Assembly (NCBI GenBank): GCA_000023405.1
Contig: CP001643.1
Span: forward strand, 3,162,001-3,226,000
Origin: Brachybacterium faecium DSM 4810
GTDB lineage: Bacteria; Actinomycetota; Actinomycetes; Actinomycetales; Dermabacteraceae
Reading direction: 5' to 3'
Length of the DNA: 64,000 nt
The notes below the pieces were generated by a model that saw only the letters and a program-made list of their open reading frames with translations, did not search any database and was not told where the DNA came from. The position numbers were made by a program, and so were the translations under genes. The first letter of the stretch is position 1. The number at the start of each line of letters is the position of its first letter. Shown piece by piece: positions 1 to 64,000 of the stretch.

Positions 1-1
1 G

Positions 2-853
2 TTCTTCCTCCAGATCGGATTCCCCGGGCCGCACCCTCCGTACGATCCTCCGGCCCGCCACCTCGAGCCCTACCGCGACCGGCCGATGCCGGAGGCGAAG
101 CGGACGCAGGCCGATCTGGACTCGCAGCCCGCGCCTCTGAAGGAGCTGCGCACGCATCACCAGGCCAACGACCACGATGCGATCGTCCAGCTCGAGAACC
201 CCACGGCGGAGCAGCTGGACCGCCAGCGGCGGCACTACTTCGCCAACGTCTCCCTCATCGACGAGCAGGTCGGTGGGATCCTCGACGCCCTCGAAGAGCG
301 CGGAGTCCTGGACAACACCGTGGTGGTGTTCACCTCGGACCACGGCGACGCGCTCAACGATCACGGTCATTCCCAGAAGTGGACGATGTACGAGCCGAGC
401 GTGCACGTCCCCGGCATCATCTGGGGCCCGGGCCGGGTCGAGCCCGACCAGCGGTTCGACGGCCTCGTCTCGCTCATGGACATCGCGCCCACCGTGCTCG
501 AGCTGGCGGGGCTCACTCCGCCGGAGTGGATGGAGGCACGCTCGCTCCTGCCTGCGCTGCAGGGCCAAGAGTGGGAAGGACGTCAATACGTGTTCTCCGA
601 GCACGCGCGCGACGCGATCCTCACCGGCACGGCGCTGATGACGATGGCCCGCGATGCGCGCTACAAGCTCGTCGAATTCATCGATCATGAGGACGGTCAG
701 CTCTTCGACCTCGCCAAGGATCCGTACGAGGAGACCAATCTCTGGTTCTGCGAAGAGCATGCAGAGACCCGACGGCGCCTCGAACGCGCCATCTCCACCT
801 GGCGTGCCTCGAGCTCGATGCAGACCGCGACCTGGGCGAAGGACAAGCGATGA
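2..853 (+). CDS. Sulfatase, C-terminal part (5' end outside window)
   Basis: The reading frame is open from base 2, so the first ATG at 86 is internal and the true start lies upstream of the window. The visible 283 residues carry sulfatase (alkaline-phosphatase superfamily) features: 'VVVFTSDHGDALNDHGHS' holds the Asp-His metal ligands of the second half of the active site, followed by 'PGIIWGPG' and 'MDIAPTVLELAG', the usual C-terminal family block. The formylglycine motif (C/S-x-P-x-R) must lie in the missing part. The product should hydrolyse a sulfate ester, substrate unknown. Its stop overlaps the next start (ATGA), so it is coupled to the zinc dehydrogenase. No signal peptide can be judged. 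Confidence 0.9.
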   Translation, partial: FFLQIGFPGPHPPYDPPARHLEPYRDRPMPEAKRTQADLDSQPAPLKELRTHHQANDHDAIVQLENPTAEQLDRQRRHYFANVSLIDEQVGGILDALEERGVLDNTVVVFTSDHGDALNDHGHSQKWTMYEPSVHVPGIIWGPGRVEPDQRFDGLVSLMDIAPTVLELAGLTPPEWMEARSLLPALQGQEWEGRQYVFSEHARDAILTGTALMTMARDARYKLVEFIDHEDGQLFDLAKDPYEETNLWFCEEHAETRRRLERAISTWRASSSMQTATWAKDKR

Positions 854-1887
854 GCGCGGCACTCCCGAAGGCTCCGGAGGCCACCATGAGGGTGTCAGCC
901 CTGCACGGCGTCGGCGACCTCCGCCTCACCGAACGCCCCGTGCCCGTCCCTGGGCGCGGCGAGGTGCTGGTGCGCGTCGCCGCGGTGGGCGTCTGCGGCA
1001 GCGACACGCACTACTACACCCAGGGCCGCATCGGACCGTTCGTGGTGGATCGGCCGCTCGTCCTCGGGCATGAGGCATCCGGCCGCATCGTCGGCGTCGG
1101 AGAGGCGGTCGATCCGCGCCGCATAGGTTCGCGCGTCTCGATCGAACCCCAGCGGCCATGCCGCAGCTGCACCGAATGCAAGGCGGGGAGGTACAACCTC
1201 TGCCCGCACATGGAGTTCTTCGCGACCCCGCCCATCGATGGCGCCTTCGCGGAGATGGTGGTCATCGAGGACGACTTCGCCCATGACGTCCCCGACTCCA
1301 TCAGCGATGCCGCAGCGGCTCTCGTCGAACCGCTCTCGGTCGGCATCTGGGCATGCCAGAAGGCATGTATCGGCGCCGGCTCTCGGGTGCTGATCGCCGG
1401 TGCAGGGCCGGTGGGCATCATCATCGCGCAGGTTGCTGGAGCATTCGGGGCTTCCGAGGTGCACATCAGCGACCTCTCCGACGAGCGGCTCGGCTTCGCT
1501 CGGGCACACGGTGCCACGCACACCCACCGCGCCGATTCCCCTGTCGATGACCTCGGCGTCGACGCATTCATCGATGCGTCGGGGGCCGAGCCCGCGATCC
1601 GGGCGGGCATCTCGGCCGTCCGGCCCGCTGGGTCGGTCGTGCTCGTCGGGCTCGGCGCGGATGAGGCGGTGCTGCCGGTCAACCTGCTCCAGAACCGCGA
1701 GCTGGTGCTCACCGGCGTCTTCCGCTACGCCAACACGTGGCCGCTCGCGATCCGTCTGCTGGCGGAGGGGCGAATCGACCTGGACTGCCTGGTGACGGGG
1801 CGGCACGGGCTCGCCGACGCCGAATCCGCGCTCACCTCGGGCTCCACACCGCGAAGCATGAAGTCGCTGGTCATGCCGCAGCTCTGA
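850..1887 (+). CDS. Zinc-dependent alcohol/polyol dehydrogenase (sorbitol dehydrogenase-like)
   Basis: 345-residue medium-chain dehydrogenase. 'VCGSDTHYY' gives the catalytic-zinc Cys and the Asp/His proton-relay region, 'LGHEASGRI' the GHE zinc motif, and 'PCRSCTECKAGRYNLC' the four structural-zinc cysteines. The Rossmann motif 'GAGPVGI' begins near residue 181. The pattern is closest to sorbitol/L-iditol/threonine-type dehydrogenases using NAD(P). The ATGA overlap with the sulfatase gives start 850; a second Met (886, 'MRVSALHG') aligns better with family N-termini and is an alternative. The pairing suggests oxidation of a sugar or polyol released from a sulfated glycan (inference). Confidence 0.9.
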   Translation: MSAALPKAPEATMRVSALHGVGDLRLTERPVPVPGRGEVLVRVAAVGVCGSDTHYYTQGRIGPFVVDRPLVLGHEASGRIVGVGEAVDPRRIGSRVSIEPQRPCRSCTECKAGRYNLCPHMEFFATPPIDGAFAEMVVIEDDFAHDVPDSISDAAAALVEPLSVGIWACQKACIGAGSRVLIAGAGPVGIIIAQVAGAFGASEVHISDLSDERLGFARAHGATHTHRADSPVDDLGVDAFIDASGAEPAIRAGISAVRPAGSVVLVGLGADEAVLPVNLLQNRELVLTGVFRYANTWPLAIRLLAEGRIDLDCLVTGRHGLADAESALTSGSTPRSMKSLVMPQL

Positions 1888-1999
1888 CACCCGGGAACTG
1901 TCCCGCGCGGCCGTCCGCCGGCGGCCGCTGATCGTGGGGTCGCTCCTTCGGAGATACCGTCGAGTGCACAGACCGTCGGCAGACCACGAAGGAGCGGCC

Positions 2000-2518
2000 A
2001 TGACCACGATCGACTTCGAGGGCGTGACGCCCCAGGTGCCCGAGAGCGCCTGGGCGGCGCCGAACGCGACCCTGCTCGGGAAGGTGACGCTCGGTGAGAG
2101 CGCGAGCGTGTTCTACTCCGCGGTGCTGCGCGGGGACATGGACACCATCACCATCGGCGAGCGCAGCAACATCCAGGACGGCTGCGTCGCCCACACCGAT
2201 CCCGGCCATCCCGTGGTAGTCGGCGCCGGGGTGTCCGTGGGGCATCGGGCGGTGCTGCACGGCTGCACCGTCGAGGACGACGCCCTGATCGGCATGGGCG
2301 CGGTGGTGCTTAACGGCGCCGTGGTGGGCGCCGGCAGCCTCGTCGCCGCCGGCGCGGTGGTCACCGAGGGCATGCAGATCCCGCCCGGCTCGCTCGTGGC
2401 CGGTGTGCCCGCGAAGGTGCGCAAGGAGCTGGACGAGGAGGCGATCGAGTCGCTGCGGCAGAACGCCCGCACCTACGTCGACCTCGCGGCACGGCACCGC
2501 GAGGCGACGGCGGGGTGA
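2000..2518 (+). CDS. Gamma-carbonic-anhydrase family (left-handed beta-helix) protein
   Basis: 172 residues, typical length for the YrdA/PaaY/gamma-CA group. Hexapeptide repeats with small/hydrophobic periodicity run across residues 30-140. Candidate metal-ligand histidines occur in 'CVAHTDPGHPV' and 'VSVGHRAVLHG', matching the three-His pattern of gamma-type carbonic anhydrases, and 'VLRGDMDTITIGERSNIQD' is the family block. ATG 2000 was chosen over an upstream in-frame ATG (1934) because GGAG lies 6 bases before it and homology begins there. Whether it is an active carbonic anhydrase or a related acyltransferase-like protein cannot be decided here. Confidence 0.9.
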   Translation: MTTIDFEGVTPQVPESAWAAPNATLLGKVTLGESASVFYSAVLRGDMDTITIGERSNIQDGCVAHTDPGHPVVVGAGVSVGHRAVLHGCTVEDDALIGMGAVVLNGAVVGAGSLVAAGAVVTEGMQIPPGSLVAGVPAKVRKELDEEAIESLRQNARTYVDLAARHREATAG

Positions 2519-2556
2519 GCGCCTCCCGGGCCGGCGCCCGGTTCATGCGCGCCGAA

Positions 2557-3960
2557 TCATGAACGCTTCCTTCCCGGCAGAGGCAGTGCGGCTGCCGCGG
2601 CAGCCGCGCTCATCGCGATCACGGTCCAGAACGCCGGGCCGAACCCTGTGGCCGGATCGCTCGCAGTCGCCGCTGCGGTGAGCACGACGGCGACGAGCGC
2701 GGTGCCGAAAGCACCGCCGAGCTGCTGCACGATGCGGGTGATCGCCGAGGCGTGCGGCACCTCCTGACGGTCGATGTCGATATAGGCGGTCGTCATGACC
2801 GGGATCATGACGACGCCGAGGCAGAGCCCGCGCACGAAGAGCGCGGCGCCGAGCAGCCAGAGCGACGTCTCAGCACCGGCGAGCGCGAACGGCACCGTGG
2901 CGATCGCGGAGAGCACGAAGCCAGCAGCCGCGACGGCGCGCGCTCCGAAACGCTCGACGATCGGGCTGGCGAGGAGGCGCGCGAGCAGCGATCCCACCCC
3001 TTGCGGGATGAGCAGCAGTGCGGCGTCGAGCACCCCGTCGCCGCGCGAGATCTGGAAGTAGAGCGGCAACAAGAATGTGCCGGCGAACAGCGCGGCACCG
3101 AGGAAGGTCAGCGCGATCGCCGATGAGCGCACCGAGCGCACGGCCAGGAGCCGCACATCGACGAGCGCCGTGCCTGCGCGTCGAACTGCCCACACCGTGA
3201 AGCCCACGAGCAGCAGCGCTCCGGTGATGGCGGGGACGAGCACATCCATCCGGCCGAAGCCTCCCTCGGCGTGTGCGTTGGAGAGCCCGTACAGGAGGCC
3301 GGCGAGCGCCGGGGCGAGCAACACGATCCCGACCGCGTCCACGCGGGGACGCGGGCAGCCTGGGAGGGGCCGGTCGTCGGCGATGAACTTCATCGCGAGC
3401 ACGAGCCCCACGATCCCGAGCGGCACGTTGATGAGGAACAGCCAGCGCCAGTCGAGCCATTCCAGCACGAGGCCGCCGAGCACCGGCCCCAGGATCGGCC
3501 CGAGCGCAGCCGGGATGCCGACCGTCGCCATGGTGCGGGTGCGGTTCTCGGGTGCGACGTTCTGCATGGCGAGGGTCTGCATGAGCGGGAACATGATGCC
3601 GCCGCCGAGCCCCTGCACGACTCGGAAGGCGATGAGGGACGGCGCATCCCATGCACACGCGCAGAGGATCGAGCCCAGCACGAACAGGGACAGCGCGAAG
3701 AGCCACACCCGCTTCCCGCCGAATCGTGCCTGGGCCCAGCTCACGAACGGGATCGCCACGGCGAGGGCGAGCAGATATCCGGTGCTCACCCACTGGATCG
3801 TCGCGACGGACGCATGGAGCTGGTGCGTCAGCGTCTGCAGGCCGATCGCGACGATCGTCGTGTCGAGGATCGCCGTCACCCCTCCGACGATGATCGCCGC
3901 GAGCAGCTTGCCGGAAGGTTGCGCGGGTGCCGCCGGTGGCGCGGCCGTGCTCTGGGTCAC
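2557..3960 (-). CDS. DHA2-family MFS multidrug efflux transporter (EmrB/QacA type)
   Basis: 467 residues with about 14 hydrophobic segments, the expected length for drug:H+ antiporter-2 proteins. The first helix 'AAIIVGGVTAILDTTIVAIG' contains the D-T-T/V-x-x-x-A motif D1, and 'GGIMFPLMQTLAMQNV' with 'GPILGPVLGGLVLEW' is motif C of efflux-type MFS proteins. The start is GTG 3960, preceded by GGGAG at a normal distance. It is divergent from the TetR gene (4049), with an 88-bp shared control region holding an inverted repeat. Export of an antibiotic or other toxic compound under TetR repression is the natural reading; the substrate is unknown. Confidence 0.93.
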   Translation of the reverse strand: MTQSTAAPPAAPAQPSGKLLAAIIVGGVTAILDTTIVAIGLQTLTHQLHASVATIQWVSTGYLLALAVAIPFVSWAQARFGGKRVWLFALSLFVLGSILCACAWDAPSLIAFRVVQGLGGGIMFPLMQTLAMQNVAPENRTRTMATVGIPAALGPILGPVLGGLVLEWLDWRWLFLINVPLGIVGLVLAMKFIADDRPLPGCPRPRVDAVGIVLLAPALAGLLYGLSNAHAEGGFGRMDVLVPAITGALLLVGFTVWAVRRAGTALVDVRLLAVRSVRSSAIALTFLGAALFAGTFLLPLYFQISRGDGVLDAALLLIPQGVGSLLARLLASPIVERFGARAVAAAGFVLSAIATVPFALAGAETSLWLLGAALFVRGLCLGVVMIPVMTTAYIDIDRQEVPHASAITRIVQQLGGAFGTALVAVVLTAAATASDPATGFGPAFWTVIAMSAAAAAAALPLPGRKRS

Positions 3961-3975
3961 TACGAACTCCCAAGA

Positions 3976-3999
3976 GTAAGATACGAATGCGTTCCTTAC
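3976..3999. promoter_or_regulatory. Inverted repeat, likely TetR operator between efflux pump and regulator
   Basis: Arms GTAAGATACG and CGTTCCTTAC (8 of 10 positions pair) flank a 4-base centre. A further half-site-like copy (AATAAGAAACGC, 4013-4024) lies nearer the TetR start. Position in the short divergent spacer and dyad symmetry are typical of TetR autoregulatory operators. Inferred from the sequence only. Confidence 0.5.
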
Positions 4000-4048
4000 A
4001 GTAGGGCGCTAGAATAAGAAACGCAAGCGGATCTAACGGAGTGGTGGT

Positions 4049-4636
4049 ATGGCGACGACGAGGCGACGTGGGGCAGAGCTCGAGAAGGCGATCCTCGAGG
4101 CAGGATGGGATCAGCTCCTCTCGGACGGATACTCCGGGTTCACGTTCGAGGCGATCGCCGAACGCGCCCAGACCGGCAAGGCCGTGCTGTATCGGCGATG
4201 GTCCGGCAAGGAGGCGCTGCTGCTGGCCGTCATCACGCAGCACCACCTCGACGACTCACAGGATCTCCCCGATACCGGATCGCTGCGCGACGACGTGCTC
4301 GAGCTGCTCCGCTCCCGCAACGCGATCGGAGACCACATCGCGGCCCTGCTCAGCGCAATCCTCGGCGCCCACTTCGACGACACCCATGTCACGATCGCCG
4401 AGCTGCGGCGACAGCTGCTCGAAGAGCACGGCCCGACGCTCCGCACCATCGTGCAGCGCGCCGTCGCGCGCGGCGAGATCCCCGGCCCTGCCGTGCCCGA
4501 GCGGGTCGCCTCACTCCCGTTCGAACTCTTCCGGGCCGAGCTCATCATGCGATTCGACCGCGTGCCCGACGAGACGCTCGTCGACATCGTGGACACAGCG
4601 TTCATACCCCTCGCCTCCCTGCCGTGGCCGCACTGA
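4049..4636 (+). CDS. TetR/AcrR-family transcriptional repressor
   Basis: 195 residues. The N-terminal helix-turn-helix spans about residues 10-55 ('GFTFEAIAERAQTGKAVLY' is the recognition part, followed by 'RRWSGKEALLLAVI'), a standard TetR_N domain. The rest is a helical ligand-binding domain with 'LRTIVQRAVARGEI' and a C-terminal segment common in the TetR_C family. Divergent from the DHA2 efflux pump, so it probably represses the pump and itself through the 3976-3999 repeat and is released by an efflux substrate (inference). GGAG precedes the ATG. Confidence 0.92.
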   Translation: MATTRRRGAELEKAILEAGWDQLLSDGYSGFTFEAIAERAQTGKAVLYRRWSGKEALLLAVITQHHLDDSQDLPDTGSLRDDVLELLRSRNAIGDHIAALLSAILGAHFDDTHVTIAELRRQLLEEHGPTLRTIVQRAVARGEIPGPAVPERVASLPFELFRAELIMRFDRVPDETLVDIVDTAFIPLASLPWPH

Positions 4637-4764
4637 ACACCTCACCCCCTCCGACAGACCCCGCGGCTCGACAGCAGGCCCCCGCTGGCTCCGCGACCCA
4701 GCCTTTACGACCCCACCCCTTCAGATCGATGCCCGATTTGTCCATATTTTCCATCCGTTACCCG

Positions 4765-4776
4765 TATCCTTGGTGA
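4765..4776 (+). promoter_or_regulatory. Probable -10 element of a leaderless add transcript
   Basis: TATCCT at 4765-4770 is followed by exactly six bases and then the ATG of the adenosine deaminase gene, so transcription should start at or next to the A of the ATG. No Shine-Dalgarno sequence precedes this ATG. No good -35 hexamer is seen. Leaderless genes are common in actinobacteria. Confidence 0.4.
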
Positions 4777-6102
4777 ATGGATCTCACCGCCTCCCTCGTC
4801 GGCGCCCTGCCGAAGGTCGCCCTCCACGATCACCTCGACGGCGGGCTGCGCGCCGAGACCGTGCTCGAACTGAGCCAGGAGCTCGGACTCGAGGTGCCGG
4901 GCCTCGAAGCCCCCCTCGACGAGGCTCCTGACGCCGAGGATGCCTCCGGCGGCACCCCGCCCGGCGACGTCACGGCCGACGCCCCCGCGACCGATGCCCC
5001 TTCGCCCGAGGCCCCCGCCGACGCTCCCCCGGCCGACCCGGCGCGGGCGGTCGCCGACTGGTTCCACAGCGCCGCCGATTCCGGCTCGCTGCCCGCCTAT
5101 CTCTCCACCTTCGAGCGCACGGTCGCCGTGATGCAGACGGCCCCGCAACTGCGGCGCGTGGCCCGCGAGTTCGTGGAGGACATGGTGGCCGACGGCGTGG
5201 TCTACGCCGAGACCCGCTGGGCCCCGCACCAACACACCGCCGGTGGACTCTCGCTCGACGAGGCCGTGCAGGCCGTGCAGGACGGGCTCGACGAGGGGGT
5301 CGCCGCGGCGGAGGCGGCCGGGCGGCGGATCGTCGTCGGCCAGCTGCTGTGCTACCTGCGCCACCTCGACCCCACCGACGATCTGTTCGAGATCGCCCTC
5401 GCCCGGCGCGACAGCGGCGTGGTGGGCCTGGACCTCGCCGGCCCCGAGGAGGGCTTCCCCGCATCCTGGTTCCGCGCCCAGTTCGAGCGCGCCCGCGCCG
5501 CGGGGCTGCGGGTGACCGTCCACGCCGGGGAGGCCGACGGCCCCTCCTCGATCGCCGACGCCCTGGACTGCGGCGCCGAGCGGATCGGGCACGGGGTGCG
5601 GCTGCTCGAGGACATCAGCGATGCGCCCGACGGCATGCCCTCCGACAGCATGGCTTCCGAGGTGGCCACCGACATGGGTTCCGACATGTCTTCCGAAGCG
5701 GCCTCCGAGGAGACCTCCGACGAGGAGCCCACCCCCTCGCCCACCTTCGGCGGGGTCGCCGACCGTGTGCTGCGCGAGCAGATCTGCCTCGAGGTGTGCC
5801 CGAGCTCGAACCTGCAGACCGGCGTCGCGGACGAGCTCTCACACCACCCCGTCGGCCCGCTGCATCGGCTCGGGTTCGCCCTCGCGCTCAGCAGCGACAA
5901 CCGCCTGATGAGCCGCACCAGCACCTCGCGGGAGATGCTGCGGGCGGCGCAGACCTTCGGCTGGACGCTCGAGGACCTCGAGCGGATCGTGCTCACCGGG
6001 CTCGAGAACGGCTTCGCCCCCGCCGCGCAGCGCCAGGCGCTGCGGGACGAGGTGGTGCTCCCCATCTTCCGCGCCGTGCGCGGCCCGGTCCCCACCGAGT
6101 AA
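4777..6102 (+). CDS. add: Adenosine deaminase with two acidic/Ala-Pro inserts
   Basis: Hydrolytic deamination of adenosine/deoxyadenosine to inosine in purine salvage. Metal-binding H-x-H is H17/H19 ('ALHDHLDGG'); 'VTVHAGEADG' supplies H249 and catalytic E252; 'ERIGHGVRLLED' supplies H272; 'ALSSDNRLMS' supplies the C-terminal Asp (D374). At 441 residues it is longer than bacterial homologues because of two low-complexity inserts: about residues 46-88 (Ala/Pro/Asp-rich) and about 282-322 (Ser/Met/Glu/Asp-rich). Both lie between conserved blocks, so catalysis can be intact. The upstream sequence suggests a leaderless message. It stands alone, convergent with the sugar-kinase cassette. Confidence 0.93.
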   Translation: MDLTASLVGALPKVALHDHLDGGLRAETVLELSQELGLEVPGLEAPLDEAPDAEDASGGTPPGDVTADAPATDAPSPEAPADAPPADPARAVADWFHSAADSGSLPAYLSTFERTVAVMQTAPQLRRVAREFVEDMVADGVVYAETRWAPHQHTAGGLSLDEAVQAVQDGLDEGVAAAEAAGRRIVVGQLLCYLRHLDPTDDLFEIALARRDSGVVGLDLAGPEEGFPASWFRAQFERARAAGLRVTVHAGEADGPSSIADALDCGAERIGHGVRLLEDISDAPDGMPSDSMASEVATDMGSDMSSEAASEETSDEEPTPSPTFGGVADRVLREQICLEVCPSSNLQTGVADELSHHPVGPLHRLGFALALSSDNRLMSRTSTSREMLRAAQTFGWTLEDLERIVLTGLENGFAPAAQRQALRDEVVLPIFRAVRGPVPTE

Positions 6103-6176
6103 CCGGCCCCTCAGGCGCGGCAGAGCACCCGTCCAGGCGGGGCAGGGTCTCCGATCAGGTGCGGCAGGGTCTCCGC

Positions 6177-7433
6177 TCAGGCGGGGACGGGGGCGATCCG
6201 TCGGCCGGCGGCGCCGGGGCGGGTCACCAGCGCGCCGGCGGTCTCCGGGGCGCCGTCCGTGCGGCGGTAGCGGCCCATCCACTCGGCGGCGAAGCCGTCC
6301 GCGTCGGCTGTGGGGACCAGCGCCCAGACGCTGCCCCCGAAACCGGCGCCGAAGGCGGAGGCGGCCCGGGCACCGAGCTCCTCGGCGCTGCGCACCAGCG
6401 CGACCGTCTGCGGCACCTGGTTGCGCAGATGCGTCTCGGCCAGGCGCTGAGAGGTGTGCACGGCGGCGGCGAAGGCGTCGAGGTCACCGCTGCGCAGCGC
6501 GGCGTGGGCGCGGGGCACCAGATGGGTGGATTCGACGAGGAACTGCTCGAGCCGTTCCCGCTCCCCGCCCTCGGCGGCGAGCTGGCGCAGCGGGTCGAGG
6601 CGCTCGTCTGCCGCTCCGAGCGGGGCCTCCAGATCCTCGCCCACCAGGGAGCGCAGCGCCGCCTGGAGCGTGCCGTCGGCCCGGCCCGTGTGCTGGTTCC
6701 AGCGGGCGAGGATCTCGCCGAGCAGCGCGGGGCCGCGGTTGTAGGCCTCCTGGGCGGCGCCGGTCTTCTCGGCGAGCACGCCGCTGACGCCCACCACGAA
6801 GGACCAGCCCTCGGGCAGCGCGACCCGGTCGATGATCCGCATCGGATCGAACTCCGCGTAGGAGATCCGGCCCTCCTCGGAGGTGAGCATCCCGGTGTGG
6901 TCCAGGGAGCCGCCGCTGGTGCCCACCCCGGGCCGGCCCCGCAGGGTGCCGAAGCTCTTGCCGTTCTCGATCGAGGCGGCATACCCGGCCAGCGCCACCC
7001 GGTCCGGGATCTGGCCGGCCCAGGCCTCGGTGGCGGGCAGCTCGTTGAGATCCGCGAGCGCCATCGCGGTGCCGGTGATGATCGCCGAGGAGCTGCTCAT
7101 GCCGGAGGCCGGCGGCAGATCCGAGGCGACGGTGAGCCGGGCCGGGCGCAGCGGGCCGAAGTTGTCGGTGAGCCGGTCGAGCACGGTCTGGGCGTATCGA
7201 CCCCAATGCCCGGGCGGGAGCTGCGGATCCGTGCCGGCGCGCAGCTGGAGCGTGCCCGGGTAGGCCTCCGAGGCCGCCTCGAGGCTGCCGGGCGCGCCGG
7301 CGGCCTCCTGGGCCTGCACGGTGACGCCGCGGTCCACCGCGCACACCAGCACGCGGCCGCCGCCGTAGTCGGTGTGCTTGCCGAGCACCTCGATCCGCCC
7401 GGGCATCACCCAGGTGATCGCGCTCGGCGTCAC
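6177..7433 (-). CDS. GHMP-family sugar kinase, galactokinase-like with altered signature
   Basis: 418 residues. 'GRIEVLGKHTDYGGG' (residues 12-26) is the galactokinase signature but with Lys where galactokinases have Glu (G-E-H-T-D-Y) and Ile-Glu in place of the usual Val-Asn. 'PPASGMSSSSAI' is the GHMP ATP-binding loop, and 'FGAGFGGSVWAL' the C-terminal glycine-rich motif. It should phosphorylate a sugar at C1 with ATP, but because the sugar-contacting motif is altered I do not assert galactose. The start overlaps the stop of the nucleotidyltransferase gene by 4 bases, making it the last gene of a coupled three-gene unit. Alternatives: galactokinase proper, or a kinase for another aldose. 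Confidence 0.85.
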   Translation of the reverse strand: MTPSAITWVMPGRIEVLGKHTDYGGGRVLVCAVDRGVTVQAQEAAGAPGSLEAASEAYPGTLQLRAGTDPQLPPGHWGRYAQTVLDRLTDNFGPLRPARLTVASDLPPASGMSSSSAIITGTAMALADLNELPATEAWAGQIPDRVALAGYAASIENGKSFGTLRGRPGVGTSGGSLDHTGMLTSEEGRISYAEFDPMRIIDRVALPEGWSFVVGVSGVLAEKTGAAQEAYNRGPALLGEILARWNQHTGRADGTLQAALRSLVGEDLEAPLGAADERLDPLRQLAAEGGERERLEQFLVESTHLVPRAHAALRSGDLDAFAAAVHTSQRLAETHLRNQVPQTVALVRSAEELGARAASAFGAGFGGSVWALVPTADADGFAAEWMGRYRRTDGAPETAGALVTRPGAAGRRIAPVPA

Positions 7434-8221
7434 AGCGCGACCTCGACACCCGCCAGGCGGCGCTCGACCTCGTCGATGTCGTCCCGGCGCGAGAGGTCCA
7501 GCACCCCGCCGGCGAAGGGGATCACCCGCACCTCGTCCAGCTCGCGCACCGCGTCGACGATCTCGAGCTCCCCGCGCGGGGAGGGCTCGATCCGTGCGCA
7601 GGCCGCGAAGATCTCCGGGGTGAAGGCGAAGCAGTTCATGCTCACCAGGGCGTCCGGTCCCGCGGCGGCGAGGGTCGCCGCATCGGGCTTCTCCACGATC
7701 CGCTCGAGCCGGCCGTCGGCCTGCTCGATGAGGGCGAAGGCGGCGATGCGGTCCGCGGCGATGTTGCTCTCGCTCAGCAGCGCGGAGCGCTCGAAGCCCA
7801 GCAGGGCGTTGCGCTCCTCGCGCAGCAGGCGGCCGATGCCCTCGCCGGGGTAGAGGTTGTCGCCGTTGACCATCACGAACGGCGCATCCCCCACCGCCTC
7901 CGCGGCAGAGGCGACGGCGTCGGCCGTGCCGCGCGGCTCGGCCTGCACAGCGAACTGCACCTCGAGCCGGGACGGGCGCAGCTGCGCGATGTGCTCGCGG
8001 AACTCCTCGTGCTCGGGCGCGACCACGAGCACGGCGCGGCGGATCCCGGCATCGGCGAGGGCGCTGAGCGAGTAGTCGATCAGGCGGTGCTCGCCGATCG
8101 GCATCAGCGCCTTGTGGCCCGAGGCGGCCGCGGCGGCCTGCTGCGGGGTGAGGTCCTTCTCCCCCTCGGTGCGCATGCGGGTGCCCAGTCCCCGGGCGAG
8201 GACGACAGCGGTGGTGATCAT
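7430..8221 (-). CDS. Sugar-1-phosphate nucleotidyltransferase-like protein
   Basis: 263 residues of the NTP_transferase (GT-A-like) fold. The N-terminus 'VVLARGLGTRMR' matches the L-A-x-G-x-G-T-R motif, with Arg instead of the usual first Gly. The catalytic Lys follows in 'GHKALMPIGEHRLIDY' after an unusually long loop (about 14 residues). 'MVNGDNLYPGEG' has the metal-binding Asp and 'IVEKPD' the sugar-binding region. It should join a sugar-1-phosphate to a nucleotide, fitting the kinase and mutase on either side, with which it overlaps by ATGA. No galT or galE gene is present nearby, so this could replace GalT in an NDP-sugar route (inference). Confidence 0.82.
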   Translation of the reverse strand: MITTAVVLARGLGTRMRTEGEKDLTPQQAAAAASGHKALMPIGEHRLIDYSLSALADAGIRRAVLVVAPEHEEFREHIAQLRPSRLEVQFAVQAEPRGTADAVASAAEAVGDAPFVMVNGDNLYPGEGIGRLLREERNALLGFERSALLSESNIAADRIAAFALIEQADGRLERIVEKPDAATLAAAGPDALVSMNCFAFTPEIFAACARIEPSPRGELEIVDAVRELDEVRVIPFAGGVLDLSRRDDIDEVERRLAGVEVAL

Positions 8222-9639
8222 GATCCTCCGAGGGAGAAGTGGTCGGCGACGGTGCGGGAGAGCTCCTGGGCGCCCTCGGCGGTCTCCGCCTCGGAGAACA
8301 CCCGGATCACCGGCTCGGTGCCGGAGAAGCGGATGGTCAGCCAGGAATCATCGGTGAAGTAGACCTTGCAGCCATCCTCCCAGGAGATCCGGTCGATCTC
8401 GCGGCCGAAGGCGGGCAGCTCGTGCTCGTCGAAGATGCGGCGCTGCAGCTCGTCGCGGCGTTCGGGGGTGTAGCCGTAGGCGGCCTCCTCCATCACCAGC
8501 GCGCCGTGGCGCTCCACGAGCTCGGCGTACAGCTGCGAGAGCTTCTTGCCGGAGCGGGCCACCATCTCCACCAGCAGCCCGGCGGCCTGGATGCCGTCCT
8601 TGCCGGGGATGTGGCCGCGCACGGTGAGGCCGCCGGAGGATTCGCCGCCGATCACCGCATCGGTCTCGGCCATCTTCGAGCTGATCCACTTGAAGCCGAC
8701 GGGCACCTCGTGGCAGGTCTGCCCGTGCGCGGCGGCGACGCGGTCCAGCAGGTGCGTGGTGGACAGGTTGCGCACCACCGGGCCGGTCCAGCCCTTCCCG
8801 GTGAGCAGGTACTCGTACAGCAGCACCAGCACCTGGTTGGGGCTGAGGTAGTTGCCCTGGTCGTCGATGATGCCGAGCCGGTCCGCGTCGCCGTCGGTGG
8901 CGATGCCGAGATCGGCGCCCTGGTCGAGCACGGCCTGGCGCAGCGGGGAGAGGCTGCCCTCCGCTGGGGAGGGCATGCGGCCGCCGAACAGCGGGTCGTG
9001 GCGGGCGTTGATCACCTCGACCTGGCAGCGGGCGCTGACCAGGATGGTCTGCAGGCTCGTCTGGGCGACGCCGAACATCGGGTCCAGCACGATGTTCAGG
9101 TGGGCGTGGCGGATCGCGTCGAGGTCGAGCTGGCCGATGATCGCGTCGAGGTACCAGTTGATCGAGGCCTGCTCGGTGACGAACTCGCTGCCCTGCACCT
9201 CGTGCGGGGCCAGGGAGCGGACGTCCGCCGGATCGAGGGTGGCCACGTGCGCGGCGAGCTCGTCGGTGACCTCGAGCTCGGCGTCCCGCCCGCCCTCGGT
9301 GAAGATCTTCAGCCCGTTGTACAGGGCGGGGTTGTGGGAGGCGGTGACGGCGATGCCGTACGCGGCGCCCGTCTGCTTCACCGTCCACATGCACATCGGG
9401 GTGGGGACGGGGCGGGTGATGACGGTGACGGGCACGCCGTTGCCGGCGAGCACCTCGATCGCCCACCACGCGGCGACGTCGGAGAGGAAGCGCCGGTCGT
9501 AGCTGATCACCAGGCCCCGCTCGACGACGCCCTCCGCGTGCATCCGGTCCGCGAGCCCCTGGGCGAGCAGCCGGACGTTCTCGCGGGTGAACTCGTCCCC
9601 GATGATGGCTCTCCAGCCACCTGTGCCGAACGTGATCAT
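8218..9639 (-). CDS. Phosphohexomutase (phosphoglucomutase/phosphomannomutase family)
   Basis: 473 residues, alpha-D-phosphohexomutase superfamily. 'VTASHNPALYNGLKIF' has the phosphoserine loop, 'ATDGDADRLGIID' the D-x-D-x-D metal site, 'GGESSGGLTVRGH' the sugar-recognition loop, and 'RFSGTEPVIRVFSE' the phosphate-binding loop, all in family order. ATG 9639 was chosen because GAAGGAG lies just upstream and the protein then begins 'MITFGTGGWRAI', the family start; the frame remains open further upstream. It interconverts hexose-1- and hexose-6-phosphate and is the first gene of the coupled cassette, linking it to central metabolism. Confidence 0.92.
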   Translation of the reverse strand: MITFGTGGWRAIIGDEFTRENVRLLAQGLADRMHAEGVVERGLVISYDRRFLSDVAAWWAIEVLAGNGVPVTVITRPVPTPMCMWTVKQTGAAYGIAVTASHNPALYNGLKIFTEGGRDAELEVTDELAAHVATLDPADVRSLAPHEVQGSEFVTEQASINWYLDAIIGQLDLDAIRHAHLNIVLDPMFGVAQTSLQTILVSARCQVEVINARHDPLFGGRMPSPAEGSLSPLRQAVLDQGADLGIATDGDADRLGIIDDQGNYLSPNQVLVLLYEYLLTGKGWTGPVVRNLSTTHLLDRVAAAHGQTCHEVPVGFKWISSKMAETDAVIGGESSGGLTVRGHIPGKDGIQAAGLLVEMVARSGKKLSQLYAELVERHGALVMEEAAYGYTPERRDELQRRIFDEHELPAFGREIDRISWEDGCKVYFTDDSWLTIRFSGTEPVIRVFSEAETAEGAQELSRTVADHFSLGGS

Positions 9640-9875
9640 CGTTGCTCCTTCGTCGGTGACGGTCGGGCCGGATCGCCTCGTCGCGACCCCGGCACCCGAA
9701 TCGTTCATGCTGCGAACAAACTAGGCGGGGCGAGGGCCGGGTGTCAAGGAGCCGAGCGGGCAGGGAGCCGATGTGCCCGGGGGCCGGTGCGTCAGGGGCC
9801 GGCGTGCCCGGGAGCCGGCGCAGGGTGCCGGCGTGCCCGGGCACCGGCGCAGGGGTGCCGGCGCGACGCGCAGCC

Positions 9876-9935
9876 GGCAGTTGTGCGCCTGGGACCGATG
9901 CGGCTGCCCACCACCGGTCCCACGTGCACAAGAGC
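9876..9935. repeat. Intergenic hairpin element, short form, copy 1
   Basis: Arms TTGTGCGCCTGGGACCG (9881-9897) and CGGTCCCACGTGCACAA (9915-9931) pair at 14 of 17 positions around a 17-base loop. The left flank GGCAGTTGTGCGC is the same end sequence found on the larger palindromes at 17.6 and 23.8 kb. A near-identical copy lies at 10097-10156, and similarity continues about 50 bases beyond the hairpin. Confidence 0.75.
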
Positions 9936-10096
9936 AACACGCGAGGCGACCGGGGCGGGCTGCCGGACGAGGCGACGGGCAGGGCGACGGGGGCGGGCTT
10001 GCGGATGAGGCGACGGGCCGGGCTGCCGCAGGGATGCCGAGGCCGGGCCTCCGGACGGGGCGCCGGGTCGTCGGCCTGCCGGATGGGCGCGCAGAC

Positions 10097-10156
10097 GGCA
10101 GTTGTGCGCCTGGGACCGATGCGGCCGCCCACAACCGGTCCCACGTGCACAAGAGC
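10097..10156. repeat. Intergenic hairpin element, short form, copy 2
   Basis: Direct repeat of 9876-9935 with only a few changes, all in the loop or flanks (arms 10102-10118 and 10136-10152 are identical to copy 1). Loop differences with conserved arms suggest selection for the hairpin or recent duplication. Same orientation as copy 1, 221 bases apart. Confidence 0.75.
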
Positions 10157-10295
10157 AACGCGCAGGGCGACGGGGCGGGCTGCCGGGCGAGGCGACGGGG
10201 GCGGACTGCCGGATGAGGCGACGGGCGCGGGCGGCCGGGCGGGGCGTCGGGCGCGGGCCCGCCGCCGGGCGGGGCAGGGCGCCGGGATGCGGGGG

Positions 10296-11600
10296 TCAGG
10301 GGCTGGTGGGGGTGGCCACCGGGGCGAGCAGGGGATCGTCGAGCACTCGCTCGACCGCGACGGCGGCGCCGCCGGCGGCCGCGGCATCCAGCCCGAAGGA
10401 GGAGCCGCTGACCTCCACGCGCCCGCCCTGGGCCAGCAGCCGCTCGTCGAGCGCGGCCTGGACCGGGCACAGCAGGGCGTCCGCGAAGTAGCCGAAGTAG
10501 CCGCCCAGCACGATCGCCTGCGGGTTCAGCACGTCCACCAGCACGCCCGCGCCGCGCACCAGATCCTCGGCGAGCGCGGCGAAGCGCTCCCGCAGTCGCG
10601 GATCGCCCTCGTCCAGCAGGGCGCGGATCCGTTCGAGCCGCTCGAGCATCGGCCGGCGCCCGGAGCGGGCCGGATCCTGCTCGTCCAGCGCCGCGAGCAC
10701 GGTGTCGAAGCCGACGAGGGTCTCCCAGCAGCCGCGCCGGCCGCAGCGGCAGAGCTCCCCGGCCGAGTCGACGCCGATGTGCCCCACCTCGCCGGAGAAG
10801 CCGGACCAGCCGCGGATCAGGCGCCCCCCGGCGATGATGCCCGCGCCCACGCCCTGGTCGCCGGTGAGGTAGACGAGGTCCACGATGCCGCGCCGGGCCA
10901 GGCGCGGCGCCTCCGCGAGCGCGGAGAGCTTCGCGTCGTTCTCGAGCGAGAGGACGGGATGATCCGGGCCGAGGCGGCGGGCGAGCTCCTCCCCCAGCGG
11001 CACGTCGGCCCAGCCCAGGTTCGAGGCGAAGCGCACCACGGCGCCGTCGTAGTCGATCGGTCCCGGCGGGGCGATCGTGGCGCCGGCGACCCACAGGCCC
11101 TCGGCCGCGGCGACGTCGAGCGCCTCCTGCAGCTGCGCCGCGGCGCGGTCGATGACCAGCTGGGGCGGATAGGTGCGCTCCTCGGAGCCCTCCGGGCCGG
11201 CGACGTAGGGCATCGGCACGGAGGAGGTGAAGCGCACCTGCCCGGCGAGATCCCGCAGGCACACGGCGATGTAGTCGACGTTCAGCTCGACCCCCACCCC
11301 GGCCACGTGCTGCGGGGACAGGCGCACCTCGGTGCCGGGCCGGCCCACCGTGCCCAGGCGCTCCACCTGCCCCTCCTGCACCAGGCCCCGCTCGGCCAGG
11401 TCGCTGACCAGCGAGGTCACCGACGCCTTCGACAGGCCCGTCTCCTGGGAGAGCGTGGCGCGGGAACGGCCGCCATGGGCGTGCAGGTGGCGCAGCAGGA
11501 GGCTGAGGTTGGCCGAGCGCATCGCGGCATGGCCCAGCGGCACGGCGCGGCGCGGGCGCCCGCGCCCCGAAGCGGACGGAGAGCTGCCCGGGGACGTCAT
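10296..11600 (-). CDS. ROK-family transcriptional regulator (XylR/NagC type)
   Basis: 434 residues from ATG 11600 (GTG 11606 is also in frame). An N-terminal winged helix ('RATLSQETGLSKASVTSLVS', about residues 45-64) is followed by a ROK sugar-kinase-like domain: 'YLTGDQGVGAGIIAGG', 'GHIGVDSAGELCRCGRRGCW' with the H/C-x-C-G-x-x-G-C zinc site, and a C-terminal conserved block. Such proteins repress sugar genes and are released by a sugar or sugar phosphate. It lies directly upstream of the kinase/nucleotidyltransferase/mutase cassette on the same strand and may regulate it (inference). TACGAT six bases before the ATG hints at a leaderless message. Confidence 0.92.
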   Translation of the reverse strand: MTSPGSSPSASGRGRPRRAVPLGHAAMRSANLSLLLRHLHAHGGRSRATLSQETGLSKASVTSLVSDLAERGLVQEGQVERLGTVGRPGTEVRLSPQHVAGVGVELNVDYIAVCLRDLAGQVRFTSSVPMPYVAGPEGSEERTYPPQLVIDRAAAQLQEALDVAAAEGLWVAGATIAPPGPIDYDGAVVRFASNLGWADVPLGEELARRLGPDHPVLSLENDAKLSALAEAPRLARRGIVDLVYLTGDQGVGAGIIAGGRLIRGWSGFSGEVGHIGVDSAGELCRCGRRGCWETLVGFDTVLAALDEQDPARSGRRPMLERLERIRALLDEGDPRLRERFAALAEDLVRGAGVLVDVLNPQAIVLGGYFGYFADALLCPVQAALDERLLAQGGRVEVSGSSFGLDAAAAGGAAVAVERVLDDPLLAPVATPTSP

Positions 11601-11772
11601 GACCACATCGTAGGCGGGGCCGGGCCGTGGACCGTCGGCGACAGGGCCGGGCGGCGCTCCGCCCGGCGGACCGTCGGCGGCACGGCCGGGCGGCGGCTCG
11701 TCGGCGGCACTCCGCCCGGCGGACCGTCGGCGGCACGGCCGGGTTCACACCCCCGGGCTCACACCTGCCGGC

Positions 11773-13059
11773 TCACGTCTCGAGGACGCCGTGCAGGATC
11801 TCGAGATAGCGGCGGGCGAGGACGTCGTCGTCGGCGTGCTCGGCGACCCAGTCCCGGCCGCTCGCGCGCACCGCCGCCCGGGAGCGGTCGGCGGCGAGGC
11901 CCCGCCAGAGGTCGGTGAGCGCCTCGACGTCCTCCGGGGGCAGCACGTCCCCCGCGCCCGCCTCGCGGACCACGTCGGCCGCCTCGCCGTCCAGCAGCGC
12001 GGTGATGTGCCGGCCGGTGGCGAGCATCTCGTAGAGCTTCGAGGGGACGGTCCAGGCGAACGGCGCCCAGTCCCGCAGCGAGACGATGACGGTGTCGGCC
12101 CAGGCGTACTGGCGGCTCACCTCGCGGTGCGGGATGCGGGGGAACACCTCCACGGGCGCCTCGAGCTCATGGGCGAGCGCCGCGAGCGCGGGCGCCTCGA
12201 CGCCGTGGCCCACCAGCCGCACCCGGATGTCCACGCCCTCCCGCCGCAGCGCGGCGGCCGCGCGGACCACCGTGTCCAGGCCCTGCGAGCGGCCCATGTT
12301 GCCCAGGTACAGGCAGCGCAGCTCGGGATGGTCGGCGGGGAGGTGATCGTGCTGGCGCGGCACCTGGCGCAGGTCGGTGCCGTTGCGCACCACGCGCACC
12401 GTCTTCACGCCCCGGTCGCGCAGCACCTGCGCGAACCGTCCGGTGGTGGTGACCACGGCGCGGGCGCCGCTCTGCCAGCCGGTGACCTGCTCGTGCACCT
12501 CGCCCTTGAGCAGCGCGGCGCCCCAGGTCAGGGCACGACGCAGCACGCCGCGGCGCACCGCCTGGGCGGCCTCGGCGCTCAGCGCTCCGGCGGGGCCGAC
12601 GTGGGTGACCAGATCCGGCCATGCGTCGCGCATCTCGACCACCAGCGGCACGTCCCACAGCAGCGAGAGGGTGCGCCCCACCAGCAGGGTGGGGATCGCG
12701 GGGGCGGTGGCGATGATGACGTCGGGCCGGGTGCCGGGGCGGGAGAAGCGCCGCCGCAGCCGGCGCAGCGCATCGCCCGCCGCGATCAGGTGATCGGCGG
12801 TGCGGGTGGCGATGTCCGCGCGGTGCGGGAGGTAGGCGGTGCGCAGGATCGTCTCCCCGTGCCGGCCCGTCTCCACGGCGCCCACGCGGTGGGTGCGGCG
12901 CTGGGCGGGGGTGGGTCTGCCGGCCGGGTAGTGCGGCACCGGGGCGGCGACCGTGACCCGGTGCCCGGCGGCGAGGAAGCGGCGCACGAGCGCCGACCAG
13001 CGGCGCTGCGGGGCACCGAACTCGGGGGCGTAGTAATGGGTGAGCAGCAGCAGTCTCAT
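11773..13059 (-). CDS. Glycosyltransferase family 4 (GT-B fold)
   Basis: 428 residues. The N-terminus 'LLLTHYYAPEFGAPQRRW' is the first beta strand and donor/acceptor loop of family-4 glycosyltransferases; 'VVEMRDAWPDLV' lies in the middle. The C-terminal half has 'LYLGNMGRSQGLDTVVRA' (glycosyl_transferase_1 start), 'LVGHGVE' and 'SKLYEMLATGRHITAL', the E-x7-E region for the nucleotide sugar. No signal peptide or membrane helix, so it acts in the cytoplasm, probably in cell-wall polysaccharide or exopolysaccharide synthesis. The start overlaps the PRC-barrel stop by ATGA. The acceptor cannot be predicted. Confidence 0.9.
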   Translation of the reverse strand: MRLLLLTHYYAPEFGAPQRRWSALVRRFLAAGHRVTVAAPVPHYPAGRPTPAQRRTHRVGAVETGRHGETILRTAYLPHRADIATRTADHLIAAGDALRRLRRRFSRPGTRPDVIIATAPAIPTLLVGRTLSLLWDVPLVVEMRDAWPDLVTHVGPAGALSAEAAQAVRRGVLRRALTWGAALLKGEVHEQVTGWQSGARAVVTTTGRFAQVLRDRGVKTVRVVRNGTDLRQVPRQHDHLPADHPELRCLYLGNMGRSQGLDTVVRAAAALRREGVDIRVRLVGHGVEAPALAALAHELEAPVEVFPRIPHREVSRQYAWADTVIVSLRDWAPFAWTVPSKLYEMLATGRHITALLDGEAADVVREAGAGDVLPPEDVEALTDLWRGLAADRSRAAVRASGRDWVAEHADDDVLARRYLEILHGVLET

Positions 13060-13607
13060 GCGCCGGCCGACCCCTCCTCGAGGCCGAGCGCGGCGGCGGC
13101 CTCCCGCAGCAGCTGCGGGGAGGTGTGCAGGGTCTCCGGCGGCTCCAGCCCCGCTCTCGCGGTGGCCGCGTCGACGTGCAGGTGGAGGGCGGCGTCGGCC
13201 GGGAGGACGGGCGGCTCGACGGCGACCTGCCCCTGCGGGACCTCCGGCACCTCCGGCAGGGCGGCGAGGGCGGCGGCGGGGATCAGCACGCTGCGGGCGC
13301 TGAGCTGGCGGGGCATCACGGTGAGCGCGGCGAGCTCGCCGCCGGCGTCGTGCTGGTAGATGTCCCGCACCCGGCCCACGCTCCTGCCGTCGCTGCCGTA
13401 CACGGTCAGGCCCGCGAGCGCCTGCAGGCGGCGGCGCCGAGCGGCACGGGTGCGCGGCTCCGGCGCGTCGGCGGGCGGCTGATCGCGGCGACCACCGGGG
13501 ACGAGCGCCGCCGCACCGTCGGGCGCGGGGCCGTCGGCCGTCGGGTCGCCCGGGCCGTCGGGCGCGGCGCCGCCGCCTGCCTCATCGGGCATGGCAGCGG
13601 GGCTCAT
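13056..13607 (-). CDS. PRC-barrel domain protein
   Basis: 183 residues. The only recognisable domain is a PRC-barrel at about residues 64-112 ('LAGLTVYGSDGRSVGRVRDI' followed by 'GGELAALTVMP'). N- and C-terminal regions are Ala/Pro/Gly-rich and probably disordered. PRC-barrel proteins in actinobacteria are small cytosolic proteins linked to stress, photosynthetic-reaction-centre-like assembly or RNA metabolism, with no general role. The stop overlaps the glycosyltransferase start, so the two are translationally coupled. The start could be ATG 13607 or the internal Met six codons later. Confidence 0.8.
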   Translation of the reverse strand: MSPAAMPDEAGGGAAPDGPGDPTADGPAPDGAAALVPGGRRDQPPADAPEPRTRAARRRRLQALAGLTVYGSDGRSVGRVRDIYQHDAGGELAALTVMPRQLSARSVLIPAAALAALPEVPEVPQGQVAVEPPVLPADAALHLHVDAATARAGLEPPETLHTSPQLLREAAAALGLEEGSAGA

Positions 13608-13672
13608 CGGTCACTTCCGCAGGCGATCACAAGCTGGGAGTCTACCGACCGGTCCGCACCTGCCGCGAGCGC

Positions 13673-14515
13673 TCAATCGCTCACGCAGCGGCGCACGAAC
13701 TCCTGCACGTCCGCGATCGGGTCCCCGTCGCCCGTCTTCTGCAGCTCGCGCACCGTGTGCTCCCGCACCGTGAGGCTCAGCAGCAGCGAGAACAGGGTGC
13801 GGGCGAGGAACTTCGGATCCGAGCCCTCCGCCAGGCGGCCGTTCTCCGCGAGGCCCTCCAGCACCCGCTCGAGCACGTGCTCGTGCACCAGGCGCAGCCG
13901 CGCGATGCGGAAGCGGCCCGGATGGTCCGGGTTCACCACCTCCCCGGAGAGGGTGGCCAGCAACGCCATCGAGTGCTCGCGCGGATCCCACGGCCCGGAC
14001 AGCGCCGCGATCAGCGACTGCGGGGAGGTCTGCAGCGCCTCCACCGAGTCCAGCAGCCCCTGCGCATGCGCCTCCAGACGGTCGATCACCGCACCGAGCA
14101 GCGCCTCCTTGGAGGAGAAGTGGTGCAGCATCCCCGGATGGGAGATCCCCACCCGGCGGGAGATGTCGCGCAGGCTCGCGCTGTGATAACCGCGCTCGGC
14201 GAACAGCGAGGAGGCCGCATCGAGGATCTCCTCGCGGCGGGCGGAGGCCGACGGGCGCCCGCCTTCCTCCTCGACCTCCGTGCCGGCACCGCCCGAGGCC
14301 GGGGCCTCGACGACGGTGCGCGCGGCACCCTCGATCTCGAGCTCCGCCGCGGAGATCGAGTCGAGGGTGCGCAGCGCCTCGGACAGCGGATCCGCACCGT
14401 GGACGGCGGGACCGCCGTCGGCGGCCTCCTCCCCCACCCGGTCGGAGAACAGCGCCGACAGCGGCGCGGGACCGGTCCCGGAGCCCGGGGGACCACCGGC
14501 GGCAGCGAGAGTCAT
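13673..14515 (-). CDS. TetR-family regulator with 90-residue N-terminal extension
   Basis: 280 residues. The HTH occupies about residues 93-140 ('EEILDAASSLFAERGYHSAS', 'DISRRVGISHPGMLHHFSSK'), so the DNA-binding domain is preceded by roughly 90 low-complexity Gly/Ala/Pro/Glu residues, unusual for TetR proteins that normally begin within 20 residues of the HTH. AAGGAG before ATG 14515 supports the long form. The C-terminal domain resembles BetI/TetR_C_6 types. It lies 30 bases after asd on the same strand and may be co-transcribed with lysC-asd, without an obvious functional link. Target unknown. Confidence 0.85.
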   Translation of the reverse strand: MTLAAAGGPPGSGTGPAPLSALFSDRVGEEAADGGPAVHGADPLSEALRTLDSISAAELEIEGAARTVVEAPASGGAGTEVEEEGGRPSASARREEILDAASSLFAERGYHSASLRDISRRVGISHPGMLHHFSSKEALLGAVIDRLEAHAQGLLDSVEALQTSPQSLIAALSGPWDPREHSMALLATLSGEVVNPDHPGRFRIARLRLVHEHVLERVLEGLAENGRLAEGSDPKFLARTLFSLLLSLTVREHTVRELQKTGDGDPIADVQEFVRRCVSD

Positions 14516-14545
14516 CGACTGTTCTCCTTCACGGTCGGCACACGA

Positions 14546-17007
<2,462 letters not shown>

Positions 17008-17460
17008 GGGGCGGGTTCCTTCGCGGTTGAGGGCAGGCGGGCAATGCGGACGGGCCTGCCGGGTGGCGGCGGTTGTCGAGCTGCCGGGGCGGGCCCTGGA
17101 TGGGGCCGACATCGCCGGGGTGCCGACGTCCCTCCGCGCTGCGGGGCGGTGCTCTCGCTCGCCCGGCACGGATCGACTCCGGGCACCCAGCGGACGGGCA
17201 CCAGCCGGCGTCAGTCTACGAAAACGCCTGGTACGAACCCCAGTGACCTCGGCATTCGAGACGAGACCGCTGGTCACGGGAATTCGGCGGCGTGACCAGC
17301 ACAACATCCTCCCGGGCGCGGCGGGGCCCGGCGGGCGGGTGCGGCGGGTGGTGCGGGCGGACCGGGCGGGTAGGCGCGGCGGGGCTCGACGGGTGGGCAT
17401 GGCGGGGCGGGCCAGGCGGGCGGGCCGGGCCTCGTGGGTGCCGCGGCGGGAGTTGCCCGG
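17008..17460. other. lysC upstream region without a gene
   Basis: About 450 bases. TAGACT (reverse strand of 17213-17218) could be a lysC -10 box, which would give a leader of roughly 200 bases; no -35 box or known riboswitch fold was recognised. Bases 17290-17450 are simple GGCGGGC-type sequence. Nothing else supported. Confidence 0.4.
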
Positions 17461-17562
17461 GCTGTTCCCGGGCCGCTCCCGGGCCACTCCCGGGCCGATT
17501 CCGGGGCCGCTCCCGGGCCGATTCCGGGCCAGTCCCGGGCCGCTCCCGGGGCCGGCCCCGGG
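17461..17562. repeat. Tandem 12-bp repeat GGCCGCTCCCGG type
   Basis: About eight to nine imperfect copies of a 12-base unit (GGCCGCTCCCGG, with GATT, CAC and CAGT variants) between the divergent lysC and LacI genes, ending directly at the first palindrome of the composite element. Multiple of three and GC-rich; no gene is involved. Confidence 0.8.
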
Positions 17563-17571
17563 CTGCTCACT

Positions 17572-17825
17572 GCAGTTGTGCGCTCTGGACCGGTGAGCGG
17601 CCTTCGCACCGGTGCTGAGCGCACAATTGCCACGCCCCCGCCAGGTCAGGGCCCGGATGACGCACCTCAGCCCGGCCGGGGGCGGGCACGTTCGCGAGCA
17701 GGGTGCTCGGTGGCGCCGCCCTTGGCCGCCCGGGACAGCAGGCCGGCGGTCCCCACCACCTCATGGCAGTTGTGCGCTGTGCACCGGTGTTCGGCACCCG
17801 CACCGGTGCACAGCGCACAGTTGCC
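17572..17825. repeat. Composite palindromic element, copy 1 (two hairpins plus spacer)
   Basis: Hairpin A is 17572-17630 and hairpin B is 17765-17825, each with arms of about 25 bases and an 11-base loop; hairpin B has only two mismatches. The ends read GGCAGTTGTGCGC and, on the other side, GCGCACAATTGCC or GCGCACAGTTGCC. A 134-base spacer between them is shared with copy 2 at 23829-24107 in the same order and orientation. It lies between divergent genes lysC and LacI. No coding content. Confidence 0.85.
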
Positions 17826-17997
17826 GCGATGGGACCGCCATGTGCCCATGCCAGGGCAAGCGCGGGGTGGCGAGGAGCGGGGCGGCGTCGGGAGCGGCGT
17901 GCGGTGGGGAGCGGGCATGATGTCTGCGGGGCGGATCCCGCCCTGGGCACCCGGCAGTCACCGGGCCCCGACCCTCCCGGCAGGACAGGAGGCCATC

Positions 17998-19146
17998 GTG
18001 GCCGCGCACTCGTCACCCTCGTCGCGACGCCGCCGCTCCGCCTCGCGCGCCTCGGCCCGTCCGTCGGCCCAGCCCTCGGCCCGTCCGTCGGCCCAGCCCT
18101 CGGCCCGCCCCTCGGCCCGCCCCTCGGCCCGCCCGTCGGCCCGGCCGTCGCTCGCGGACGTCGCCCGCCGTGCCGGGGTCTCCGTCGGCACCGTCTCGCA
18201 CGTGCTGAACCATCCCGAGCGGGTGGTGGCGGCGACGCGGGAGCGGGTGCTCGCGGCCGTGGAGGAGCTCGAGTACCGTCCCAATCGGCTCGCGCGGTCC
18301 CTGGCCGGCGGGCGCAGCCAGACCATCGGCCTCGCCCTCACCGACCTGGGCAACTCGCTGTTCGTCGACATCGCTCGGGGTGCCGGGCGCTACGCCGAGG
18401 AGCACGGGATGCAGACCCTGCTCGCCGACGGCGACAACCAGCTCGGCCGCGAGCTCGGCCACGTCGCGACCTTCGAGGAGCTCCGGGTCGCCGGGGTGCT
18501 CGTCACGCTCAGCGACGACGAGGCGATGGCGACCGTGACCAGCAGCCGCCGCTCCGACACCCCGCTGGTGCTGCTCAACTTCTCCACGCCCGCGGCCTTC
18601 TTCTGCTCCGTGGCGGTGGACAACGTTCACGGCGGCCGGATCGCCGCCGAGCATCTGCTCGCGCAGGGGCGGCGCCGGCTCGCCTTCGTCGGCGGCCCCG
18701 AGGTGCTCCGTCCCGTGCACGACCGGCGCAGCGGGTTCCGCCACGCCCTGGCGGACGCCGGTCTCGGCGCGGTCCTCGAGCTCACGCCCGAGGGTGTCAA
18801 CGAGGAGCAGGGCCGCGCCGCCGCGGAGCAGCTGCTGCCCCGGCTGCGGTCCGGCGAGGTGGACGGCATCGTGGCCGCCTCGGACCTGCTGGCCGTCGGC
18901 CTGCTCGAGGTGCTGCTGCCCGCCGGGATCGCGGTGCCGGGGGACGTGGGCATCGTCGGCTACGACGACAACCTCGCCGCGCATGACGCTGCGATCCCCC
19001 TGACCACGGTCGCCCAGACCGGCAGCCGCATGGGCGCGGAGGGGGCACGCCTGGTGATCGCCGAGGCCACGGAGGGGGCGGAGCACCAGCACGAGGCGGT
19101 GCTGCTCACCCCGTCGCTCGTGGTCCGCTCCTCCTCACAGGCGTGA
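17998..19146 (+). CDS. LacI-family transcriptional regulator with Ala-Arg-Pro-Ser repeat tail
   Basis: 382 residues from GTG 17998, preceded by a perfect AGGAGG at 17987. The HTH is at about residues 51-75 ('SLADVARRAGVSVGTVSHVL'), hinge helix 'RPNRLARSLAGGRSQTIGLA', then a periplasmic-binding-type sugar domain ending in 'VGYDDNLAAHDAAIPLTTV'. The N-terminal 50 residues are basic and contain tandem four-residue repeats (A-R/Q-P-S, about eight copies) from a 12-base DNA repeat, unusual before a LacI HTH. It faces the rhamnosidase/MFS operon tail to tail and is the best candidate for the operators at 23551-23580 (inference). Probable effector: rhamnose or a rhamnoside. Confidence 0.92.
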   Translation: MAAHSSPSSRRRRSASRASARPSAQPSARPSAQPSARPSARPSARPSARPSLADVARRAGVSVGTVSHVLNHPERVVAATRERVLAAVEELEYRPNRLARSLAGGRSQTIGLALTDLGNSLFVDIARGAGRYAEEHGMQTLLADGDNQLGRELGHVATFEELRVAGVLVTLSDDEAMATVTSSRRSDTPLVLLNFSTPAAFFCSVAVDNVHGGRIAAEHLLAQGRRRLAFVGGPEVLRPVHDRRSGFRHALADAGLGAVLELTPEGVNEEQGRAAAEQLLPRLRSGEVDGIVAASDLLAVGLLEVLLPAGIAVPGDVGIVGYDDNLAAHDAAIPLTTVAQTGSRMGAEGARLVIAEATEGAEHQHEAVLLTPSLVVRSSSQA

Positions 19147-19261
19147 TCCCGCCGCCGCGCCGGGTCGTCCGCTCCCGCGGACGCGCCGGGTCGTCCGCTC
19201 CTGCGGGCACACCGGGCCGTCGGATCCCGCCGCCGCGCCGCCTCGGCATCCGGTGCGCGCC

Positions 19262-21880
19262 TCAGCCGCCCGGCAGGTGCGTGCGCTCCTCGTGCCGGCC
19301 CGGGCCGGCGGTGAAGGCCTCGCGGCCGGGCAGGTCCACCTCGGCGGTGGTCCCGGCGGGGATCGTGAAACGCACCGTGAGCTCCTCGCCGTCCAGCTCC
19401 CAGTCGACCTCGGCGGTGCCGTAGCGCGTGAGGTGGCGGGCGGCCGCACTGGTCAGTCCGCCGCCGGGGCGGGGAGCGATGCGGATCCGCCGGTAGCCGG
19501 GCTCCGCCGGGGCGAGGCCGGCGACCACGCGATGCAGCCAGTCGGCCACGGAGCCGAGCGCGTAGTGGTTGAAGGAGGTCATGTCTCCGGGGTTCACGGT
19601 GCCGTCGGGCAGCATGCTGTCCCAGCGCTCCCAGATGGTGGTCGCGCCGAGATCGATCGTCGAGAGCCAGGAGGGCGAGGTGCGCGACAGCAGCAGCGCG
19701 TACGCCGCCTCCAGCTGCCCGGTGCGGGACAGCGCCTCGGTGATCACGGGGGTGCCGGCGAATCCGGTGCCGATCGTGTCGCCGCCCTCACGCACGAGCT
19801 GAGCCAGGCGCCGCCCCGCGCGGGCCTCGGCCTCCGCATCGGGCAGGAGGTCGAAGACGATCGCGAGGGAGTGCGCGGTCTGCGTGTCGTGCAGCGGATC
19901 CGACGAGGTGCCGCCGACGCCCTGCGCCAGGTACCGGCCCCGGTACGCCTCGCGGATCTCGGCGGCGAGGGCGCCGTACTCCGTCGCCTCCTGGTCGCGA
20001 CCCAGGATCTGCGCGGTGCGGGCGAGCACCTCCGCGGAGCGGGCGAAGTAGGCGGTGGCCACCAGGTGGGGGTCGGTGCGGGCCTCGAGCGGGTTCTCCG
20101 GCGGGGCCGACGGGTCCAGCCAGTCCCCCAGCTGCAGCCCCTCGTCCCACAGGCGCGTCGGCCCGGCCGCGGCCGCGACCTTGTCCACCCAGGCCTTCGC
20201 CCCCGCATACTGGCGGGCGAGCAGCCCGGCGTCGGCCGAATCCTCGAACAGCGCCCAGGGCGTGAGGGTCGCGGCATCGCCCCAGCCGGCGATGTCCTGA
20301 TCCTCCCGCCAGAACCGGCCGCCGGGGATCCAGGGCGCGTACACCGGGGCGGTGCCGCCCAGCCGCGCCTGCTCCGAGCTCAGGGTGCGCAGCCAGTCGG
20401 CGAGGAAGCCGTGCACGTCGTAGAGGAATCCGGCGGTGGGGGTGAACACCTGGATGTCGCCGGTCCAGGCCAGGCGCTCATCGCGCTGCGGGCAGTCGGT
20501 GGGGATGTCCACGAAGTTCGAGCGCAGGCTCCACACCACGTTCTCGTGGAGCCGGTCCAGCAGCGGGTCGCTCGAGCGGAACCAGCCGGTGCGCTGCATG
20601 TCGCTGTGCAGGACGCGGGAGACCACGGAGCCCTCGGCGAGCTCGCCGGGCCAGCCGCTGACCTCCGCGAAGCGGTACCCGTGGATGGTGAAGCGCGGCT
20701 CCCACCGCATCGCCTCGCCGGTGCTGAGCAGCTCATCGGTCGCGGCGGCGTCCCGCAGGGTGCGGGTGTACAGCTCGCCGTCCTGGAGCACCTCGGCGTG
20801 CCGCACCCGGATCTCGTGGCCGGGCTCGGCGGCCGGGACCTGCAGGCGGAGGCGGCCGGAGTGGTTCTGGCCGAAGTCCAGCAGGTAGGTCCCCTCCCGC
20901 AGCCGGGTCACCTCGACGGGGGCGAGCTCCTCGGTGCAGCGCACGGGCGGACCGTCGGGCGCGGAGAGCACCGCACGATCCAGCTCGTGGATCTCGACGC
21001 CGTGCCAGTCGGCGTCGTCGAAGCCGGGCTCCGACCAGCCGGCGGGGTGCAGGCGGGCGTCGTAGGTCTCGCCGTCGTAGAGGCTCGCGCGGGTGAGCGG
21101 CCCCGGGGCGCTGCGCCACTGCGGGCCGGTGGTGATCACCTCGGTGCCCGCCTCCGTGGTGACCTCGAGCTGGGCGAACAGACCCACGTGCTCGCCGTAG
21201 ATGTTCCAGGTGCCGCCCTCGAAGCCGAAGCGGCCGCGGAACCAGCCGTCGGCCAGCCAGGCGCCGATCGCGTTGCGGCCCGGTCGCAGCTGCGCGGTCA
21301 CGTCGAAGGTGTGGACCCGCAGCCGCTCGTGGTACGGGGTCCAGCCCGGCAGCAGCTCCTCGCGCCCCACCCGGTCGCCGTTGAGCTCGACCTCGGCCAG
21401 GCCGTGCGCGGTGACCCGCAGGCGAGCCTGCTGCACGGGCAACGGGGGCAGCTCGAACTCGTGGCGCAGCAGCGGCGCCCGACGGTGCAGGCCGACGCCC
21501 TCCGCATAGCCGGGGCCCACCATCTGCGCCTGCCAGTCCTCGAGATCCGGGCCGCGCTCGGCGACCACCGGCTCGCTCCACCCGCTCCACGCGCCCTCCG
21601 CGTCACGCACCCGCACCGCGAGCACGGCCCGTTCGCGCGAGCCCAGCGGACGGGCCGGCCAGGGCACCAGGACCTGCTCGGCGCTGTCCACGCGGCGGGA
21701 GTCCTGCTCGCGGGCCTGCCCGTCGGCCGCCTCGAGGGTCCAGGAGATCTCGTACGCCTCCTGCTGGAATCCCGCCGGCGCGTCCTCCAGGTGCCAGGAG
21801 AGGCGCGGGGCGGTCTCGTCGATGCCCAGGGCGGGCTGCTCGTGGTGCTCGATGCGGACGTGCGGGGCGGGGACGGTCAT
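19262..21880 (-). CDS. Alpha-L-rhamnosidase (GH78)
   Basis: 872 residues from ATG 21880, which has GAGGAG upstream; the frame extends four codons further. 'APRLSWHLEDAPAGFQQEAY' is the N-terminal Bac_rhamnosid_N block, 'PGWTPYHERLRVHTFDVTAQ' the beta-sandwich, and 'PTDCPQRDERLAWTGDIQVF' the catalytic (alpha/alpha)6 domain with the acidic residues that bind rhamnose and act as general acid. No signal peptide, so it should act inside the cell on rhamnosides imported by the MFS transporter encoded just upstream in the same operon. It releases L-rhamnose from plant flavonoid glycosides or polysaccharide fragments. Confidence 0.95.
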   Translation of the reverse strand: MTVPAPHVRIEHHEQPALGIDETAPRLSWHLEDAPAGFQQEAYEISWTLEAADGQAREQDSRRVDSAEQVLVPWPARPLGSRERAVLAVRVRDAEGAWSGWSEPVVAERGPDLEDWQAQMVGPGYAEGVGLHRRAPLLRHEFELPPLPVQQARLRVTAHGLAEVELNGDRVGREELLPGWTPYHERLRVHTFDVTAQLRPGRNAIGAWLADGWFRGRFGFEGGTWNIYGEHVGLFAQLEVTTEAGTEVITTGPQWRSAPGPLTRASLYDGETYDARLHPAGWSEPGFDDADWHGVEIHELDRAVLSAPDGPPVRCTEELAPVEVTRLREGTYLLDFGQNHSGRLRLQVPAAEPGHEIRVRHAEVLQDGELYTRTLRDAAATDELLSTGEAMRWEPRFTIHGYRFAEVSGWPGELAEGSVVSRVLHSDMQRTGWFRSSDPLLDRLHENVVWSLRSNFVDIPTDCPQRDERLAWTGDIQVFTPTAGFLYDVHGFLADWLRTLSSEQARLGGTAPVYAPWIPGGRFWREDQDIAGWGDAATLTPWALFEDSADAGLLARQYAGAKAWVDKVAAAAGPTRLWDEGLQLGDWLDPSAPPENPLEARTDPHLVATAYFARSAEVLARTAQILGRDQEATEYGALAAEIREAYRGRYLAQGVGGTSSDPLHDTQTAHSLAIVFDLLPDAEAEARAGRRLAQLVREGGDTIGTGFAGTPVITEALSRTGQLEAAYALLLSRTSPSWLSTIDLGATTIWERWDSMLPDGTVNPGDMTSFNHYALGSVADWLHRVVAGLAPAEPGYRRIRIAPRPGGGLTSAAARHLTRYGTAEVDWELDGEELTVRFTIPAGTTAEVDLPGREAFTAGPGRHEERTHLPGG

Positions 21881-22049
21881 GGGTCTCCTCACGGGTCGAG
21901 AGCGGGGTCGGGCGTGGCGTGCGGTGCGGGTCGGGCGTGGCGCGCGGGTCGGGGTCGGGCGGGGCGTGCGGTGCGGGGCGGGCGGGGTGTGCGGGTCGGG
22001 GTCGGGCCTGCGGGCGGCCGACGGGTCAGGAGGCCGGGTCGGCCGACGG

Positions 22050-23447
22050 TCAAGGGGTCGGCGAGGTCTCCGCGCTCGGCGTCTCCGCGCTCGGCGTCTC
22101 CGTGCTCAGGGGTGCCGTGCTCTGCGCGGCGGCGAGATCCGCGGCGTCGCGCGCCTCGTCCTCCTCGTCGGCCACGCGGGGGAAGCGGCGGATCCACAGC
22201 AGACCCACCAGGGCGGCGCTGGCGATGCACGCGGCGACGAACCAGAACAGCAGGTTCGGGCTGGCGCGCAGCAGCATCGGGGTCCACAGCGCGACGACTG
22301 CCGCGACCACGCGGGTCACCGCGATCATGGCGCCCTGCGCGGTGCTGCGGTACAGGGTCGGGATCAGCTCCTGCGCCCAGATCTTGAACATCGGCTCGCC
22401 CGCGACGGCACCGCCGATGGAGCCCAGCACGCCCATCGCGACGAGCGTCCACACCTCCACGCCCAGCAGCGCCGGCATCACGTACGCGGCCACGTGGATC
22501 ACGGCCATCGCCGCGAACCAGCGCATCCGGTGCGGGCCGTCGACGATCTTCATCAGCAGGAAGGTGGCGCCGAAGGAGATGCCGAAGGTGATCAGCGAGA
22601 CGGCGGAGGAGACGCGCACCGTCGAGCCCGCGATCTCCGTGTACATGAAGGCGGAGAACTGCCCGCCGGTGTTCGCGCCCACGTTCACCAGGGCGTAGAA
22701 CAGCGCGACCGCGAGGGTGGGGGCGAGGAACGGGCCGGTCAGCAGCTTCTTGAGGGTGCCGAGGTCGACGCTGTCGGTGGCCTCGTCGGCGCCCCCATCG
22801 GCCCCGTCCGCCCCAGCAGTGCGCCCGGAGCCCGGCGCGGCGGTGTGCAGCGCGGTCCAGCGGTGGGACTCCGGCATGCCGGCGCGCACGATCATCGTGA
22901 GCACCGCGAGGATCACCAGGTGGAGGAACATGATGCGGCCGCCCGCCTGGCCCCACTCCCCCACCACGACGCCCAGCGCCTGCGACACGATGATGCCCAG
23001 CAGCCACAGGATGTGCGAGAAGGAGACCAGCTTGCCGCGCTTCCCGGGCGGGGCCTCCTCCGCGATCATCGACAGCGAGACGGGAAGATCCGCGCCGACG
23101 GCGAAGCCCAGCAGGATCACGCCGACGTACAGCGCGAGGGGCCCGGTCGCCGCCGCCATCACGATCGCGCCGACGGTGTACAGCGCCATCGTGGCGAGGA
23201 AGACGCGCCTGCGGCCGTAGAGGTCGCCCAGCCGGCCGCCGATCAGCGCGCCGACCGCGATCATGAAGGTGAGGATCGCGGAGTACTGGCCGAACTGCGC
23301 ATCGGAGATCCCGAGCGGCCCGACATACAGCGCGAGCGCGGTCCCGGTGCTGATGATGGCTGCGGCATCCAGGTAGGACGCCATCCCGGCCGCGGTGGTG
23401 CGGAACCACACCGTGCCGGGGATCCTGTCAGTCGTTGAGGTCTCCAT
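22050..23447 (-). CDS. MFS sugar/organic-solute transporter of the rhamnoside operon
   Basis: 465 residues from ATG 23447 with about 12 membrane segments. 'GGRLGDLYGRRRVFLAT' is the MFS loop 2-3 motif (G-x3-D-x2-G-R-R/K), and 'PVSLSMIAEEAPPGKRGKLV' the P-E-S-P-R-like motif after helix 6, both of the sugar-porter/metabolite:H+ symporter type. A hydrophilic Gly/Ala loop sits mid-protein. First gene of an operon with the GH78 rhamnosidase about 170 bases downstream; both are probably controlled by LacI operators at the transcription start. Likely imports rhamnosides or rhamnose (inference from context). The frame runs 39 codons further upstream, into the operators, which argues against a longer start. 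Confidence 0.9.
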   Translation of the reverse strand: METSTTDRIPGTVWFRTTAAGMASYLDAAAIISTGTALALYVGPLGISDAQFGQYSAILTFMIAVGALIGGRLGDLYGRRRVFLATMALYTVGAIVMAAATGPLALYVGVILLGFAVGADLPVSLSMIAEEAPPGKRGKLVSFSHILWLLGIIVSQALGVVVGEWGQAGGRIMFLHLVILAVLTMIVRAGMPESHRWTALHTAAPGSGRTAGADGADGGADEATDSVDLGTLKKLLTGPFLAPTLAVALFYALVNVGANTGGQFSAFMYTEIAGSTVRVSSAVSLITFGISFGATFLLMKIVDGPHRMRWFAAMAVIHVAAYVMPALLGVEVWTLVAMGVLGSIGGAVAGEPMFKIWAQELIPTLYRSTAQGAMIAVTRVVAAVVALWTPMLLRASPNLLFWFVAACIASAALVGLLWIRRFPRVADEEDEARDAADLAAAQSTAPLSTETPSAETPSAETSPTP

Positions 23448-23550
23448 CGAACCTTCGTCTTCCTCGCCGCGAGGCGGCCCGCCTCCGTGGGGGCCGATCG
23501 CGACTGCTCGTGCTCCGTCATGGCTGCTCGCGCTCCGCAGCGTCACTGAG

Positions 23551-23580
23551 TTGAAGCGCTTCAATATTGATTCGTTTCAA
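23551..23580 (-). promoter_or_regulatory. Tandem LacI-type operators (rhamnoside operon)
   Basis: TTGAAGCGCTTCAA (23551-23564) is a perfect 14-base palindrome; TTGATTCGTTTCAA (23567-23580) is a second, imperfect copy centred 16 bases away. Both match a TTGAA-N-CG-N-TTCAA LacI-family pattern with the central CpG. They cover +1 to about +30 of the promoter at 23581-23609, where a bound repressor would block initiation. Confidence 0.8.
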
Positions 23581-23609
23581 AGCATCGCACCGGGCTCAGG
23601 ACGTGTCAA
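23581..23609 (-). promoter_or_regulatory. Sigma-70-type promoter of MFS-rhamnosidase operon
   Basis: On the minus strand a consensus -35 TTGACA (23604-23609) is followed after 17 bases by GATGCT (23581-23586) as -10. Transcription would begin inside the adjacent operator pair, leaving a leader of about 125 bases before ATG 23447. Confidence 0.65.
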
Positions 23610-23828
23610 GACGCAGCGCGGCGCGGGCATCCCACGGGTGCGCCACCGCACCTCGCGGAAGCTCGGCGTGCCCCACCCGGAACCGGTTCAGCGCGCCGAC
23701 CGGGCACGTCCAGTGGCCTTGCCGAGCCTCTCCGCAGCACCTCCGCGAGGCTCTCCAGAGCGCCTCCGCGAGCCTCTCCGGAGCGTCATCGCGAGGGCAC
23801 CCCCGGCCCTGGATAGGCGGGCTTTCGT

Positions 23829-24107
23829 GGCAGTTGTGCGCTGTGCACCGGTGCTCGGCCCCTGCACCGGTGCTGAGCGCACAATTGCCACGCCCCCGCC
23901 AGGTCCGGTCCAGGGGGACGCACTCCAGCCAAGCCGGGGACGAGCGCGTGCACGTACACGTACACGTGCGCGTGAGCGAGCAGGGTGCTCGGTGGCGCCG
24001 CCCTTGACCGCCCGGGGAGAGCAGGCCGGCGGTCCCCACCGCCTCATGGCAACTGTGCGCTGTGCACCGGTGTTCGGCCCTTGCACCGGTGCACAGCGCA
24101 CAACTGC
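23829..24107. repeat. Composite palindromic element, copy 2
   Basis: Same architecture as 17572-17825: hairpin A (23829-23889), spacer, hairpin B (24048-24107), arms about 25 bases, 11-base loops. Spacer is longer here owing to an inserted GTGCACGTACACGTACACGT-like stretch (23947-23975). It sits between the 3' end of nadE and the rhamnoside promoter. In hairpin B the outer arm reads GGCAACTGTGCGC instead of GGCAGTTGTGCGC. Confidence 0.85.
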
Positions 24108-24214
24108 TGAGCTCCGACGGCGATGTGGGGTGCGGGGGCGGGGCGCCCCGCGCCGGCGGAGGCCGGGCGGCATCAGCCCCCGGGCTCTTCGCGTTAGCCC
24201 CCGGGCTCCTCGCG

Positions 24215-26755
<2,541 letters not shown>

Positions 26756-26962
26756 GGGCTCGAGCGTAATCGAGCCGCGGGCCGCGGCAGCGCGGAAGGG
26801 CCGACCGGTCGGCCGACGGCGGGCACCTCGGCCGACGCCGGGTTCTTCGCCCGACGGCGGGCTCCTCGCCCGGCGGGTCGGTGCGACGCGCACGCGTCGG
26901 CGCGCCCTCCTATATCTTTGGGCGGTGACTTCCCGGACGGCTCGGCGCGTGGAGGGGACGGC

Positions 26963-27826
26963 GTGAACTCTCGCAGACCTCTGCTGGGCTGGCTGCTCGT
27001 CGGCCCCAGCCTGATCGGCGTCGCCGCCTTCATGATCCTGCCCGTGGTGCTGGCCTTCGTGGTCTCCCTGTTCCGCTGGGACCTGCTGGGCACGCGGCGG
27101 TTCATCGGCCTGGAGAACTACCAGACGCTGATCACCGGCGGCGCGCTCGGCAACTCGCTGCTGGTCACCGGGATCTTCACCCTCATCTCGGTGCCGGTCT
27201 CGCTCGCGATCGGGCTGCTGCTGGCCACCCAGCTGGTGCGCACCCTGCCGGGCTCGGCGATCGTGCGGGTGCTGGTGGTGATCCCGTGGGTGTGCGCCCC
27301 GCTCGCCCTCGGCGTGGTGTGGAAGTGGATCTTCCAGCCGTCGGTGGGGGCGCTGAACCAGATCCTGGGCGTGCGCATCGAATGGCTGACCGATCCGAGC
27401 CTCGCCCTGCCGGCGGTGGCGTTCGTGGCGATCTGGCAGAACGTCGGCTACATCTCGCTGTTCTTCCAGGCCGGGCTCACCCGCATCCCGGATTCGATCT
27501 ACGAGGCCGCCCGGATCGACGGGGCCGCGCCCTGGCAGTCGATGCTGTACATGACGATCCCGCTGCTGCGCCCCACCACGTTCTTCCTCGCCGTCACCCA
27601 GGTGGTGGCGAGCTTCCAGGTGTTCGACATGGTCTTCGCCCTCACCGGCGGCGGGCCGCAGCACCGCACCGAGGTCATCGCCTCGCTGATCTACAACGAG
27701 GCCTTCGTGGCCAGCCGCCTGGGCCGCGCGAGCGCCGTCGCGGTGATCCTGTTCCTCCTGCTGGTGGTGATCACGCTGATCCAGCAGCGCTGGTTCTCCA
27801 AGCGCATCACCTACGACATGAGCTGA
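26963..27826 (+). CDS. Carbohydrate ABC transporter permease (MalF/UgpA type)
   Basis: 287 residues from GTG 26963 with GGAGGGG eight bases upstream. Six membrane helices; the cytoplasmic EAA loop reads 'YEAARIDGAAPWQSMLYMTI', which contacts the ATPase. Shares an operon with a second permease 15 bases downstream and with the solute-binding lipoprotein. No ATP-binding subunit is encoded here, so a shared MsmK/UgpC-type ATPase elsewhere is expected, as in many actinobacterial CUT1 importers. Substrate unknown, probably an oligosaccharide. Confidence 0.94.
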   Translation: MNSRRPLLGWLLVGPSLIGVAAFMILPVVLAFVVSLFRWDLLGTRRFIGLENYQTLITGGALGNSLLVTGIFTLISVPVSLAIGLLLATQLVRTLPGSAIVRVLVVIPWVCAPLALGVVWKWIFQPSVGALNQILGVRIEWLTDPSLALPAVAFVAIWQNVGYISLFFQAGLTRIPDSIYEAARIDGAAPWQSMLYMTIPLLRPTTFFLAVTQVVASFQVFDMVFALTGGGPQHRTEVIASLIYNEAFVASRLGRASAVAVILFLLLVVITLIQQRWFSKRITYDMS

Positions 27827-27841
27827 GAGGAGGCCGACGAG

Positions 27842-28750
27842 ATGACCCTGCAGGACCGCACCCCGGTCGCCGCGCCCGCCCCCGGCCGACGGCGCCCGCT
27901 GACCAGCTCGCTGCTGGCCCGGCGCGTGATGGGCCACGCCGCGACCTACCTGGTGCTCGTGGCCGCGGCGGTGCTGACGCTCGGCCCGTTCCTGTTCTCG
28001 GTGATGACGGCGCTGACCTCCACCCAGCAGTTCGCGCAGCAGGGGCCGCTGTCGATGCCCGCCCCGGCCGTGCTCGACAACTTCGTGGCCCTGTTCGCCC
28101 CCTCCGCGGGGGCGGACGGCTTCATCACGCCCGTCGCGGTCACCGTGCAGATGGTCGCGGTGATCCTGGTGGGCCAGATGGTGTTCTCGGTGCTGGCCGC
28201 CTACGCCTTCGCCCAGCTGCGCTTCCCCGGCCGTGACCTGCTGTTCTGGGTGTACGTGGCGACGCTGATGGTGCCGCAGGTGGTGGTCGTGGTGCCGCTG
28301 TACCTGGTGCTCAGCGAGGCGGGGCTGCGCAACACCTTCTGGGCGCTGGTGATCCCGTTCGTGCTCGGCTCCCCGTACGCGATCTTCCTGCTGCGGGAGA
28401 ACTTCCGCGGCGTGCCCTCGGAGCTGATGGACGCCATGCGGATCGACGGCGCCGGCACCCTGCGCCTGCTGTGGCACCTGGTGGTGCCGCTGAACCGGCC
28501 GATCATCGTCACCCTGGTGCTGATCACCGTGGTCACCCACTGGAACAGCTTCATGTGGCCGATGGTGATCACCTCCGGCCCGGAGTGGCGGGTGATCACC
28601 GTGGCGACCTCCGCGCTGCAGTCGCAGTACAACAACAACTGGACCCTGGTGATGGCGGGGACCACCCTGGCGATGCTGCCGCTGGTGATCCTCATGGTGC
28701 TGTTCCAGAAGCAGATCACCCGCTCCGTGGGGGACGCGACGCTGCGGTGA
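27842..28750 (+). CDS. Carbohydrate ABC transporter permease (MalG/UgpE type)
   Basis: 302 residues, six membrane helices after a short cytoplasmic N-terminus. EAA loop 'SELMDAMRIDGAGTLRLLWH'. GAGGAGG precedes ATG 27842. Partner of the upstream MalF-type subunit; together they form the membrane channel of a CUT1-family importer. Confidence 0.94.
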   Translation: MTLQDRTPVAAPAPGRRRPLTSSLLARRVMGHAATYLVLVAAAVLTLGPFLFSVMTALTSTQQFAQQGPLSMPAPAVLDNFVALFAPSAGADGFITPVAVTVQMVAVILVGQMVFSVLAAYAFAQLRFPGRDLLFWVYVATLMVPQVVVVVPLYLVLSEAGLRNTFWALVIPFVLGSPYAIFLLRENFRGVPSELMDAMRIDGAGTLRLLWHLVVPLNRPIIVTLVLITVVTHWNSFMWPMVITSGPEWRVITVATSALQSQYNNNWTLVMAGTTLAMLPLVILMVLFQKQITRSVGDATLR

Positions 28751-28800
28751 GGGTCGGCGGGCCGCGGTCGGCAGTCGGTACGCCACGGGCCGCGGGGCGG

Positions 28801-28869
28801 CGGGCACCCGACGGCGAGCGTCCGACAGCGGGCACCCGACAGCGAGCGTCCGACGGCGGGCATCCGACG
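28801..28869. repeat. 28-bp direct repeat, 2.4 copies
   Basis: Units 28801-28828 and 28829-28856 differ at two bases; a partial third unit follows (28857-28869). Core CGGGCACCCGACGGCGAGCG. Lies between the second permease and the solute-binding protein gene. Too few units and no spacers, so not a CRISPR array. Confidence 0.7.
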
Positions 28870-28913
28870 ACCGTCGGGATCAGCGCCGGGGCCATCTGCG
28901 GACACATGGCCCA

Positions 28914-28940
28914 CCTTTCCCGGCCGAAAGGACGGATAAT
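28914..28940 (+). promoter_or_regulatory. Candidate promoter/operator for solute-binding protein gene
   Basis: CCTTTCCCGGCCGAAAGG (28914-28931) has inverted arms CCTTTC/GAAAGG around a GC-rich centre, and GATAAT (28935-28940) follows as a -10 box, about 34 bases before the start codon. This would let the binding protein be expressed separately from, and more strongly than, the permeases. -35 match is poor. Confidence 0.4.
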
Positions 28941-28973
28941 GGGAGCACTCGCCTGCTCCGGAAGGACATTCCC

Positions 28974-30335
28974 ATGCTGAACCGTCGCACTCTCCTCTCC
29001 TCCTTCGCCGCCGCCGGGCTGCTCGGCACGGCGGCGGCATGCTCCCCCGCCGGCGACGGCGGTGGTGACACCGGCGGCGGGGGCAGCGATGCGGGCGGCA
29101 GCACCGGCGGAGACAAGGGCACGCTCACCTTCCGCCTGTGGGACCAGAACGCGGTGCCCGCCTATGAGGAGTCCTTCGAGGCGTTCACCGCGCAGAGCGG
29201 CTGGAACGTGAAGATCGACGTGGTCTCCTGGGACGACTACTGGACCCGCCTGCCGCTGGACATCGCCAGCGGTGACGCGGCGGACGTGTACTGGGTGAAC
29301 TCCGCGAACTTCATCCAGCTCAAGGATTCCGACGCCCTGCTGGACATCAACGAGGTGATCCCCGACGGCGCCTCCCAGTGGGAGCAGTCCGTGGTGGAGC
29401 TGTACACGCGCGACGGCGGGCTCTGGGGTGTGCCGCAGATCTGGGATTCGATCGCGGTGTTCTACAACAAGGAGCTGGTCGAGGAGGCGGGCGTGGACCC
29501 GTCGGACCTCGCCTTCGATCCCACCGCCGAGAGCGACTCGCTGCGCGAGGCGGGCCGTGCGCTGACGGTCGACGGGGCCGGCCTGCATCCGGAGGAGGAC
29601 GGCTTCGACCCGGATTCCCGCAGCCAGTTCGGCTTCAACTCGCAGGCGGATCGCCAGGCGATCATCGGCCCGCTGCTGGCCTCCAACGGCGCGCAGTGGC
29701 AGGACGAGGACGAGTACACCTTCGCCTCCCCCGAGGGCATCGAGGCGTTCCAGTACATGGCCGACCTCGTCAACGCCGAGCACATCGCCCCCAGCGCCGC
29801 CGACACCAACGAGAACGGCGACTTCACCCGAGACCTGTTCACGCAGGGCAAGCTCGGCCTGTTCCAGTCCGGCCCCTACAACCTGCTGCCCATCTCCGAG
29901 GGCGTCGAGGATTCCTTCGAGTGGGCGCTGGCGGCACCGGTCGCCGGCCCGGACGGCGCGAAGTCTCTGGTGCACGGCGTGGTCGCGGTCGGCAACGCCA
30001 ACGCCGACGACGAGCAGCAGGACGGGATCACCGAGCTGCTGACCTGGCTGGGCTCGAAGGAGGGGCAGCTGCCGCTGGCCGAGAAGGGCGTCTCCTTCCC
30101 CGCCCATGTGGAGGCGCAGGAGGCGTTCCTCGGCTTCTGGGAGGACAAGGGCATGGACGTGAGCGTCTTCGTCGACGCGGCGAAGAACGCCGCCGAGGCG
30201 GATACGGGCGCCCGTGCGAACGCCGGCCTCACCGCGGCGATGCCGATCTTCCAGGAGGTCTTCATCGGCCGCCTCACCGCCGAGGAGGGCATCCCACAGG
30301 CACAGGAGGAGGGCAACGCCGCGATGGCCGAGTGA
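28974..30335 (+). CDS. ABC sugar-binding lipoprotein (extracellular solute-binding family 1)
   Basis: 453 residues. N-terminus has Arg residues, a hydrophobic stretch 'LLSSFAAAGLLGTAAAC' and a Cys lipobox, so it is a membrane-anchored lipoprotein; a Gly/Asp/Ser linker follows. The mature part has SBP_bac_1 features ('TLTFRLWDQNAVPAYEESFE', 'ASGDAADVYWVNSANF', 'GLWGVPQIWDSIAVFYNKEL'). GGAAGGA lies eight bases before the ATG. Captures the sugar for the two permeases upstream. Its own promoter is suggested by the 220-base gap. Substrate not predictable. Confidence 0.94.
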   Translation: MLNRRTLLSSFAAAGLLGTAAACSPAGDGGGDTGGGGSDAGGSTGGDKGTLTFRLWDQNAVPAYEESFEAFTAQSGWNVKIDVVSWDDYWTRLPLDIASGDAADVYWVNSANFIQLKDSDALLDINEVIPDGASQWEQSVVELYTRDGGLWGVPQIWDSIAVFYNKELVEEAGVDPSDLAFDPTAESDSLREAGRALTVDGAGLHPEEDGFDPDSRSQFGFNSQADRQAIIGPLLASNGAQWQDEDEYTFASPEGIEAFQYMADLVNAEHIAPSAADTNENGDFTRDLFTQGKLGLFQSGPYNLLPISEGVEDSFEWALAAPVAGPDGAKSLVHGVVAVGNANADDEQQDGITELLTWLGSKEGQLPLAEKGVSFPAHVEAQEAFLGFWEDKGMDVSVFVDAAKNAAEADTGARANAGLTAAMPIFQEVFIGRLTAEEGIPQAQEEGNAAMAE

Positions 30336-30635
30336 CCCTGCGGCCGCCCCGGCTGCTCCAGCCTTCCGACTGCCCCCCGCGCACCGGCGCTCCCCGCCAC
30401 CCCGACCGCCCCGGCCGCTGCTGAACGAACTTCTTGTTCCCTGCGTGACCTCAACCCCTATAGCGGGTTGAGATCACGCCTACGACAAGAACTTCGTCGG
30501 CGCGGCTGTTCTGCCAGCCGTGCTGTGCCCTGCACAGGCCCGCCCGTTCCCCTTCATCACATCCCCACGATGTGTCCTCGCAACGCACCCGGGTGTCCCC
30601 TGTCGGTCCTGGTCAGCGCGTGTCACTCTGTGCAC
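30336..30635. other. Intergenic region between binding protein and ABC exporter
   Basis: About 300 bases without a supported gene. Contains the family-2 palindrome at 30425-30498, which could end transcription of the importer operon. The rest up to 30635 should include the exporter promoter; no clear hexamers seen. Confidence 0.5.
30425..30498. repeat. Family-2 intergenic palindrome, copy 1 (GAACTTCTTGT...)
   Basis: Left arm begins GAACTTCTTGT and runs through CTGCGTGACCTCAACCC; right arm begins GGGTTGAGATCACGC and ends GACAAGAACTTCGTCG, with a 6-base loop. Arms of about 34 bases pair imperfectly. Related copies lie at 35535-37046 (interrupted), 60016-60092 and 63745-63821. Located after the binding-protein gene; may act as a terminator, but there is no T run. 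Confidence 0.8.
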
Positions 30636-31763
30636 ATGACGCAGAGCACCCCCTCGAGCGAGGGCCCGGAACCCGCCGCCTACGAGTGGCCCCACCCTCC
30701 CGGAGCAGACCCCGCTCCCGACATCACCACCTCGGCTGCTGCTGCCTCGGGCATCGCCGCCGCTCCCGGCGTCCCCGGTGCCCCCGCCCCGGGAACCACC
30801 CCTTCTGACACCACCACCCCCGGCATCGTCGCCGAGCACGTGAGCCGGGCGTTCGGCAGCGTGCAGGCGGTGCATGATCTGAGCTTCACCGCGCCCCGCG
30901 GCGCGGTGACGGCGCTGGTGGGCCCCAACGGCTGCGGCAAGTCGACGCTGATGCTGATGCTCGCCTCGCTGCTGGCGCCGGATGCGGGCCGCGTGCTGAT
31001 CGACGGGGTGGACCCGGCCACCGATTCACCGGCGGTGCGGGCCGGCGTGGGCTGGATGCCGGACCAGTTCGGGGCCTGGGATTCGCTGCGCGTCGCCGAG
31101 GTGCTCGAGGTGATGGGCCGGGCCTACTTCCTGCCGACGGCACCGCTGCGCTCCCGGGTGGACGAGCTGCTGGAGCTGATGGACCTGGTCCCTCTCGCGC
31201 AGCAGCCCGCGCATGTGCTCTCCCGCGGGCAGAAGCAGCGCCTGGGCCTGGCGCGTGCGCTGGTCCACGCCCCGTCCGTGCTGATCCTCGACGAGCCGGC
31301 GTCGGGCCTGGATCCCGCGTCCCGCCGGCGTCTGCTGCGCGTGGTGCGCTCGCTCGCGGCCGCGGGGACGACGGTGCTGGTCTCCAGCCACATCCTCAGC
31401 GAGCTCGAGGAGATGGCCGATCACGTGGTGTTCATGGATGCCGGGCGGGTGGTCGAGGCTGCGCGCATGCGCGACCTGGCCGCTCGGCCGCGGCCCTGGC
31501 GGATCGCCTCGCTGCAGCAGGAGGCGCTGGTCGCAGCGCTGTCACGGCTCGGGGTGCGACACGAGGAGGTGCTCGGCCCGGAGCGCACCTCCTCCGGGCA
31601 CGCCGAGGTGACCGTGCACCTGCCGGACGAGGCCACGGCCTCGCGCCTGCTCACCGACCTCACCGCAGCGCACGCCCACGTGATCGCCTTCGGCCCGGCG
31701 ACGGGGCGGCTCGAGGCCGCCTATCTCGCCTCGGACGCCGCCCACCGCGAAGGAGCCCTGTGA
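30636..31763 (+). CDS. ABC transporter ATP-binding protein (ABC-2 exporter type)
   Basis: 375 residues from ATG 30636. After about 65 Pro/Ala/Thr-rich residues comes a standard nucleotide-binding domain: Walker A 'GPNGCGKST', signature 'LSRGQKQRLGLARAL' (Arg in place of the second Gly), Walker B 'VLILDEPASGLDP', switch His in 'VLVSSHILSEL'. A C-terminal regulatory part follows. Coupled to the permease gene downstream (stop overlaps its ATG). Such pairs export drugs, peptides or polysaccharide; substrate unknown. No ribosome site is evident before ATG 30636, so a slightly different start is possible. Confidence 0.9.
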   Translation: MTQSTPSSEGPEPAAYEWPHPPGADPAPDITTSAAAASGIAAAPGVPGAPAPGTTPSDTTTPGIVAEHVSRAFGSVQAVHDLSFTAPRGAVTALVGPNGCGKSTLMLMLASLLAPDAGRVLIDGVDPATDSPAVRAGVGWMPDQFGAWDSLRVAEVLEVMGRAYFLPTAPLRSRVDELLELMDLVPLAQQPAHVLSRGQKQRLGLARALVHAPSVLILDEPASGLDPASRRRLLRVVRSLAAAGTTVLVSSHILSELEEMADHVVFMDAGRVVEAARMRDLAARPRPWRIASLQQEALVAALSRLGVRHEEVLGPERTSSGHAEVTVHLPDEATASRLLTDLTAAHAHVIAFGPATGRLEAAYLASDAAHREGAL

Positions 31764-33013
31764 TGAGCACTCCCCCGAACGGCCCAGGCACGGGCACCCC
31801 CGACGCGACCGCCCCGTCCACCGGCCCGTCGGCCGAACCGTCGACCATCCCGCCCACCGACCCGTCGACCATCCCGCCCACCGACCCGTCGGCGAACCCG
31901 CCCGTCGGCCGCAGCCGTCCGCGCGGCGGCACCCTCGCGCTGCGCCCGCGCGGCCTGTGGCTGGTGACCTCGCTCGAGCTGCGCCAGCGGATCCGCTCGG
32001 CCCGCTGGTACGTGGCGCTGGGCATCTGGACCCTCCTGCTGTTCGGCATCGGGGTGCTGTCCCTCGCGCCGGCGCTGTACACCACCGAATGGGGTGTGGT
32101 GCGCGAGGTGGCGCGGGTGATGTTCAGCCTGCAGATGATCCTCGTGCTGCTGGCGATGCTGCTGGTCACGCCGGCGCTCTCCGCCGGGTCGATCAACGGG
32201 GACCGCAGCGCCGGCACCCTCGCGACGCTGCAGGCGAGCCTGCTCAGCCCGCTCGAGATCGTGCTCGGCAAGCTCCTGGCCGGGCTGGTCACGGGCCTGG
32301 CCTTCCTGGTGCTGGCGATGCCGTCGGCGCTGCCGCTCGCGCTGCTGGGCGAGGTGAGCATCTTCTACCTGCTGCGCGTCACGGCGACGATCTGCTTCCT
32401 CACCTTCTGCGTGACCGCGATCGGGCTGGGCCTCTCCGCGCTCACGCAGCGCCAGCTGGGATCGGTGGTGCTCGCCTACGTGCTGGTGTTCGGGGTGACG
32501 GTGGTGGGTCCGATCCTGTGGGGCGTCTCGGCCACGTTCCTCACCACCCAGCAGGAGGTGACCAGCTACTACACCGAGTACACCGACTACGAGGACTTCG
32601 AGGACGCCTCGACGGGCGGCGTGTGCGTGGCCAGCACCGACGTGCAGGGGGTGTGGCGGATGGACCTCGCCCAGCCGCTGATGTGGCCGAACCCGCTGGT
32701 GATGCTCGCCGAGACCGCGCCGCGCCAGCACATCGGCGGGTACTGGCAGGGCGAGAGCGATGCGCAGGTCGACGCCCTGTCGATCATGAAGTACGGGATG
32801 CGGGAGGCGTCCAGCCCGCCGCATCCCTCGGATCACAACCACTGCAGCCCGGAGGATGCCGACTATCCGGACCTCGGCGCTCCCACGCAGATCCCGCAGT
32901 GGCCGATGGGGGTGGCCGCCTGGGGCGTGGTCGCCCTGGGTGCGCTCGCGGTCGCGGTGGCGCGTCTGCGGGTGCCGATCCGACGGCTCGGGCCGGGCAC
33001 CCGGATCGCCTGA
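31763..33013 (+). CDS. ABC-2 type transporter permease
   Basis: 416 residues. The first 50 residues are Pro/Thr/Ser-rich with a tandem I-P-P-T-D-P-S repeat (three copies) encoded by a DNA repeat at about 31850-31890. Then about six membrane helices, with 'VTSLELRQRIRSARWYV' before helix 1 and 'GSINGDRSAGTLATLQASLL' after helix 2, as in ABC-2 membrane proteins. A large extracytoplasmic or cytoplasmic loop (about residues 265-370) contains two Cys. AAGGAG lies eight bases before ATG 31763; GTG 31760 is also possible. Works with the ATPase encoded immediately upstream. Confidence 0.88.
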   Translation: MSTPPNGPGTGTPDATAPSTGPSAEPSTIPPTDPSTIPPTDPSANPPVGRSRPRGGTLALRPRGLWLVTSLELRQRIRSARWYVALGIWTLLLFGIGVLSLAPALYTTEWGVVREVARVMFSLQMILVLLAMLLVTPALSAGSINGDRSAGTLATLQASLLSPLEIVLGKLLAGLVTGLAFLVLAMPSALPLALLGEVSIFYLLRVTATICFLTFCVTAIGLGLSALTQRQLGSVVLAYVLVFGVTVVGPILWGVSATFLTTQQEVTSYYTEYTDYEDFEDASTGGVCVASTDVQGVWRMDLAQPLMWPNPLVMLAETAPRQHIGGYWQGESDAQVDALSIMKYGMREASSPPHPSDHNHCSPEDADYPDLGAPTQIPQWPMGVAAWGVVALGALAVAVARLRVPIRRLGPGTRIA

Positions 33014-33020
33014 GCCGGAT

Positions 33021-34760
33021 TCAGAGCTCCCGCAGCCCGGTCACCGAGTCCGGCACGTCGTGCCGGTGGCCGGGCTGTTCACGCTGTTCGGGTTGTTCGG
33101 GCTGGTCAGAGTGCTGCCCGTCGGCGGTGCGGCCGCCGCCGGTGAAGGCGGAGCCCTCGCCGCCGAAGTCGGGCAGGGTGCCGCGGGCGAGATCCGCCGC
33201 GCGCACCGCGGTGTCCCGCGCCTCGGGGGCGCTCTCGTCCACCCAGAGCCGCTCCCCGGCGGCGTCGAGGTCGAAGATCTCCAGGGCGTGGTCGCCGCCC
33301 TCGGCCTGGAGGCGCTTGCGCAGCGCGGCGCGCACCGCCGGATCCCTCGCCCGGTCGGCGCGGGTGCCGATATCGGGGGCGACCAGCGCGTACGGGGCCT
33401 CCCGGCGCATGTAGTCGCCGGCCGGGCCGTAGAGCACGTCCCGCAGCCCGGAGCGCATCGCGGCCGCGGCGGCCAGGCCCAGCAGCGGCACCAGCACCAG
33501 CGCGATCACCGTCGCCGCCACCCAGGTCAGAGCCGTGGCGACCTGCAGCAGCTCCATCAGCAGCACCGCCGCGCCCGTGCCCAGCAGCGCGAAGACGGCG
33601 CTGAACCAGCCGGTCAGCCCCACCACCCGGGCCTCCCACGGGCTCACCCGCGCCCGGTGCGCCCAGTCCTCATGGGTGCGCAGATCGCGCACCTGATCCC
33701 GCTGCCCGGCGGCGAGCAGCACCGACAGGGCCGGGGAGAGCGCGAGGCCCAGCAGCACGAGAGCGATGACGGGGGCGGCGATCACGGCCTGCTGCCAGCG
33801 CAGCAGGGAGGTGGTGGCGGTGAGGTCCATGGCGCCCACGCGCACGATCACGGTGACCAGGTCGGTGATCCCGAACATCAGCCAGCCCAGGCCCGCGGCG
33901 GCCGGCACCACCCACACCAGGCTCGCCCGGGCGATGCGGGCCAGGGCGACGAGGGCGCCGCGCGGGGTGGAGGCGCCGCTCAGGGCGGGGCTGCCGAGCG
34001 TGGGCGGCAGGTGCCGACGGTCCTGTGCCCGCACCTGCCGCGCGGCCGCCGCCCGCTCCTCGCGGTCCCGGGCGATGCGGGCGGTGACGTGCAGCGCGGC
34101 GGCGTCCGTGATGCCCAGCAGCTTCGGTGCGGTCACCCGCCGGCGCACGAGCACCCAGGCGACCTGCAGGGCGAGGATCGCCAGGCACCAGGAGGAGAGC
34201 GGGCCCGCGCCGAGACCGGACCACGGCTGCGGCATCCCCGCCAGCACGGTGACCGGCCACAGCAGCACGATCAGCACGGGCGGGAGCATGAGCACCGCGG
34301 TGACGCGGGTGGCGATCTCCTGCTGGAACGCCTGCTCGGTGAGGAAGCGGCGCGGCTGGAGATCGGCCAGGAGCCGCGGCGCGAGTGGGGTCAGCGCCAG
34401 GCTGAGCAGCGTCGCGGCGGCCGGGAGCACGAGGAAGGCGGTGCCCAGGCCGGTGCTCGTGAAGCCCAGGCCGAGCATCGCGGCCCGCAGGTAGGTGGGA
34501 TCGCCCATCGCGGCGAGGAGGGAGAGGAACCAGAACGTCGGGGAGGCGCCGACGACATACAGCGCCAGCAGCAGATACCACAGGCCCAGCAGCATCAGGC
34601 CGGGCGCCCAGACCACCTGCAGCAGTCGGCGCAGGATCGCCCGACGGGACTCGGCGATGATCTCGCCCGGCGGCACCAGCGAGGTGCCCTCCCGCGGCAG
34701 GCGCGGCGGTGCCGGCAGGTCCGTCAGCGGAGGCAACGGGCGGGAGGGGGGCGAGGTCAT
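33021..34760 (-). CDS. Uncharacterised polytopic membrane protein downstream of recR
   Basis: 579 residues, not recognised as a known family. After a Pro-rich N-terminus (about 25 residues) there are roughly ten hydrophobic segments ('LMLLGLWYLLLALYVVGA', 'WPVTVLAGMPQPW', 'VWVVPAAAGLGWLMFGI' and others) separated by Arg-rich loops, and a soluble acidic C-terminal tail of about 100 residues ending in a Gln/Glu/Pro-rich stretch. It starts 20 bases after the recR stop, so it may be in the recR transcript. Start ATG 34760 (AGGTG upstream) or GTG 34769. No catalytic motif seen. Convergent with the ABC-2 permease. Confidence 0.75.
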   Translation of the reverse strand: MTSPPSRPLPPLTDLPAPPRLPREGTSLVPPGEIIAESRRAILRRLLQVVWAPGLMLLGLWYLLLALYVVGASPTFWFLSLLAAMGDPTYLRAAMLGLGFTSTGLGTAFLVLPAAATLLSLALTPLAPRLLADLQPRRFLTEQAFQQEIATRVTAVLMLPPVLIVLLWPVTVLAGMPQPWSGLGAGPLSSWCLAILALQVAWVLVRRRVTAPKLLGITDAAALHVTARIARDREERAAAARQVRAQDRRHLPPTLGSPALSGASTPRGALVALARIARASLVWVVPAAAGLGWLMFGITDLVTVIVRVGAMDLTATTSLLRWQQAVIAAPVIALVLLGLALSPALSVLLAAGQRDQVRDLRTHEDWAHRARVSPWEARVVGLTGWFSAVFALLGTGAAVLLMELLQVATALTWVAATVIALVLVPLLGLAAAAAMRSGLRDVLYGPAGDYMRREAPYALVAPDIGTRADRARDPAVRAALRKRLQAEGGDHALEIFDLDAAGERLWVDESAPEARDTAVRAADLARGTLPDFGGEGSAFTGGGRTADGQHSDQPEQPEQREQPGHRHDVPDSVTGLREL

Positions 34761-34779
34761 CGTCGGCACCTGGCGGGGA

Positions 34780-35373
34780 TCAGACGCTGCGCCGGCCCAG
34801 GAAGGCTCTGCCCAGGGTCATCTCGTCGGCGTAGTCGAGATCGCCGCCGACGGGCAGCCCGGAGGCGAGGCGGGTGACGGTCAGCTCCATCGGCCCGAGC
34901 AGGCGCGAGAGGTAGGCGGCGGTGGCCTCGCCCTCGATGTTCGGGTCCAGCGCGAGGATCACCTCGGTGGTCTCCCCGGAGCCGAGCCGGCTCATCAGCT
35001 GGGTGATGCGCAGGTCGTTGGGGCCGACGCCGCCGATCGGGTCGATGGCGCCGCCGAGCACGTGGTAGCGGCCCTTGAACTCGCGGATCTTCTCGATCGC
35101 GACGATGTCCTTGGACTCCTCGACCACGCAGATCACCTCGTCGGTGCGGCGCGGGTCGGTGCAGATGCGGCACTTCTCCTCCGCGGAGACGTTGCCGCAG
35201 ATCTCGCAGAAGCGCACCGTGTCCTTCACCTGGATGAGCACCTCCGCGAGTCGGCGCACAGCGGCGTCGTCGGCGTCCAGCAGATGGAATGCGATCCGCT
35301 GCGCCGACTTGGGGCCGATGCCCGGCAGCCTGCCGAGCTCGTCGATGAGGTCCTGGACGATGCCTTCGTACAC
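34780..35373 (-). CDS. recR: Recombination mediator protein RecR
   Basis: 197 residues from GTG 35373, the usual length. N-terminal helix-hairpin-helix '[20 protein letters not shown]', zinc finger C56/C59/C68/C71 ('FCEICG', 'KCRICTD'), then a Toprim domain beginning '[17 protein letters not shown]' and the C-terminal block '[11 protein letters not shown]'. With RecF/RecO it loads RecA at gaps. In most actinobacteria recR lies close to dnaX with ybaB between them; here dnaX is 4 kb away and the interval contains plus-strand genes and an insertion sequence. Confidence 0.96.
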
Positions 35374-35575
35374 GGCCCCAACTGTAGTTGTCCGCGCCGA
35401 CCAGGGACGCTCCCCGGCGCTCCGCTGTGAGCGATCCCGGTCCGGCGCGCACCGCCCACCCCTTCTGCAGCCCCGCACCGCACCAGTTTCCCCGGCCTCC
35501 GGCCCCACCCGCCCTACACCCCCGCCCGCGCACCAACTTCTTGTCGCAGGCGTGACCTCACCCCCGTAGACGCGT

Positions 35576-37003
35576 TGTTATGTCGCAGGACATCGGTGAC
35601 AGTTCTGTATCAGGACATCGGTGACAGTTCTGGGGCTCTTGGTGGTGACACTTCAGGGCTGAGACTGCGGGATGAGCAAGAATCAGCCCGTAGATCCTCG
35701 CGTCCGTTTGGCGATCTCTCGCTGGCCCGAGGACGCTCCGAGAGGGACCGTGACCAGCTTCTGTGTTGAGCACGGGATCTCGCGGAAGACGTTCTATGTC
35801 CTGCGTGCTCGGTTGCGTGAGGAAGGCCCGGCGGCGGTGCTCGAACCGAAGAGCCGTCGGCCGTCCAGCAGTCCTACCCGCATTGGTGAGGACGTGAAGG
35901 ACCAGGCGGTGGCGGTGCGGGCGGCCCTGGAGGCGTCGGGTTTGGACCACGGCCCGATCAGTGTGTTCGACCGGATGGGGGCGATGGGCTTGGAGTCTCC
36001 GTCGGTCGCGGCGCTGGCGAGGATCTTTCGTGAGCGGGGCGTGGCTCGAGCGGACCCGAAGAAGAAGCCACGATCGGCGTATCGCCGGTTTGTCTATCCC
36101 GCGCCCAACGCGTGCTGGCAGCTGGACGCCACCGGCTACGTGCTGATCGATGGGCGTTCCTGCACCATCTTCCAGCTCCAGGACGACCATTCCCGGCTCG
36201 CAGTCGCCTCTCTGGTCGCGCCGGCAGAGACCACGCAGGCTGCTCTGGACGTGTTCCTCAAAGGCGTCGCCCGGTATGGGGTTCCACAACGCCTGTTAAC
36301 GGACAACGGCGCGGCGATGAACCCGACTCGGCGTGGTTGGCCGAGCCCGTTGGTCACTCACGCCACCGGGCTCGGAGTCCAGGCGATCACCGGCAAACCC
36401 TTCAAGCCCACCACCCAGGGCAAGAACGAACGGTTCCACCAGACCTTGTTCCGCTGGCTGGATCAGCAGCCGCTGGCTGAGACGATCTCGCAGCTCCAAG
36501 CGATGGTGGACAACTTCGACATCATCTACAACCAGCAGCGACGTCACCAAGGCCTGCCCGGCCGGATCACTCCTCAGCAGGCTTGGGACGCCACGCCCGT
36601 GGCAGAAGCACCGAAGCCACCAGCAGCACCGATCGACGTACTGCTGCCAGCGCCGCTGGACGAAGTTCTCCACCCCGGCGAAGAGCCTCAGGCACTGGAC
36701 TACACCGCCTGGGGCGATCCCTTCGACAAGGAAGCCGGACAACGAGTCCTGCGGACCGGTTCAAACGGTTCCATCGTGCTGCGAAGGATCACGTTCTATC
36801 TCTCCAAACGGCGGGCCGGCGAACACGTCCGAGTCATCTGGGACGCCACCGGGCTCGTCGTGATCGACGTTCACGGCGAAGTCCTCATCAAGCATCCCTG
36901 GCCCCCGGCAGGCACCACTTACGTCGGCAACGGGAAGCCTCGAGGACGCCCTCGAAAGACCCCACGACCGGAGTAACTGTCACCGATGTCCTGAGACATC
37001 ACA
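35576..37003 (+). mobile_element. Complete IS481-type insertion sequence, 1428 bp
   Basis: Terminal inverted repeats of 29 bases (35576-35604 and 36975-37003) match at 27 positions, begin TGT and contain CAGGACATCGGTGACAGTT. A perfect 15-bp direct repeat (CCCCCGTAGACGCGT) flanks it at 35561-35575 and 37004-37018. One intact transposase gene. At the left end the motif CAGGACATCGGTGACAGTTC occurs twice (35586 and 35611), 25 bases apart, only the first belonging to the repeat proper. GC content is visibly lower than in the neighbours, suggesting a foreign origin. Intact ends and gene suggest a recent, possibly active copy. Confidence 0.93.
35672..36976 (+). CDS. IS481-family DDE transposase
   Basis: 434 residues. 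N-terminal HTH about residues 25-55 ('FCVEHGISRKTFYVLRARL') and an rve/integrase-core catalytic domain with the DDE residues D152 ('WQLDATGYV'), D211 ('RLLTDNGAA') and E253 ('GKNERFHQTLF'). A C-terminal region after residue 310 is Pro-rich then basic. Cuts and joins the ends of the surrounding element. The stop codon lies inside the right inverted repeat. Codon use is less GC-biased than in neighbouring genes. No frameshift or truncation. Confidence 0.95.
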   Translation: MSKNQPVDPRVRLAISRWPEDAPRGTVTSFCVEHGISRKTFYVLRARLREEGPAAVLEPKSRRPSSSPTRIGEDVKDQAVAVRAALEASGLDHGPISVFDRMGAMGLESPSVAALARIFRERGVARADPKKKPRSAYRRFVYPAPNACWQLDATGYVLIDGRSCTIFQLQDDHSRLAVASLVAPAETTQAALDVFLKGVARYGVPQRLLTDNGAAMNPTRRGWPSPLVTHATGLGVQAITGKPFKPTTQGKNERFHQTLFRWLDQQPLAETISQLQAMVDNFDIIYNQQRRHQGLPGRITPQQAWDATPVAEAPKPPAAPIDVLLPAPLDEVLHPGEEPQALDYTAWGDPFDKEAGQRVLRTGSNGSIVLRRITFYLSKRRAGEHVRVIWDATGLVVIDVHGEVLIKHPWPPAGTTYVGNGKPRGRPRKTPRPE

Positions 37004-37063
37004 CCCCCGTAGACGCGTCGAGGTCACGCCAGCGACAAGAAGTTCGTCGTTGCCTGACGGTGG

Positions 37064-37170
37064 ACGGGGCCAGACGGTCGTCGGGGCCAGACGGTCGGCG
37101 CGGCCAGAAGGACGGCACGGCCAGAAGGACAGCGGGGCCAGACGGTCGCAGCGACAAGATGTTCGACCCC
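37064..37170. repeat. Imperfect 15-bp tandem repeats GGGGCCAGACGGTCG plus palindrome tail
   Basis: Five or so variants of GGGGCCAGACGGTCG / GCGGCCAGAAGGACG run from 37064 to 37148, followed at 37149-37166 by GCGACAAGATGTTCGAC, a near copy of the right end of the family-2 palindrome (GCGACAAGAAGTTCGTC at 37032). Apparently a partial duplication of the palindrome end. It lies upstream of the GH125 gene. Confidence 0.6.
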
Positions 37171-37259
37171 CTCCTGTGCTTGACCGCTACAGTGTGGCCC
37201 GACCACGTCGGCGCCGCATCGTCCGCGCGACCGGCTCAGCGACCTCGACCAGGAGAGAT

Positions 37260-38633
37260 GTGGCCACTCTGCCTCCCGCCCTTCTCGGGACCGTGCACGA
37301 GCGCGTCCTGACCGGACTCGACGACATCGTCGGCACCGACCGCGCCCTCGCGACGGAGATCGCCGACCGCGTCGTCGGTTACCTCCGCAACACCGCCGAG
37401 ACCACGGTGAACGTCGAGGAGGACGGCACCACCTTCGTGATCACCGGGGACATCCCGGCGATGTGGCTGCGCGACTCCGCCGCACAGCTCACGCCGCTGC
37501 TGCGCCTGGTGGCCGGCGGCGTGGGCGCCGAGGAGGAGCGTGCGGAGCTGGTGTCGCTGCTGGCCGGGCTGCTGCGCCGCCACTGGCAGTACATCGAGAT
37601 CGATCCCTACGCGAACGCGTTCAACCGCCTGCCGGACAACTCCCACTGGGATGAGGACGTCACCGAGTTCGAGAACCCGTGGGCGTGGGAGCGGAAGTTC
37701 GAGCTGGACTCGCTCTCCTACGGCCCGGACCTGGCCTGGCGGCTGTGGACCGCGACCGGGGACACCTCCTGGGCCGATGAGCGGTTCCTGCCCGCGGCCC
37801 GCGCGATCCTCGCCACCGTCGCGACCGAGCAGCATCATGAGGAGCGCTCGCAGTACCGCTTCCAGCGCACGGGCGTTCCCGCGCAGGACACCCTCGACCG
37901 CGAGGGGCGCGGCTCCCTGACCACGCCGAACGGCCTCGTGTGGGCCGGGTTCCGCCCCTCGGACGATGCCTGCGAGCTGGGGTACAACATCCCCGGCAAC
38001 CATTTCCTGGCCCTCGCGCTGGAGCGCCTGGCCGTGCTGCTCGAGCAGGTCGCGGACGCCCCGCAGGAGGCGGCCGAGGCGCGCCGTCTCGCCGCCGAGA
38101 TCCGGGCCGCGCTCGAGGAGCACGGCCTGATCGACGGTCCGGACGGGCAGCGGATCTGGGCGTACGAGATCGACGGCCGCGGCGAGCACCGCTTCCTCGA
38201 CGACGCGAACGTGCCGAGCCTGCTGTCCCTGCCGTACCTGGGCTGTGTGGACGCCGAGGACCCGGTGTACCTCGCCACCCGTGCGGCGGTGCTGTCGCGG
38301 CAGAACCCGTACTACTACGCGGGCCTGTTCCTCGAGGGCGTCGGCTCCCCGCACACCCCGAAGGACCACGTGTGGCCGATCGCGAAGTCCATCGAGGGGC
38401 TGACCACGGCCGACCGCGCGGAGAAGCTGCGGCTCCTGCAGCAGCTGATCCGCACCGACGGCGGCACCGGGATGATGCATGAGGGCGTCCACGTCGACGA
38501 GCCGACGCAGTTCACCCGCGAATGGTTCTCCTGGTCGAATTCGATGTTCTGCGAGCTGGCCCTCGACCTGGCCGGCGTCTCGCGCGACCCGGCCGGGAGC
38601 CAGGGCCCCTCGGAGGACGTCGCCGGCGCCTGA
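37260..38633 (+). CDS. Metal-independent alpha-mannosidase (GH125)
   Basis: 457 residues from GTG 37260, with AGGAGAG just upstream; the frame is open further up but only over repeats. GH125 marks: 'VITGDIPAMWLRDSAAQL', 'DPYANAFNRLPDNSHW', 'WERKFELDSLSYGPDLAWRL', 'DDACELGYNIPGNHF' and 'YYAGLFLEGVGSPHTP'. The fold is an (alpha/alpha)6 barrel; the family cleaves alpha-1,6-mannose linkages by inversion, e.g. from yeast mannan or N-glycans. No signal peptide, so it acts in the cytoplasm on imported fragments. No neighbouring transporter on the same strand; the upstream insertion sequence may have altered its promoter region. Confidence 0.95.
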   Translation: MATLPPALLGTVHERVLTGLDDIVGTDRALATEIADRVVGYLRNTAETTVNVEEDGTTFVITGDIPAMWLRDSAAQLTPLLRLVAGGVGAEEERAELVSLLAGLLRRHWQYIEIDPYANAFNRLPDNSHWDEDVTEFENPWAWERKFELDSLSYGPDLAWRLWTATGDTSWADERFLPAARAILATVATEQHHEERSQYRFQRTGVPAQDTLDREGRGSLTTPNGLVWAGFRPSDDACELGYNIPGNHFLALALERLAVLLEQVADAPQEAAEARRLAAEIRAALEEHGLIDGPDGQRIWAYEIDGRGEHRFLDDANVPSLLSLPYLGCVDAEDPVYLATRAAVLSRQNPYYYAGLFLEGVGSPHTPKDHVWPIAKSIEGLTTADRAEKLRLLQQLIRTDGGTGMMHEGVHVDEPTQFTREWFSWSNSMFCELALDLAGVSRDPAGSQGPSEDVAGA

Positions 38634-38763
38634 CCGGCCTCCCTCACCGGCAGCCGCCACCCGGCTCGTGCAGGGTGGCGGTGTGCAGGTGGGCGCGGTA
38701 CCGTCTGTGCGGGTCGTCGCGTTCTGCACGGCCCGTCGTCGACTCTGAACAGGACGTGGAGCG

Positions 38764-39294
38764 ATGTCGTCGATGCCGCATCCCTATGACGCCGCGGAGC
38801 CGGCCCGCGAGTGCCAGGTGACCGAGGCGCCCGAGGTGCCCACCGCCGTGGTCTCGCAGCGGGAGTACCCGATGCATGCGATGCCCACGCTGATGGACGG
38901 GACCTTCTCGCATCTCGTGGAGGCGCTCGCGGAGGTGGGCATCCACCCGATCGGTCCTGCGTTCGCGCTGCATCACCGCGCACCGGTCTCCACCGCCGAT
39001 CTGGAGGTCGGCTTCCCGGTCGACACCCCGCTCACCGAGACCCTCACCCTGCCCAGCGGGTACGAGGTGACCGGGTCCGTGCTGCCCAGCGGGCGCGTCG
39101 GCTGGATCTCCCACCTCGGCGGCTACGGCGGCCTGGCCGAGAAGTGGGGCGCGTTCACCGAGGAGATCGGTGAGTCCGAGGAGCAGATGATGTACCCGTT
39201 CTGGGAGTTCTACGTGACTCCGCCCGCGCCGGACGTGAACCCGGCGACGCTGCGCACGGACCTGTTCAGCCTGCTGGAGCCGCGCGAAGGCTGA
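38764..39294 (+). CDS. GyrI-like effector-binding domain protein
   Basis: 176 residues, single small-molecule-binding domain of the SOUL/GyrI (AraC effector-binding) type: 'EYPMHAMPTLMDGTFSHLVE', 'GPAFALHHRAPVSTADLEVG' and 'VTGSVLPSGRVGWISHLGGY', with C-terminal 'MMYPFWEFYVTPP'. No DNA-binding domain. Stand-alone members bind hydrophobic cations or heme-like ligands, or inhibit gyrase, but no specific role can be given. GTGGAG precedes the ATG. Convergent with dnaX. Confidence 0.85.
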   Translation: MSSMPHPYDAAEPARECQVTEAPEVPTAVVSQREYPMHAMPTLMDGTFSHLVEALAEVGIHPIGPAFALHHRAPVSTADLEVGFPVDTPLTETLTLPSGYEVTGSVLPSGRVGWISHLGGYGGLAEKWGAFTEEIGESEEQMMYPFWEFYVTPPAPDVNPATLRTDLFSLLEPREG

Positions 39295-39393
39295 CCCCGC
39301 GCCGGGGGCCTCCCGCGGTCGCCCCCCGATTGCCGCCCAATACCTGCCGTCCACCTGCGCCACCGCGGGCTGCCGGACAATGTCCGGGCTGGG

Positions 39394-42300
39394 TCAGTAC
39401 CGTTCGGTCTCGTCGATGATCTCGAGGACCTTGCCGCCGAGCAGCTTCTCGACGACCTCGCGGCCGTTGCGCGTGGAGACGACCGCGTCCTCGTCGTCGC
39501 GGGTCGCGCCGCCGGTGGGGTCGGACTCTGCGGGCGGTGCGTCGGGCGAGGTGCCGCGGCGCATTCCGGGGCGCTGCCCGGCGTTCCGGGAGGCCTGCGC
39601 CGCTTCACGCACGAGCGCCGCGCCGCTGCGCGGCGCCGAGGGGGCGGACTGATCGGGAGCCGACGTCTCCGGGGCAGGGGCGCCCGCTGGCGGTGCGGAC
39701 GTGCCGGTGGCGGACGCGTCGGTGATCGCGCCGGCGGTGCCCCAGGAGGCGGCGGCGCGAGCGGAGGCGGAGGTGTCATCGACGGGAGCCGTCGCCGCGG
39801 GGTCGTCCGGAGCGGCTGCGGCCGACGGGGCACCGGAGGCGCTGGTCGGCGACGGGCGCGGCACCGCCTGCAGGTCCGGCCCACCAGCGCCCTCCGGCCC
39901 GCCGACGCCCTCCGGTCCGCCGGAAACGTCCGGCCCCGTGCTCGGGGCGGGACGGGAGTGGACGACGCGGCCTTCGGCGATGGCGCGGCGCAGCGCGTTC
40001 TGACCGTAGGTGCGCGGCTCCTCGGGTGGGAGGTTGTCGCGGCCCTCGTCCTCGACCACGGGGATCTCTCCCTCCGTGGCGGGGGCGGACCCTGCTGCCG
40101 GCGCTCCGGGCATGTCCGTCGCGGAGGTGCTCGCCTCCCCCGCTGCTGCCGTCGGAACGGCGCCGCCCGGACCGGCCGGCGGGAGGGCGTCGGACCAGCG
40201 GGCACCGCCCTGCGGGGCAGCCTGGTCGGGAGCGGGTGCGGCCTGCTGCGGGGCGCCGGTCATCGGCGTGTACTCGTCGCGCGGGTCCGGCGGGTAGGGG
40301 TCGTCCGGCTCCGGGGCGAAGTCCTCGATGCGGTCAGGTGCGGGCGTGCGGTGGGCCTGGGCGGCGCGGGCGGCTGCCTGCATCGCGCGTTCGGAGGCCC
40401 GCTGCCCGGGGGACAGCGCCTCCTCCGGAGCGGGGGCCGGGCCCGGCGCGGGTTCCTGGGCTGTGGGCACCGGGTCGGGGCGCGGGGTCCAGGTCCGTTC
40501 GGCGTCTGCGGGTGCCGACGCCGACGCCTCCGCACGCGGGGTCTCCGCACGCGGGGTCATCGCCGCGGCGGCATCACCCCAGCGGGCGGGCGGGGCCTGC
40601 TCTGGCCGGCCACCCTGGTCGGCGGACTGCGGGGCTCCGGGCTGGTTCGGCGGGGGCGTGGCGCTGCCACCCCATGCCCCGGCGCTGCCCGGGCCGGCGG
40701 GCGCTCCCCCCGCTCCCCCGCCGGACGGGCCACCCGGGCCGTTGCCGGGGCCGCCGCCGGCAGGACGACCGCCACCGGGTCCGCCGCCACCGGGTCCGGC
40801 GCCGCCTGGCCCGGCGCTCCCGGGACCGCCGCTGCCGGGGCCGCCACCGGATTGGCCGGGGCCGGAGGGGCCGGGGCCCTCGCCGACCACGGCCTCGATG
40901 GTGACCTCGGTGTGCATGATGCGGCGCACCGCGTCGGCGAGGTTCTGCGCGGCGGTGCCGCGGTGGAAGGCGTTGACGAGCCCCTCGGTGCGGAAGCCGA
41001 TCACCAGCGTGCTGCCGTGGGCGCCGTTGACGGTGCCGTTCTGGGAGATCAGCGCCCAGCTGGGCCGACGGATCTGCTGCAGCTCGTCGAGGATCGCGGA
41101 CCAGTGCCCGCGCACCTCGTCCGCGTCGAGCCCGCCGGCGGCCGGGGCCGGCGCCGAAGGGCCGGGGGCGGCGGGGGCCGATGCGGGCGGACCGGACGCG
41201 GGCGGGGCCGACGCGTCACCGGCGGGCGGCTGCGCGGCCGAGCCGGGAGCGTGCGCGGCCGGAGCCGGGGCGGCGGAGCCGGGAGCCTGCCCCGGGCCCG
41301 CGGGCTGCGCCGGACCGGCAGGGGCCGGCTGCTCAGGGGCAGGTGCCGCAGGCTCCGGGGCGGAGTGCTGAGCGGCGGGAGCCTGCGGTGCGGGAGCCTG
41401 CGCGGCGGGAGCGGAGGCCGCGGGCGGCGCGCCCTGGCGGTCCCGCTGCTCGGGAGCGGCCTGCCCCCGACCGCCTCGGGCCTGCCGGGCGGCCTCCACC
41501 TTCTCCTGTGCGATGCGCCGCGCCTCCTCGCGTGCTCCGGAGGCACCGCCGGGGGCACCCTGTGCCTCGGCGGGGCGGGCCGGAGCTCCCGGGCCGGCCG
41601 GGGCGGGGGCGCGCCGGTCTGCTGCCGGGGCGGGGCCGTCGGCCGCGGCCAGAGCGGCTCGCTCGTCCCGCAGCACCAGGCGGGCGGCGAGCAGCTCGAG
41701 GTGGAGCCGCGGCGAGGTCGCCCCGCTCATGGTCGAGAGGGTCTCGTGCACCAGATCGCCGCACAGCGAGAGATCGGCCGGAGCGAACAGGGCGGCCTGG
41801 CCGCGCATCGCCTCCAGCTCGTCGGCCGGGACCTGCGGCAGCAGATCGGTGCCCTTGTCCGGCACGGCGGAGAGCACGATGAGGTCGCGCATCCGCTCCA
41901 GCAGATCTTCGACGAAGCGCCGCGGCTCGTGGCCGGTGGCCAGCACGTGCTCGACCGCCCCGTACAGCGACGCCGCATCCCGCTCGGCGACCGCGGTGAT
42001 CGCACGGTCCAGCAGGGCGGTGTCGGTGAAGCCCAGCAGCGCGATCGCGGTGGGGAAGTCGAGCCCGTCGTCCCCGGCGCCGGCCATCAGCTGGTCCAGC
42101 ACCGACATCGAGTCCCGGGCGGAGCCGCCGCCGGCGCGCACCACCAGCGGCATCACGCCCTCGCCGACCTGCACCTGCTCCGCGGCGCAGACCTCCTCGA
42201 GGTACGGGCCGAGCACCTGCGGCGGGATCAGGCGGAACGGGTAGTGGTGGGTGCGGGAGCGGATGGTGCCGATGACCTTGTCCGGCTCGGTGGTCGCGAA

Positions 42301-42762
42301 GACGAACTTCACATGCTCCGGCGGCTCCTCCACCAGCTTCAGCAGCGCGTTGAACCCGGCCGAGGTGACCATGTGGGCCTCGTCGATGATGAACACCTTG
42401 TAGCGGTCCCGCACGGGGGCGAAGGAGGCGCGCTCGCGCAGCTCGCGGGCATCGTCGACGCCGCCGTGGCTGGCGGCGTCGATCTCGACCACGTCGAGGC
42501 TCCCGGAGCCGCCGTTGGCCAGGTCGCGGCAGGAGTCGCACTGGCCGCAGGGGACGTCCGTCGGCCCCTCGACGCAGTTCAGGCAGCGCGCGAGGATGCG
42601 CGCGGACGTCGTCTTGCCACAGCCGCGCGGGCCCGAGAACAGGTAGGCGTGACCGATCCGGCCGGCGCGCAGCGCACGCCGCAGAGGCGTGGTGACATGG
42701 TCCTGTCCGATCACCTCGGCGAAGGACTCAGGGCGGTAACGACGGTACAGAGCGGTGGCCAC
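39394..42762 (-). CDS. dnaX: DNA polymerase III gamma/tau subunit
   Basis: 1122 residues. AAA+ clamp-loader core in the first 370: Walker A 'GPRGCGKTTSARI' (44-56), zinc cysteines C60/C63/C72/C75/C78, Walker B 'VFIIDEAHMV', sensor/SRC region 'ATTEPDKVIGTIRSRTHHY', and domain III to about 380. Residues 380-580 and 650-1080 are extremely Ala/Pro/Gly-rich and disordered, with a conserved tau-type island around 575-640 ('LDEVRGHWSAILDELQQIRR'-like, then 'LVIGFRTEGLVNAF'). Much longer than non-actinobacterial DnaX; a long linker is common in this phylum. Loads the beta clamp. No SRP RNA or ybaB is adjacent. Confidence 0.96.
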   Translation of the reverse strand: MATALYRRYRPESFAEVIGQDHVTTPLRRALRAGRIGHAYLFSGPRGCGKTTSARILARCLNCVEGPTDVPCGQCDSCRDLANGGSGSLDVVEIDAASHGGVDDARELRERASFAPVRDRYKVFIIDEAHMVTSAGFNALLKLVEEPPEHVKFVFATTEPDKVIGTIRSRTHHYPFRLIPPQVLGPYLEEVCAAEQVQVGEGVMPLVVRAGGGSARDSMSVLDQLMAGAGDDGLDFPTAIALLGFTDTALLDRAITAVAERDAASLYGAVEHVLATGHEPRRFVEDLLERMRDLIVLSAVPDKGTDLLPQVPADELEAMRGQAALFAPADLSLCGDLVHETLSTMSGATSPRLHLELLAARLVLRDERAALAAADGPAPAADRRAPAPAGPGAPARPAEAQGAPGGASGAREEARRIAQEKVEAARQARGGRGQAAPEQRDRQGAPPAASAPAAQAPAPQAPAAQHSAPEPAAPAPEQPAPAGPAQPAGPGQAPGSAAPAPAAHAPGSAAQPPAGDASAPPASGPPASAPAAPGPSAPAPAAGGLDADEVRGHWSAILDELQQIRRPSWALISQNGTVNGAHGSTLVIGFRTEGLVNAFHRGTAAQNLADAVRRIMHTEVTIEAVVGEGPGPSGPGQSGGGPGSGGPGSAGPGGAGPGGGGPGGGRPAGGGPGNGPGGPSGGGAGGAPAGPGSAGAWGGSATPPPNQPGAPQSADQGGRPEQAPPARWGDAAAAMTPRAETPRAEASASAPADAERTWTPRPDPVPTAQEPAPGPAPAPEEALSPGQRASERAMQAAARAAQAHRTPAPDRIEDFAPEPDDPYPPDPRDEYTPMTGAPQQAAPAPDQAAPQGGARWSDALPPAGPGGAVPTAAAGEASTSATDMPGAPAAGSAPATEGEIPVVEDEGRDNLPPEEPRTYGQNALRRAIAEGRVVHSRPAPSTGPDVSGGPEGVGGPEGAGGPDLQAVPRPSPTSASGAPSAAAAPDDPAATAPVDDTSASARAAASWGTAGAITDASATGTSAPPAGAPAPETSAPDQSAPSAPRSGAALVREAAQASRNAGQRPGMRRGTSPDAPPAESDPTGGATRDDEDAVVSTRNGREVVEKLLGGKVLEIIDETERY

Positions 42763-42889
42763 CCCGACAGGCTAGTCGAGGGTGCTGACTCGGCACGCCG
42801 CTGTGGAGGCATCGAGTCTGTGGAGGATCCGTCGCCGGCGGAGCAGCCACGGAGGCATCACGCCATGCGCCCGACGGTGCCGGGCAGGT

Positions 42890-44146
42890 TCACGGCGCCT
42901 CGTCCTCCACCGGGTCTCGTTCCTCCACCGGCTCCCATCCCGTGGGATCCGCGTCGTGGTCGCGCTCTCCCCCGTCCTCCGCAGCGCCGTCGGCCGCCTC
43001 GCCTTCGCCCGGGCCGGCGGGGCCGTCCTCATCGTCGGGCGATGACCCAGCGTGGTCGGGCGATGCCTCCCCGCTCGCCGCGGCCGGGCCCGCGCTCCCC
43101 GGCCCCGCAGTGCTCGAGGCCGAGCGGGCGCGGGTGGCGGCGAGCTTCTCGCGGCGCCGGCGCAGCTCGGCGAAGGTCGCGGCGAACACCATCGCCACCA
43201 CGAGCAGCGGCACCGCGATGTCCACCACCCACTCCGGGATGCTGAACGGCAGCTCGACATCCGGCAGCAGGCCCACCAGCCAGCGCAGGAAGTCCCGCAC
43301 CGGGCGCAGGATCGCGGCGAGGAGCTCCCGCACCAGCGACAGCAGCATGTCGAGGAACTCGCGCACCGGCCGCGTCACCGCCTCGATCCACTCCATGAGC
43401 GGGTCGATGAGCCGGGAGATCGCCTCGATCGCGGGGCGGATCCTCGCGGCGACCCACTCCTTCAGCGGGTCGAGCAGCCCGCTGAACAGGGCGCCGAACC
43501 CCAGCAGGGGCAGCAGATACTTGGCCCCCTTGGTGACGGCGGCGATCAGCGCGTAGCGGGTGGGATGCTCCGTGCGCTTCGCATCGCGGGCGGCCGACGG
43601 GGACCCCTCGGCCGGCACCAGGAGGGTGCGGTCGAATCCGTGGCGCACATCCACCTCTCCCGCTCCGCCGAGGCCCGCGGTGTGGAGGGAGAGGACCTCG
43701 CAGTCCGTGTGCTCATCGTCCGTGCGGGGGCGGCGCACGGTGCAGCGCAGGGTGGTGAAGCCTTCCTCGAGCCGGAAGCGGAGGCCGTCGGCCGCCTCTG
43801 TCGGGGCGCTCTCCTCTGCGCCCCCTGCCTCGTCGCCCTCCTTCTCCTTCTCCTTCTCCTTCTCCTTCTCCTTCTCCTTCTCCTTCTCCTTGCGAGCCTT
43901 CTCCTCGGCCTTCGGGTCGTGCTCGACGCCGTCGATGACCACGGTGAAGGAGGTGTCCAGGAAGCGGTGGCGCACGCGGACCACGTAGTCGTGGGGGCCG
44001 GCGCTGCCGCGGTACTCGACGTCGGCGGCGAAGCGGGTCGGCTCCTCGGCGCCGAAGGCGGGCTCCTCCGCCTCGGGCGCGCTGCCGTGCCCCGCGGGCT
44101 CGTCCTGCCCCACGGCGCTCTCGTCCTCCACTGCGCTCTGGTTCAT
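42890..44146 (-). CDS. Uncharacterised protein with Lys-Glu repeat and amphipathic helical membrane region
   Basis: 418 residues from ATG 44146; not recognised. Residues 1-45 acidic; 46-80 a beta-rich piece ('HDYVVRVRHRFLDTSFTVVI'); about residues 85-107 a Lys-Glu dipeptide run encoded by tandem CTCCTT repeats (43841-43895); then another beta-rich piece to about 185. Residues 200-300 are amphipathic helices with recurring R-P-V/A-x-x-F/A spacing ('WIEAVTRPVREFLDMLL', 'ELLAAILRPVRDFLRWLV'), ending in one clear membrane helix 'DIAVPLLVVAMVFAATFAEL' and an acidic Gly/Asp tail. Probably membrane-associated. It is divergent from the symporter gene. Confidence 0.75.
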   Translation of the reverse strand: MNQSAVEDESAVGQDEPAGHGSAPEAEEPAFGAEEPTRFAADVEYRGSAGPHDYVVRVRHRFLDTSFTVVIDGVEHDPKAEEKARKEKEKEKEKEKEKEKEKEGDEAGGAEESAPTEAADGLRFRLEEGFTTLRCTVRRPRTDDEHTDCEVLSLHTAGLGGAGEVDVRHGFDRTLLVPAEGSPSAARDAKRTEHPTRYALIAAVTKGAKYLLPLLGFGALFSGLLDPLKEWVAARIRPAIEAISRLIDPLMEWIEAVTRPVREFLDMLLSLVRELLAAILRPVRDFLRWLVGLLPDVELPFSIPEWVVDIAVPLLVVAMVFAATFAELRRRREKLAATRARSASSTAGPGSAGPAAASGEASPDHAGSSPDDEDGPAGPGEGEAADGAAEDGGERDHDADPTGWEPVEERDPVEDEAP

Positions 44147-44297
44147 CGTTCCATCGTGCACGCCCGGCCCGGCAGGCACATCCTCCGCACGGCGCTCCTC
44201 CTGCGGTCCGCCTCCTCCGATCGGCCGATGGGGGACGGCCGGCCGCGACAGCCCAAGGCTCGACGTGGGACCCGACCCCGACCCCCAAGGTGAACTA

Positions 44298-44309
44298 ATG
44301 TGATCACAT
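44298..44309. promoter_or_regulatory. Perfect 12-bp palindrome upstream of symporter gene
   Basis: ATGTGATCACAT, 48 bases before the GTG start of the dicarboxylate/amino-acid symporter and between divergent genes. The half-sites abut without the six-base gap of CRP/GlxR sites, so a GntR-type or other dimeric regulator is more likely. Function inferred from position only. Confidence 0.45.
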
Positions 44310-44356
44310 AGAAACATTGTTGAAAGCGTGAGGAGAGCGGCGTAGCGTCGTCGGCC

Positions 44357-45844
44357 GTGAGCACCTCCACCACCCCCTCCCCCACCGCTGCGACGCGCCG
44401 ACGCAACCCGCTCAGCGCGATCCTCCGCATCCCCTTCGGCTGGCAGGTCCTGATCGGCCTGGTCCTCGGCGTCGTCCTCGGCCTCGTCGCCGCCCAGATG
44501 GGCCCCGGCACCGGCGAGGAGGGCGCCAACTGGCTGACCACCACGCTGGACACCATCGGCACGATCTTCGTGACGCTGCTGAAGGCCCTGGTCCCGCCGC
44601 TGATCTTCCTCGCGATCGTCACCTCGATCGCGAACCTGCGCAACGTCACCAACGCGGCCCGCCTCGCATGGAAGACCCTGCTGTGGTTCGCGATCACCGC
44701 CCTGATCGCGGTGTCCATCGGCATCGCGCTGGGCATGATCACCTCGCCCGGCGCGAACACCGACATCGACCGCTCCGCCGAGGGTGCCGCCGGCACCGAG
44801 GGCAGCTGGCTCGACTTCCTCACCGGCCTGGTGCCCTCGAACTTCCTGGGCCTCAGCGCCTCCGCGGGCGATGACGGCTCCGTCTCGCTGAGCTTCAACG
44901 CGCTGCAGATCCTCGTCATCTCCATCGCCGTGGGCATCGCGGTGCTCAAGGTGGGCGACAAGGCCGAGCCGTTCCTGCGCTTCACGGGCTCCGCGCTCGA
45001 GATCGTGCAGAAGCTGCTGTGGTGGGTCATCCGCCTCGCCCCGATCGGCACCGTCGGCCTGCTCGGCAACGCCGTCGCGAGCTACGGCTGGGACGCCATC
45101 GGGCAGCTCGGCGTGTTCACCCTCGACGTGTACGTGGGCATGCTCATCGTGCTGCTGGTGGTCTACCCGGTGCTGCTGAAGCTCAACGGCCTCTCCATCG
45201 CCTCCTTCTTCCGCGGCGTGTGGCCCGCCACCTCGCTGGGCTTCGTCTCCCGCAGCTCGCTGGGCACCATGCCGATGACGCAGACCGTCACCGAGCGCAT
45301 GGGCGTCCCGCGCCACTACGCCTCCTTCGCGATCCCGCTGGGCGCGACCACCAAGATGGACGGCTGCGCCGCCATCTACCCCGCGCTGGCCGCGATCTTC
45401 GTCGCGAACTTCTACGGCATGCCGCTGGGCGTCACCGACTACCTGCTCATCGTGCTGGTCTCGGTGCTGGGCTCCTCCGCGACCGCCGGCATGACCGGCG
45501 CGACCGTGATGCTCACCCTCACCCTGTCCACCCTGGGCCTCCCGCTCGAGGGCGTGGGCCTGCTCCTCGCGATCGACCCGATCCTCGACATGGGCCGCAC
45601 CGCCCTGAACGTCACCGGCCAGTCGCTGGTGGGCGTGATCGTCGCCAAGCGCGAGAAGATCCTAGACCAGGACGCGTACGACGCCGCGCGCCGCACCTCC
45701 TTCCAGGCGATCCAGGCCGAGGAGGCGCAGGACGCCGCCGCCGAGGCGACCGAGCAGTCCCTCGAGGATGCGGAGTCCGCCGAGGGCGCGCAGTCCGCGG
45801 GCTCCGACGCCGGCGAGCGGGAGAAGCAGCCCGCCACCGCCTGA
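44357..45844 (+). CDS. Dicarboxylate/amino acid:cation symporter (DAACS, GltP/DctA-like)
   Basis: 495 residues, eight helices plus two re-entrant loops. Family marks: 'SRSSLGTMPMTQTVTERMGV' (serine-rich HP1 loop, here S-R-S-S), 'FAIPLGATTKMDGCAAIYPA' (the N-M-D-G-T region, here T-K-M-D-G-C), and 'SSATAGMTGATVMLTLTLST' (HP2). The T-K-M-D-G variant differs from the classic glutamate/C4-dicarboxylate carriers and fits neutral amino-acid or other DAACS subgroups, so the substrate is open. Acidic C-terminal tail of about 50 residues. GTG start; palindrome at 44298 upstream. Confidence 0.93.
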   Translation: MSTSTTPSPTAATRRRNPLSAILRIPFGWQVLIGLVLGVVLGLVAAQMGPGTGEEGANWLTTTLDTIGTIFVTLLKALVPPLIFLAIVTSIANLRNVTNAARLAWKTLLWFAITALIAVSIGIALGMITSPGANTDIDRSAEGAAGTEGSWLDFLTGLVPSNFLGLSASAGDDGSVSLSFNALQILVISIAVGIAVLKVGDKAEPFLRFTGSALEIVQKLLWWVIRLAPIGTVGLLGNAVASYGWDAIGQLGVFTLDVYVGMLIVLLVVYPVLLKLNGLSIASFFRGVWPATSLGFVSRSSLGTMPMTQTVTERMGVPRHYASFAIPLGATTKMDGCAAIYPALAAIFVANFYGMPLGVTDYLLIVLVSVLGSSATAGMTGATVMLTLTLSTLGLPLEGVGLLLAIDPILDMGRTALNVTGQSLVGVIVAKREKILDQDAYDAARRTSFQAIQAEEAQDAAAEATEQSLEDAESAEGAQSAGSDAGEREKQPATA

Positions 45845-46102
45845 GGCTCCCGCGGCGGGCCCCGCTCACGGGTGCCGCCGCGGGATCCCCGGTCCGGTGC
45901 TGTGCGGAGGCGCCGGCCGGCACCCCCGGGTCGCGGCGGTTGTGAGGTCTGCTCTGCCTCGGGCCCGGGCTCTTGGCCAGGCGGGGGCGTCCCGCTACCG
46001 TGGAGGCGTCCCTCGGCCCGGCATCCCGGACCGTCCCTGCAGTGCATCTACCTCGGGTCCGTGAGGGCCGTCCAAGGCGGCACACCCCGTCCCGGAGGAT
46101 CG

Positions 46103-47416
46103 ATGAGCACGACCAGGACCGACACCGTCCCGCAGAGCGCGCCCACGCTGCGCCGCGCCGCCGGGACCGTCTACTTCCCGATCGCCTTCATCGCCCGTTT
46201 CCCCTTCGCGATGATGGTGGTCGGCACGCTCACGCTCGTGGTGGCCGCGCGGGAGTCGGTCGCGCTGGGCGGGCTGAACGCGGCCGTGCTCGGGCTCGGC
46301 TCGGCGCTCGTCGGCCCGCTGCTGGGGGCGGCGGCCGACAGGATCGGACAGCGCCGCGTGCTCCTGCTGGCCGCGACCCTGAACTCGCTCGCGCTGCTGG
46401 CGCTGGCGTATGTCGCCTTCAGCGCGCTGCCGGATGCGGCGGTGCTCGCCGTCGGCTTCGTGATCGGCGCGACCTCCCCGCAGATCGGGCCGTTCTCCCG
46501 CTCCCGCCTGGTGCAGCTGATCCTCACCCGGCTGCCCGCCGAGCGCCGGGCGAAGAGCCTCAATGCCACGATGGGCTACGAATCCGCGGCGGACGAGACC
46601 GCGTTCGTGTTCGGGCCGGTGGTGGTGGGCCTGCTCGCGACGACGATGAGCCCGGCCGCGCCCATGATCGGCGCGGCGGTGCTGACCCTCGTGTTCGTCA
46701 CCGCGTTCGCGCTGCACCCCACCGGCGCGCTCAGCGCGCCGAGCACCGAGGCGCCCACCGTGCAGGCGCCCGCGTCCGAGCTGCGCACCCCGCGGGTGCT
46801 GGTGATCGTGGCCGGGGCGCTGGGCGTGGGCCTGTTCTTCGGCACCGTGCTCACCTCGCTGACCGCTTTCCTCGCCGGCACCGGCGACTCCGATTCCGCG
46901 GGCCTGGTGTACGGGGTGATGGGCATCGGCTCGACGATCCTCGCGCTGTCGATCTCGCTGTTCCCCGAGCGGTTCCGCCTCGCCGCGCGCTGGCTGGTGT
47001 TCTCCTCGCTGATGCTGGCGGCGATGATCGCCTTCGGCCTCGCGGGCGGGCTGTGGGGCCTGATCGGGGCGATGGCGGTCGCGGGCGTCGGCATCGGGCC
47101 GACGGTGGTGACGCTGTACAGCCTCGCCGCGGAGCGCTCCCCGCAGGGCCGTTCGGCGACGGTGATGTCGATGCTGGGCTCGGCGACGATCGTCGGCCAG
47201 TCCGGAGCCTCCGCCCTCACCGGTGCGGTCGCGGACGGGGCGGGCTCCGAGGTGGCCATGTGGCTGCCCACCGGAGCCGCCGGCCTGGTGGTGCTCGCCG
47301 CAGTGGTCAACGCGCTGCTCGGCCCGGGCCGGGCCGGATCGGCGCGCGTCGTGACCGAGGTGCGTCCTGCCGAACAGGCGACCGCCCTCGCGGAGCATCC
47401 CGCCGAGCATCTCTGA
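46103..47416 (+). CDS. MFS transporter, putative efflux
   Basis: 437 residues from ATG 46103 with GGAGG seven bases upstream. Twelve membrane segments; the loop 2-3 motif reads 'GAAADRIGQRRVLLLA'. 'AGTVYFPIAFIARFPFAMM' begins helix 1, 'AERRAKSLNATMGYESAADE' is the loop before helix 5. Resembles uncharacterised actinobacterial MFS_1 proteins with no known substrate. It stands alone between the symporter and the convergent fucosidase gene; the 258-base upstream gap contains no other gene. Confidence 0.88.
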   Translation: MSTTRTDTVPQSAPTLRRAAGTVYFPIAFIARFPFAMMVVGTLTLVVAARESVALGGLNAAVLGLGSALVGPLLGAAADRIGQRRVLLLAATLNSLALLALAYVAFSALPDAAVLAVGFVIGATSPQIGPFSRSRLVQLILTRLPAERRAKSLNATMGYESAADETAFVFGPVVVGLLATTMSPAAPMIGAAVLTLVFVTAFALHPTGALSAPSTEAPTVQAPASELRTPRVLVIVAGALGVGLFFGTVLTSLTAFLAGTGDSDSAGLVYGVMGIGSTILALSISLFPERFRLAARWLVFSSLMLAAMIAFGLAGGLWGLIGAMAVAGVGIGPTVVTLYSLAAERSPQGRSATVMSMLGSATIVGQSGASALTGAVADGAGSEVAMWLPTGAAGLVVLAAVVNALLGPGRAGSARVVTEVRPAEQATALAEHPAEHL

Positions 47417-47507
47417 GGCCGCGGAGGTCCGGCCGCCGGCCCGGCGCATCCCCCGCTGGGACGCCCCCTGCCCGACGCTCCGGCGCAGCGCGCGCCGCAC
47501 GCGCGGC

Positions 47508-49829
47508 TCAGCCGGCCGCCGGCACCTCGACGACCGTCTCCGCCTCCCCGATCACGACCACCGCTTCGCGCACCGCGCCCGAGCTCACCGCTGCGAGCGA
47601 CCAGTCGGTGACGGCACCCTCCTCCCAGGCCACGTCGACCACGAGCCCGCCGCGCGCCCGCAGGCCCTGCACCGCCCCGGAGCCGGCCCAGGCCGTGGGC
47701 AGGGCGGGCAGCAGGCGCACCAGCACCTGGCCGTCCTCGGTGCGTTCGTGGCTCTGCACCAGCATCTCGGCGATGGCCGCGGTGATCCCGAAGTTGCCGT
47801 CGAGCTGGAACGGCGGGTGGGTGGCCCACAGGTTCGGCAGGGTGGAGCAGCGCAGCAGGCCGCGGAGCATCGCGTGGGCTCCGTCGCCGTCGCCGAGCCG
47901 CGCGAAGAGCGCCGCCCGCCAGGGCCAGGTCCAGGACCGTCGCGAATCGCCGCTGACCGTGGTCTCGAGGTCCTCGGGGACGGGCTGGTCGGCCGGCTGC
48001 TCGGAGCCGTCCTCCGACGGCGGCAGCCCGCAGCGCGCGAGGAGGGAGACCCGCGCGGCCCGCTGCAGGGCGGGCGCGGCGCGGATGATGTGGCTGCCCG
48101 GGTAGAGGGAGAACAGGTGGGAGGTGTGGCGGTGGAGGTCTGCGGGGTCGTCGCGGTCCTCCTGCCATTCCTGCAGCTGGCCCCAGGCGCCGATCTTCTC
48201 CCCGCCGAGCCGCTCCGCGATCGTGCGCAGCGCGGCGCGGCGGGTCTCGTCGGCCCCCACCTCCTCGGCGAGCGCGCCGGCTCGTCCGAAGAGCTCGCGC
48301 ACGATCTGCTGGTCGTGCATGACGCCGTGCTCGCGGGGGCCGTGCTCCGGGGACCAGCCGTCGGGGGCCAGCAGGGTGCCGTCCTCCCCCTCGATGAGGC
48401 GGTCCTCCCAGAACTGGCACACCTCGTCCACGAAGGGCCAGGCGATCGCGCGCGCGAACTCGGCGTCGCGGGTGAAGTCCCAGTGCTCGAGCACGTGGAT
48501 GGCGTACCAGGCGCTGGAGACGGTGTTCCACTCCCAGGCGTTGCCGCCCCACGGCGACTGGGAGGTGCGGGCGGTCCATCCCCGCACCGGGCCGAAGGTG
48601 TGCCGGGTGGCGCGGCGCAGCGCGTCGCGGCTGGCCAGCAGCCAGCCGATCAGCGCCTCGTGCGTCTCCGGGAGGCCGGTCACCTCGGCGGGCCAGTAGG
48701 CCATCTGCACATTGATGTTCGAGTGGTAGTCCGAGGACCACTGGGGATGGTTCGAGTGGCTCCACGGGCCCTGCAGGTTGGCGGGCAGGCCGCCGGGCCG
48801 GGAGGAGGAGAGCAGCAGGTAGCGGCCGTAGGCGAACAGCAGCCGCTCGAGCGAGGGGTCCCGCTCCCCCGCCGCGACGCGTTCGATCCGCCGGTCGACG
48901 GGCAGGGCCAGCACCTCGGCGGGCGACGCCTCGCCCCGCAGGCTCACGCGGGAGGTGAGGGCGGTGAGATGGGCGAGGTGTGCGCGGCGCAGTGCGGCGT
49001 GGCCGGTGCGGGACGCGTCCGCGAGGCGGGTGCGCACGGCGGTCACGGGATCCTCGCCGCGCCATCCCTGCTCCGGGTCGCGCAGGTAGTCGGTGGCCTG
49101 GTCCACGAGCAGCACCAGGCGGGTGGCGTCGTGGAGCTGCGCGCCGCTGCCGTCGGCCGCGACGCGGGCGGTCCCGTCGTGCTCGAGGAGGTGCACGGCG
49201 GTCGCGTGGCGCAGTCCGTTGCCGAGGGTGCCGGTGGCCCAGAGCGTGCGCTGCTGCTCCTCGGCCCAGAGGGTGGTGCCCTCCTGGTCGCTCTCGAGCG
49301 CGAGGTCGATGCGCAGCGGCGCCTCGGCCTCGAGCGCGAGCACGAGCAGATCGGCCGGGGCGGAGGCGAAGGCCTCCTGGTGCACGGCGATGTCGCCCGG
49401 GGCGCGGGAGTGGATCGTGTGCAGGCCGGTGCTCACGTCGAGCTCGCGGCGCAGCGGCGCGCCGTCGACGGGGGCGGCGGAGCCGTCGGCGCCCCGCACG
49501 TCGAGCAGCAGGCGGCCGCCGGAGAGGAAGGAGCCGAAGCCGGTCATGGAGGTGTCCATGTCGCGCTCCGCGTGGCCGTGCAGGGCGTTGTCGTAGTCGA
49601 TCGTCCCGGACCAGAGGCTGATCTCGTTGAGCTGGATGACGCCGTGCACGGGATCGCCCCAGAAGGTCGCGCCGACGCGGCCGTTGCCGATGGGCAGGGT
49701 GCCGCCGGCCCAGTCCGTGGCCGGGGCGTCGAGGGCGAGCACCGAGTCGGCGTCGGGCCTCGCGGCCGCGCGGTGGGTCCCGCGGGGCGCTGGGCGCGGC
49801 GAAGGGCTCGGGGCGGGGGTGGGGTGCAT
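47508..49829 (-). CDS. Alpha-L-fucosidase / alpha-galactosidase of family GH95
   Basis: 773 residues from ATG 49829, with GAAGGA nine bases upstream. GH95 landmarks: '[17 protein letters not shown]' and '[11 protein letters not shown]' in the N-terminal beta domain, '[20 protein letters not shown]' and '[20 protein letters not shown]' in the catalytic (alpha/alpha)6 domain, '[11 protein letters not shown]' and '[20 protein letters not shown]' near the end. Inverting enzymes of this family remove terminal alpha-1,2-L-fucose, some L-galactose. No signal peptide, suggesting intracellular use of imported oligosaccharide. Single-gene unit. Confidence 0.95.
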
Positions 49830-50076
49830 CGGCTCGGTCCTTCCCGGGACTCGCGAGGCGCCCGAGGGGTCGGGCGAGGCGGCAGGCGCTGGCGGCACGG
49901 CCCACCGCAGACATCGGGCCGCTGGGCCGACGCTTGCGCGCACCGCGCGGCATGTTCTTCCGGTGGAGCCTACCGAACGCCACGTCACCGGGCCGTCGAC
50001 GACGCGCAGGCGCCGACGACGCAGCACCGCACCCACCCCAGACCTCCGACCACTAGCGGGGTGCTCTGCGAGGTCG

Positions 50077-51447
50077 TCAGCGGCGCAGCACGTGCCGCAG
50101 GGCGTCCTCGAGCCGGGTGTGGACGGGGGTGAAGCCGCTCGCCTCGAGCCGGGCGGAGGAGACGTTCTGGTCGGTGCGGATCAGCTCGTCGGCCGCAGCG
50201 GCGCCGAGCACCAGTCGCGGTCCGGCCGGAGGGACCGGCAGCAGGGCGGGCCGGTGCAGGATGCCGCCCAGGGTGCGGGCGAACTCGCGCGCGGTGACGG
50301 GCTGCGGGCCGACGCCGTTGAGCGGCCCGGTCACCTCCGCGTCGAGGGCGGCGTGGGCGAAGGCGCGCACGACGTCGTCGAGCGAGATCCAGGAGGTCAT
50401 GGCCTCGCCGTCGGTGAGGCGGCCGCCCACGCCGGCGAGGAACAGCGGCAGCTGCGGCAGCAGGGAGCCGCCGGCGTCGCTGAGCGCCATCCCGGTGCGC
50501 ACCTGCGCCACTCGCACCCCGGCCTCGGCAGCGGCGCGGCTCGCGCCCTCCCAGTCACGGACCAGGTCGGCGAGGAAGCCCTCCCCGCCCGGATCGGCCT
50601 CGGTGAGCAGCTCCCCGGGGCGGCGCGGCCCGTACAGCCCGATCGCGGAGGCCTGCACGAGGGCGGCCGGGCCCTCCCGCATCCCGGCCAGGGTGCGGGA
50701 GAGGAGCACGGTGCCGTTGAGGCGGGAGTCGCGGATCTCGCGCCGGGCGGTCGCGGTCCATCGCGTCGCGATCGAGCGGCCGGCGAGGTTGACCACCACG
50801 TCGACGCCCTCGAGGTCCGCGGGGTCCAGCTCGCCGGTCTTCGGGTTCCAGGAGATCTCGCCCGGGGCGACCTCGGGCTCGCGCACCATCCTCCGCACGG
50901 TGTGCCCGCCGGTCTCGAGCAGGGCGGCGAGCTGGGTGCCGATCAGACCGGAGGAGCCGGTGATCGCGATGGTGCGGCGGGGCACGTGGGCGTGGCGGGC
51001 GTGGAAGGCGAGGTCGTCGTGCAGCTGGCGGGCGCGGAAGGCGAGCAGGCGCCGCACCTGGGACTCGGCCACCGGGGCGAGGCGCTCGAGGCGGCGGGGC
51101 AGCTCGACCTCGAGGCTGTCGCGGATCGCGGTGCCGGAGCCGTCGGCCTCGAGATGGTGCTCGTGCCGCCAGGTGCGCCACGGGCCGCGCACCTGCTGGT
51201 CCACGAAGCTGCCCTCGCGGGGCTGCTCGACGTGGCGCAGGAGCCAATGGGGGCGCAGCAGGTCGGGCAGCACCGGTGGGCCGAGGCGCGCACCGACCAG
51301 CCGGCCGGCGTGCATCCCTCCGGCGGCGGGCTCCTCCGCGGAGGCGAGGCCGGGCGGGGTGAGGCGCACGATCGCGCCGGGCCTGTCGTACCAGGCCAGG
51401 ACATCGGGCAGCGGATGGGCGACCCGGTGGACGGTCTCGATCCTCAC
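50077..51447 (-). CDS. TIGR01777-family epimerase fused to SRPBCC domain
   Basis: 456 residues from GTG 51447. N-terminal 150 residues are a START/SRPBCC-like domain ('[20 protein letters not shown]', '[20 protein letters not shown]'), then an extended short-chain dehydrogenase with '[19 protein letters not shown]' (NAD(P) loop), '[16 protein letters not shown]', 'ASAIGLYG' (Y of the catalytic site) and the C-terminal DUF1731 block '[20 protein letters not shown]'. Actinobacteria often have this fused form; YfcH/SulA-like relatives have no firm function. Starts 31 bases after the protease stop on the same strand. Confidence 0.92.
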
Positions 51448-51478
51448 AGCGGCTCCCTGCCTCGCGGACGTGGTCCCG

Positions 51479-52360
51479 TCACGCTACGGCGCGGGCGGCG
51501 CGCGGGGAAGGGGTGCGGCCCCGCGGCGCAGGATCCGGCGATCCGCCGATGCGCAGCACCATCCAGGCCACCGCGATCCACAGCGCCCAGGAGCTGAGGT
51601 CGAGCAGCCAGGCGACGCCCGGACCGACCGGCCCCAGCACGTTCTGCTCGATGGCGACGCGGACGCTGTTGAGCAGGGCGTGGCCGAGCACCGCCGGCCA
51701 CACGGTGCCGGAGATCTCGCGCAGCGCGGACAGCAGCGGAGCGACGGCGACGATCGTGCCGAGGTAGGTCACCGCCTCGCGCGGGGCGAGGCCGAGGGCG
51801 AGGACGATCGGTGCATGCCACAGCGCCCATGCCAGGCCGATGAGCAGGGACATCGGCCAGAATCCGAGCGGAGTGAGCTCGCGCTGCAGCCAGCCGCGCC
51901 ATCCGGTCTCCTCGCCGATCGCGAGGAGCGCCTGCAGGAGCAGCACCGAGGGCACGGCGAGCAGCAGGCCCTGCACGGGCGCAGGGTCGGTGAGCGGCGG
52001 GGCGCCGGCGCCGAGGCCGATCAGGACCCGCGCCAGCGGCACCATCACGAAGGCGGCGACCGCGCCGAGGGACGCGAGGAGCATCAGGCGCCATGAGGGG
52101 ACGGCCAGGCCGAGCGCCTCGCGGCGCGGCTCGCCACGACGGCGCACCAGCAGCGCCGCGAGCAGCGGGGACAGCTGGGCGAGCGGCACGATGAGGCCGA
52201 CGGCGGCCGTGGGCAGGATCCCGGCCGCGACGAGGAGGGACAGCGCCGCGGTGACGCTCAGCGCGATGCCGAGGAAGGCGGCGACACGGCCGAGGTCGGG
52301 GCGCGGGGCGATGGACGAGGGGAGGAGGGAGGAGGCCGGGGAGGCTGCGGTGGGGGACAT
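51479..52360 (-). CDS. CPBP-family intramembrane metalloprotease (Abi/CAAX-like)
   Basis: 293 residues from ATG 52360 with CAGGAGC upstream. About eight membrane helices. Motif 1 'GEETGWRGWLQREL' has the E-E-x3-R pattern, motif 2 'HAPIVLAL' the second-helix His, motif 3 'GHALLNSV' the H-x3-N. Such glutamic-type intramembrane proteases process prenylated or small membrane peptides, or confer bacteriocin self-immunity. No bacteriocin gene is visible nearby. In tandem with the TIGR01777 gene. Confidence 0.9.
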   Translation of the reverse strand: MSPTAASPASSLLPSSIAPRPDLGRVAAFLGIALSVTAALSLLVAAGILPTAAVGLIVPLAQLSPLLAALLVRRRGEPRREALGLAVPSWRLMLLASLGAVAAFVMVPLARVLIGLGAGAPPLTDPAPVQGLLLAVPSVLLLQALLAIGEETGWRGWLQRELTPLGFWPMSLLIGLAWALWHAPIVLALGLAPREAVTYLGTIVAVAPLLSALREISGTVWPAVLGHALLNSVRVAIEQNVLGPVGPGVAWLLDLSSWALWIAVAWMVLRIGGSPDPAPRGRTPSPRAARAVA

Positions 52361-52559
52361 CGTGCGCTCCTGATGAGGATGCGCGGGCACCGGGGTGGGC
52401 ACCGCGTCGTCCTCCACGCTAGGGAGCTCGGCGGCGGTCGCGGAAGCAGGGGATCCGCCCGGAGCGGTTCGGGATATCCCCCGGCCGGGGCCGGATGAGG
52501 GCGACGACGGGGCCGACCGGGGGCGACTCGGCGGAGGCCGGCGCCGGGGACCGGACGGC

Positions 52560-52718
52560 TCAGAAGATGATCAGACAGCCGAGCCCGAAGAGGATGAGGA
52601 AGCCGAACAGGGCGAAGCTCATGAAGTTGTTCTCCGCCGCGGAGGGCTCGCGGTCCTCGGGCACCCAGTCGTCGTGGGACCGGGACTGCGGGGCGGGACG
52701 GTCGTGGATGCTGCTCAT
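52560..52718 (-). CDS. Small single-pass membrane protein, last gene of the NO-reductase operon
   Basis: 52 residues. A polar N-terminal half (Pro/Ser/Asp/Arg) is followed by one hydrophobic helix 'FALFGFLILFGLGCLIIF' reaching the C-terminus. Its ATG overlaps the stop of the preceding gene (ATGA) and AGGAG lies eight bases upstream, so it is very likely translated. Size and topology suggest an assembly or accessory subunit of a respiratory complex, but no family was recognised. Confidence 0.75.
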   Translation of the reverse strand: MSSIHDRPAPQSRSHDDWVPEDREPSAAENNFMSFALFGFLILFGLGCLIIF

Positions 52719-53131
52719 GGAAGGACTCCTAGTCGTCCGAGCTCGGTGAGGACGGAGAGGGTGAGGACGGCGAACACCACTGCGATGAAGGCGGTGTACG
52801 TCCAGCGGTGGCGGTGATCGGCACGCCAGAAGCGCCGCACGCTGAGCACACCGCTGATCCCGGCGATCACGCACAGCACGATCCCCACCGGGGCGGCGAC
52901 CCAGCCTGCGAGGCTCAGCAGCGGCAGCAGCACGGGGATCGCGATGTAGGTGACGAGACAGCGCACCGCTGAGACGACCACCGAGACGCGGAATGCACGG
53001 TGTGCTCCGCGGGCGGACGTCGGATCCGGTGCGCGGACGCCGAGCAGGCGGCGCATCGCACGGTCGGCGGCCCGCTCGGATCGCACCGTCGGCCGCGCAG
53101 CGAGCGAGGGCCGCAGTTCGTCGGTGGTCAC
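52715..53131 (-). CDS. Uncharacterised membrane protein, fifth gene of the NO-reductase operon
   Basis: 138 residues from GTG 53131, which overlaps the preceding stop (GTGA). A basic N-terminus of about 45 residues precedes three hydrophobic helices ('CLVTYIAIPVLLPLLSL', 'GIVLCVIAGISGVLSV', 'FIAVVFAVLTLSVLTEL'), with an Arg/His-rich loop between the last two. No known domain. Overlaps at both ends show it belongs to the coupled operon. Confidence 0.78.
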   Translation of the reverse strand: MTTDELRPSLAARPTVRSERAADRAMRRLLGVRAPDPTSARGAHRAFRVSVVVSAVRCLVTYIAIPVLLPLLSLAGWVAAPVGIVLCVIAGISGVLSVRRFWRADHRHRWTYTAFIAVVFAVLTLSVLTELGRLGVLP

Positions 53132-53544
53132 AGGCCACCTCCGGGAGACTCGATCTCAGCAGGCTCGCCCTCGCGGTGCCCAGTCTCGGACCAGTCCGCG
53201 CGACGGTGCCGCAGCAGGGCCATCGCGCCGAGCACGGCCACGAGGAGCCCCACGGCCCCGATCAGCCCGCCGAGGAAGAACCCCCAGTACAGAGGGCTCA
53301 TGCGGTCGACGCCGGTCTCGACGCCCAGCCCGCTGCCGAAGAGGATGCCGAAGAACGGGGCGAGCAGCGCCACGGCCAGGCCCAGCAGCATGCGCCAGAA
53401 CCCGGACGGGGTGGGCTCCAGCCGAACCCGGCGACCGGGCCGGACGGGAGCGTCCGCAGCAGGCGCGGCCGGGGCCTGGGCGCCCGTCGAGGCCGGGGCG
53501 GGGGGATCGACCGGGGTCGAGGTGCGGGGGTCGTGGTCCGTCAT
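53128..53544 (-). CDS. Uncharacterised membrane protein, fourth gene of the NO-reductase operon
   Basis: 138 residues. The first 45 residues are Pro/Ala/Thr-rich; then two membrane helices ('LLGLAVALLAPFFGILFGSG' and 'GFFLGGLIGAVGLLVAVLGA') joined by a short extracytoplasmic loop, and a charged tail. ATG 53544 overlaps the stop of the stomatin-like gene; its stop overlaps the next GTG. No family recognised; function unknown. Confidence 0.78.
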   Translation of the reverse strand: MTDHDPRTSTPVDPPAPASTGAQAPAAPAADAPVRPGRRVRLEPTPSGFWRMLLGLAVALLAPFFGILFGSGLGVETGVDRMSPLYWGFFLGGLIGAVGLLVAVLGAMALLRHRRADWSETGHREGEPAEIESPGGGL

Positions 53545-54365
53545 GAGGGTCCTCCTGAGCTGTCCTCAGCGGCGGGCGGCGGGCTCGTCCCGTCCTCCCC
53601 GGGGGCGAACTGCTTCAGAGCCCCCATCAAGGGGGTGATGATGTCCATCGGCAGGGGGAAGACCACGGTGGAGTTCTGATCCGCCCCCAGCTCGAGCAGG
53701 GTCTGCAGATACCGCAGCTGGAGCGCAGCAGGGGCCTCGCCGAGGGTCCGCGCCGCGTCCCGCAGCTCCTCCGAGGCCTCGAGCTCGCCGTGGGCGCTGA
53801 TCACCTTGGCGCGCCGCTCCCGCTCGGCCTCGGCCTGGCGAGCCATCGCCCGCTGCATCAGCTCGGGGATCTCCACGTCCTTGATCTCGACGACCACCAC
53901 GTCCACACCCCAGGGCACGGCCTGATGGGCGATCGACTGGTAGAGGTCCTCGTTGAGATCCGCGCGGTGGGCGAGCAGGGTGTCGAGGTCCGCCCGGCCG
54001 ACGACCGAGCGCAGCGTGGTCTGCGCGAACTGCGAGGTCGCCACCGCATGGTTCTCCACCGCCATCACGGAGCGGACCGGATCGGCGACCTTGAACATCA
54101 CCACGGCGTTCACGCGTGCGGTGACGTTGTCGCGCGTGATGACCTCCTGGGGCGGGATGGTCAGGGTGACCACGCGCTGGTCCACCCGCACGGAGCGGTC
54201 CAGGAAGGGCAGCATCAGCACGAGCCCCGGCCCGAGCTCGCCGCGCAGCCGGCCCAGTCGGAAGACCACCAGGCGCTCGTACTCCCGCACCACCTTCAGC
54301 GAGGCGACGAGCAGCGCGAGCAGCAGGGCGGCGACGATGATGACGGCGATCATGACCTCAGACAT
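53541..54365 (-). CDS. SPFH/Band 7 (stomatin-like, slipin) protein
   Basis: 274 residues. One N-terminal membrane anchor 'VIIVAALLLALLVASL', then a stomatin domain: 'REYERLVVFRLGRLRGELGP', 'DQRVVTLTIPPQEVITRDNV', 'TTLRSVVGRADLDTLLAHRA', 'WGVDVVVVEIKDVEIPELMQ', then the coiled coil 'RAMARQAEAERERRAKV'. Very close to the slipin pattern. Slipins build membrane-linked rings and usually partner an NfeD protease; no nfeD is present here, so a different partner in this operon is likely. Overlaps the preceding gene by 8 bases and the next by 4. Confidence 0.93.
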   Translation of the reverse strand: MSEVMIAVIIVAALLLALLVASLKVVREYERLVVFRLGRLRGELGPGLVLMLPFLDRSVRVDQRVVTLTIPPQEVITRDNVTARVNAVVMFKVADPVRSVMAVENHAVATSQFAQTTLRSVVGRADLDTLLAHRADLNEDLYQSIAHQAVPWGVDVVVVEIKDVEIPELMQRAMARQAEAERERRAKVISAHGELEASEELRDAARTLGEAPAALQLRYLQTLLELGADQNSTVVFPLPMDIITPLMGALKQFAPGEDGTSPPPAAEDSSGGPS

Positions 54366-55059
54366 TCCCGTCGGCCTCCCGTCGCTGCGAGGAGTAGCGG
54401 GTGCGGCCGAGCGCGAGGGGCACGGGCTCGCCCGGCTCCGGGCGGCGGTCCGAGGCGTACTCCGTCCGGCGACGCCGGACAGCCTCGGCGGCCTGCGCGC
54501 GCTCCTCGAGGTTCTCGTCCAGCGAGCGGAACAGCACTCCGTCGGGGTCCACGGGCGAGCGGCGCAGGTGGGACCACAGCGGCAGCCCGGCGAGCGCGAC
54601 CGCTCCGGCGATCGCCAGCAGCAGCGCCTGGCTCGCCCAGGTCGCCACCGTGAACGAGGTGACCAGCGGGAACAGCACGGCCAGGACGGTCACGGCGCAC
54701 GCGATCCCGCGGTGGAAGCGGGCCGATTCCGAGGAGGGCCAGGCATCGACGGCGCGGCTGATCTCCCGCCCGTCGTCGGAGGGGGTGCAGGTGTCCTTCA
54801 CCGGGCAGCTGTTGCACACCTGCGGACGCCCCCGATACCGCATCACCCGGTTGCCCGGGTCGAAGGAGGTCGGCCACAGCCACTGGTCCTCCGGGCACAG
54901 CCACGCATCGTGGTCCTCGTGATAGACGAAGCCGAGGTGGTGCTGCTCGGTGGTGACGACATGGGCGCGCCGGGCCAGCAGGTCGATGCCGTAGGCGATC
55001 ACCACCAGCACCACCCCGTAGCCGCCGAACAGCCAGGCGGTCGTCTCGATCCCGCTCAT
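54358..55059 (-). CDS. Uncharacterised Cys-rich membrane protein coupled to NO reductase
   Basis: 233 residues. Helix 1 about residues 9-28, then a soluble loop with C55 ('WLCPEDQW') and C82/C85/C91 ('VCNSCPVKDTC') plus several His (40, 41, 47, 50), which could bind zinc or a metal cluster; two more helices at about 118-140 and 143-163; then a long basic cytosolic tail with 'TEYASDRRPEPGE' and, at the end, 'GRTRYSSQRREADG'. The same Y-A/S-S-x-R-R motif ends the NO reductase. ATG overlaps the norB stop. Candidate: assembly, electron-transfer or iron-delivery factor (inference). Confidence 0.8.
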   Translation of the reverse strand: MSGIETTAWLFGGYGVVLVVIAYGIDLLARRAHVVTTEQHHLGFVYHEDHDAWLCPEDQWLWPTSFDPGNRVMRYRGRPQVCNSCPVKDTCTPSDDGREISRAVDAWPSSESARFHRGIACAVTVLAVLFPLVTSFTVATWASQALLLAIAGAVALAGLPLWSHLRRSPVDPDGVLFRSLDENLEERAQAAEAVRRRRTEYASDRRPEPGEPVPLALGRTRYSSQRREADGNV

Positions 55060-57578
55060 GAGCTCGGCCCCTCGGACTCGTCCTCGCGGCGGTCGGAGGC
55101 GTAGCGGCTGCGCCCCGCGCCCCCGTCGGCCGAGCGGCCGGCCCCGGCGGCGTCCGGGACATCGGCCCGTCGTCGGCCCCGTGCTCGGCCGGGCGGGAGG
55201 GGGCCCGCCTCCGCACCGAGCATCCCCCCGTCGGCGCCGACGGGGGCCGCCGCCTCCCCGGTGCGGTCCGCGCGCGCCGCGGCGGTCTCCTCGACGAAGA
55301 GGGTCTCCGGCTCCATCCGCGTCACCGTGGGGCGGATGGCGTGACGCACGCCGAGCCAGGTGATGAACACGAAGGGCAGCACCCCGCCCACCAGGAAGAG
55401 CACATCACCGGGCATGCGCATCCACTCGAGCACGAGGTTGCCCGGATTGGTGACATAGCCGAGCGTGCGGGCCTCGAAGTAGCCCTGGTTCACCGAGGCC
55501 CACAGCTGCATCACTCCCAGCGGCAGCAGGGTCGCGAACAGCATCCAGGCCAGCCCGATGTTCAGGGACCAGAAGGAGATCTTCGCGAGGCGGTCCGGCC
55601 ACTTCGACGGTCGGATGATGTAGCGCAGGGCGAACAGCGCCAGCCCGACTGCGAGCATCCCGTAGACACCCATCATCGAGCCGTGCGCATGGTTCGCGGT
55701 GAGCGAGGTGCCGATCTGGTAGTAGGAGACGATCGGCAGGTTCACCAGGAATCCGAACACGCCGGCGCCGAGGAAGTTCCAGAAGCCGACGGCGACCAGG
55801 AACATCACGGCCCACCGGTGCGGGAACGGGGCGCTCGAGCGCGACTCCTGGCGGGCGCCGAGCTGCAGGAACGTCCACGCCTCGACGGTGAGGAAGGTCA
55901 ACGGGATCACCTCGAGCGCCGAGAAGACCGCCCCGAGGGCCATGTGCTCCACCGGAGTGCCGGAGAAGTACAGGTGGTGCATCGTGCCGATGACCCCGCC
56001 CGCCGAATAGAGGATCACGTCCAGCAGGATGATCTGGATGGCGATGCGGCGGCGCACCACGCCGAGCATCACGAACAGGTACGCCACCATCACGGTGGTG
56101 AACAGCTCCAGGAAGTCCTCGACCCACAGGTGCACCACCCAGAAGCGCCAGAACTCGGCGACGGTCAGGTGCGTCTCGTTGGTCGCGAGCAGACCCACCG
56201 CGTAGAAGGCGGGGATCGCGAGCGCCGCGTAGACGAACAGCCAGGGCATGTTGAACTTCGACTCGGTCCGCAGCCGCGAGCGGATCGCACGGAAGATGAT
56301 GAGGAACCACAGGAACAGCCCGACGACCAGCAGCACCTGGAAGGCGCGCGGCAGGTCGAGGTACTCCCACTGCTGCGAGAAGAACGGCGACCCCTTCGCC
56401 CAGGAGGGGCCGTAGATGCTGATGGCGGTGCCGCCGAGCATCCCGACCACCACGAGGGCGAGCGCGCCGAGGAGCCCGTAGGAGAGCACGTGCTGCCCCT
56501 TGGGCTCCCGCCCGGCGATGATCGGGGCGAGGAAGATCGCGGCGGCGAGGAACGACGCCGCGGTCCAGAGCAGCGAGAGCTGGACATGCCAGGTGCGGGC
56601 GAGGTTGAAGGGGAAGATCTGGGCGAGATCCAGGCCGAAGAACCCCTGGAGCTCCACCCGGTAGTGCTCGACGGAGGCGCCCACCGTGGACTGGATCAGG
56701 AACAGCAGCGCGACCACGAGGAAGAACCAGGCGGTGGACTTCTGGGCCCTGGTGATGCCGACCTCGCCGGGCTGGAGGAACTTCAGCGCCGTGGTGTCGT
56801 TCCCCTTCCAGCCCAGCGAGCTGCTCCAGCGGCCGTAGACGGCGAAGAGGATGCCGAGTCCCGCCAGCAGCGCCACCAGGGAGATCGCGGACCAGACCAG
56901 GATGTCCGCCGTCGGATGGTTGTCCACGCGCGGCTCGGCCGGCCAGTTGTTGGTGTACGAGTACCCCAACCCCGGGCGCTCCGCGGCGCTCGCCCAGGCC
57001 GTCCAGGCGTAGAAGGCGGTGAGCTCGCGGATCTCCTGCGGGTCGGTGATCGCGTTCGGGATCAGCCCGTGCGCAGTGGTCGGATCCCCGAACACCTCGG
57101 CGTAATGCGAGGTCGCCTCCTCGAACGCGCTGATCTGCTCATCGGTGAGCACGAGGATGCCGGTCTCCTCGTCGAAGCGGTTGGTGCGCTGCATCTGCAC
57201 CGTGGCCTCCGACGGATCCTGCACGCCCTGGGCTTCGAGCTCGCCGCGGATGTGCTCGGAGCTCAGCCGGAGGTACTCGGCGGTGTAGTCCGGACCGAGG
57301 TAGGCACCGTGGCCGACGATCGATCCGTACTGCTGGATGCCGCGGGTGAGGAAGACGTCCTGGCCGCGGGTGATCTCCTCCTGCGTGAAGACGGTCTCCC
57401 CGCTCTCGCTGACCACGCGCTCCGGCAGCGGCATCGAGTCGGTGTAGGTCCGGTACGCGAGGACACCCATCACGAAGAAGCCGAACACGAGCACGAGCGC
57501 GACGCCCTGAACCCATCCCTTGGAGATCGAAATCTCCGAGCGCTTTTCTCCCTGTTCAGGTCTCTGCAGAACACTCAC
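55056..57578 (-). CDS. norB: Quinol-dependent nitric oxide reductase, single-subunit (qNor)
   Basis: 840 residues from GTG 57578. Reduces two NO to N2O using menaquinol. Helix 1 'GVALVLVFGFFVMGVLAYRT' is followed by the extracytoplasmic extension typical of qNor ('ITRGQDVFLTRGIQQYGSIV', 'GPDYTAEYLRLS'), then the heme-copper oxidase-like core with heme and FeB histidines ('RTWHVQLSLLWTAA', 'RFWVVHLWVEDFLELF', 'GTMHHLYFSGTP', 'NHAHGSMMGVYGMLAVG'). The core ends about residue 760; an 80-residue Ala/Gly/Arg tail ending 'GRSRYASDRREDE' is extra. First gene of a six-gene overlapping operon. In a non-denitrifying setting it would detoxify NO. Confidence 0.95.
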   Translation of the reverse strand: MSVLQRPEQGEKRSEISISKGWVQGVALVLVFGFFVMGVLAYRTYTDSMPLPERVVSESGETVFTQEEITRGQDVFLTRGIQQYGSIVGHGAYLGPDYTAEYLRLSSEHIRGELEAQGVQDPSEATVQMQRTNRFDEETGILVLTDEQISAFEEATSHYAEVFGDPTTAHGLIPNAITDPQEIRELTAFYAWTAWASAAERPGLGYSYTNNWPAEPRVDNHPTADILVWSAISLVALLAGLGILFAVYGRWSSSLGWKGNDTTALKFLQPGEVGITRAQKSTAWFFLVVALLFLIQSTVGASVEHYRVELQGFFGLDLAQIFPFNLARTWHVQLSLLWTAASFLAAAIFLAPIIAGREPKGQHVLSYGLLGALALVVVGMLGGTAISIYGPSWAKGSPFFSQQWEYLDLPRAFQVLLVVGLFLWFLIIFRAIRSRLRTESKFNMPWLFVYAALAIPAFYAVGLLATNETHLTVAEFWRFWVVHLWVEDFLELFTTVMVAYLFVMLGVVRRRIAIQIILLDVILYSAGGVIGTMHHLYFSGTPVEHMALGAVFSALEVIPLTFLTVEAWTFLQLGARQESRSSAPFPHRWAVMFLVAVGFWNFLGAGVFGFLVNLPIVSYYQIGTSLTANHAHGSMMGVYGMLAVGLALFALRYIIRPSKWPDRLAKISFWSLNIGLAWMLFATLLPLGVMQLWASVNQGYFEARTLGYVTNPGNLVLEWMRMPGDVLFLVGGVLPFVFITWLGVRHAIRPTVTRMEPETLFVEETAAARADRTGEAAAPVGADGGMLGAEAGPLPPGRARGRRRADVPDAAGAGRSADGGAGRSRYASDRREDESEGPSS

Positions 57579-57635
57579 GTCGAGGATCCGTTCTCCCGGG
57601 GCCCGACACCGCCTTGTGCCAGCCGAACTTCCCAG

Positions 57636-57665
57636 AGATTACACAGCATTTCCCGAAGGGGTCAA
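57636..57665 (-). promoter_or_regulatory. Sigma-70-type promoter of NO-reductase operon
   Basis: On the minus strand TTGACC (57660-57665) and TAATCT (57636-57641) are separated by 18 bases. The transcript would start near 57629, about 50 bases before the GTG. The spacer contains TTCCCGAA (57650-57657), itself a small palindrome when read with its complement TTCGGGAA. No NsrR-type consensus recognised. Confidence 0.55.
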
Positions 57666-57741
57666 CACTTATCGTCGCAGGTCGAAGAACTGGGCATCAG
57701 GATCTAGCACGGCATTTGCCGACGGTCAACGGAGTTTTTCA

Positions 57742-57754
57742 ACTACCCGGTAGT
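57742..57754. promoter_or_regulatory. 13-bp palindrome upstream of NO-reductase promoter
   Basis: ACTACCCGGTAGT: arms ACTACC/GGTAGT around a single C, about 80 bases upstream of the -35 box, in a lower-GC island. Could bind an activator or repressor of the operon. Based on symmetry and place only. Confidence 0.35.
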
Positions 57755-57981
57755 AGACCCTGAAGAATGGGCAGAAAATCATGGAACTCGTGACCAAAGT
57801 CCCGCCGCAATGAGCCTTCGGCGACAACTGCCGCCACCGCGAACCTCGCCCGGTTCGCCGCGGGCCGCCGGCCGGCCGCGAGGGCCGCGGAGGGCGTGGG
57901 TCGATGAAGTGGCGCGATCGATGACGGAGCGCAGCCGAGGCAGGGAGGCGGTCGAGGAGGCCCTGCCCGCAGGCATGAAGC

Positions 57982-58069
57982 GACCCCTCGTGCACCTGCC
58001 AGAGCTCACCTGCCCTTGCTGCCGTCAAGCCCTGGGGGAGTTCAGCAAGATGACACCGCACGAGGGGTC
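57982..58069 (-). ncRNA. ffs: Signal recognition particle RNA (4.5S-type)
   Basis: Minus-strand sequence matches the actinobacterial SRP RNA core: 'TTGCTGAACTCCCCCAGGG' then, after the tip loop, 'GGCAGCAAGGG' and 'GAGCTCTGGCAGGTGC'. The ends (58058-58069 and 57982-57993) pair perfectly over 12 bases, closing the long helix. The Ffh-binding symmetric and asymmetric loops are in place, but the apical loop reads C-U-UGAC-G-G where most bacteria have C-C-GGAA-G-G. Scaffold for Ffh and FtsY in membrane-protein targeting. The gene lies between norB and the symporter. Weak hairpin (57962-57974) downstream may end the transcript. Confidence 0.88.
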
Positions 58070-58075
58070 TGCTCC

Positions 58076-58081
58076 AGTGTA
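58076..58081 (-). promoter_or_regulatory. -10 box of SRP RNA gene
   Basis: TACACT on the minus strand, six to seven bases before the predicted 5' end of the RNA at 58069. No strong -35 box at the expected distance. The position supports the RNA boundary. Confidence 0.5.
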
Positions 58082-58239
58082 ACGGCTCCTCGCCCTCCAC
58101 CACGAACGCCCGCACGCGATCCCGCTCACGACACGCCGAGCGCTCCCCGGCCGCCCCGGTGACGCGCACCCGTCTGCGGGCTGCGATCAGGGGTGACGCA
58201 AGCACCGGGCGGGCGCGTTGCATAACGACCTCGCAACAC

Positions 58240-58265
58240 GGGGCTGAACGGACGGTCGGAGCCCC
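58240..58265 (+). promoter_or_regulatory. Hairpin in the upstream region of the AGCS symporter gene
   Basis: GGGGCT (58240-58245) and AGCCCC (58260-58265) pair around a 14-base loop, about 95 bases before the start codon. Could be a leader hairpin or an operator. I looked for a glycine riboswitch, which often precedes such genes, and did not find its conserved motifs. Confidence 0.3.
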
Positions 58266-58360
58266 ACAAGTCCGATATGTTCCCCCCAGCACTGAGAGTG
58301 ACCGCGCTCACCCGTGCGCGACGCCAAGGGTGTCGTCGCTTCCCTACCCCAGGAGCACTC

Positions 58361-59941
58361 ATGTTCGCCAGACTTATCGAGTCGATGAACGACTACATCT
58401 GGTCGATCCCGCTGATCGTCCTATGCCTGCTCGCCGGCTTGTACTTCACCATCCGCACCGGCCTCCTCCAGGTGCGCAACCTCCCCGACATGCTCGACCA
58501 GCTCAAGAAGGGCAAGACCTCGCCGGACGGCACCTCCTCCTTCCAGTCGCTGATGATGTCCCTCGCCGGACGCGTGGGCATGGGCAACATCGGCGGTGTC
58601 GCCACCGCGATCGCCTTCGGCGGCCCGGGCGCCGTGTTCTGGATGTGGGCCTCCGCCTTCCTCGGCGCCTCCACCTCCTTCATCGAGTGCACCCTCGGCC
58701 AGATCTACAAGGAGAAGGATCCGGACACCGGCGAGTACCGCGGCGGCCCGGCGTACTACTTCGAGAAGGCCTACAAGCACAGGTTCCGCGGCCTGTCGGT
58801 CCTCTACGGCATCCTCTTCGCCGCCGTCACCATCATCGCGATGAGCGTCTTCCTGCCGGGCGTGCAGGCCAACGGCATGGCCTCCGCGATCCACAACGCC
58901 TGGGACATCCCCACCTGGGTGACCGCTATCGGCCTCGTGATCCTGCTGGGCTTCATCGTCATCGGCGGCGTGAAGCGCATCGCCCACTTCGCCGTGATCG
59001 TGGTGCCGGTGATGGCGATCCTCTACGTCCTCATCGCCCTCGTCGTGTTCTTCCTGAACTTTGAGGACATCCCGCGCGTGTTCGGCCTGATCTTCGGCAG
59101 CGCCTTCGGCGTCCAGCCGGTCTTCGGCGCGATCCTCGGCCTGGCCATCAAGTGGGGCGTGCAGCGCGGCATCTACTCCAACGAGGCCGGCCAGGGCACC
59201 GGCCCGCACGCCGCGGCGGCGGCCGAGGTCTCCCACCCGGCCAAGCAGGGCTTCGCCCAGTCGTTCTCGGTGTACATCGACACGCTGTTCGTGTGCTCCG
59301 CGACCGCGTTCATCATCATCTCCACCGGCATGTTCAACACCTTCGAGAACGAGAAGTGGCTCGACGGCACCTCGCCGGTGATCGGCGGCGGCATCGGCGA
59401 CCTGCCGGTGGATGTCGAGCCCGGCCCCGGCTTCGTGCAGGCCGGCCTCGACTCGGTGTTCCCCGGCGCCGGCCCGAGCTTCATCGCGATCGCGCTGTCG
59501 TTCTTCGTGTTCACCACGATCGTGGCCTACTACTACATGGCCGAGGTGAACCTGAACTACCTCACCCGCAAGATGAAGAACCGCGTGCTGGCGCGGGCCA
59601 TCTTCCGCCTCCTGCAGGCGCTGGTGCTGGTCTCCGTCGCCTACGGCGCCGTGACCACCGCCGGCTCCGCCTGGGGCCTGGGCGACATCGGCGTGGGCAC
59701 CATGGCCTGGCTGAACATCATCGGCATCCTGCTCATCCAGGGCCCGGCCCTGAAGGCGCTCAAGGACTACCGCCAGCAGAAGAAGAAGGGGCTGGATCCG
59801 CAGTTCGACCCGCGCAAGCTCGGCATCGAGGGTGCGACCTTCTGGGAGCTGCGGGCCGACGGCCACCAGCTGCACGGCAAGACCGGCGGCGAGCTGCCGC
59901 CGGAGGTGCGGGGCATCGACTCCGACCCCGCCAGCCGCTGA
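58361..59941 (+). CDS. Alanine/glycine:cation symporter (AGCS family)
   Basis: 526 residues from ATG 58361, with AGGAG six bases upstream; the frame runs 28 codons further but without homology. Family marks: 'PLIVLCLLAGLYFTIRTGLL' (helix 1), 'LAGRVGMGNIGGVATAIAFG' (Na+/substrate loop), 'EYRGGPAYYFEKAY', 'GVQRGIYSNEAGQGTGPHAA' (signature), 'YYYMAEVNLNYL'. About ten membrane helices. Imports alanine or glycine with sodium or protons. Followed by 9-base tandem repeats and a strong palindrome that probably ends transcription. Confidence 0.95.
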   Translation: MFARLIESMNDYIWSIPLIVLCLLAGLYFTIRTGLLQVRNLPDMLDQLKKGKTSPDGTSSFQSLMMSLAGRVGMGNIGGVATAIAFGGPGAVFWMWASAFLGASTSFIECTLGQIYKEKDPDTGEYRGGPAYYFEKAYKHRFRGLSVLYGILFAAVTIIAMSVFLPGVQANGMASAIHNAWDIPTWVTAIGLVILLGFIVIGGVKRIAHFAVIVVPVMAILYVLIALVVFFLNFEDIPRVFGLIFGSAFGVQPVFGAILGLAIKWGVQRGIYSNEAGQGTGPHAAAAAEVSHPAKQGFAQSFSVYIDTLFVCSATAFIIISTGMFNTFENEKWLDGTSPVIGGGIGDLPVDVEPGPGFVQAGLDSVFPGAGPSFIAIALSFFVFTTIVAYYYMAEVNLNYLTRKMKNRVLARAIFRLLQALVLVSVAYGAVTTAGSAWGLGDIGVGTMAWLNIIGILLIQGPALKALKDYRQQKKKGLDPQFDPRKLGIEGATFWELRADGHQLHGKTGGELPPEVRGIDSDPASR

Positions 59942-59986
59942 GCCGCCGAGCCGCTGAGCCGCCGAGCCGCCGAGCCGCCGAGCCCA
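59938..59986 (+). repeat. Short tandem repeat GAGCCGCC after AGCS stop
   Basis: Five or so 8-9-base units of (CT)GAGCCGCC begin at the stop codon of the symporter gene. Simple-sequence expansion; no function suggested. Confidence 0.6.
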
Positions 59987-60015
59987 GCTGGCCGCAGCCG
60001 CCACACCGGCGCAGA

Positions 60016-60092
60016 CGACAAAGATCTTGTGCCCTGCGTGACCTCACGGCCTATATGGTGTTGAGGTCACGCAGGGCACAAGAAGTTCGTTC
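60016..60092. repeat. Family-2 palindrome, perfect-stem copy; likely bidirectional terminator
   Basis: Arms 60026-60046 and 60062-60082 are exactly complementary over 21 bases, with a 15-base AT-containing loop (CGGCCTATATGGTGT). Outer parts GATCTTGT and GACAAAG / CAAGAAGTTCGTTC match the other copies. It sits between two convergent genes (AGCS symporter and aldo-keto reductase), the classical place for a shared terminator, although no T run follows. Confidence 0.85.
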
Positions 60093-60114
60093 CCGGACCG
60101 GCCGTCCCTGGCGG

Positions 60115-61119
60115 TCAGGCCAGGCGCTGGGCCGGGGAGACGGTCTTGGCGGGGTCGGTCTCGGGGATGTCGCCGAGCACCTCGTCGATGCGGGCCTTCA
60201 CGTCGGCGTCGAGGGTGACGCCGGAGGCCTTGACATTCTCGGTGACCTGCTCGGGCCGGGAGGCGCCGATGATCGCGCCGGCGACGTTGTCGTTGCTGAG
60301 CACCCAGGCCACGGCGAGCTGCGCCAGGGTGAGGCCCAGGTCCTCGGCGATCGGTGCGAGGCCCTGCACCGCCTCGAGCACCGGGTCGTCCAGGAAGCGC
60401 TTGATCATGTCGGCGCCGCCCTTCTCGTCCCGGGCGCGGGAGCCCTCGGGCGCCTCGGCGCCGGGCGTGTACTTGCCGGTGAGGATGCCCTGCGCGACCG
60501 GGGACCACACGATCTGGGACACGCCCAGCTCGCGCGAGGTGGGCACCACGCGCTCCTCGATCACGCGCCACAGCATCGAGTACTGCGGCTGGTTGGAGAT
60601 CAGCTGGATGCCGAGCTCGCGGGCCAGCTGATGGCCGGCGCGGATCTGATCCGCGTTCCACTCGGAGACGCCGATGTACAGCGCCTTGCCGGAGTGGACC
60701 ACGTCGGCGAACGCCTGCATGGTCTCCTCCAGCGGCGTCGCGTAGTCGTAGCGGTGCGCCTGGTAGAGGTCGACGTAGTCCATCTGGAGGCGGCGCAGGG
60801 AGGCGTCGATCGACTCGCGGATGTGCTTGCGGGACAGGCCGGTGTCGTTGTGGCCCTGGGGGCCGGTGGGGAAGTACACCTTGGTGAAGATCTCGAGCGA
60901 CTCGCGCCGCTCGCCCTTCAGCGCCTCGCCGAGCACGACCTCGGCGGCGGTGTTGGCGTAGGTGTCCGCCGTGTCGAAGGTGGAGATGCCGGAGTCGAGG
61001 GCGGCGCGCACGCAGGCGCGGGCGCGGTCGTCCTCCACCTGGGAGGCATGGGTGAGCCAGTTGCCGTAGATGATCTCGCTGATCTTGAGGCCGGAGCGAC
61101 CGAGGTGACGATGTTCCAT
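60115..61119 (-). CDS. Aldo/keto reductase (Kv-beta/YghZ-like)
   Basis: 334 residues from ATG 61119 (GTG 61128 is possible). TIM-barrel reductase: N-terminal 'EHRHLGRSGLKISEIIYGNW', catalytic Asp/Tyr in 'STFDTADTYANTAAEVVLG', Lys in 'LEIFTKVYFP', His in 'DLYQAHRYDY', NADPH-binding 'GVSEWNADQI' and 'AIIGASRPEQVTENVKA'. Reduces aldehydes or ketones with NADPH; relatives act on methylglyoxal or glyceraldehyde phosphate. Divergent from the aldehyde dehydrogenase, suggesting a shared aldehyde-stress theme (inference). Confidence 0.93.
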   Translation of the reverse strand: MEHRHLGRSGLKISEIIYGNWLTHASQVEDDRARACVRAALDSGISTFDTADTYANTAAEVVLGEALKGERRESLEIFTKVYFPTGPQGHNDTGLSRKHIRESIDASLRRLQMDYVDLYQAHRYDYATPLEETMQAFADVVHSGKALYIGVSEWNADQIRAGHQLARELGIQLISNQPQYSMLWRVIEERVVPTSRELGVSQIVWSPVAQGILTGKYTPGAEAPEGSRARDEKGGADMIKRFLDDPVLEAVQGLAPIAEDLGLTLAQLAVAWVLSNDNVAGAIIGASRPEQVTENVKASGVTLDADVKARIDEVLGDIPETDPAKTVSPAQRLA

Positions 61120-61252
61120 GCCGGTCACCCTATGACCAGCACGACCCCCTATGCTGGGTGACCTACGTCATAACGCGGCCGCTGCTCGGCCCGCACGGCG
61201 ATGGACGGCCCGCGTTCCCGACTCGACGACGAGCACGAGGAGAGCACTGCAC

Positions 61253-62776
61253 ATGAGCGTCTACGCACGCCCGGGCACCGACGGGGCGAAGGTCAGCTTC
61301 AAGGCCCGCTATGAGAACTACATCGGCGGTGGTTGGGTCGCGCCCGTGAAGGGCGAGTACTTCGAGAACCCCACGCCCGTCACCGGCCAGGTGTTCACCG
61401 AGGTGGCGCGCTCCACCGCGGAGGACATCGAGCTCGCGCTCGACGCCGCACACGCCGCCGCCCCCGCATGGGGGGCGACGTCGGTCGCCGAACGCGCGCT
61501 GATCCTGAACCGGATCGCCGACCGCATCGAGGAGAACCTCGAGATGCTGGCGGTGGCCGAGACGTGGGACAACGGCAAGCCGATCCGCGAGTGCCTGAAC
61601 GCGGATCTGCCGCTGGCGGTGGACCATTTCCGGTACTTCGCCGGCGCGATCCGGGCGCAGGAGGGTGCCCTGTCGCAGATCGACGACGACACCGTCGCCT
61701 ATCACTTCCATGAGCCGCTCGGAGTGGTCGGCCAGATCATCCCGTGGAACTTCCCGCTGCTCATGGCGACCTGGAAGCTGGCGCCCGCGCTCGCGGCCGG
61801 CAACGCCGTGGTGCTCAAGCCCGCCGAGCAGACCCCGGCCTCGATCATGGTGCTCGCCGAGCTGATCGGCGATCTCCTGCCCGAGGGCGTGCTGAACATC
61901 GTCAACGGCTTCGGCGCGGAGGCCGGCAAGCCGCTCGCCTCGAACAAGCGGATCCGGAAGATCGCCTTCACCGGCGAGACCACCACCGGGCGTCTGATCA
62001 TGCAGTACGCCTCGCAGAACCTGATCCCGGTCACCCTCGAGCTGGGCGGCAAGAGCCCGAACATCTTCTTCGGCGACGTCGCCTCCGCCCAGGACGACTA
62101 CTACGACAAGGCGCTCGAGGGCTTCGCGATGTTCTCGCTGAACCAGGGCGAGGTGTGCACCTGTCCCTCGCGGGCGCTCGTGGAGTCCTCGATCTACGAC
62201 TCCTTCGTGGCCGACGGCATCGCCCGCGTGGAGGCCACGACGCAGGGCGACCCGCTGGACACCGACACGATGATCGGCGCGCAGGCCAGCAACGACCAGC
62301 TGGAGAAGATCCTCTCCTACCTCGACATCGGCACGCAGGAGGGCGCGAAGCTGCTCACCGGCGGCGAGCGCGCCGATCTCGGCGGCGACCTCTCGGGCGG
62401 CTACTACGTCACCCCCACGATCTTCGAGGGCGACAACTCGATGCGGATCTTCCAGGAGGAGATCTTCGGTCCGGTGCTCGCGCTGACGCGGTTCGACGGC
62501 TACGACGAGGCGATCTCGATCGCGAACGACACCCTGTACGGGCTGGGCGCCGGTGTGTGGTCGAGGCAGCAGAACACCGTCTACCGCGCCGGCCGCGCCA
62601 TCCAGGCCGGTCGCGTGTGGGTGAACCACTATCACAGCTACCCGGCGCACTCCGCGTTCGGCGGGTACAAGTCCTCGGGCATCGGTCGGGAGAACCACCT
62701 GATGATGCTCGACCACTACCAGCAGACGAAGAACCTGCTGGTCAGCTACTCGGAGCAGAAGCTCGGCTTCTTCTGA
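61253..62776 (+). CDS. NAD(P)-dependent aldehyde dehydrogenase (AldB/ExaC type)
   Basis: 507 residues from ATG 61253, with GAGGAGAG upstream. '[20 protein letters not shown]' is the cofactor-site start, '[12 protein letters not shown]' carries the general-base Glu, '[20 protein letters not shown]' the catalytic Cys with the C-T-C-P-S-R sequence that distinguishes the AldB/acetaldehyde group, and '[14 protein letters not shown]' follows. Oxidises acetaldehyde or related aldehydes to acids. Paired with a DUF779 gene 106 bases downstream, a recurrent arrangement for this group. Confidence 0.95.
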
Positions 62777-62882
62777 GCAGCCTCCGACCGGCTCGGCCGA
62801 CGGGCCGGTCCGCGCTGCGGGGCCGACGGACCGGCCCGCACCGCGGGATCGGCCCGTCGGATCCACTGCGGAAGGACGGATC

Positions 62883-63362
62883 ATGACCCAGCACCCCACC
62901 ACCACCCCGGCACCTCAGCCGGACCAGCCTCCCGCCCCGGATCTGCCTGCGCCGAGCCCGGCCGACGACGTCCTCGAGATGGAGCCGACGATCGAGGGCG
63001 AGGACTTCTCCCGGGTCGCGTTCACCCAGGCCGCCGTCGCGCAGATCCAGCGGCTCATCGACCGCAACGGCCCGCTGATGTTCCACCAGTCCGGCGGATG
63101 CTGCGACGGCTCCTCCCCCATGTGCTACCCCGAGGGCGACCTCATCACCGGGGATGCGGACGTGCGCATGGGCCACGTCGCGATCCCGCTGCCGGACGGC
63201 ACCACCAGCCCGCTGGACTTCTGGATGAGCCGGGAGCAGTTCGCCTACTGGCGCCACACCCATCTCACGATCGACCTGGTGGACGGGCGCGGCGGCGGGT
63301 TCAGCCTCGAATCGCCCGACGGGAAGAGGTTCCTGACCAGGTCACGGATGCTCGAGAGCTGA
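62883..63362 (+). CDS. DUF779 family protein
   Basis: 159 residues. A 40-residue Pro/Ala-rich N-terminus, then the DUF779 domain with the Cys-rich core 'MFHQSGGCCDGSSPMCYPEG' and 'FWMSREQFAYWRHTHLTIDL', 'GFSLESPDGKRFLTRSRML'. The C-C-D-G-S-S-P-M-C block and His residues look like a metal site. Function unknown; the family is typically encoded beside AldB-type aldehyde dehydrogenases, as here, suggesting an accessory role such as chaperoning or regulating the enzyme. GGAAGGA precedes the ATG. Confidence 0.92.
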   Translation: MTQHPTTTPAPQPDQPPAPDLPAPSPADDVLEMEPTIEGEDFSRVAFTQAAVAQIQRLIDRNGPLMFHQSGGCCDGSSPMCYPEGDLITGDADVRMGHVAIPLPDGTTSPLDFWMSREQFAYWRHTHLTIDLVDGRGGGFSLESPDGKRFLTRSRMLES

Positions 63363-63427
63363 GCAGGCCGCGCACCGCTCTCGGGGAGGCGCCCACAGGT
63401 CGCCGACCCTCCACGGAAGGACTCGTC

Positions 63428-63793
63428 ATGACCGACCGTTCTGCTCACCTCCGCCCGCTCGGGGCCCCGTCGGCCGGAGGCACTCTGCCCCCGCCGAGCG
63501 AGCCGCCGCTGACCCCGCCGGGGCAGCCGCCCACAGACCCGCCCACGCATCCGCCGACCGACCCTCCCGGCCCTCCGCCGGACACCCCGCCCATGCCTCT
63601 CCCCGGCCGGCCGCCGGCGCCCTCCCCCGACCCCGCCCCGGATCCGCCCACGCAGCCCGAGCAGCCTCCGCCGCCCGGGCCCCCACCCGGCGCCCCACCG
63701 GCGACAGACGCCCCACCCGCGACAGGTGCCCCACCCGCGACAGGGAACGAACTTCTTGCTCCCTGCGTGGACTCAACGCCTCTACGGGGTTGA
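63428..63793 (+). CDS. Possible small proline-rich protein ending in a palindromic repeat
   Basis: 121 residues from ATG 63428, which has GGAAGGA eight bases upstream. After 20 residues the sequence is Pro/Thr/Asp/Gly-rich with no domain (many P-P and P-T-D-P units). The last 15 codons ('NELLAPCVDSTPLRG') are supplied by the left half of a family-2 palindrome. Good ribosome site and place after DUF779 favour a gene; compositional bias and the repeat-derived end argue caution. Could be a disordered cell-surface or regulatory protein, or a chance frame. Confidence 0.45.
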   Translation: MTDRSAHLRPLGAPSAGGTLPPPSEPPLTPPGQPPTDPPTHPPTDPPGPPPDTPPMPLPGRPPAPSPDPAPDPPTQPEQPPPPGPPPGAPPATDAPPATGAPPATGNELLAPCVDSTPLRG

Positions 63794-63821
63794 GCCCACG
63801 CAGGCGACAAGAAGTTCGTCG
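63745..63821. repeat. Family-2 palindrome, copy 4
   Basis: Left arm starts GAACGAACTTCTTGC and runs to GTGGACTCAAC; right arm starts GTTGAGCCCACGCAGGCGAC and ends AAGAAGTTCGTCG; loop about 11 bases. Arms pair with a few mismatches (GTGGACTC vs GAGCCCAC co-vary relative to GTGACCTC/GAGGTCAC elsewhere). Overlaps the end of the Pro-rich frame. Confidence 0.85.
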
Positions 63822-64000
63822 CGCACCCCGGGCCGCACCCTTCCCACCCGGAGTCGCCCGGCGGCCCGCCCCTCCGCCCGGCGCTCCCGACCTGCCCATG
63901 TCCGTTCTGCGAACCTCTGCGTCCGGCGCAGGCCTGGAGACCGTCACGTCGGCTCTCCTAGCCTCGAAGTGCACGAAGACACCGCAGTCCCCCACTCATG
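63822..64000. other. Terminal intergenic segment
   Basis: About 180 bases after the last palindrome. No gene, promoter or RNA is supported; the final ATG at 63998 has no ribosome site and cannot be judged. Confidence 0.4.

Follow-up and report, generated by a model that had tools for sequence, protein, structure and literature searches.

Quinol-type nitric oxide reductase (qNor) is usually described and studied as a one-subunit, self-sufficient enzyme, and the question raised by this locus of Brachybacterium faecium DSM 4810 is why its qNor gene should be joined to five other genes, most of them for membrane proteins. The window, i.e. the whole stretch of 64,000 nucleotides analysed here, carries these six genes on the minus strand:

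55056..57578, minus strand: qNor, GTG start, 840 aa
54358..55059, minus strand: CysR, a Cys-rich membrane protein, 233 aa
53541..54365, minus strand: slipin, a stomatin-type SPFH protein, 274 aa
53128..53544, minus strand: membrane protein 4, 138 aa, in which two hydrophobic segments are visible by eye
52715..53131, minus strand: membrane protein 5, GTG start, 138 aa
52560..52718, minus strand: small protein 6, 52 aa, with a single hydrophobic segment on the C-terminal side (NNFMSFALFGFLILFG...)
57636..57665, minus strand: TTGACC / TAATCT, a promoter-like pair some 60 bases before the start of qNor, by eye

The fully overlapping six-gene operon of the original prediction was found again in the window sequence, with junctions overlapping by 4, 8, 4, 4 and 4 bases. 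The start of protein 6 was set by the overlap because the frame in the mechanical ORF list, 53138..52560, is longer. That the six products must be made in fixed proportion, as had been claimed, does not follow from gene overlaps. A putative TTGACC / TAATCT-like pair also precedes qNor, by eye, at one other locus (L012). Within about 300 bases before qNor, FNR/DNR, NsrR and CRP patterns were each detected at 0 or 1 of 85 loci, which does not exceed their frequency in shuffled sequence, and a TTAGG pattern at 7 of 85 loci against 13.5 in shuffled sequence.

The product of the first gene is a genuine qNor, as predicted. PF22085 (E=3.7e-52) and COX1 (E=4.2e-51) are matched in one chain, and a phmmer search against solved qNors gave E=1.2e-149 over residues 26-757. 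The histidine motifs RTWHxQ, VHLWVE, HHLYF and HAH are present; their histidines, which we take to be the metal ligands, align identically with chain 28pn_A and are invariant in 20 sequences (alignment A4, 20 of the available qNors). The protein has no Cys in 840 residues, hence no CXXCH and no covalent heme c motif. It resembles the solved qNors 8bgw, 6qq5, 3ayf and 6fwf in domains, histidine motifs, core length and lack of a heme-c motif, but differs from them by its operon of membrane partners and by some 80 extra residues past the match, which contain RYASDRR. Residues ~767-840 form a disordered C-terminal extension (AF2 pLDDT <50 at 767-840). Since solved qNors of other bacteria are reported to be homodimers (PMC6713497), partners are not a general need of qNor. 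With narG and a NirK-like gene, the latter scoring below its cut-off, also present in the genome, respiration to N2O is possible, and the NO-detoxifying role proposed originally is one option only.

The third gene product is matched by Band_7 (E=4.1e-37) and comprises an N-terminal membrane segment, an SPFH domain and a C-terminal stomatin stretch. Like the stomatins and slipins 9oh9, 9wkz and 3bk6, it belongs to the stomatin type, its profile matching solved stomatin 9oh9 with E=5.2e-81 over positions 13-249 of 277; it differs from them by its place in a qNor operon and by a genome without NfeD. The expected absence of the NfeD partner was confirmed, no PF01957 match being detected at E<=0.001 in the 3,614,992-base genome, whereas such a match exists in 11 of 14 control genomes. 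PMC12407830 describes a dome-like oligomer of human stomatin enclosing membrane proteins and, likewise, HflK/HflC with FtsH as an SPFH ring around membrane proteins. The latter differs from our case in that none of the six operon proteins is FtsH. Assignment of the slipin to HflK or HflC was rejected, both scores being below cut-off (72.8 versus 159.4 and 51.4 versus 134.4 bits).

Conservation of the gene order was analysed on a set of 95 loci, consisting of 80 named loci (the best 80 of 197, picked by likeness to CysR), 9 loci of the order, the window and loci L142-L146. The set includes duplicates (L013=L034, L014=L039), and L047 and L062 share identical qNor cores. Locus L066, in which qNor and slipin were each matched in 3 pieces, was excluded from the tree, the mirror-tree, the peptide-by-protein-4 table and alignment A3. 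Among the best 80 of 197 loci, fetched via CysR, CysR is accompanied by slipin in all 80 and by qNor in 78. Distances of at most 30 bases were obtained for 88 of 91 qNor-CysR pairs, 88 of 90 CysR-slipin pairs, 60 of 62 slipin-gene 4 pairs, 22 of 24 gene 4-gene 5 pairs and 11 of 14 gene 5-gene 6 pairs, and the majority of neighbouring gene pairs in relatives overlap. As starts in relatives were the script's pick nearest the BLAST start, single distances are approximate, above all the larger overlaps of slipin with gene 4. Given these distances, the tight spacing of the operon genes is not due to chance. The block is co-inherited in six named orders, and correlations of 0.905, 0.872 and 0.862 were obtained between the evolutionary distances of qNor, CysR and slipin over 79 loci, with none of 300 permutations as high.

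In an order-level survey of 297 genomes, CysR was found in 10, qNor in 11 and both in 10, G034 being the single genome with qNor and no CysR. In the phylum, 17 genomes gave a CysR-profile match at E<=1e-5 and were split before counting into 9 with CysR (best E 1.7e-33 or better) and 8 with transposases (best E 1.8e-11 to 1.5e-6, all within profile positions 39-106). qNor was found in 7 of the 9 CysR genomes. In G597 the CysR frame has two stops and lies on a 5,044-base contig with no qNor match and no slipin; in G649 CysR begins at base 8 of its contig, qNor was not found and slipin is absent from the contig. PF22085 was matched in 11 phylum genomes, of which G034 and G426 were not counted as full qNors, matching the window qNor only over about the first 340 residues. 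No plasmid searched with CysR gave a match.

The linkage is thus real but graded. Its core, which many actinobacteria encode as a tight operon, is formed by qNor, CysR and slipin, and some loci lacking genes 4-6 still keep it. In the 95-locus set, which includes the best 80 of 197, protein 4 was detected by profile in 65 loci, and proteins 5 and 6 by tblastn in 24 and 14; genes 4, 5 and 6 would be accretions on the core. Conserved neighbourhood with qNor therefore held for CysR, along with slipin, and the order is kept, whereas the dedicated set of four accessory proteins originally envisaged was overstated for genes 4-6. Two kinds of exceptions exist: loci L142-L144, from other classes, have qNor and CysR together with no slipin match, and loci L145 and L146 are actinobacterial qNors without CysR.

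CysR itself is predicted to contain three helices read as membrane helices (6-40, 111-134 and 141-157), a 4-Cys beta domain, a further helix (180-197) and a flexible tail. The domain is located as follows:

54706..54936, minus strand: 4-Cys module and conserved flank of CysR, residues ~42-118, with C55, C82, C85 and C91

The four cysteines are invariant in 62 sequences (alignment A3, 62 of the available CysR sequences). CysR matches positions 355-423 of NF033551 (NCBIfam, IS1182 transposase), that is 69 of 488 positions, with E=1.2e-10 and 40.9 bits. Reciprocally, the CysR profile matches 11 weak frames with E from 7.1e-14 to 8.2e-8, and the 10 of them that were scanned, all but that of L126, exceed a Pfam transposase cut-off. 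Judged by sequence, the 4-Cys module of CysR is homologous to that of IS1182-type transposases (NF033551, PF13751), with which it shares the layout Y..D.Y/W.C ... C..C(P).K..C ... R. Unlike these, CysR carries the module flanked by predicted membrane helices and displays conserved DQWLW and WPxSxxxRFHRG; that it is a full IS1182 transposase is ruled out by a score of 40.9 bits against a 270-bit cut-off and no catalytic domain match. For transposases, zinc is the usual guess for this four-Cys layout. When the CysR model was compared with PDB folds, 126 matches were obtained at E<=10 and none at E<=0.001, and the sole match of a PDB sequence profile search with CysR (E=0.18) was disregarded. For CysR and proteins 4-6, PHROGs yielded families of unknown function only (best E 0.0012) or no match.

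The tails of qNor and CysR carry the same short peptide:

55086..55103, minus strand: docking-like peptide of the qNor tail, YASDRR within GRSRYASDRRE, residues 826-831
54442..54459, minus strand: first docking-like peptide of the CysR tail, YASDRR, residues 201-206
54379..54396, minus strand: YSSQRR, residues 222-227, a degenerate second copy in the tail of CysR, outside the strict motif

The strict peptide is present near the end of 53 of 93 qNors, 6-23 residues from the C-terminus, and in 45 of 93 CysRs (52 copies). None was detected in 90 slipins, 62 proteins 4, 24 proteins 5 or 14 proteins 6, and shuffling the tails gave a mean total of 0.02 copies for the whole set of qNors and 0.06 for that of CysRs. 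Its codons vary (TCN and AGY for Ser, CGN and AGR for Arg) while its residues are constant, showing that selection acts on the residues. Only 2 of the 5 pattern hits in the window genome decode as Y[AG]SDRR, and these are the qNor and CysR tails. In 10 other, hand-picked operon-bearing genomes, 14 of 19 hits lie inside the qNor or CysR gene (the L170 site being assigned to qNor from coordinates); of the other 5, 3 read YASDS and 2 are in short frames elsewhere (YASDRR at L171, YASDRS at L180). Motif-bearing qNor tails are longer, with a median of 63.5 residues (n=30) versus 33 (n=21), for the 51 of 93 tails that were measurable.

The peptide is not needed for the core, since it is absent from both qNor and CysR in 24 of 87 slipin-bearing loci; 18 of the tree rows form one mycobacterial clade, which keeps the core with the peptide in neither protein. 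It co-occurs with protein 4, being found in 55 of 62 loci with this protein and 2 of 30 without. As the qNor tree shows a single change of state for protein 4, the association counts as one event and its odds ratio of 110 was dropped as independent evidence. The independent-pairs test of the CysR against the qNor peptide gave 1.1 pairs the same way and 0.5 the other way out of 8 (p 1), and the tree gave no independent support for any peptide partner.

The same docking-like peptide in both tails suggests that qNor and CysR dock into a shared membrane assembly. With a probability of about 0.5, the best explanation of the whole is that qNor works inside a dedicated, operon-encoded membrane assembly with CysR and slipin, held by peptide docking. 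CysR, the most constant partner, would be a membrane anchor with a small 4-Cys module that binds metal and probably faces the cytoplasm, and slipin would surround qNor with a dome or fence of the stomatin type. In one large clade, the two tails would most likely bind one common cytoplasmic partner, perhaps a multivalent slipin oligomer or membrane protein 4, which would gather qNor and CysR together and may affect NO reduction. A bolder version, which we regard as doubtful, is that a stomatin dome encloses the respiratory enzyme, that the YASDRR tag loads qNor and CysR, that a CysR zinc module of transposase type acts as adaptor and that NO is reduced in a fenced compartment.

Alternatively, CysR, with slipin, could be a maturation or quality-control factor acting outside the working enzyme, in heme or FeB insertion or in qNor folding. 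We consider this unlikely. In its favour, no partner is as constant as CysR, which is present even at L142-L144, where slipin was not detected, and the tight overlap of its gene with qNor would suit co-translational help. NorQ and NorD are comparable in that their genes, too, are dedicated to a neighbouring NO reductase, cNOR, into which FeB is reportedly not inserted without them (PMC9976466); they are, however, unrelated proteins serving another reductase class, and no MoxR AAA+ ATPase or VWA domain of their type was detected among the six operon proteins. A peptide common to enzyme and helper rather suggests lasting co-localisation, and L145 and L146 lack CysR.

That the genes are merely co-expressed as an NO membrane-stress package, with slipin and the small proteins protecting the membrane and no contact with qNor, is distinctly improbable. 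SPFH proteins often have broad membrane roles and genes 4-6 come and go among loci, but such a package is hard to square with a peptide in exactly two of six proteins and with co-inheritance of the block over six orders. We think it just as improbable that CysR is a redox or NO-sensing subunit whose four Cys hold an iron or iron-sulfur centre, passing electrons to qNor or reporting NO: their invariance next to an NO reductase would fit, but the same layout occurs in transposases and no PDB fold match at E<=0.001 names a redox centre. Finally, it is most improbable that the peptide is a tag for degradation or localisation, recognised by a protease or another factor that the operon does not encode, and has no bearing on a complex. 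Its position 6-23 residues from the qNor end is a usual one for such tags, but a general factor reading only two proteins would be odd since no other gene of the window genome carries Y[AG]SDRR.

The open-licence full texts searched contained none joining stomatin, nitric oxide reductase and operon, none joining SPFH with nitric oxide reductase, none combining qNor, gene neighborhood and accessory, and none containing YASDRR. The available part of a Rhodococcus equi paper (PMC13332983) names qNor, with 0 occurrences of 'stomatin' or 'SPFH'. The peptide common to qNor and CysR is a new observation.

Returning to the dedicated assembly, NO reduction would take place in a fenced membrane compartment if the stomatin-dome reading were true, and the tail peptide offers a short handle on what a bacterial stomatin holds. 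If, in many soil and host-associated actinobacteria, qNor comes with a stomatin and one constant partner in the membrane, then activity, N2O output and NO tolerance would not be readable from the catalytic subunit alone.

The three proteins treated below as a core, qNor, CysR (a membrane protein with four Cys) and a slipin, are encoded by genes 1 to 3 of the following operon, and proteins 4, 5 and 6 by its remaining genes:

57578 to 52560, minus strand: six-gene operon with junction overlaps of 4, 8, 4, 4 and 4 bases

A domain search identified gene 1 as a qNor carrying PF22085 and COX1 domains. Its residues 26-757 align with solved qNors (E 1.2e-149) and the histidine motifs are retained; these alignments stop at residue 757 or earlier, before the tail, which is disordered in the predicted model. 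The translation contains no Cys and thus no heme-c motif. Gene 3 was assigned as a slipin from its Band_7 domain and a profile match to solved stomatins (E=5.2e-81). For proteins 4-6, domain and family searches returned no family at a meaningful score.

First, the linkage of the core genes was examined. Among 297 genomes of the order, searched with cut-offs of E<=1e-6 for CysR and E<=1e-10 for PF22085, CysR was found in 10 and PF22085 in 11, and all 10 CysR genomes have qNor (hypergeometric 8.7e-18, kinship ignored). The gene order qNor-CysR-slipin was conserved in 10/10 loci (the window and 9 fetched from the order genomes). Across 396 genomes from the phylum, CysR was detected in 9 and PF22085 in 11; 7 contain both. 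The operon is patchily distributed, CysR occurring in 3/19 genomes searched in the window's genus. A scan of named genomes yielded 197 CysR relatives, of which the best 80 were retained: 79 from Actinomycetes of six named orders and 1 from a bin labelled Acidobacteriota. The CysR of this last contig (L036) is 74% identical to that of the window, and the contig is probably a mis-binned actinobacterial one. Among these best 80, slipin was present in 80 and qNor in 78; it is missing from two loci of one Rhodococcus (L080 and L087), where CysR lies 260 bases from the contig end. Two CysR-slipin blocks each were observed in Brevibacterium daeguense (L032, L033) and Rhodococcus yananensis (L080, L087). 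The qNor, CysR and slipin distances are strongly correlated, and the three genes therefore travel as a block. A rival reading takes the genes as a mere stress package.

The remaining genes were counted in a set of 95 loci, which holds duplicates. Slipin was found in 90 of them and protein 4 in 65 (profile search); 24 have protein 5 and 14 have protein 6. The qNor tree shows a single change of protein 4. The five loci where slipin was not found, L142-L144 (with CysR) and L145-L146 (without), all lie outside the window's class. In L142 (2984-6035), qNor-CysR lies ahead of a gene for a small membrane protein and of genes that resemble cydA and cydB by eye, and slipin is absent.

As to the setting, the genome of the window encodes NarG above cut-off and, at L189 (1498-3813, minus strand), a NirK-like multicopper protein below the NirK cut-off; the latter exceeds 770 aa and, by eye, combines an N-terminal multi-helix part with multicopper motifs. 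No NfeD match was obtained in this genome. Of the NO/oxygen regulator patterns tried, none was enriched upstream of qNor in 85 loci. A Crp/Fnr-like regulator gene was seen by eye in L013 (3456-4235, minus strand), divergent and upstream of the qNor operon; none was seen among the window ORFs immediately upstream of qNor. Two other loci, L018 (2567-4141) and L019 (2612-4186, both oriented), have a conserved divergent cytochrome-b-like membrane protein gene before qNor, again by eye.

CysR itself had no full-length match in domain and family searches. The NCBIfam IS1182 transposase model matches its 4-Cys module over 69/488 positions (E=1.2e-10), and a CysR profile found 11 frames with the layout of this module (E 7.1e-14 to 8.2e-8), all 10 of those scanned being transposases by Pfam. 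C55, C82, C85 and C91 are invariant in 62 CysR sequences, as are W60, L61, R114, F115 and R117 among others. An AF2 model built from these 62 sequences (mean pLDDT 79.7) has helices 6-40, 111-134 and 141-157, which we read as membrane helices; one more helix (180-197) lies ahead of a tail modelled with less certainty. The 4-Cys domain is beta-rich in this model, with a poorly defined Cys loop (pLDDT <50 at residues 87-90), and comparison with PDB folds gave nothing at E<=0.001. Flanking charges suggest that the module faces the cytoplasm. CysR could alternatively be a maturation factor, or a redox or sensing subunit.

The qNor and CysR ends diverge freely apart from the peptide YASDRR, before which qNor mostly has SR and CysR mostly RR[TS][ST]. 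The strict peptide occurs in 53/93 qNor and 45/93 CysR; over the 91 loci with both genes, it is in both in 41, in qNor only in 12, in CysR only in 4 and in neither in 34. The CysR of L051 has three copies. No slipin and no protein 4, 5 or 6 carries the strict motif; in some relatives the N-tail of protein 5 (window 52715-53131) reads FRSDxxADRxMRRxLG, faintly like the peptide. Shuffled qNor and CysR tails almost never produce it. Its codons vary widely across loci, and selection therefore acts on the protein. In the window's own genome only two sites decode as Y[AG]SDRR, those of qNor and CysR. Ten other genomes gave 19 matches to the search pattern, 14 in qNor/CysR genes, 3 being YASDS and 2 in short frames (YASDRR in L171, YASDRS in L180).

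With a relaxed definition, the peptide is in 55/62 loci with protein 4 versus 2/30 without, an association amounting to one event on the qNor tree. One mycobacterial clade of 18 tree rows keeps the core and lacks both peptide and protein 4. The peptide changes 7 times in qNor and 9 times in CysR on this tree, with no independent joint change. Slipin, protein 4 and CysR's own module are thus not distinguished as its partner. An alternative CysR tail motif, DR[YF]x[TA][RK]WG, occurs in 21 loci, including most mycobacterial-clade rows and some others:

L015, L070, L072, L088, L090, L092, L093, L096-L098, L100-L106, L108-L111: loci with DR[YF]x[TA][RK]WG

It stands alone in 16/18 mycobacterial-clade rows, L110 and L015, and alongside a YASDRR-like peptide in L070, L072, L088 and L090. 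The CysR tail of L017 looks fused (DRYQTRWASDRR). The peptide may also be a tag read by an outside factor.

According to PMC12407830, human stomatin encloses aquaporin-1 and urea transporter-B. We favour a qNor-CysR-slipin membrane assembly, in which CysR would be the constant partner of qNor, the slipin would form a fence or dome and the peptide would serve, in one clade, as a docking tag.
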